From a virus: a stretch of DNA of 28,759 nucleotides. The notes under the pieces were generated by a model, which worked only from the letters and a program-made list of their open reading frames with translations, did not search any database and was not told the origin of the DNA. Position numbers and translations under genes: made by a program. The stretch is from the IMG/VR virus record IMGVR_UViG_3300025889_000696, positions 1-28,759 of that record, one strand, 5' to 3'. Numbering within the stretch: position 1 is the stretch's first letter; each line of letters begins with the position of its first letter. Below are positions 1 to 28,759 of this stretch, piece by piece.

Positions 1-1
1 A

Positions 2-1486
2 AATACTTATAAGACTCTTGAAGAAATTATTGGAATTGATTTCAAAACTTTTTCTCAGATTGTCTATCAAAATACCAATGCAAGTTTACAATTCTTAACT
101 GCAACTGATACAAATCGTAAGAGATTTTTAATTGATCTTCTACAACTAGATAATTATGTAAAATACTTTGATGTTTTTAAGGAATTGTCACGAATTTTGG
201 GTGGAGACGTTTCTCACATACAAGGGAAAATTGACACAATCAATAAGTGGTTATTAGATAATAAATTGGAAGATACATCACTACTTCCAAAATTGGAATT
301 ACCATTTTACTCGGAAGAAGATGAAGAAACTTTGCGTTCTTTACAAATAGAATTTGAAAATATCTCCGAAATTACGAAAAAAATAAACCAAAATAATTTA
401 TACAAAAAGCAGCTGGAGTCAATAGATTTAGGGCTTGCTCGAGAGTTTGTAGCGAACTCACAAATAGAAGATACATCTGAGTTAAGAACAAAAATTGGAG
501 AGATAAAAAGTCAAGGCAGTTATGAAAGTAGAATGGTCAAAAAGTATTCTGACCTGAAAGATGCTGCAGAAAAAGACTGTCCTACTTGCGGTCAAGAAAT
601 AGACATAGCTTTTATTGAACAAGAGTTCAAAAAACACAATAGTGAAAAAGTAAAATTAGCAGAAGAACTAGAGACAGTACAAAAAGATATTGACCGTATA
701 GAAAGAAATAACGAACTTCACCGTAAGATGAAAGGAAAAATAGAACAGTGGGAAGATCTTTATAGAAGTATAGACCACAAGTTACAAAATGAAGTTCCAA
801 ATAGTGAAGAATTAAAACAAAAAATTGAAAAGATAAAATCTCGCATAAGAGATAGAAGAAGTCGTGTAGAAGAAATAATTACAGAAAACGAAAGAAGAGA
901 AAGACATAATACACGACTTTCCATTATAGAAGAACAACAAACAGATTTTGAGAAACAACTAGACGACTTACTAGCCTCTATTGGTGGCATAGAAGATAAA
1001 CTCGCAAATGTTGAAATACTTAAAAAAGCATTTAGTACAAATGGACTACTTGCATACAAAATAGAGAATCTTGTAAAAGATTTAGAAGAACTAACAAACG
1101 AATATCTCGCAGACTTATCTGATGGTAGATTTAGCCTTGAATTTGTTGTTCTCAACGATAAATTAAATGTTGAGATTGATGACAACGGAAAATCAGTAGA
1201 TATACTTGCTCTTAGTGCAGGAGAACTCGCTAGAGTAAATACTTCTACACTTCTTGCAATTCGCAAACTAATGAGTAGTATATCGAAATCAAGAATTAAT
1301 GTTCTATTCCTAGACGAAGTAACAAATGTGCTTGATGAAGGAGGAAAAGAGAGACTCGTTGAAATTTTATTAAGAGAGGAAAACTTGAATACATATATAG
1401 TTTCACACGGTTGGACACATCCACTACTGTCCAAAATAGAAGTAATAAAAGAAGATAAAATAAGTAGATTAGATGGTCAATCCTAG
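2..1486 (+). CDS. SbcC/Rad50-like recombination endonuclease subunit (phage gp46 type), 5' end outside window
   Basis: This is the large ATPase subunit of an SbcCD/Mre11-Rad50-type complex (T4 gp46), which processes DNA ends in recombination-dependent replication. The frame is open from base 2, so the first in-frame TTG at 185 is not the real start. The 494 visible residues begin after the missing Walker A. They contain a Q-loop-like stretch (KTFSQIVYQNT, about residues 16-26), long charged coiled-coil segments, a zinc-hook motif CPTC at C193/C196, the ABC signature LSAGE from about residue 404, Walker B VLFLDEV at 434-440 with the D-loop NVLDEGG nearby, and an H-loop His in IVSHGW. The visible length plus the missing N-terminus fits T4 gp46. 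The stop overlaps the next gene by 14 bases. The nuclease partner (gp47/SbcD) is not in the window and may lie upstream. The family is clear; the complex partner is inferred. Confidence 0.92.
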   Translation, partial: NTYKTLEEIIGIDFKTFSQIVYQNTNASLQFLTATDTNRKRFLIDLLQLDNYVKYFDVFKELSRILGGDVSHIQGKIDTINKWLLDNKLEDTSLLPKLELPFYSEEDEETLRSLQIEFENISEITKKINQNNLYKKQLESIDLGLAREFVANSQIEDTSELRTKIGEIKSQGSYESRMVKKYSDLKDAAEKDCPTCGQEIDIAFIEQEFKKHNSEKVKLAEELETVQKDIDRIERNNELHRKMKGKIEQWEDLYRSIDHKLQNEVPNSEELKQKIEKIKSRIRDRRSRVEEIITENERRERHNTRLSIIEEQQTDFEKQLDDLLASIGGIEDKLANVEILKKAFSTNGLLAYKIENLVKDLEELTNEYLADLSDGRFSLEFVVLNDKLNVEIDDNGKSVDILALSAGELARVNTSTLLAIRKLMSSISKSRINVLFLDEVTNVLDEGGKERLVEILLREENLNTYIVSHGWTHPLLSKIEVIKEDKISRLDGQS

Positions 1487-1964
1487 ACAGAAAGGTAATA
1501 GAGGCGAGCAGCAAGTCATAAGTCTTTTAGAAAGAATGACGAAGGAAACTTGGGTACAAACACCTGGCAGTGGATGCGGTAAAGTAAAAGGTGATTTACA
1601 AGTACCCCTCAAACATAATATATTCTGCGTAGAAGTAAAATTTTATAAGAATGTAGGATTTGATAGTAAAATTTATACACAGAAAAGTAATAATCTTTTC
1701 AAATGGTGGAGTAAACTTTGTAGACAAGCACAAGAAATGGAACAAGAGCCACTTCTCATCTTTCGTGAGAATCACGGCAAGTTCTTTGTAGCGACTACAA
1801 GACAACCGAAGAAAACAATAAAATATATGCATATTGCATGGCTAGGTGCATATATTCTAATCGCAGAACACTGGCTAGAAAAAGAGGAGATAAAGTTTAC
1901 AAATGGCGATAACGTTCTCAGACCTTGGGAACCCAGCCCCGCGTGGGAACTTGCTGATAGTTGA
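1473..1964 (+). CDS. Hjc-like PD-(D/E)XK nuclease, probable Holliday junction resolvase
   Basis: A 163-residue protein with the core of archaeal-type Holliday junction resolvases and related PD-(D/E)XK nucleases. An N-terminal helix carries NRGEQQ with E12, then PGSG at 31-34, D41 in KGDL, and the paired E54-V-K56 in the strand VEVKFYK. Order and spacing match the E...D...ExK metal site of Hjc. In this phage it would cut branched recombination intermediates before packaging, a job done in T4 by endonuclease VII; that role is inferred. The gene starts inside the end of the SbcC-like gene and its last 62 bases overlap the following exonuclease gene in another frame, so its C-terminal tail (after about residue 143) is probably not catalytic. 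A general recombination nuclease or an endonuclease for host DNA breakdown is possible. Confidence 0.7.
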   Translation: MVNPRQKGNRGEQQVISLLERMTKETWVQTPGSGCGKVKGDLQVPLKHNIFCVEVKFYKNVGFDSKIYTQKSNNLFKWWSKLCRQAQEMEQEPLLIFRENHGKFFVATTRQPKKTIKYMHIAWLGAYILIAEHWLEKEEIKFTNGDNVLRPWEPSPAWELADS

Positions 1965-2751
1965 TGGACTCAACATAGCATTTAGATGGAAACACCAAGG
2001 CGTTACAGATTTTAAATACGACTATATAAGAACAGTCGAAAGTTTAGCAAAGTCATACAATGCGGGCACGATAGTCGTGTGTGCAGACGGTGGTAGTAGC
2101 TATAGAAAAGAGATATTTCCAGAGTATAAAGCAAATCGTAAAGAAAAATATGCAGAACAAACTGCTCAAGAAGAAAAAGAGTTTGAAATGTTCATGGCAG
2201 AATTTGCAAATACACTGACAGAAATAAGAAAGAAACATCCAGTCTTTCACTTCAAAGGAGTGGAAGCAGATGATATTGCAGCATATATTAGTAAAAACTT
2301 AGATAACTTTGGATTAGATGAGTGCTGGTTAATATCATCAGATAAAGACTGGGACTTGCTAATCAATGACAGAGTGTCAAGATTTAGCACTGTTACTCGT
2401 AAAGAGACTACAGTACATAATTGGGATGAACATTATGATTTTGAAATTCCCGATTATATTACATTCAAATGTCTGACTGGCGACAAGGGGGACAATATCC
2501 CAGGTATCCCTGGAATTGGTCCAAAGCGCGCAGTACAGATAATGGAACAATATGGAGATGTTTTCGATATATACGATTCCTGTCCACTTGATGGAAAGTA
2601 TAAATACATTCAAAGTCTCAATGAAAATTCAGAACAACTTCTGACAAATGTTGAACTTATGGATTTACTTACCTACTGTGATACAGCAATCGGAGAAGAA
2701 AACAAAGAAGTTATAAATACAACTTTAAAAAGGCACTTAAATGAAAATTGA
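1903..2751 (+). CDS. 5'-3' exonuclease / flap endonuclease (FEN family)
   Basis: A 282-residue structure-specific 5' nuclease like T5 D15, T4 RNase H and the N-terminal domain of DNA polymerase I; it would remove RNA primers and 5' flaps. Visible metal-site and binding motifs are VDGLN (D21), the acid D62 in the strand VVCADGG, YKANRK at 75-80, EADD at 121-124, SSDKDWD at 145-151, and the helix-3-turn-helix DNA-binding motif GDKGDN at 193-198 followed by PGIPGIGPKRA. All acidic ligands look intact. The chosen ATG has a purine-rich site (gaggag) about 13 bases upstream but lies 62 bases inside the previous gene. A TTG at residue 17 (just before the DGLN strand) is an alternative start that would nearly remove this overlap. 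The last 11 bases overlap nrdA. Confidence 0.93.
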   Translation: MAITFSDLGNPAPRGNLLIVDGLNIAFRWKHQGVTDFKYDYIRTVESLAKSYNAGTIVVCADGGSSYRKEIFPEYKANRKEKYAEQTAQEEKEFEMFMAEFANTLTEIRKKHPVFHFKGVEADDIAAYISKNLDNFGLDECWLISSDKDWDLLINDRVSRFSTVTRKETTVHNWDEHYDFEIPDYITFKCLTGDKGDNIPGIPGIGPKRAVQIMEQYGDVFDIYDSCPLDGKYKYIQSLNENSEQLLTNVELMDLLTYCDTAIGEENKEVINTTLKRHLNEN

Positions 2752-4501
2752 TTATAGTAAAGATAAACTTTTAACAGAGTTTAGTTTAAAAACTCTACAA
2801 GATCGATATCTAATTCCTTCCGAATCTTCGCCACAAGAAGCATTTGCTCGTGCAGCAATGACTTTTGCAGATGATGACGACCATGCTCAAAGACTGTATG
2901 ATTACGCAAGTAATCTCTGGTTTATGTTCGCAACGCCTGTACTTTCAAATGGTGGAACGGAAAGAGGTATGCCTATCTCATGTTTTCTAAACTATGTTGA
3001 AGATTCAAGAGAAGGTATAACAGATCATTATACAGAAAATGCATATCTTTCATCATTTGGTGGAGGTATCGGAGGCTCATGGAGTGCAGTTCGTTCACAA
3101 GGAACAAAAACATCCAAAGGCTCCGAAAGCACAGGTGCGATACCTTTTATGAAAGTGGTAGACGCCGAGATGCTTGCATTTTCACAGGGAGTAACTCGTA
3201 GAGGCTCCTACGCAGCGTATTTACATATGTCACACCCCGAAGTAGAAGAGTTTCTTGACATGAGAAAGCCTACAGGCGGAGACGTAAATCGTAAGTGTAT
3301 AAATCTACATCATGGAGTAGTAATTCCAGACAAGTTTATGGAGATTATACACCGTGCTACAAAAGAAGATAACTTTGATGATAGTTGGGAACTGATTGAT
3401 CCTCACACTCACGAAGTTAAAAAAGTAGTGTCCGCAAGAACACTTTGGGTAAAATTATTACAGAATCGCATGGAGACTGGCGAACCTTATCTCATGTTTG
3501 AAGATGCAGTCAATGCAGAGCTTCCAGACTTTCAGAAAAGAAAAGGTCTTTATGTAAATCACAGTAATCTTTGCTCAGAAATTACTCTTGCTACAAACGA
3601 AGAAAGAACAGCAGTATGTTGTCTAAGTAGTGTAAATCTGGAATACTTTGATGAATGGAAGAAAGTTCCTGCGTTTATACCAGACTTAGTACGAATGTTA
3701 GATAATGTATTACAGTATTTCATTAATAATGCTCCTAATAGTATGGAGAAAGCCAAGTATAGTGCTATGAGGGAGAGAAGTATTGGACTTGGTGCAATGG
3801 GATTTCACGCTTATTTACAGAAAAATAATATTGCTTTTGAAAGTATGTGGGCAAGTAGTGCAAACTACCAAATGTTTAAACATATAAAAGAACAAGCACT
3901 ACAAGAAACTCGTAGACTTGCGGTTGAAAGAGGTGCATGTCCAGATGATGATACTTGTGAAGTTAGAAATGCTCACTTGTTAGCGATTGCTCCTAATGCA
4001 AGCTCTAGTATTATTTGTGGTAATACATCACCAAGTATAGAGCCGTTTAGAGCCAACGCTTTTACACAGAAAACAAAAAGCGGATCATTTTTACAGAAAA
4101 ATAAGTATTTGGAAGCCTTACTCGAAAGTAAGGGAGCAAATACAGAAATAGTATGGAAAGATATCATTACAAACAAAGGTAGTGTACAACATCTTGATAT
4201 ACTTACTGATGAAGAAAAAGAAATATTTAAGACTGCTGTAGAAATTAATCAGTCTTGGGTAGTAGAACACGCTGCACAAAGACAGGAGTTTATCTGTCAG
4301 TCACAGAGTGTCAATTTATTCTTTCCACCAGATGTAAACAAATTAGATTTACATAACATTCATATGTTAGCGTGGGCAAAGAATTTAAAAACTCTCTACT
4401 ATCTAAGAAGTGAAGCAATATCAAGAGCAGATAATGTATCGAATAAAGTAAAAAGGGAGATAATCTTTGAACAAGAAGGTTGTCTCAGTTGTGAGGGATA
4501 A
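2741..4501 (+). CDS. nrdA: Class I ribonucleotide reductase, large (alpha) subunit
   Basis: Reduces ribonucleoside diphosphates to deoxynucleotides with the beta subunit encoded next. Active-site residues are present: C81 in PISCF and C293 in AVCCLSS (equivalents of E. coli C225 and C462), the N276-C278-E280 triad in NLCSEI (the thiyl-radical Cys), the radical-transfer pair Y553-Y554 in TLYYLRS, and the C-terminal reducing pair C581-x2-C584. At 586 residues it is much shorter than E. coli NrdA (761). Only 80 residues precede C81, so there is no room for the usual N-terminal ATP-cone, and dATP feedback inhibition of the standard kind is not expected (inference). The start overlaps the exonuclease gene by 11 bases. 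The stop and the nrdB start form TAATG, so translation is probably coupled. No thioredoxin or glutaredoxin gene is in the window. Confidence 0.97.
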   Translation: MKIDYSKDKLLTEFSLKTLQDRYLIPSESSPQEAFARAAMTFADDDDHAQRLYDYASNLWFMFATPVLSNGGTERGMPISCFLNYVEDSREGITDHYTENAYLSSFGGGIGGSWSAVRSQGTKTSKGSESTGAIPFMKVVDAEMLAFSQGVTRRGSYAAYLHMSHPEVEEFLDMRKPTGGDVNRKCINLHHGVVIPDKFMEIIHRATKEDNFDDSWELIDPHTHEVKKVVSARTLWVKLLQNRMETGEPYLMFEDAVNAELPDFQKRKGLYVNHSNLCSEITLATNEERTAVCCLSSVNLEYFDEWKKVPAFIPDLVRMLDNVLQYFINNAPNSMEKAKYSAMRERSIGLGAMGFHAYLQKNNIAFESMWASSANYQMFKHIKEQALQETRRLAVERGACPDDDTCEVRNAHLLAIAPNASSSIICGNTSPSIEPFRANAFTQKTKSGSFLQKNKYLEALLESKGANTEIVWKDIITNKGSVQHLDILTDEEKEIFKTAVEINQSWVVEHAAQRQEFICQSQSVNLFFPPDVNKLDLHNIHMLAWAKNLKTLYYLRSEAISRADNVSNKVKREIIFEQEGCLSCEG

Positions 4502-5463
4502 TGAGTAATTTACTAGAAGAAAGAGATTATTATAAACCTTTTAATTATGCTTGGGCATTTGAGGCTTACAAGAAGCAACAACAAATGCATTGGCTTCCAG
4601 ATGAAGTTCCACTCCAAGATGATATAAGGGATTATAATGAAAAATTAACTCCTGCGAACAAGAGACTTATAGATAATATATTTCGTTTCTTTACTCAGGC
4701 AGACGTAGATGTGTGTTGTGGCTATGCCAAGCACTATTTACCCACATTTAAACAACCAGAAGTAAGAATGATGCTCGTATCATTTGCTGCGATGGAAGCA
4801 GTACATCAAGAAGCGTATTCTTTACTTTTGGAAACTCTTGGAAAAGAAGAAGATATCTACCAAGAGTTCATGGATATACAAGAAATGGTAGAGAAACATG
4901 AGTATCTATCTGATTTCAGTATGAAAACAAAACATGATATTGCTAAAACAATGGCAGTATACAGTGGATTTACAGAAGGAGTTCAACTATTTAGTAGTTT
5001 TGCTATACTTTTAAATTATCCAAGACATAATCTTATGAAAGGCATGGGGCAGATTGTTACATGGTCTATAAGAGATGAAAGTCTACATGTAGAAAATGTA
5101 TCTAAACTTTTTAGAACATTTATTGCAGAGAATCCTGAAATATGGACTGATAAGTTAAAGTATGAAATCTACTGCGCGGCTGAAAGAGTAGTTGAGCTAG
5201 AAGATAAATTTATTGATATTTGTTTTGAAAAAGCAGAGATTCCAGATTTAAGGGCAGAAGAAGTAAAAGAGTATATTCGTTATATTGCGGATAGAAGATT
5301 ACTTGGACTTGGAATGAAAAATATATTTCATAGTACAGAAAATCCTTTGCCTTGGATTGATATGCAAGTTAACGCAGTTGAGCATACCAACTTTTTTGAA
5401 AACCGTGCTACCGAGTATGCTAAGGCCAGCACCCAAGGAAATTGGCAAGATATTTTTAAATAG
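4501..5463 (+). CDS. nrdB: Class I ribonucleotide reductase, small (beta) subunit
   Basis: The radical-generating subunit of ribonucleotide reductase, 320 residues, all-helical ferritin-like fold. The full metal-ligand set can be placed with family spacing: D68 in TQADV, E99 and H102 in MEAVH, E159 in FTEGV, E193 and H196 in RDESLH. The tyrosyl-radical residue Y106 follows H102 by four positions, as in E. coli (D84, E115, H118, Y122, E204, E238, H241). Spacing D68-E99 (31) and E159-E193 (34) is identical to E. coli; the loop between E99 and E159 is shorter. RRLLGLGMKN is a family motif near the C-terminal third. The first base of its ATG is the last base of the nrdA stop, as expected for 1:1 coupled production of the two subunits. 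Confidence 0.97.
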   Translation: MSNLLEERDYYKPFNYAWAFEAYKKQQQMHWLPDEVPLQDDIRDYNEKLTPANKRLIDNIFRFFTQADVDVCCGYAKHYLPTFKQPEVRMMLVSFAAMEAVHQEAYSLLLETLGKEEDIYQEFMDIQEMVEKHEYLSDFSMKTKHDIAKTMAVYSGFTEGVQLFSSFAILLNYPRHNLMKGMGQIVTWSIRDESLHVENVSKLFRTFIAENPEIWTDKLKYEIYCAAERVVELEDKFIDICFEKAEIPDLRAEEVKEYIRYIADRRLLGLGMKNIFHSTENPLPWIDMQVNAVEHTNFFENRATEYAKASTQGNWQDIFK

Positions 5464-5471
5464 GAGAAAAT

Positions 5472-5708
5472 ATGTCGACAGAAGGAATCCAACAAGAACC
5501 AGTATTAGTTCTTGATGATAAAAAATACGTCATTTCTGAACTTTCAGATACTGCAAGGTATATTGTTACAGCTTTAAGTGATTTGCAAGGAAAAATTGCT
5601 AGACATCAAATAGAGTTAGATCAATGGAATTTTGCGAAAGAAGGTTTAACAAGTAGACTTAAACAAGAAGTTGAAAAAGAAGAACCAACTGAAGAAGTTT
5701 CAGAATAA
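5472..5708 (+). CDS. Small acidic phage protein, function unknown
   Basis: A 78-residue protein and the last gene of the plus-strand operon. It starts eight bases after nrdB behind a strong ribosome site (aggagaaaat). It has a short beta-like beginning (VLVLDDKKYVISEL), then a predicted helical stretch (TARYIVTALSDLQGKIARHQ and following) and an acidic Glu-rich tail. The layout (a one-strand start naming an xDxKxY motif, then a heptad-like helix) resembles small cyanophage proteins grouped as DUF6447, but I recall that family only loosely. No catalytic motif, signal peptide or membrane segment is visible. The stop lies directly before the terminator hairpin. Its place after nrdAB does not by itself prove a role in nucleotide metabolism. 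Confidence 0.8.
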   Translation: MSTEGIQQEPVLVLDDKKYVISELSDTARYIVTALSDLQGKIARHQIELDQWNFAKEGLTSRLKQEVEKEEPTEEVSE

Positions 5709-5710
5709 AG

Positions 5711-5736
5711 AAAAGGGGCTTTAAGCCCCTTTTTTA
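5711..5736. terminator. Bidirectional rho-independent terminator between convergent operons
   Basis: A compact GC hairpin, ggggct-tta-agcccc, is flanked by an A-run on the left and a T-run on the right, so each strand reads a GC stem followed by U-rich RNA. It begins three bases after the stop of the last plus-strand gene and overlaps the stop of the last minus-strand gene (5734-5736). This is the expected position for one element ending both converging transcripts. The stem is 6-7 bp with a very small loop. Confidence 0.9.
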
Positions 5737-5970
5737 TGGTATATCTGGTATTGGTTCAGGTATTGCTGCTATAGTTATTTCTATATCTGTATCTGGTACA
5801 GTAACAGTTTTATCTTCTCCTACTTTTAACCATACAGGAAAAAAGAGACCTTCATAATGTGCCATAAAACAAGTCATACTTGTTCCATTTGTCATTTCTA
5901 AAATATCTCCTTCTTGTAAATCTGTACCGTCAGGTCTTGTTGTTACTTCTATATCGCTATTTATTATCAT
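5734..5970 (-). CDS. Small structural-operon protein, function unknown
   Basis: A 78-residue protein beginning MIINSDIEV. The reading frame is open further upstream (an ATG at 6045), but that would lie deep inside the preceding gene. The ATG at 5970 overlaps the previous stop as ATGA, the coupling seen repeatedly in this operon, so I chose it. The sequence is acidic and beta-rich: EGDILEMTNGTSM, then FFPVWLKVGED, then repeated short strands ending in a Pro-rich tail (PEPIPDIP). No known domain is recognised. It is the last gene of the long minus-strand module and its stop sits inside the terminator hairpin. A small tail accessory or fibre-associated protein is plausible from context only. Confidence 0.75.
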   Translation of the reverse strand: MIINSDIEVTTRPDGTDLQEGDILEMTNGTSMTCFMAHYEGLFFPVWLKVGEDKTVTVPDTDIEITIAAIPEPIPDIP

Positions 5971-6638
5971 ATTGGAAATCCTGATGACTTGAACTGTATA
6001 TTCATAGTTACGTTTGCTCCGGGAGTACCATAAGTAGTACTCCAAGGAATCTTATAAACTCTTCGATTTGATATATCTCCTACAACCTCTGTAGTAGTGT
6101 TTATATTAAAATTATGGTCAAAAATTGTGCTACTTCCTAGTTGAACTCTTATTCCGTGCCTATAAGGTAAGGTACATATAAGAGCTGTCTGACCATTTGA
6201 ACCAGAAGTATATTGAAAAGTTTTAATGTACATATTCCATGCACTAGAATCTAGTTTCCAGTATATTCCTTCTACAAGTATTCCATTTCCTCCCGAAGAG
6301 GCATGATATAAAACTTTACTCGCATTTTGTAGCCCTCCTGTATTCAGAGACCAAGTATGTGAATTAGAACCAATATTTGAACAACCATATCCAGTTCCAT
6401 TTGCTGGAACTTTGTCATTAAAAGCAGTTAAACTTAATGTTTGCATTGCAAGAGAGCCGCCTCCATAATAAAGTTTTTTTCCTCTTAAATCATTTATACT
6501 AATTGTTCCAGAAGTAGGCACACTTACTCCTGAGCTATAATACTCGCTCAAGCTAATTGGGTTTGATCCACCAAATTCAGTTTGTACATTTGCTAAACTT
6601 GCTGCACCTGTAGGAACTCCACTAGTAAAGTCTGCCAT
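5967..6638 (-). CDS. Putative virion structural / tail tip protein
   Basis: A 223-residue protein. The N-terminus carries a pattern common in marine phage structural proteins: ISLSEYYSSG, then VPTSGTIS, then INDLRGK (residues about 28-54). A Gly/Ser/Asn-rich beta body follows with few charged residues. No signal peptide, coiled coil or enzyme motif is visible. The start is preceded by a good ribosome site (aaggagaataa) immediately after the stop of the gene before it. The stop overlaps the next start as ATGA. The ISLSEYY...DLRGK start probably acts as a docking or oligomerisation segment with a variable C-terminal receptor-facing part; this is inference. A 7-bp inverted repeat at 6022-6043 lies near its 3' end and is probably incidental. 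Confidence 0.7.
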   Translation of the reverse strand: MADFTSGVPTGAASLANVQTEFGGSNPISLSEYYSSGVSVPTSGTISINDLRGKKLYYGGGSLAMQTLSLTAFNDKVPANGTGYGCSNIGSNSHTWSLNTGGLQNASKVLYHASSGGNGILVEGIYWKLDSSAWNMYIKTFQYTSGSNGQTALICTLPYRHGIRVQLGSSTIFDHNFNINTTTEVVGDISNRRVYKIPWSTTYGTPGANVTMNIQFKSSGFPI

Positions 6639-6647
6639 TTATTCTCC

Positions 6648-6941
6648 TTACTCTGGTGAATTACCTACTAGTCCAATTTTCATTTTGTGCGCTACTCCAG
6701 CCATAACTTCTTCTATTCTAGCTAGGGTGGCAGCTTCGTCATAAACGCCATCTTCGTCATATACAACATTTACATTTCGTGTATGTGTTTTAGTTGGTGT
6801 ATATGAATCATCAGAAAATGTTACTATTATATCAGTTACATCTATTTCTGTTTCAATTGTTTGCCCTTCATTATCTGGGTCGGGCATACTTGAACTTCTC
6901 TTTCCTGTAAAAGTTTCGTCAAGTGTATATGTTATTGCCAT
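6648..6941 (-). CDS. Small acidic protein next to tail fibre, function unknown
   Basis: A 97-residue acidic protein: a beta N-terminal half (VTDIIVTFSDDS, then THTRNVNVVYDEDGVYD) followed by a helix (EAATLARIEEVMAGVAHKMKIG). Similar small proteins (strand with VNVVxDxxGxYD, then a helix with EVxxGV) occur near cyanophage and other marine-phage fibre genes, by recollection. The start lies one base after the stop of the 1898-residue fibre gene. Its ribosome site (ggagaataat) is formed by the last codons of that fibre, Gly-Glu-stop. The tight linkage to a giant fibre suggests a small fibre-associated or assembly protein, but no assigned function is supported by motifs. Confidence 0.75.
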   Translation of the reverse strand: MAITYTLDETFTGKRSSSMPDPDNEGQTIETEIDVTDIIVTFSDDSYTPTKTHTRNVNVVYDEDGVYDEAATLARIEEVMAGVAHKMKIGLVGNSPE

Positions 6942-6942
6942 A

Positions 6943-9900
6943 TTATTCTCCTTTTTCTATGTCGTTAATTCGACTTGTTAATTTTTCTATCTGTTTTTGT
7001 TGTTCTTTTATTGCTTCAACAAGCAAAGCAACAGTGTTCTGATATTTCATTACATGTAAATCTTCTATACCTTTTGATTCTTCTAATTCATCTGTTGTTC
7101 TGCCATCTATAATTTCTACTAATTCTGGTATAATTTTCTTTACGTCTTGTGCAACAAATCCAATTTCTTTTTTACCTGTCGCTTTTCTAGTATAACTTAC
7201 TCCTTCTAGCTTGGTCACAGTAAGTAAAGCATTTTCAATTGGCTTAATATCTTCTTTCAACCTAATATCAGAATATGCTGTAACATTACCAGTTGCGGTA
7301 CAGTTACCAGAGCTATCAACTTTAAATGTCCAGCTACGACCGTTATTTAAAAATCCAATTTCATTTGAGCTATTTACATAAACATACCCATGTACTGTTC
7401 CTGTTGGCGCCATTGCTATAGCAGCATTGGAAGCTGTACCAGACCTCATATAAAAATCTTGAGCATCTTTTACGTATAAATGCCAACCAGTGGCGGACCA
7501 ATAATGCCCATTATTATTGTAATGATTTCTTACCCAATCATCGTGATATAAAGCATTTACATAATAATCAGTTCCTAAACTACCTGACTGTAATGTTGCG
7601 CCTTGTATTCCATCTACAGTATCCGCATCTAGTCCAGAACCTGAACCGTCGTTACCATCAGTCCATATTTTTTGCCAATCATAGCCAGACCCTCCATTTG
7701 CCCACCAACCTCTTAGGTAGGTGAATGAAGGATTACCGGCAGACATAACCATTTGCATTCCGTGGTGATATGTAGTACTTGCCGAATAATGTAAGGCTTG
7801 GAACCCATTAAAGTGAGTTCCGCTAGGGGGCCTACCCGCAGGACTACTCCAAACATCTATAAAACCAGATCCTCTATTAAAGAGGTCATTCATACTATAA
7901 GAGCCATGAGCATTCACACCGGTATGGTAGTTTGCATCGGTAGTGTAATCCCTTCTATCGTAAGTGTCCTTTGATAAACCCATCAGCACTTTAAAGTCTG
8001 ATTTTCCAAGGTATCTTAGATAGGCATCATGAGAACAATAAATTCTTGCTACATCATTACCAATTCCGGAGTCTCCAGAAGTTGTATTAATCCAGCCTAA
8101 CTGAAGATACCCGTTGGCGTCTCTAATTGGGATTGTATTTGCAGCATTTCTTGTAGTACTTGCGTGATATCCGTCAAGTAAGTCAGCATCAAGTCCTGAA
8201 CCTGAGCCATCGCACAAGCTACTCCAAATTCGACCCCAAGAGGATAAACTACCATTGTTGTTGTATCTGTGGTATAAATCATGGCTATAAAAGCTACCTG
8301 CAATTTGATGTCCATGATTACCACCATAGTGCGCCATATTTAATAATGAGTACCAAGTACCTGTTGGAGTTCCATTATTATAGACATCATAAAAACCAGA
8401 GTCAGAATTAGCAGTACTACCAAAAGCAATATTAGTTGTGCCTTTTCCGCTTGTTCCTCCTACTAACCCATTAGACATCATCTGATTTCTAAAGTGTGCG
8501 GGTGTAGATTTTCTTAGATAATTGTCACCAGTACTCTGAGTCCAGATTTGTCCAATGGTAGGGTTTTCTGAATTACCCGAAGAAGCATTAAAATAAGAAC
8601 CAAGAATATAGTTTCCATAAATGTGACCACTGCCCTCTCTTTTAACAATAGTATTAGCGGCAGCAGATTCCGAAGGAATATAACCGCGCAGAGTATCAGC
8701 ATCAAGTCCTGAACCTGAACCGTCATTACTGGCATCCCAAACTTTTCTCCAAGACTGCCAAGTGCCATTGTTTTTACCTCTTAAAGCAATTTGCCCCGAT
8801 CTATAGTCTCCTGCAATTTGATGCTGCCAACTAGAATTATATCGTTGGGAAAATAAAGCACCATCAGTCGCATTACCTGAAAAGTTTGTTACACCACTCG
8901 TATAGTAGCTGATTCCATTCGAATCAATTGTGTCGGCGTTTGTTGCACTATTGCTTCCGGTATTAACAAACCCTATCCCATCGATATTACTGGCGGAGCT
9001 TACTGACTGAGAGCCAATGTTCGCTGTGGTAATAGCTGTTGACGCAGGCTGGTAGTATGATCCGTGCTGGCCATCTAATAAATCTGCATCTAATCCTGAA
9101 CCTGCGCCATCATTACCAGCATTCCAAACTTTATCTCCTAAAACATATAGTTGCTTATTAAAATAAAAGTTACTCCTATCAGTATAGATATGTGCCCAAC
9201 TTGTATTCATTGGTCCAATCTGAATATTTCCATGAGGTGTATACATGGTATGTTGATTAGCCGCTGTGGTTAAATTCCCCGCATTAGTAAGGGTTCCAGT
9301 AAAAGTAGGGCTTGCTGTTGGGGCATAATAAGAACCGTGCTGTCCATCAAGTAAATCTGCATCTAAACCTGAACCAGCACCATCGTTGCCTACGTGCCAT
9401 AATTTTTTCCAAGTTTTCCAATTAGAGCTATCGGTTCTTACCCTCATATAAAAGTCATCACCATTGTAATGTGCACCTATTTGAAAAACTGAAGCACTAC
9501 CGCCAGTATTAATAGTTAACATGGTGGCACTTGCACCGGTATAAATAAGGGTTCTGGTACCAAATTCAGCAACTTTTGTTTCTGTATGAGCATCATCAAA
9601 TGGATTTGAGTTACTTCCACCTGCTACTGATGTGAGATCAAGATTACCTCTATGTTTAAATATACTACTATCCGCAGGCTGATAATATGAACCCTGCTGT
9701 CCATCAAGTGTGTCAGCATCTAAACCAGAACCAGAGCCATCATTTGAAGCACCCCACAGGGTTCCTTGACCGCTAGTCCATAAGCTTCCAGACGTATTAA
9801 GAGTTGCCCTACGAGTTCCACCAGTAGTGAACTGTAGATTTCCCCCAGAGTTTGTGCTTAGATCATCAGGAGATTCATAAATTCTCCAATCACTTCCGCC

Positions 9901-12639
9901 TATCCAGCGAAGACCCTCGTTTGGTCCAGGATCGTTAAAAGACAAATCATTCAAATTGGTAATTGCATAATTGTTCATGTTTATGCTAGCGATTGCACTT
10001 GTTCTAGCAAAAGAAGATGCTTCTATTCCATCAAGTAAGTCAGCATCTAGTCCTGAAGCTGACCCATCTACTGTTTTGATCTTTGTAAGTACATCGGCTG
10101 CTGTATAAGAAGAAGATGCTAGTTTTGCATCTAAAGCAGCTTGCAATCCATCTACATTTGAAATGATATGATTATGTGAATCATCTGCAATTACTATTGC
10201 ACCATAAGTACCTGACACATCTCCACCAAAGGTTGTTGATGTTGTAAGAGCAGTTGAAGCAGGTGCGTAATATGAACCGTGTTGTCCATCAAGTAAATCT
10301 GCATCAAGGCCTGAACCTGAGCCGTCAGTACTAGAATCCCAAACTGTTCTCCAACCTTGAGCATTATTATTTGAAATTAATTGTGTTCGAATTTTACCAG
10401 CACCTGTACCGGTCATTTGCATTGCAATGGTATTACTATAATAAGAATATGGATTACCATGCCCCATTCTTATGCTATTATACCAATCACTTGTTGGTGC
10501 TATTTTTGTATCTGTAACCCCTGAGGCTTGTGCATATTCTAAAACACTACTAGGAGAACCTGTTGTTGCAAAAGCAGAACCTGTGACTGCATCTGACTGT
10601 AATGAACTTAAAGGCGAAGGTAATCTACCTGCTGGTATTGTTCCTGAATCTATATTACTTGCATTTCTGTAAAATGAACCTTCCACTCCATCAAGTAAGT
10701 CAGCATCTAATCCTGAGCCAGAGCCGTCTACAGTCTTAATCTTGGTAAGTACATCAGAAGCTGTATAAGAGCTTGAAGCAAGTTTTGCATCTAACTGTGT
10801 TTGAATATTACTTGTTACACCATCTACGTAATTCAGTTCGGCTTTTGTCGCTGTAATTCCGAGATTGGTAATTGCATTATCCTGCTGTGTTCCAGTTAAT
10901 CCTTGTGCTGCGGTATCAACTCGTAAGCGATATCCTAATGCTGTTGAAGTTGTTGTTGCAAAGTTTGCATCATCACCTAAAGCTGCTGCTAATTCGTTGA
11001 GTGTATTCAATGCCGCTGGAGCTGAATCTACGACTCCTGCGACTTGAGCATCTACATAAGCTTTAATTGATTGTTGTGTTGGTACTCTTGTTGCACTGTT
11101 GGTTGCAAATGAATCTTCGTCAATAAATGTAATTCCTGAGATTGTTCCATCACTGAATGAAGCCCCCTCAATTGCACCCGTACTTGTTATAGCACCACTA
11201 CTGATAGTTCCAACAGATGTTAGATTATTACTGTTAAAATCAACTCCACCAGTTCCACCGATTGTTATTCTAGCGGTTTCATTAGTTCCAAGTGTTAAAG
11301 ACCTTGAACCTGAATTGTGATAGATTGCCATTGTGGACGAACCAAGAGCAATTGCACCATTATAAGCATTACCATCAATGCGAACTTGACCACTAGCAGA
11401 AGCATCCATATTTATATCTTGATCGGCTGCTGAAGTGGTTATAGCTGCGGCACTAATAGTTCCAACAGTAATATTTGGAGTACCTGATAATCCTATTGCA
11501 GTAATACCTAAAGCATTAATTTCTGATTGTGTTTGATCTGCAGTAGCACCACTTTCTATTCCATCTAACTTTGTTCCGTCAGCAGCAATGTCACGGCCGT
11601 CTACAGTTCCTGAGACTACTATATTTCCTGAAAAAGTAGCAGAAGCAGCAGATTGGTCTAAAAGTAGAACTGGGCTTGCTGCACTTGTATTATTGCCTAA
11701 ATACACATCTCCGTTATTTCTAAATATTAAAGGGTAATATCCATTAGTAATATCTTTAAAGTTTAAATAACCATCTGAGCCAATTTGCAAATTCCACTCG
11801 TAGTTTGTTTTAGTTGTTCCACCTGTTCTTGCAATAGTCAGGCTTGGGAAATAATCTCCAACTGACCTAACTTCTATATCATTATTACCTGCTTGGGTGG
11901 ATAAAATAGCACCACTAGTAACAGTTCCAGTAAAAGTAGGGCTTTCTTCATAGTTTGCTGTAATGACACCTGTGCTTGAGTTATAACTTAGCGCGTTGCC
12001 ACTTACAGAGATTGCACTTCTTGCATCACTATCACCATATTGAGCAGAACCTGCAATTGTTAAAGTATTATTTGCATCATCATATGTTAAGGTTATACCT
12101 GTACCTGCAGTTAACAGAGAATTGACTCTATCATCAACTCTTTCGTTTGTAAAATAAAGATTTGTTGTACCTTCACCTAAATCATCGGTCTTATTTGCCG
12201 CAAGTGAAATTTTATCTGCAGTATCACTACTACCACTCGAATCAAAAGTTTTAATTTTGCCGCTATCTATCTTAATCTTTTTACGGTTTGTTCCGTCATC
12301 AAATTCTAATTCTGAAATTACCAATTTTTTGAAATTGCTTCCAGACTTAAATTCTATATCACCCGCGTCATTTTTCTTTAATTCTGTGCCGCCTAAATTA
12401 ATTGTATTGCCATCGAGATAAATATCACGAAAACGATAAGTAGAAGAACCAAGATCATAAGTTATGTTTGTGTCAGGTATAAGATGCCCTGATACTGTAG
12501 TAGCACCAATAGTAAGTGTTTTTGAACTTAAATCAAGTGTAGTATGTAAATGAGCAGGCGTGACTGAGCTTACTGCTATTTCAGTTGCAGTGATTGCGTT
12601 TGCAGCTATATATCCTGCTGGTATTTGTGTTTTTGCCAT
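6943..12639 (-). CDS. Giant tail fibre (1898 aa) with LDADLLDG modules and C-terminal S74 chaperone domain
   Basis: The N-terminus (IPAGYIAANAITATEIA) is a short ladder repeat seen in phage fibres and shared with the 1048-residue fibre below. It is followed by YDLGSSTYRFRDIYLDG and GEGTTNLYFTNERV segments, a helical LNTLNELAAALGDD stretch, and nine copies of a DGxGSGLDADLLDG module between about residues 635 and 1680. The C-terminus is an intramolecular chaperone of the endosialidase type (peptidase S74): SDIRLKEDI from S1790, EIGFVAQDV, and a terminal coiled coil (LLVEAIKEQQKQIEKL). In this family a trimer folds and then self-cleaves before the Ser, releasing the 109-residue end; cleavage here is expected, not shown. 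Its ribosome site is gaggaatt. No enzymatic depolymerase motif is apparent. The role is host receptor binding. Confidence 0.9.
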   Translation of the reverse strand: MAKTQIPAGYIAANAITATEIAVSSVTPAHLHTTLDLSSKTLTIGATTVSGHLIPDTNITYDLGSSTYRFRDIYLDGNTINLGGTELKKNDAGDIEFKSGSNFKKLVISELEFDDGTNRKKIKIDSGKIKTFDSSGSSDTADKISLAANKTDDLGEGTTNLYFTNERVDDRVNSLLTAGTGITLTYDDANNTLTIAGSAQYGDSDARSAISVSGNALSYNSSTGVITANYEESPTFTGTVTSGAILSTQAGNNDIEVRSVGDYFPSLTIARTGGTTKTNYEWNLQIGSDGYLNFKDITNGYYPLIFRNNGDVYLGNNTSAASPVLLLDQSAASATFSGNIVVSGTVDGRDIAADGTKLDGIESGATADQTQSEINALGITAIGLSGTPNITVGTISAAAITTSAADQDINMDASASGQVRIDGNAYNGAIALGSSTMAIYHNSGSRSLTLGTNETARITIGGTGGVDFNSNNLTSVGTISSGAITSTGAIEGASFSDGTISGITFIDEDSFATNSATRVPTQQSIKAYVDAQVAGVVDSAPAALNTLNELAAALGDDANFATTTSTALGYRLRVDTAAQGLTGTQQDNAITNLGITATKAELNYVDGVTSNIQTQLDAKLASSSYTASDVLTKIKTVDGSGSGLDADLLDGVEGSFYRNASNIDSGTIPAGRLPSPLSSLQSDAVTGSAFATTGSPSSVLEYAQASGVTDTKIAPTSDWYNSIRMGHGNPYSYYSNTIAMQMTGTGAGKIRTQLISNNNAQGWRTVWDSSTDGSGSGLDADLLDGQHGSYYAPASTALTTSTTFGGDVSGTYGAIVIADDSHNHIISNVDGLQAALDAKLASSSYTAADVLTKIKTVDGSASGLDADLLDGIEASSFARTSAIASINMNNYAITNLNDLSFNDPGPNEGLRWIGGSDWRIYESPDDLSTNSGGNLQFTTGGTRRATLNTSGSLWTSGQGTLWGASNDGSGSGLDADTLDGQQGSYYQPADSSIFKHRGNLDLTSVAGGSNSNPFDDAHTETKVAEFGTRTLIYTGASATMLTINTGGSASVFQIGAHYNGDDFYMRVRTDSSNWKTWKKLWHVGNDGAGSGLDADLLDGQHGSYYAPTASPTFTGTLTNAGNLTTAANQHTMYTPHGNIQIGPMNTSWAHIYTDRSNFYFNKQLYVLGDKVWNAGNDGAGSGLDADLLDGQHGSYYQPASTAITTANIGSQSVSSASNIDGIGFVNTGSNSATNADTIDSNGISYYTSGVTNFSGNATDGALFSQRYNSSWQHQIAGDYRSGQIALRGKNNGTWQSWRKVWDASNDGSGSGLDADTLRGYIPSESAAANTIVKREGSGHIYGNYILGSYFNASSGNSENPTIGQIWTQSTGDNYLRKSTPAHFRNQMMSNGLVGGTSGKGTTNIAFGSTANSDSGFYDVYNNGTPTGTWYSLLNMAHYGGNHGHQIAGSFYSHDLYHRYNNNGSLSSWGRIWSSLCDGSGSGLDADLLDGYHASTTRNAANTIPIRDANGYLQLGWINTTSGDSGIGNDVARIYCSHDAYLRYLGKSDFKVLMGLSKDTYDRRDYTTDANYHTGVNAHGSYSMNDLFNRGSGFIDVWSSPAGRPPSGTHFNGFQALHYSASTTYHHGMQMVMSAGNPSFTYLRGWWANGGSGYDWQKIWTDGNDGSGSGLDADTVDGIQGATLQSGSLGTDYYVNALYHDDWVRNHYNNNGHYWSATGWHLYVKDAQDFYMRSGTASNAAIAMAPTGTVHGYVYVNSSNEIGFLNNGRSWTFKVDSSGNCTATGNVTAYSDIRLKEDIKPIENALLTVTKLEGVSYTRKATGKKEIGFVAQDVKKIIPELVEIIDGRTTDELEESKGIEDLHVMKYQNTVALLVEAIKEQQKQIEKLTSRINDIEKGE
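7605..10735 (-). repeat. Nine dispersed LDADLLDG fibre modules
   Basis: Nine copies of a coding motif with consensus D-G-(S/A)-(G/A)-S-G-L-D-A-D-(L/T)-(L/V)-(D/R)-G, usually continuing Q-H-G-S-Y-Y. They lie near 7630, 8190, 8710, 9090, 9360, 9720, 10045, 10305 and 10705, with irregular spacing of about 250 to 560 bases. The sequence between copies is unrelated or partly related: some blocks carry a TWYSLLNMAHYGG- or NDWVRNHYNNN-like segment, and the two distal copies follow SSSYTAxDVLTKIKTVDG. They mark repeated structural units of a long trimeric fibre rather than DNA-level mobile repeats. Confidence 0.85.
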
Positions 12640-12671
12640 TTTATAATTCCTCTAGTGCCTTTTATAATTCC
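12639..12671 (-). repeat. 12-bp direct repeat at fibre gene start
   Basis: The minus-strand word ggaattataaaa occurs twice, at 12660-12671 and 12639-12650, 21 bases apart. The first copy covers the stop codon region of the 117-residue gene. The second supplies the ribosome-site spacer and first start-codon base of the giant fibre gene. It may be a short duplication that created the gap, or chance in AT-rich DNA. Confidence 0.5.
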
Positions 12672-13015
12672 CAAGGCAAAGTTTGCTCTTCTTCTATAAT
12701 TGCTTGCTCTAAAATGATTCTACATTGAGAGTATCTTAATTCTAAAATAGGGGCATATTCTTCTACCCACTCTATAACTTGTTCTTTTGTTATATCTGAA
12801 TAACTTATATGATTTTCTGCTATGCTTTCCATTGTTTCCAATGGGAAATATATTTGTCTATTTTGACTTATTCTATTTTCATTAACGATAGTTGTTAGTT
12901 TATAATCAATCTCATAGATAACATTATCTACTCCAAGATAAGACTTAGATTTAATTTTATTAATATCTATCTCATAAGTTGATTGTTCAAAATTGCTTGG
13001 TATTATAATGCTCAT
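12662..13015 (-). CDS. Small acidic protein between two fibre genes (DUF7936-like?)
   Basis: A 117-residue protein with a beta half (VIYEIDYKLTTIVNE, IYFPLE) and a helical half (SYSDITKEQVIEWVEEY, then RYSQCRIILEQAIIEEEQ) ending TLPWEL. The order resembles a family of small marine phage proteins annotated DUF7936: strand pair, short Y-x-D-L/I-T-x-E-x-V-I-x-W-V segment, helix, terminal P-W. I state this from memory with low certainty. The ATG directly follows the TAA of the 1048-residue fibre (TAAATG), and its ribosome site (ataggaag) is built from that fibre's last codons. Its place between two fibres suggests a fibre assembly or capping helper; no motif proves it. Confidence 0.75.
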   Translation of the reverse strand: MSIIIPSNFEQSTYEIDINKIKSKSYLGVDNVIYEIDYKLTTIVNENRISQNRQIYFPLETMESIAENHISYSDITKEQVIEWVEEYAPILELRYSQCRIILEQAIIEEEQTLPWEL

Positions 13016-16000
13016 TTAAAAACTTCCTATAAGTAAACTTGCTCTGACATATATAGCTTGTCCACTAGTATTTGGACCATTTACTAATTTAGCAGCTAGT
13101 CCGTTTGTTGAATTTGTTGTTGTTGTAGTAGCTATTTCCCAGTATGATGAACTACTCACGTGATGCGAGGTAAGAACTTGAACAGAATGGTTAGTTCCAC
13201 CACCATTTGTACTTCCTGCTGTTCTCATAATAAAACTTGCAGAAGCATAATATGGTGGAGTTCCAAAACTATTTGACCATATAGATACAATATAGGTAGC
13301 ATCGCCATCTAAACTTCCATTTGGAATTATAGTTTGAAATGAGCTTGTCCATGCATAACTATAAGTATGATTAGCAGAATACGTTCTTGATCCATGAATA
13401 TCTACTCCACCATCTACAACTCTAAAATTATTTTTCCAGCCCCCATCATATACTCTAAAATTATGAACACCATCTGCATTGTAGGTAATATCAGGAACAT
13501 TTGTTGAAATATAGCTACTATTCGTGGCTCCATTAAAATAAATATTATTCATACCTAAAGTAAGTCCATTGTTATCTATAACCATTTGGTCCGTACTATT
13601 AGTATAAAAATGCATTGAATTATTAGAATGCCAATAATCTATTAATCCATAAGCACCTCCTGAAGAGCTACTAAAAAGCACTCCGCCAGTTTTAGTGGCA
13701 TCATATGCTTGTATATCAAGATAGGCTTCTGTAGATGATAATTTTATAAGTGATTTAGTAGAGGCTCCTCCTCTACTTATATTGCTAGTAGCTCCTAGTA
13801 ATAATTTACCAGAGCTTGTAATTCGCATTTTTTCTGTAGGATCAGTGCTGCCAGTTCCGCCCGAATTAGTATAGAAACTTAAAAGTGATTTAAATCCTGC
13901 ATCTCCACCCCCTGCACTTGAAGATTGGTCTTCAATTACAGAATAAATATGCCCATAGTTTCTTATGGCATTACCATAATCTCTACCTATAAAATTAATT
14001 CCAAAACCAAATCCATCATAGGGATTTGATGCACTTATTCCTCCATCAAGCGTCAAGTTGGGAACAATACTATTTCTAGTTGAATTGTTACCTACTATAT
14101 GTAATTTTGTATCAGGGCTAGTCGTTCCAATTCCAATATTTCCTGTAGACCAATTAATAACAGCATGAGTATCTCCTGCAGAATTTTTAAATCTTAAATA
14201 TGAGTTATCATAGCCTATATCATAAGCCAAACTACCATCTGTTAACCTCAACTGGTTTGAAGAACTTTCAATTGTAACTTTACTATTTGCACTTGGATTA
14301 TTCGTTCCAATTCCAACAGCACCAGCAAAGTAGTTTTTATCATTAGCTCCAGATTGGTATAAACCATAGGAATTTGTAACTGTAGAACTAGGATAGCCGT
14401 TTGCTTCTAAATATATATTGTATAAATTAGTAAGTGTAGTTCCTGTTGCTAAATTAGGGCCAGTGTATAAATTATAAACGTTATTAGTAACATTTGTTGG
14501 ATATGTTGGATTAACAACTATACCAAATTGAGTTGTAGCAGTACTTGGGCTTGTTGCTGAAACTTGAAATCTTCTATCAGTTGTAGATCCAGTATCTCCA
14601 ATACTTAAACTTTCAGCACTTGCATCCCATAGGAGTTTTGCACTTGCTCCTGTATCTTCGTAGAAGGAAATGTCTCCATTTGGATCTATCTTCAATCTTA
14701 AAGGAGAACTGTTATTATCCGAAGTATGAAACTCTAAATTAGATTGATTCGCATAATTACCTGATGAAATTATTTTTGCATGATTGATAAATTGGTTTGA
14801 AGTGGAATCACCAAAAGTTATTTCACCATATTGAAAAGAAGAACCAGCATTTGGATTGGTTGCTATAAGATGCAAGTCAACATCTGATTGTAAATATAAA
14901 TCATCATTAGCAGTAATTCGTCCAGCAAATGTAGCATTTCCTGAAGAATTAATACTAAACTTATTAACTCCACCAATATATGCATTAATTCCTGCTTGAC
15001 CTGCTAGACCTAAAGTTAAATTATTTCCTGCGGCTAACCTTGATGCGGTTATGTCGGCTTCATCTGATACATAAGTTTCATCTCTTATTAAAAGACCTAC
15101 ATTTGAATCTGTGCTACTTATATATTTAAACTCAGGAGCAGTTGTTGTTATAGCACCACTAGAGATAGTTCCTGCAAAAGTAGCATTTCCACTTCCATCA
15201 ATTACTAGTCTATCCCAGTTACCTCCTGTTCTAAATGTTATTTCGTCAGAAGTATTTGCTTTAATTCCTAATACAGCAGTTGCTGCTGCATTGTCAAAAA
15301 ATAATCCAACATTATTGGGAAGAATTATTTCTTTATTAAACTCCCATGAATCTGTAGTACCATTGTAAGTAATCGTTGCATTTGCAGTATCAACTGTAAT
15401 ACCTGCACCATTTGCTGCAGCTGCATTTGCTGCTCCACTTGCAAGAGTAATATTAAGATCATCTACTGTCATTGTAGTAGAATTGATTGTGGTTGTTGTA
15501 CCATCAACTTGTAAATTTCCTGCGATAACTACTGTACCTGTATTGTCCCCTACTGCGGCGGGGTCGATTGTGAATGTTGCAGGACCCGCTAGATAACCTG
15601 TTGTTGTAATATTACCAAAGGTTGGAGTTGCAGTTGTTCCTACGTCTTGACCAATGCTAATTTGACCTGAACTAAGTGTTACACCTGTACCAGCACTAAA
15701 ATGTGCTCTTGTTTCTGCAGCACTTGGCCCAGTATATGTAATTGTTCCGCTCGAATAGCCGAGACTTCCATCTCCGCCTGCATCCGTTACAGTAATTGCT
15801 CCCTGTGCTCTTGCGTTTGTAAAGTATTGATTTGTTGAGCCTTCACCAATATCATCAGTATCTAGTGTAATTGAACTTCCGAGTGATACTGCGTTTGAAT
15901 TGACTGTTACACTGCTATTCGCTAGTTTCACATTTGTGACTTGTGAATCCGCTATGTGTACAGTATCAATACTTCCGCTAACAAGTTCTGCAGAATCAAT

Positions 16001-16162
16001 AGCATTCTTTGCGATTTTTGCACTTGTAATACTATTGTCCGCAATATCAGAAGCCACAACAATACCTGCCGCCAAGTGGGTAGCATTAATTGCGTTTGCA
16101 GCAATCTGAGTTCCAGTGATTGCGTTTGCTGCGATTACTCCTGATTTAATTTGAGTTGTCAT
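13016..16162 (-). CDS. Large tail fibre / adhesin (1048 aa) without S74 domain
   Basis: It begins with the ladder repeat IKSGVIAANAIT followed by units such as DNSITSAKIAKNAI (residues about 5-80), then GEGSTNQYFTNARAQGAI. Several fibre blocks follow: VVIAGNLQVDGTTT, GVGLFFDNAAATA-like and NGDISFYEDTGASAKLLWDA. The last of these is shared with the 1736-residue fibre. A C-terminal beta domain (about residues 920-1048) is rich in Tyr, Trp, Ser and Gly and ends YVRASLLIGSF. No SDxRxKxxI chaperone motif is present, so the trimer must fold without S74 self-processing, perhaps with the small neighbour genes. Body motifs such as GNIGIGTTSPDTKLHI are typical of phage fibre shafts. A receptor-binding role is inferred from composition, context and paralogy. 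The ribosome site is ttaggaaaa. Confidence 0.85.
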   Translation of the reverse strand: MTTQIKSGVIAANAITGTQIAANAINATHLAAGIVVASDIADNSITSAKIAKNAIDSAELVSGSIDTVHIADSQVTNVKLANSSVTVNSNAVSLGSSITLDTDDIGEGSTNQYFTNARAQGAITVTDAGGDGSLGYSSGTITYTGPSAAETRAHFSAGTGVTLSSGQISIGQDVGTTATPTFGNITTTGYLAGPATFTIDPAAVGDNTGTVVIAGNLQVDGTTTTINSTTMTVDDLNITLASGAANAAAANGAGITVDTANATITYNGTTDSWEFNKEIILPNNVGLFFDNAAATAVLGIKANTSDEITFRTGGNWDRLVIDGSGNATFAGTISSGAITTTAPEFKYISSTDSNVGLLIRDETYVSDEADITASRLAAGNNLTLGLAGQAGINAYIGGVNKFSINSSGNATFAGRITANDDLYLQSDVDLHLIATNPNAGSSFQYGEITFGDSTSNQFINHAKIISSGNYANQSNLEFHTSDNNSSPLRLKIDPNGDISFYEDTGASAKLLWDASAESLSIGDTGSTTDRRFQVSATSPSTATTQFGIVVNPTYPTNVTNNVYNLYTGPNLATGTTLTNLYNIYLEANGYPSSTVTNSYGLYQSGANDKNYFAGAVGIGTNNPSANSKVTIESSSNQLRLTDGSLAYDIGYDNSYLRFKNSAGDTHAVINWSTGNIGIGTTSPDTKLHIVGNNSTRNSIVPNLTLDGGISASNPYDGFGFGINFIGRDYGNAIRNYGHIYSVIEDQSSSAGGGDAGFKSLLSFYTNSGGTGSTDPTEKMRITSSGKLLLGATSNISRGGASTKSLIKLSSTEAYLDIQAYDATKTGGVLFSSSSGGAYGLIDYWHSNNSMHFYTNSTDQMVIDNNGLTLGMNNIYFNGATNSSYISTNVPDITYNADGVHNFRVYDGGWKNNFRVVDGGVDIHGSRTYSANHTYSYAWTSSFQTIIPNGSLDGDATYIVSIWSNSFGTPPYYASASFIMRTAGSTNGGGTNHSVQVLTSHHVSSSSYWEIATTTTTNSTNGLAAKLVNGPNTSGQAIYVRASLLIGSF

Positions 16163-16170
16163 AATTTTTC

Positions 16171-16419
16171 CTAACTATTTGCTGTGATGTATGCTTTTCC
16201 TGTAGTTACGGCACTTGTATATGAAGTTTTATCGCTTGCATCTGCTACGACTTCTTCATAAGCGAGTATGATTTCAAGGTGGTCAACATTTCGTTGAACC
16301 ATATCGTTGATTTCACTTTGCTCCATGCCTTCTACAGACCATGTTCCTGCATCTACGCCATTTATCAGAGAGACTGAATCAGTCGCTGCTGTTAAAATTT
16401 CTGTAACATTTCTTTCCAT
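16171..16419 (-). CDS. Small acidic protein after the YadA-type fibre, function unknown
   Basis: An 82-residue, acidic, probably mostly helical protein. The central QSEINDMVQRNVDHLEIIL followed by KTSYTSAVTTGKAYI resembles small marine-phage proteins with an RNVDHLxxxL helix and a terminal Gly-Lys-x-Tyr-Ile, placed next to structural genes. I recognise the style but no named function. The start follows the fibre stop by three bases. Its ribosome site (aggagaataa) is again made from the fibre's last codons Gly-Glu-stop, exactly as for the gene after the other S74 fibre. No signal peptide or membrane segment is seen. A fibre-specific helper is a reasonable but unproven guess. Confidence 0.75.
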   Translation of the reverse strand: MERNVTEILTAATDSVSLINGVDAGTWSVEGMEQSEINDMVQRNVDHLEIILAYEEVVADASDKTSYTSAVTTGKAYITANS

Positions 16420-16422
16420 TTT

Positions 16423-19400
16423 TTATTCTCCTATTTTAGATTTTAGTTCTTCTACTTGTGCTGATAATTCTTGCACAGCTTTAATTAAAGGAAATACAAA
16501 CATAGCTTCTGATATTTGTTGTTTACCATCAGGAAGTACATCCCATCCTTTAAAATCTTCTACACCAAACTTATCTAATGCTGCTTTAACATCTTGAGCA
16601 ATCATACCATGTTGAGTATTTTCATCGCTTGGTTTTGTTTTATTAGCATCAAAACTTTCCCATTCTTCAGGGTATTCGCTTGGTGCTTTAAATTTATAAG
16701 TTACTGGTTTTAATTCGTTAATAAAATCTAAACCAAGACTTGAAGGTGCTATATCTTTTTTAGACCTTTCATCTGATGAATGTGTCCAAGTAGCGTTAGA
16801 ATTATAGTCGTTGTAAATATGTGAGGTTCCGTTACCTATATGAACTCTAGTATCGGCTGTTCCCCCAAGATCAGTTCCAATGACAATTCTTCCTTGTGCA
16901 CCACCGCTACCAGCTCCTGTGTTATAACCCAATAAAGTATTATAACTGCCTGTAGTTGGACTTGAGAAACCTGCATTTGTTCCTAGACAAACATTTTGTG
17001 CTCCACTGGTTATCGCATAACCTGAAAGATAACCTAGTGCAGTGTTGTTATTACCAGTTGTAAGAGCATAAAGCGTTCTTCTTCCCACGCCTACACAGCC
17101 TTGTGATGTAGTTGCATCAGTCATAGACTCGTAACCTACCGCAGTATTTAATTGTCCTGTGGTCATTGCATCTAAAGCATAAGCACCGACTGAGGTGTTA
17201 TGAATGCCTGTAGTGTTTAAGTTAAGTGCATTAAGTCCAACTGCTGTATTACCACTGCCTGTTGTAGTATTTTCTAAAGTCTGATGTCCAAGTGCTGTAT
17301 TATCACCACCTGATGTGCAACTTGCTAAAGCAGCATATCCAACAGCTACTGTATTGTTAGTGGTTAAAGCACCTGCTGCGCTGTAACCTATTGCAACATT
17401 AGATGAGCCTGTTGTAACTGCATCTAATGAAGATGTACCAATCGCAATATTAGCTGACCCTGTGGTTATATCTGAACCTGCTGCATATCCGACACAAGTA
17501 TTATTAAGACCTGTAGTAATGCTTTGTCCTGCACTTCTACCCAATCCTGTATTTTGAGTGCCTGTAGTATTTGCATAAAGTGCGTGCCAACCTACTGCGG
17601 TGTTATTGGCTGCGGTGGTGTTAGAATATAATGCTCCTGTACCAACAGCAACATGCCTACTGTCATTTCCTGTAGCTGTTGTATTGCTATATCCTGCTTG
17701 ATAGCCTATAAATGTGCTATCAAATCCAAGCGTATTGCTATACCCAGCTTGATAACCTAGAGCTACATTTCTTCCGCCTGTAGTGTTAAATCTTAAAGCC
17801 TGTAAACCTATACCTGTATTACTAGTACCACTTGTATTAAATTGCAAACACTCAGAACCTACTCCAGTATTGGCATTAGCAGTAGTAGCACTTAAAGCTC
17901 TATAACCAACAGCAGTACAATCATTACTAGATACTATAGCATCAAGAGATTCTGTACCAACCGCCACATTATTTGTACCTGTAGTGTTTGCTCCAAGTGC
18001 AGCATAACCAACTGCTGTATTGTTATCTGCTGTAGTGTTTGCTGTTAAAGCAAAAGTTCCAATAGCAGTATTTTGATTACCTGATGTATTTGCTTCTAAT
18101 GCTTCACTTCCAAAAATAGCATTATTATAACCAGTTGTTGTAAACCTTCCTGCGAACATTCCAACAGCAGTATTTTTTGCACCTGTTGAAGCATTTAAAG
18201 CTGCATAACCGATAGCAGTTAAATCGTTTGATGTTGTATTAGCAGATAAAGCACTTTCACCTATTGCTATATTTGCACTTCCTGTAGTATTAGCATCTAA
18301 AGCGTAAGCACCTACTGCAACATTAGAAGAACCTGTAGTGTTTGCGTTAAGTGAATTAAAACCGACTCCAACATTGTTTCCTCCAGTTGAACTTCCTGAA
18401 ACGCCTACACCTGCCGAAGCACCTACATAAGTATTAAAAGAAGCTGCTGCATATCTTCCTGCTTGTAACCCTAAAGCAGTATTATAGTTTTGTGTTGTTA
18501 CGACTTGTAGTGCATCAACACCTAAAACAGTATTGTAACTACCAGTCGTTACAGCATTAGCAGAGTTCCAACCAACACTTATATTAGCAATACCTGTAGT
18601 GTTTGCTCCAAGTGCTGCATAACCTATTGCTGTATGGTATGAACCTGTTGTATTAGCATCTAAAGCTAAAGAACCTACTGCAACATTATTAGTACCTGTA
18701 GTGTTTGCAACAAGTGAATTGTTACCAATTCCTATATTATTAGAGCCTGTAGTGTTAGAATATCCTGCGGCATAACCAAAATATGAGTTATTATCTCCCG
18801 TCATTGCACCAACACCAACAGCTTGTGAGCCTACTATAGTTGAATAACTAGATGTTGCATTAACCCCTGCATTAGTACCTATGGCAACTGTATCGCCATC
18901 ACTTACACTGCTTTTTAATGCTTGATAACCCACTGCTACAAGTGAAAGACCTGTAGTATTAAGTTGCAAAGCTGTAAAGCCAACCGCAGTATTTCCAGTT
19001 ATACCTGTAATATTTTGATTTTGTAATGCACTTGTACCAATAGCAACTGACCTTTCACCTGTGATATCGGTTGTTAATGCGTTATATCCTAGTGCGACAT
19101 TATTATTTCCTGTAGTTATTGCATCTGCTGCAAAATTACCTACTGCGACATTTTGAGTACCTGTAGTGTTTGCTACTAAAGAATTTACACCAACTGCTGT
19201 ATTGTTAGATGCTGTAGTGTTTGCAAACAAAGCTCCTGAACCAACTGCTGTGTTTGCTGCTCCAGTTGTATTTGCTCCTAAAGCTACTTTACCAATAGCG
19301 GTGTTGTTATTTGCTGTAGTATTTGCATCTAGTGCCTCTGCTCCTAGAGCGGTGTTGTTTGTTCCTGTAGTGTTTGCTGTGAGTGCTGCATAACCTACTG

Positions 19401-21633
19401 CTGTGTTGTTGGATGCTGTAGTGTTTGCGTCAAGTGCTATGTGTCCGATAGCCACATTGTTACTACCAGTTAAATTAGCAACCATACTATTATATCCAAG
19501 AACTGTATTATAAGAACCTGTGGTATTTACAAACAAAGTTCCTCTACCAATAGAGGTGTTGGCTATTCCTTCTGTATTAGCATTTAAGGCTTTAGAGCCT
19601 ATTGCAGTATTATAATTACCACTTGTTAAACTATCAAGAGCTGTATCACCTAAAGCAACATTCTCAGTACCAGTTGGATAATTACCATCAAGTTTGATAG
19701 TTCCGCCATCTATTGAGACATTACCTGCTACTGTAAGACCATCGGTTACTGCTGTACCTGTTACATCTATACCTGTTGAGGTTGTGGCTAGTTTTATTGA
19801 ATTAGCGTATAGAAGCTTTACAGACCCTCCATCTACTGCTGTGATGTAGTCGTTATTATTTGCAGAATTGCGTAAGTAAAAATTTGTTGCGTTGATTACA
19901 AGCTGACCAGTTCCATTTTCGGTGATATAACTATTAGAACCATCATGATAAATCTGTAAATCTGAACCAGCACCAAAGATAGCCTTAACAGAATCACCAA
20001 AAGTAAGTGCATCTGCTGAAGCATCCCAAACCAATTGAGCTGTAGTGCCTGTGTCTTCGTAGAAGGAGATGTCTCCGTTGTTAGCAATTCGGAGTCTTTC
20101 TGTTAATGTTGTATCGGTAGATGCGTTTTTAGTCCCAAAAAGAATATGCCCCCTAGAACCACTAGCATTGTTTTCTAAAATATATCCACTAATTGCTGCC
20201 CATGTTTCCGTTGTGCCAGAACCTGATTGCCATGTTATTTCGCCACCATTTCCAATGGTACTTGAATTAGCAAATAATTCTAAACCACCTTTTTGACCAA
20301 GCGTTGTTCCAGTAGTGCTAGAAAGATTAACTATCGCATCACCATCAACAGTTAAACCATCCATTGTGGCTGTACCTGTTACATCTATACCTGTTGAGGT
20401 TGTGGCTAGTTTTTTAGCGTTGTCATAGTAAAGATTTACAGCTCCATCTGCTAAAACATCTATTCCACTTTCGCCTGTCTTTGGTCTTATTCTTATACTA
20501 CCATTTGTATCTTGAATATAAAGGTCGCCTGTAGTATTTGTTAAAAAGCCATGAGTCCCACTATGATAAAGTTCTAAATCGCTATCTGCGCCAAAAATAG
20601 CCTTAACAGAATCGCCAAAACTTAAATCTGCTGTAAGCGCGGCAATCTCGCTGCTTCCAACTGCATTCTTTGCTATTTTCGCACTTGTAATTGAATTATC
20701 TGCTACATCTGAAGCTACTATAACTCCACTTGCTATTTTTGCACTTGTAATTGCATTATCCGCTATATCGCTAGTATTTACTGCGCCTGATGCGATAGAT
20801 GCACTTGTTACAGAGTTTGCATTTAAAACAGAGAAGTTTGTAGAACTAAATGCGATAACTTCAATATTGTTTGTTCCAGTTGGAGGTGCGCTAGAGAAAG
20901 TAAGAGTTGTGCCACTTACAGAATATTCTGACTTCTGCTGATATACACCATCAATATAAACTTGAGTATTGTTTTCACTTTGAGGATTTTCGCTCAATGT
21001 AAATGCTACTGTAGAATTATCTCCACTAAAAGTATCAAGAACAACAGAGTTACCACTATAAATTGATCCAACTACATAAACAGTAACAGTTGTACCGTTT
21101 GCAGGAGCTGTGTCAAAAGATAGGGTTGTTCCACTGAATGTGTAAGAATCTTGATTTTGAAATACACCGTCTATAAAAGCTATGATGTAGCTTTCTCCTG
21201 CAGGCGTGGTGCTTAAAGTAAAATCGGTTGTGCTACCATTTCCTGTTGCAGTGTTTAAATAGAATGATTGAGCTGTTGCTGTTTTTGAAGAAAAACTTAA
21301 ATTTCCTGAACCATCAGTAGTTAAAACTTGCCCAGTAGTTCCATCACTTACATTAAGTTCTGAAATTCCTACAGAGTTTGATGCAATTTCACTTGCTCCA
21401 ATCGCATTTGCTGCAACTTCAGAAGAAGTCACAGCATTCGCTGCTATTTTGGCACTTGTTACGGCATTATTTTCTAGTGTGCCGATTGTAACTATTGATT
21501 CGCTTCCATCGTTTTTCTTGATAAAAAGTTTACCGTCATAGGTATTAATCGCTATTTCACCAAGAGCGAGTGCAGAAGTCGATGGTACTGCTCCCTGAGT
21601 CGCAGACCTTTTTAATTTAATAGTTTGTGCCAT
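16423..21633 (-). CDS. Giant tail fibre (1736 aa) with YadA-head-type repeat array and S74 chaperone domain
   Basis: The N-terminus MAQTIKLKRSATQ...ALGEIAI...KLFI matches the start of the 626-residue fibre and resembles the N-terminal docking domain of phage tropism proteins. Next come two FSG/TxVxxTLSxxP beta repeats, a DNAITSAKIA ladder, and two GDSVKAIFGAxSDL modules. From about residue 654 to 1573 there is an array of about 54 units of 17 residues, T-G-x-x-N-x-A-V/I-G-x-x-A-L-x-A-N-T, as in YadA-type trimeric adhesin heads (left-handed beta-roll). The end is an S74 intramolecular chaperone: HSSDERSKKDI with Ser1620, HGMIAQDV, then a coiled coil (LSAQVEELKSKI). Trimer folding followed by self-cleavage is expected from the family. 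The role is host attachment. Confidence 0.9.
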   Translation of the reverse strand: MAQTIKLKRSATQGAVPSTSALALGEIAINTYDGKLFIKKNDGSESIVTIGTLENNAVTSAKIAANAVTSSEVAANAIGASEIASNSVGISELNVSDGTTGQVLTTDGSGNLSFSSKTATAQSFYLNTATGNGSTTDFTLSTTPAGESYIIAFIDGVFQNQDSYTFSGTTLSFDTAPANGTTVTVYVVGSIYSGNSVVLDTFSGDNSTVAFTLSENPQSENNTQVYIDGVYQQKSEYSVSGTTLTFSSAPPTGTNNIEVIAFSSTNFSVLNANSVTSASIASGAVNTSDIADNAITSAKIASGVIVASDVADNSITSAKIAKNAVGSSEIAALTADLSFGDSVKAIFGADSDLELYHSGTHGFLTNTTGDLYIQDTNGSIRIRPKTGESGIDVLADGAVNLYYDNAKKLATTSTGIDVTGTATMDGLTVDGDAIVNLSSTTGTTLGQKGGLELFANSSTIGNGGEITWQSGSGTTETWAAISGYILENNASGSRGHILFGTKNASTDTTLTERLRIANNGDISFYEDTGTTAQLVWDASADALTFGDSVKAIFGAGSDLQIYHDGSNSYITENGTGQLVINATNFYLRNSANNNDYITAVDGGSVKLLYANSIKLATTSTGIDVTGTAVTDGLTVAGNVSIDGGTIKLDGNYPTGTENVALGDTALDSLTSGNYNTAIGSKALNANTEGIANTSIGRGTLFVNTTGSYNTVLGYNSMVANLTGSNNVAIGHIALDANTTASNNTAVGYAALTANTTGTNNTALGAEALDANTTANNNTAIGKVALGANTTGAANTAVGSGALFANTTASNNTAVGVNSLVANTTGTQNVAVGNFAADAITTGNNNVALGYNALTTDITGERSVAIGTSALQNQNITGITGNTAVGFTALQLNTTGLSLVAVGYQALKSSVSDGDTVAIGTNAGVNATSSYSTIVGSQAVGVGAMTGDNNSYFGYAAGYSNTTGSNNIGIGNNSLVANTTGTNNVAVGSLALDANTTGSYHTAIGYAALGANTTGIANISVGWNSANAVTTGSYNTVLGVDALQVVTTQNYNTALGLQAGRYAAASFNTYVGASAGVGVSGSSTGGNNVGVGFNSLNANTTGSSNVAVGAYALDANTTGSANIAIGESALSANTTSNDLTAIGYAALNASTGAKNTAVGMFAGRFTTTGYNNAIFGSEALEANTSGNQNTAIGTFALTANTTADNNTAVGYAALGANTTGTNNVAVGTESLDAIVSSNDCTAVGYRALSATTANANTGVGSECLQFNTSGTSNTGIGLQALRFNTTGGRNVALGYQAGYSNTLGFDSTFIGYQAGYSNTTATGNDSRHVAVGTGALYSNTTAANNTAVGWHALYANTTGTQNTGLGRSAGQSITTGLNNTCVGYAAGSDITTGSANIAIGTSSLDAVTTGSSNVAIGYSAAGALTTNNTVAVGYAALASCTSGGDNTALGHQTLENTTTGSGNTAVGLNALNLNTTGIHNTSVGAYALDAMTTGQLNTAVGYESMTDATTSQGCVGVGRRTLYALTTGNNNTALGYLSGYAITSGAQNVCLGTNAGFSSPTTGSYNTLLGYNTGAGSGGAQGRIVIGTDLGGTADTRVHIGNGTSHIYNDYNSNATWTHSSDERSKKDIAPSSLGLDFINELKPVTYKFKAPSEYPEEWESFDANKTKPSDENTQHGMIAQDVKAALDKFGVEDFKGWDVLPDGKQQISEAMFVFPLIKAVQELSAQVEELKSKIGE
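16915..19674 (-). repeat. About 54 tandem 51-bp units encoding YadA-head-type 17-residue repeats
   Basis: The array codes for units with N-N-T-A-V-G-Y-x-A-L as core and A-N-T-T-G-T as linker. Period is almost always 17 residues (51 bp). A few units are 16 residues, some are 18-19, and one (TATGNDSRHVAVG) is 21. Counting by eye gives about 54 units. DNA copies are diverged, with the word cctgtagtgtttgc and close variants recurring. Ends are approximate. Several Gly-rich or Cys-containing units (SNDCTAVG, TSQGCVGVG, NVCLGTNAG) break the pattern. Confidence 0.9.
19751..19795 (-). repeat. 45-bp exact direct repeat, copy 1
   Basis: A 45-base stretch identical to 20369-20413 in the same gene. It encodes the end of a fibre module (KLATTSTGIDVTGTA). 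The surrounding protein is also duplicated (GDSVKAIFGA...LATTSTGIDVTGTA...DGLTV) but more diverged, so this block is either a recent conversion tract or under strong constraint. Confidence 0.85.
20369..20413 (-). repeat. 45-bp exact direct repeat, copy 2
   Basis: The second copy of the 45-base repeat at 19751-19795, 618 bases away, in frame with it. 618 is a multiple of three, so recombination between copies would delete one shaft module without a frameshift. Confidence 0.85.
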
Positions 21634-21655
21634 ATGTATGGATTTCCTTTACTAT

Positions 21656-21667
21656 GCGTATATACGC
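21656..21667. repeat. 12-bp perfect palindrome in fibre-fibre gap
   Basis: gcgtatatacgc, a perfect 12-bp palindrome in the 46-base gap between the 626- and 1736-residue fibre genes. It is the GC-flanked core of an otherwise AT-rich gap, lying 23-34 bases upstream of the fibre ATG. No T-run follows, so it is not a terminator. It could be an operator, an mRNA structure near the ribosome site (aaaggaaa), or chance. Confidence 0.5.
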
Positions 21668-21679
21668 GGAAATTTATTA

Positions 21680-23560
21680 TTAAGAGAATGTTCCCCCGTC
21701 TAGCACATCACCCCAAGAAGCGTTTCCACTTGAATCCATAGAAAGAATATATGTGCTAGTTGTAGCAGTTGCTGTAGGTCTTACTAATCTTGTGTAACCA
21801 CCATTTGTTGCAGCTCCGATAAGTAAGTCACCTATTGCTGTTGAACTGATACCTTTAATTCTTAATGCATCACTGTTAACTTCTAATGTTATATTATCAT
21901 CGTTAACATTAAGTGTATTTCCTGATTTGCTAAGAGCGTCTCCAGCGATAATTTGTCCTGCACCTGAGAATTGTACAAAAGTTAAAGCAGTTGTATCAAG
22001 TGTAATTGGATTGTTTGTTGTAAGAACAAAACCATTATCACCGTTTACAGTACCCTCTTCAACAAATACAAAGAGTCCAGAAGTAACTTCTGGACTCTTT
22101 GTATTTGTTGAAGAGGTTGCAGGGCTTGAGCCAGCAACATAGATACCATTTTCACTTCCAGTTGACTGATCTTTAACAAGAACTCTATCACCGTCTGCAA
22201 GAGTTACGCCATCAATTGTGTCGCCTACATTCAAGTCTGTAGCGATTGTAATATTGGCAGTAGTTGCTACTCTTACTGAGTCTTTAATATCAAGTGCTTG
22301 TTTTACTGCATCAACGTATGCTTTTGTAGCTGCGTCTTGTGCTTGTGTTGGGTCAGTAACATTTGAAATTCTTGAGTTATTTACGTCTACAACACCAGAG
22401 CCATTTGGATTTAAAGAAATATTACCATTTGTATCTGTGCTAGAAATTTCATTACCATTTAGATTTAAATTATCTACTGCTAAAGAAGTTAACCCTGCTA
22501 AATCAGTTGTAGTTGCTCCCGGATTTAAAGAAGAAGAACCAAGTGTAATTGCATTTACTGCAACAGCACCACTTGTTACAGTAAAGTCTGTAGCATCAAA
22601 TGAAGCCACACCCTTGTTGCTTGAAGTTGCATCTTCTCCCGCGATTGTTACAGTTGTACCAGAAGCGGTAGTATTTATACCCTCTCCACCAGTAAAGGTA
22701 AATCCTTCACCGATTGTTGCAGCAGCTGTTGAAGCATCTTCTGCAGTAATTGTAATATCATTTGCTGCAACTGCTCCACTTGTTACTGTGAAATGTGTAG
22801 AGTTAAAAGATGCAATACCTTTATTTGAAGAGGTAGCATCTTCTCCAGTGATTGTTACTGTATTATCTGTTACAGCAGTATCAATACCTTCTCCGCCTGT
22901 AAATGTGAAAGTATCGCTAATTAAAGAAACAGTATCTGTTCCAGTATCACCTGCTATACCAAGAGTTGTTGAAATTGTTGTAAAAGAGACAACTCCTGAA
23001 CCGTTTGTTATAAGAGCTTGTCCACTTGTGCCATCAGCTGTAGGAAGTGTATATCCTGCTGTACCATCAAGTCCTACTGTAATTTGTTTGTCAAATACTA
23101 CTTTTTCTGTGCCATTTGTAGTATTAAAACTTAAGTATTTATTTGCACCTTCTGTAATTACTAAAGAAGTTGATGAATTATCTATAATTCCAAATTCTGT
23201 TGCTTGTGAAGATAGATCAATAGTACCACCAGTTATATCTAAATCCAAATTTGCAGCAGCAATAATATCTACATCGCCTGATGCAGAAGTAATTGAGTTT
23301 GCTCCGATTGTTAAGTTTGCTGTTTTAAGTTGGTCAATTTTGCTATTAGAGTCAACTACTATTGCAGAACTTGCTGTAAGTGTACCTGCAGTGTGGTCAA
23401 GCATATTGACATACAGTTCACCACCGATTACATCATTATTTGACCCATCACCGATAAAAAGTTTAGATGAATTAAATGAATAAGCTAATTCTCCTACACT
23501 TAACGCACTCGAGGGGGTAGCGGCGGTGGTACTTCTTTTAATTTTAATTGTTTGTGCCAT
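21680..23560 (-). CDS. Tail fibre / tail structural protein (626 aa) with docking-type N-terminus
   Basis: The N-terminus MAQTIKIKRS...ALSVGELAY...KLFIGDGS parallels the 1736-residue fibre and is probably the particle-docking domain. The middle holds two copies of a segment TFTGGEGIxT...GEDATSSNKG...FTVTSGAVA (22747-22912 and about 22547-22706). A well-known phage fibre segment follows: DPTQAQDAATKAYVDAV, DGDRVLVKDQSTGSENGIYV, then GLFVFVEEGTVNGDNGFVLT. It ends WGDVLDGGTFS; the LDGGxF end is shared with the next two upstream genes. Residues about 482-502 are coded by a perfect 63-base inverted repeat. The ribosome site is ttaggaaaa. A 421-codon open frame on the opposite strand (22218-23483) is a by-product of the composition. 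Structural role is inferred from domains and context. Confidence 0.85.
   Translation of the reverse strand: MAQTIKIKRSTTAATPSSALSVGELAYSFNSSKLFIGDGSNNDVIGGELYVNMLDHTAGTLTASSAIVVDSNSKIDQLKTANLTIGANSITSASGDVDIIAAANLDLDITGGTIDLSSQATEFGIIDNSSTSLVITEGANKYLSFNTTNGTEKVVFDKQITVGLDGTAGYTLPTADGTSGQALITNGSGVVSFTTISTTLGIAGDTGTDTVSLISDTFTFTGGEGIDTAVTDNTVTITGEDATSSNKGIASFNSTHFTVTSGAVAANDITITAEDASTAAATIGEGFTFTGGEGINTTASGTTVTIAGEDATSSNKGVASFDATDFTVTSGAVAVNAITLGSSSLNPGATTTDLAGLTSLAVDNLNLNGNEISSTDTNGNISLNPNGSGVVDVNNSRISNVTDPTQAQDAATKAYVDAVKQALDIKDSVRVATTANITIATDLNVGDTIDGVTLADGDRVLVKDQSTGSENGIYVAGSSPATSSTNTKSPEVTSGLFVFVEEGTVNGDNGFVLTTNNPITLDTTALTFVQFSGAGQIIAGDALSKSGNTLNVNDDNITLEVNSDALRIKGISSTAIGDLLIGAATNGGYTRLVRPTATATTSTYILSMDSSGNASWGDVLDGGTFS
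22054..22116. repeat. Perfect 31-bp inverted repeat with 1-base centre inside a fibre gene
   Basis: The left arm 22054-22084 and right arm 22086-22116 are exact reverse complements around a single base, 22085. Codon register is also symmetric, so both strands read S-S-T-N-T-K-S-P-E-V then T-S-G-L-F-V-F-V-E-E. In the message it would form a 31-bp hairpin with almost no loop; in DNA it could extrude as a cruciform. It is not followed by a T-run and lies mid-gene, so it is not a normal terminator. Confidence 0.95.
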
Positions 23561-23569
23561 TCTATTTTC

Positions 23570-23959
23570 CTAAAACAATCCTCCGTCGAGATTGTCCATT
23601 GTATCTGTTGCGGCTGCAAGAGGTACGAATTGAAATACATTCGAAGAAGTTTCTCTGTACACTTTTAACTGATCATCATCAGTATCGTACCAAAGATCTC
23701 CTTCGGATAAAGTTGAGCCAGAAGGTTCACTGGCTGATCTAAAAAACTGGTCTGCTAATTGTTCAAGTGCTCCTTGAATATTTGTTGCAGAGATTGTGTT
23801 GTAAGGTGTTACTCCTACAGAAGCTGCATTTGTTGCAGAGGGAGGTACTGCGCTTATTGAAACAGAAGTTACATCTTCTGTGACAGTAATTGGATAGATG
23901 GTCTGACTTGTGGTAACACTTGTAACGTCTTGTGTTACGGTAACTGTTACATCACTCAT
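23570..23959 (-). CDS. EGDLWY structural protein, paralogue 1
   Basis: A 129-residue protein with a Thr/Val-rich beta N-terminus (VTVTVTQDVTSVTTSQ, with the segment VTxDVTSV twice). A conserved C-terminal half follows: VTPYNTISATNIQGALEQLADQ, EGDLWYDTDDDQLKVYRE, and the end MDNLDGGLF. The same C-terminal half occurs in the gene immediately upstream, so the two arose by tandem duplication. EGDLWY(D)T...LxVY is a motif often met in marine phage virion proteins. The LDGG-x-F end is shared with the next fibre (21680-23560). The start overlaps the previous stop as ATGA. The role (tail or fibre-connector protein) is inferred; no enzyme motif is present. Confidence 0.8.
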   Translation of the reverse strand: MSDVTVTVTQDVTSVTTSQTIYPITVTEDVTSVSISAVPPSATNAASVGVTPYNTISATNIQGALEQLADQFFRSASEPSGSTLSEGDLWYDTDDDQLKVYRETSSNVFQFVPLAAATDTMDNLDGGLF

Positions 23960-24360
23960 ACAAAATTATCCCCGTCTAACGTATCCATGTCTCCTGTAGC
24001 TGAAGCTATTGCTACCCATTCAAAATTATCTGCGGAAGTTTCCCTATATACATACAAATTATCTGTTGTAGTATTATACCATAAATCGCCTTCTTCAATA
24101 TTACTTCCAGTTGGTTGAGAAGACTGTACAAAATGTTGGTCTGCTAATTGTTCGAGTGCAGTCTGTGCGTTAGTAGCAGTAATTGTATTATATGGAGTAA
24201 CTGCTATATCTACTGCAGAAAACTTTGCGAAAAAATATTCAACTCCAACATCTGTAGTATTTGTTTGTACACGATTTACAGTTATTGCATCTCCTGCAGT
24301 TGCAGTAACTGTAGTAGTGTATGGAGCTATAGTAACTACAGTTGTAGCTAAACGGCTCAT
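23956..24360 (-). CDS. EGDLWY structural protein, paralogue 2
   Basis: A 134-residue protein. The unique N-terminal third (LATTVVTIAPYTTTVTATAG, VGVEYFFAKFS) is beta-rich. From VTPYNTITATNAQTALEQLADQ onward it aligns with the neighbouring paralogue: EEGDLWYNTTTDNLYVYRE, then MDTLDGDNFV at the end. About half of the shared part is identical by eye. The N-termini differ, which suggests that a conserved attachment module carries a variable partner. Starts and stops on both sides overlap as ATGA, giving a three-gene coupled cassette with the BppU-N-like gene upstream and the paralogue downstream. Function is inferred as virion structural. Confidence 0.8.
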   Translation of the reverse strand: MSRLATTVVTIAPYTTTVTATAGDAITVNRVQTNTTDVGVEYFFAKFSAVDIAVTPYNTITATNAQTALEQLADQHFVQSSQPTGSNIEEGDLWYNTTTDNLYVYRETSADNFEWVAIASATGDMDTLDGDNFV

Positions 24361-24689
24361 CGTGTTACTTCGCCTTTGACCGTCGCTGTGCCTTGTAGTA
24401 ATCTTTGAACAGTGCTATCAGTATAAAGTTCTATATCATATTGATAAGTGCCCGCTGATATATCATCTGTTGTAGTGTAGGGTAAGCTAACAGTGCATAT
24501 TCCACTGGAAGCGTTCGTTACGGTTCCTGTGAAACTTGCTGTAAGAGTGCTAGAGTCTATTGTAGGGCGTATTTGTCCCCTGACGCTGAAGCCAGTTAGA
24601 TTTTTTGCGGACCCTCCTTCTTGAATAGTTAATTGCAAAGAAAAATCTGATCCCTGATCAATGGTTATGTTATATGTGCCTGCACTCAT
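24357..24689 (-). CDS. BppU-N-like baseplate/tail structural protein
   Basis: A 110-residue all-beta protein. The pattern resembles the N-terminal domain of phage baseplate upper proteins (BppU_N-like family): GTYNITIDQGSDFSLQLTI, then LTGFSVRGQIRP, then GICTVSLPYTTT, AGTYQYDIELY, and the end LLQGTATVKGEVTR. Many phages carry a free-standing copy ending in the motif G-T/A-x-x-V-x-x-x-V-T-R, by recollection. It is the first gene after the consensus promoter at 24718-24747. A ggagg ribosome site lies 14 bases before the ATG, which is longer than usual. The stop overlaps the next start as ATGA. It probably joins fibres to the baseplate or tail tip; the exact role is not shown by the sequence. 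Confidence 0.75.
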   Translation of the reverse strand: MSAGTYNITIDQGSDFSLQLTIQEGGSAKNLTGFSVRGQIRPTIDSSTLTASFTGTVTNASSGICTVSLPYTTTDDISAGTYQYDIELYTDSTVQRLLQGTATVKGEVTR

Positions 24690-24717
24690 GCTTTTTTCTT
24701 ATACCTCCAATGTCTTA

Positions 24718-24747
24718 ATTATACCAAAAAAATTCACCTGATGTCAA
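24718..24747 (-). promoter_or_regulatory. Consensus sigma70-type promoter inside the structural operon
   Basis: On the minus strand TTGACA (24747-24742) and TATAAT (24723-24718) are separated by 18 bases. Both hexamers match the bacterial housekeeping consensus exactly. A second TTGACA lies 21 bases upstream (24768-24763), without its own -10. The predicted start is near 24711, giving a leader of about 22 bases with ggagg before the ATG at 24689. The element fills the only gap larger than 50 bases in the minus-strand module, 24690-24771. Confidence 0.8.
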
Positions 24748-24771
24748 GCATTAAATTTTGAATGTCAATCA

Positions 24772-25095
24772 TTAGACGCTTTCTTCCTCATAAGTTATGA
24801 TTGCATCTATTGAGGCTTCGGTATTGCTTAAAATTGTTATGTAATCATTTGCGCTCATAGACAAAGTATTAGAATTACTTATACTAATATGATTTTGTCC
24901 TGAACTTAAATGTCCATTTTTAATAAAATAGACGGTTGTATTATCAGTAGCATTATAATAAGAAATATGAAAAGTGACTTCACTTTCTAATATATTTGCT
25001 ACACTTACTCTTGATACCGTTGCAGTTTTTGCAGCGGGGCAAGTATAAATTGTTGTTTCTGTTGTTCCTATTTCGGAAAAAACTGCTGTTGTCAT
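24772..25095 (-). CDS. Small beta-rich virion protein, function unknown
   Basis: A 107-residue protein: TTAVFSEIGTTETTIYTCPA, KTATVSRVSVANILESEVTFHISYY, then GHLSSGQNHISIS, LSMSANDYITILSNTEASIDAI, end TYEEESV. The order (xxxTxIYTxPAxKTAxVxxxxVAN..., ...LxxGDxIxVxSxxAxxxDxxIxY) is frequent among phage and prophage small structural proteins and suggests a single jelly-roll or Ig-like domain, by family style. No known name is assigned. The start follows the previous gene by two bases and the ribosome site ggagcata lies in that gene's last codons. Its stop lies just upstream of the internal promoter, so this gene belongs to the promoter-distal half of the module. Confidence 0.75.
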   Translation of the reverse strand: MTTAVFSEIGTTETTIYTCPAAKTATVSRVSVANILESEVTFHISYYNATDNTTVYFIKNGHLSSGQNHISISNSNTLSMSANDYITILSNTEASIDAIITYEEESV

Positions 25096-25097
25096 TA

Positions 25098-25679
25098 TTA
25101 TGCTCCTTGTAAATCAAAAATGAGAAATGCATATGCAATGCTTTCTCCGCCTTGGTATTCTCTGCTACTTTCAAATCCATTTACTGTACTAATATATATT
25201 TGTCCTATAAAATTATTCGTTATTGTTAAAGTTGTTGAGTTTACAGAATAACTTACGCCTCCTCTTACTAATCCTTGCTGATTATAAGTATTTCCAAATA
25301 CGGCAAAATTTCTATTTGCTTCTGCATTAAAATCTAATGAAGCAGCATACATTTTAGTTGCTACCCCGCTACTTAAATCGCTTTGAAAACACCATTGAAC
25401 TATAACAAAGGGTACAAATCCTAAATTATGAGTAATTGTTGCATAGGTATCAGAGGTATTTAAATTAGTTGCAGTACTTAAATTATTTCCTGGCACTCCA
25501 AGCAATCCTTGCCCATGATATTTTAAATTTAAAGAACCTATTCCAACTCGTGAATCAAACATTAAGTTTGTTGCAGTTGCTAAATTATTACTTCCATCTA
25601 CGACATCACTTCCTGATTTTGTAACATATAACCCATAATCTGCATTTGCTGCTTTTCCTAATAATATTCTTTTCGCCAT
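25098..25679 (-). CDS. RILLGK virion protein, paralogue 1
   Basis: A 193-residue protein. The N-terminus MAKRILLGKAANADYGLYVTKSG...VV...LMFDSR is shared in pattern with the next gene upstream (MSNRILLGKIDSSDYGLIISKPG...VV...LIFDSR), pointing to a common attachment segment of about 40 residues. The rest is beta-rich and aromatic: THNLGFVPFVIVQWCFQSD, then NRNFAVFGNTYNQQG, then TLTITNNFIGQIYIS. The ATG overlaps the previous stop as TAATG. A tail fibre, tip or neck decoration protein is plausible. No enzyme motif, signal peptide or coiled coil is visible. Confidence 0.75.
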   Translation of the reverse strand: MAKRILLGKAANADYGLYVTKSGSDVVDGSNNLATATNLMFDSRVGIGSLNLKYHGQGLLGVPGNNLSTATNLNTSDTYATITHNLGFVPFVIVQWCFQSDLSSGVATKMYAASLDFNAEANRNFAVFGNTYNQQGLVRGGVSYSVNSTTLTITNNFIGQIYISTVNGFESSREYQGGESIAYAFLIFDLQGA

Positions 25680-26089
25680 TATATATGTCCTCGTATTACT
25701 GCGTAAGTTAAACTTGTTGAACTTGGTGGTTGTGGATTTTGATTTTCTGAGGTAAAACTTGTATTTGTGTATATACTATAATAAGTAGGATAATAATTTG
25801 GTACAAGAAATGTTGCCTGTGTTGCGGTTATATTTGATACTTGTACAAAATCATCTCCAAAAACTATGATTGCGGGATTCGGTATAGATTGACTAGAAAA
25901 AGTTCTAGTTTGTGAAGTTCCTCTTGTTAATGTTATAGTCTCTTTAAATATGACTTGACTATATCCTTTTGCACGGCTATCAAAAATAAGTTGATCTGCA
26001 TTTGCACCTACAACATTTACACCAGGTTTTGAAATAATTAATCCATAATCACTTGAATCTATTTTGCCTAATAATATTCTATTGCTCAT
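25679..26089 (-). CDS. RILLGK virion protein, paralogue 2
   Basis: A 136-residue protein beginning MSNRILLGKIDSSDYGLIISKPG, closely parallel to the downstream neighbour through LIFDSR. The C-terminal part is different and shorter (ITLTRGTSQTRTFSSQ, NPAIIVFGDDF, PTYYSIYTNTSF). The shared head with a different body is a recurring design in this module. The start overlaps the previous stop as ATGA and the stop overlaps the next start as TAATG, so three proteins may be translated in a coupled manner. Function is unknown; a virion surface protein is inferred from context. Confidence 0.75.
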   Translation of the reverse strand: MSNRILLGKIDSSDYGLIISKPGVNVVGANADQLIFDSRAKGYSQVIFKETITLTRGTSQTRTFSSQSIPNPAIIVFGDDFVQVSNITATQATFLVPNYYPTYYSIYTNTSFTSENQNPQPPSSTSLTYAVIRGHI

Positions 26090-26481
26090 TTTGCTAAATA
26101 CCCTCCTACAAAGAAATTAGTATCTGTAACTAAACTGCATCCTTCTAGTAAATCATTTGTATTGTCTATTTGTGTTATCATTTCTAATTTATTATGATCT
26201 GTAAAAAGAAAACTACCGAGAGTTAATTCTTCTGCTTTTGTCCAGCTCCATGTTCCATCTTTTCGATTATAAAATTCTACATCTCCTTCTACTTTTAAAC
26301 CATTCACAGTATAGTAAAAACTTGTTACTAAATTTGTATTTATTGTATCTACTAAATCTGTTGCTTGGTTCATATTTTCTGTATCAAAAGTATGTAGTTC
26401 GTCTTCAAATTCTAAATTCGATATAAGGCACCTCATTTTGTAAGGTTTAGAAATGTAAGCATTTTTATCAATAATTTTCAT
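26086..26481 (-). CDS. Hint-fold (intein-like) protein lacking splicing residues, probable relic
   Basis: A 131-residue protein. The middle and C-terminal parts follow the order of Hint domains: DELHTFD, SFYYTVNGLKVEGDVEFY, then W-x-W-TKAEELTLGSFLF, LEMITQIDN, and the end SLVTDTNFFVGGYLAK. In active Hint domains the last block is typically ...HNFFAxGxLVHN; here the His-Asn position reads Ala-Lys and the gene stops exactly there. A Cys at residue 18 (MRCLISN) could correspond to the first catalytic Cys, but the usual region after it is short. I infer an inactive or truncated Hint domain used structurally, or the remains of an autoprocessing module. The start lies 14 bases inside the previous gene. 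An unrelated beta-protein with chance similarity cannot be excluded. Confidence 0.55.
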   Translation of the reverse strand: MKIIDKNAYISKPYKMRCLISNLEFEDELHTFDTENMNQATDLVDTINTNLVTSFYYTVNGLKVEGDVEFYNRKDGTWSWTKAEELTLGSFLFTDHNKLEMITQIDNTNDLLEGCSLVTDTNFFVGGYLAK

Positions 26482-27022
26482 TAATTAACTCCTTTAAGTC
26501 AAGTCTTATATCTTTATAGAATCCGTGTTTTAATCTTTTCTTAAATTTTTCATAACTTCCACTTTTTCTTTTTCTTTTGTATTTATACAGATTATAGGGA
26601 AGTTCTTCTATATCTGCTACTGTTGTAAAATCAAATTTATTATTTGTGTTTTCTTTTATAAAGTGCATATCTTTATAAAATCTTATTTGTTCGTAAGGTT
26701 GCCAATTTTTTGAGTCGTATGGTTTATTTACATGAAATATATCTATCTTTAAACCATATTTGTACCCGAGTTTTGTTCCTTCTGTAAGTAGTAAATTAAG
26801 GTATTGATAATCTTTTATTTCTCCTTCGAGCATTATATCAATATCCCAAGTGTCTAACTCACAATCTCCATAAAATTTTTCAGCACAGCAACCAAAAAAT
26901 GTAACTTTGTAATCTACTTGGTAGTTCTCTAACCACTCTTTTGCCCATTGTAAAAATACTTCTTTTGTTGGGCGATTCCATTGTTGAGTTGTTATAAGAT
27001 TTCCTAGCCTATAATAAAACAT
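26468..27022 (-). CDS. Nucleotidyltransferase-fold protein, substrate unknown
   Basis: A 184-residue protein with the three-part signature of the polymerase-beta-like nucleotidyltransferase fold. A helix (EVFLQWAKEWLENY) precedes the strand VTFFGCCAE, where G44 stands in the usual hG[GS] position but is followed by Cys, not Ser. D60-x-D62 lies in DIDIML and a third acid is D94 in KIDIFHV. The aspartate triad is intact. The C-terminal third is basic (KYKRKRKSGSYEKFKKRLKHG). Such enzymes transfer NMP to nucleic acid, protein or small molecules; the substrate cannot be told here. The position between an adhesin and virion proteins is unexpected for an enzyme. The start overlaps the previous stop as TAATG. 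Confidence in the fold is moderate. Confidence 0.6.
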   Translation of the reverse strand: MFYYRLGNLITTQQWNRPTKEVFLQWAKEWLENYQVDYKVTFFGCCAEKFYGDCELDTWDIDIMLEGEIKDYQYLNLLLTEGTKLGYKYGLKIDIFHVNKPYDSKNWQPYEQIRFYKDMHFIKENTNNKFDFTTVADIEELPYNLYKYKRKRKSGSYEKFKKRLKHGFYKDIRLDLKELINENY

Positions 27023-28758
27023 TATGTTGTTGTATTTTGTGATTCTGTAGCTACACTAAAAGTGTCTGATACTCCTCCTACTGTAATTTGTGCGGTATAA
27101 GTTGTATCATAAGTTGTTAACCCACTTACTCGTGCTGTTATAGTATCCCCATTTTGTACTGATTTTGTGGATTGTGAATAACTTCCTGAATTTACTCTAA
27201 AATCTGCTAAACTTGACCCCGAAAAAGTAGCATTTGTACTAAACCCAGGAGTCATACCAGATAGTGTAATTGTAGAAGTATAAGTAACCTGAATCTCGGC
27301 ATTTGTAACATCTGTAAAAGTAAATTGGTCTGGAACTAAATCAGCTGGGGTAGCTACATACATTGTACTAGAGACTCCTCCAATGGTTACTGCTCCTGAT
27401 CTTGTAACTCCAGCGGAAGAAGCTGCTGTTATTCTTACTGTTACAGTGTCATTATTATTTACTGTTTGACTTGATGTTGTATAACTTCCACTATTTATTC
27501 TATAATCTGCACCTGTTGTTCCACTAAAAGTCAGAGTTGTTCCTATATTTATTCCTGTTATAGTTACTGTACTTGTATAGGTTTGACCTTGTGTTGCCGC
27601 AAAATTACTTGTAAAACTAAAAGCGTCAGGAGTTGTATCTGCAGCAGGACCGTCTTGTGATACTGTAAATGTTCCTGTATATTGATAGCCAAATTGAGTA
27701 GATACAGTATAACTTACTGTAGCACTTCTTGAGCCCCCAACAGTCGAAAAAGAACTTGCTGTTAAAGAATAAGCTCCACTACTTGTATTAGTTATACTAC
27801 TTGTAAGCCACCCACCAGAATTATTACTTACTGAATAAGAAACTGTCCCCCAATAACTACTATAAGTGTCAAAGTTTCCAGAAGATTTCTGTGTAGTAAT
27901 TGTATAATTATTTGTTCCTCCACTAGAATTATAATTTACGGTTGAAAATGCGCCAAGAGTTACTGTTGGAGGTACAAATTTTGCTGTACTTGCTGAAGAA
28001 CTTATATGATTATCTGTCGATACACAACGAGCATAATAAGTTACAGTACTTCCTCTTGCCTGTGTAAAATCTTGTCCGTTTGAATACCAGTTTGAATTAT
28101 CGGGGGAAACTTGTATTGTACCAGACCCTCCACTTGAAGTTACATCTACATTTACGCTTCCACTTGGATTGTTTGTTTGTGTTACTGTAGGAGCGTTTGG
28201 AGTACTCGCTAGTACTTGGGCTCTTGTAGTAAGTGCCCAAGAATCAGTAACTCCTCCAACATTTACTGTTGTTGATACTGATGTACTATAAGAAGAACTG
28301 GAATACATTCTTAGTTGTAAACTTTGATTATTTGTAATTGTTCCTGTGGTTGACCAAGCTCCTCCAGCAATACTAAATTGTGCTGAGTTTCCACTAATTG
28401 AAACAGAAGCTCCTGTATTTAAGCCAGTAATTGTTTCAACATTTGATGTATATAAAGTACTTAATTCTTTTCCTGTTTGATTTGTAAAGTCAAAAGCGTC
28501 TGGAGTTGTATCTGCAGCTAGAGTTGTTACTGAATAAGTGTCGCTCTCTGTTCCTATTGTAAGAGTACAGTTTGTAGTTGTACTAAAACTTCCACTTGAA
28601 GTTTGTTGAACAGAAAAAGTATCTCCATTTACTGCTGTTCCATTTGAAGAAGTATAGCCTCCACTATTTTTACTATATGTACCACCAGAAACTGATACTG
28701 TTGCAGAATCTCCATAATCTAACCCTGCAACAGTTATAGTGTTAGAAGTATAAGTTGT
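27022..28758 (-). CDS. Adhesin with Ig-like modules and a BACON-like domain, 5' end outside window
   Basis: The frame is open past the right edge of the window, so the ATG at 28308 is not the likely start; 578 residues are visible. It contains at least three modules of about 90-100 residues plus a partial one. They share TPDAF-x-FT near the start, YTSTVTITG, SGSY-type turns, NNxDTVTVRI and a final VGGVSDTFSVAT. Between them (27649-27954) is a BACON-like domain: a GGWLTSSI core, then RSATVSYTVST, then a final GTFTVSQDG. BACON domains are carbohydrate-binding-type modules known from Bacteroidetes proteins and some phages. It is therefore probably a host-surface or polysaccharide-binding tail protein. 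No enzyme motif is seen. Confidence 0.75.
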   Translation of the reverse strand, partial: TTYTSNTITVAGLDYGDSATVSVSGGTYSKNSGGYTSSNGTAVNGDTFSVQQTSSGSFSTTTNCTLTIGTESDTYSVTTLAADTTPDAFDFTNQTGKELSTLYTSNVETITGLNTGASVSISGNSAQFSIAGGAWSTTGTITNNQSLQLRMYSSSSYSTSVSTTVNVGGVTDSWALTTRAQVLASTPNAPTVTQTNNPSGSVNVDVTSSGGSGTIQVSPDNSNWYSNGQDFTQARGSTVTYYARCVSTDNHISSSASTAKFVPPTVTLGAFSTVNYNSSGGTNNYTITTQKSSGNFDTYSSYWGTVSYSVSNNSGGWLTSSITNTSSGAYSLTASSFSTVGGSRSATVSYTVSTQFGYQYTGTFTVSQDGPAADTTPDAFSFTSNFAATQGQTYTSTVTITGINIGTTLTFSGTTGADYRINSGSYTTSSQTVNNNDTVTVRITAASSAGVTRSGAVTIGGVSSTMYVATPADLVPDQFTFTDVTNAEIQVTYTSTITLSGMTPGFSTNATFSGSSLADFRVNSGSYSQSTKSVQNGDTITARVSGLTTYDTTYTAQITVGGVSDTFSVATESQNTTT

Positions 28759-28759
28759 G

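Follow-up and report, generated by a model that had tools for sequence, protein, structure and literature searches.

A perfect palindrome in a virion-protein gene

How does a phage gene come to contain a long, perfect palindrome and still encode an intact protein? The question is raised by a fibre gene of a marine phage in the window analysed here, which is an entire IMG/VR record of 28,759 bases. The gene, its conserved domain and the palindrome are located as follows.

21680..23560, minus strand: open reading frame of an intact tail-fibre / decoration-like virion protein of 626 aa, which carries the palindrome
21881..22390, minus strand: conserved domain, residues 391-560, the basis of our comparisons (80 loci)
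22054..22116, both strands: perfect palindrome with 31-bp arms around a 1-nt centre at 22085, the third base of Val492

The preliminary description had reported two exact arms around a single base, and this was confirmed: 22054-22084 and 22086-22116 are reverse complements at 31/31 nt, separated by a 1-nt spacer. Self-complementary positions number 62/63 rather than 63/63 because the lone central base cannot pair with itself. Translation also bore out the claim that both strands encode the same peptide, with SSTNTKSPEVTSGLFVFVEE read from either strand and the valine of the centre encoded by GTT or GTA. This sharing follows from the palindrome being centred on a third codon position and does not constitute separate evidence. 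Further inversion of the palindrome would merely exchange GTT and GTA, a silent change. By chance, the expected number of 31-nt arms in the window is 28,759 × 4^-31, or ~6 × 10^-15. The runner-up perfect hairpin in the 28,759-nt window has 11-bp arms, and the longest perfect arms in ~970 kb of fetched related phage loci (some overlapping) are 14 bp. With 31/31 complementary arms, the inverted repeat is far above chance, as a template-switch product requires.

The 626-aa reading frame matched PHROG tail fibre and head-decoration families, with Pfam Mtd_N slightly below the cutoff. Among cultured phages, its nearest relatives are tail fibres from Methylophilales phage Melnitz and Pelagibacter phage Mosig; one of its domains is common to decoration proteins, for example that of cyanophage PSS2. 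The conserved domain (391-560) is related by profile to PDB entries 9nx3 (capsid decoration protein) and 9efk (orf22), and a PDB fold search with the window's own domain returned nothing usable (best E 0.47). There were no near-matches in the phage DNA collection. The orthologue of the fibre in locus L106 is intact at 630 aa.

The plus strand of the window carries nucleotide-metabolism genes and the minus strand a block of fibre genes. The RNR large subunit (2741-4501, 586 aa) is closest to those of Pelagibacter phages, at 65-68% identity, and aligns to the phage family profile only from position 189 onwards. It is without the N-terminal part, which usually includes the ATP-cone, and the same short form occurs in the Pelagibacter phages, aligned over its full length at that identity. 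Between the converging plus-strand nucleotide-metabolism and minus-strand fibre genes lies an 11-bp-arm hairpin with T/A tails (5711-5733, AAAAGGGGCTTTAAGCCCCTTTT), which is probably a bidirectional terminator. A fibre protein of 1898 aa, encoded at 6943-12639, repeats a DGSGSGLDADLLDG-like motif many times and has a peptidase S74 chaperone domain at its C terminus. The two adjacent fibre genes at 16423-21633 and 21680-23560 have near-identical starts, MAQTIK[LI]KRS, and the L106 pair shows the same similarity; judged from sequence, the common start points to a putative shared N-terminal attachment module that is Mtd_N-like.

Conservation of the two arms among homologues

The preliminary description proposed that the first half of the palindromic segment had been overwritten by the complement of the second, with the frame kept. 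We therefore set out the two arms as they are read in the gene.

22054..22084, minus strand: proposed source arm, downstream in the gene, from T493 to the first base of G503, TSGLFVFVEE(G), matching the family
22086..22116, minus strand: proposed overwritten arm, upstream in the gene, from T482 to V492, TSSTNTKSPEV, replacing the R-x-x-D of the family and of low identity to homologues

The closest relatives, L003 and L005, share 84% protein identity with the window over the conserved domain. The protein alignment to L003, L005, L006 and L007 is gapless across the palindrome and both flanks, and the flanks continue as they do in these relatives, as expected of a switch followed by a switch back. 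Since the alignment is gapless and the length of the gene unchanged, this was a replacement and not an insertion. The two arms differ in their resemblance to the closest relatives: the downstream arm is identical at 23/31 nt to both L003 and L005, and the upstream arm at 14/31 and 11/31, respectively, without a gap. Mean identity to homologues was ~34% for the upstream arm compared with ~64% for the downstream arm and ~64% outside, and the downstream arm was the nearer of the two in 82/83 homologues. The same upstream stretch was 63% identical in 998 control homologue pairs at similar distance, so it is not intrinsically so variable. The window deviated more than any other sequence, with a left-minus-outside difference of -0.32 against -0.14 for the runner-up. 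Under family column frequencies, log10 P was -24.6 for the upstream arm, -8.6 for the downstream arm and -8.1 for the median window of the same length.

The residues lost are among the most constant in the family. The position of T482 is R in 149/149 non-identical homologous segments, and that of T485 is D in 139/149, the remaining ten forming one clade with RATPED. The R-x-x-D pattern is also present in cyanophage PSS2 (SRSEDAD) and in the distant solved decoration protein 9nx3 (SRVTDM). It had been supposed that the second half of the segment is conserved and that the first half usually varies. The former holds, the second half being ordinary for the family; the latter does not, given the constancy of R and D. 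As these positions are normally R and D, and both are T in the window, the overwriting is all the clearer. Across the block T482-P490, 7/9 residues differ from L003. Copying would have been contradicted by a homologue encoding these first-half residues with codons that are not complementary. The R position is T in the window but in none of the 149 segments, all of which therefore lack the first-half peptide. Thus, the greater closeness of the downstream arm in 82/83 homologues, the 34% against 64% identity and the loss of R and D identify the downstream arm as ancestral and the upstream arm as replaced by its complement, and the overwriting claim was supported in every comparative test that we ran.

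We also scanned IMG/VR for DNA encoding TNTKSPEV, seeking other genes with the odd peptide. The scan matched L088, a homologue with 58% identity, but the match lay antisense to its fibre gene: read backwards there, the usual TSGLFVFVEE codons spell TNTK-PEV. The first half of the L088 fibre itself is normal (RATDADSNAEV). At the level of sequence comparison, L088 shows independently that the odd half corresponds to the conserved half read in antisense. Three degenerate IMG/VR patterns and one genome-contig pattern, all codon-specific, returned no family member as a further converted allele, and the nearest records may lie outside these collections. Two pattern matches, L185 and L186, were ruled out as converted alleles as they are not fibre homologues.

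Probable template switching and alternative origins

We consider that the palindrome is very probably the footprint of one recent replication template switch, of the kind termed quasipalindrome correction. On the alignments described above, the upstream arm is shown to have been replaced, base for base, by the reverse complement of the downstream arm, with length and frame unchanged. The perfect match of the arms suggests that the event was recent. Only one sequence carries the product and its closest relatives are ~75-78% identical in DNA; the immediate ancestor is therefore unseen, and stepwise change is formally possible.

The event would have begun at a short palindrome located as follows.

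22078..22092, minus strand: presumed seed CAGAAGTTACTTCTG, a palindrome with 7-bp arms, the identical 15 nt occurring at the same aligned place in the unconverted L014 and L088

In the proposed sequence of steps, an ancestor would have had a short palindromic seed at its E-V-T-S codons (GAAGTNACTTC, 5-7 bp arms), at which the nascent strand would have paired with itself, as a fold-back, or with the other strand. It would then have copied ~24 further bases of the downstream arm past the seed before returning to the proper template in register. In the fold-back version, the nascent strand would be the plus strand of the window, on which the source arm is made first. The product would be the 31-bp-arm hairpin together with the block of new residues T482-P490, in a fibre that would be either tolerated or newly arisen. 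It would be a single mutation, probably neutral or slightly harmful. AlphaFold2 models of the domain gave a mean pLDDT of 67 for the block with the new residues compared with 96 in L003, although a poor fit to the alignment may account for this predicted drop no less than disorder.

Some unconverted relatives have the seed GAAGTNACTTC at the exact centre, with arms of 5-7 bp. Stems of 5 bp or more at that centre were present in 11/118 alignable segments compared with 0.15% of all positions, because E-V-T-S codons tend to be GAAGTNACTTC. A short inverted repeat at the centre thus exists in relatives, the direct ancestor not being among them. The possibility of an imperfect hairpin in relatives had been raised; it stands for L014, which has one at the same place (z = -2.5), and for the segments with a seed of at least 5 bp, but almost all homologues are without a stem. 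When the upstream arms of L014 and L018 were aligned with gaps, they shared TTCAAC and AAAT with the window at a 3-nt offset. Some complementarity may therefore predate the event, and the ancestor was perhaps partly palindromic, the state from which classic quasipalindrome correction begins. Apart from the central seed, the site was not supported as a hairpin hot spot of the family, stems of at least 7 bp being not clearly denser there than in the rest of the domain. L013 (2501-2989) has its own shorter hairpin near the same place, with arms of ~9-10 bp around GCAGCTTC-TTCA-GAAGCTGC (z = -2.8), which may be due to chance or to a second, smaller event.

Other origins were weighed against replication template switching. 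The palindrome could be an artefact, arising when a polymerase switched template in amplification or sequencing or when the assembly folded back on itself, in which case the gene of the phage itself would be ordinary. Amplification is known to yield fold-back chimeras (PMC9484634), and the palindrome was in no other record searched, although near-identical records may lie outside the collections. A simple fold-back, however, leads into a reverse-complement flank, whereas here the upstream flank, which is unrelated, takes up again at the correct codon, with the length unaltered and the frame open. The artefact must also have copied 24 bases past the seed, gone back to the correct base and ended up as the consensus, which a rare chimeric molecule normally would not do, and typical reads exceed the 63 nt of the palindrome. 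We regard this origin as unlikely. Still less probable is a mobile palindromic element inserted in the coding sequence, comparable to the Rickettsia palindromic elements. The palindrome does sit within a reading frame, but no length has been added relative to L003, L005, L006 and L007, so that there is no extra sequence compared with an empty site, and one arm is plainly the conserved sequence of the gene itself. Nor were multiple copies found when the exact 31-mer and blastn were used to search the window, IMG/VR and phage records, the blastn hits having E of at least 0.5. An insertion of this kind therefore has almost nothing to commend it.

Convergent point mutations with selection for the peptide, involving no copying, could draw on the natural occurrence of the seed in E-V-T-S codons (11/118 segments). 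They would nevertheless have to produce an upstream arm with P ~10^-24.6 under family column frequencies through changes that take away conserved residues, and we consider this extremely improbable. The palindrome might instead have been built or kept as a regulator, whether as a terminator, a pausing or RNase III site, or a protein-binding cruciform. The predicted fold is certainly very stable, at -58.5 kcal/mol for a 103-nt RNA piece containing the palindrome (z = -11.7), with a 30-bp stem, and L014 has the weaker hairpin noted above. Yet the stem is absent from almost all homologues, and two nearly invariant residues were lost in its formation. No intrinsic terminator, that is a stem followed by a U-tract, was found or called at the palindrome, with no U-tract or T-run on either flanking strand, and the window had no Rfam match. 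A selected role is thus very unlikely, and under template switching the hairpin would arise without one.

Comparison with known template switches

The cases in phage T4 rIIB, yeast CYC1 and Escherichia coli thyA arose in the laboratory, affect few bases and are often frameshifts; unlike these, the window comes from a natural phage in which ~24 bases beyond the seed were replaced at constant length. According to PMC7202029, the template-switch mechanism was first described (Ripley 1982) in rIIB of the tailed phage T4 and in CYC1, and is also known from thyA. As in the quasipalindrome correction presented there, a short seed or imperfect repeat would have become a longer perfect one, with one arm templating the other. 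Protein changes attributed to template switching in Saccharomyces cerevisiae include UTP5, where 4-bp arms became 11 bp with adjacent amino-acid changes (PMC8604942). The yeast genes resemble the window in the homogenisation of arms within coding DNA. Their longest reported homogenised arm is 16 bp, with at most five amino-acid changes (PMC8604942), compared with 31 bp here, where the window and L003 differ at seven residues out of nine.

A perfect stem from one event has likewise been described for template switching that creates RNA hairpins (PMC8794818), although those stems are functional and lie in RNA genes, whereas ours lies in a protein gene and is apparently incidental. Nematomorpha mitochondria contain numerous coding palindromes of up to 284 bp, in which both arms are conserved sequence (PMC6649704). 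These are also perfect inverted repeats within protein genes for which template switching has been proposed, but the window presents a single case, with one arm stripped of its conserved residues.

The mechanism is already known, and the palindrome is an unusually long, clean natural example of it within a protein-coding gene, with arms about twice as long as the longest in the survey of yeast coding sequences (PMC8604942). Relatives reveal in which direction the copying went, where it was seeded and what it cost, namely two nearly invariant residues. A single replication slip in a phage can put antisense-derived codons in place of part of a virion-protein gene and leave the frame intact, and substitution models would misread such a change as rapid evolution or positive selection. 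It is conceivable, though we give the idea little weight, that template switching lets the receptor-side proteins of marine phages diversify in jumps, with the conserved E-V-T-S codons as a built-in seed. If so, the neighbouring segment would occasionally be overwritten with antisense-coded sequence, gaining several new residues at once and in frame.
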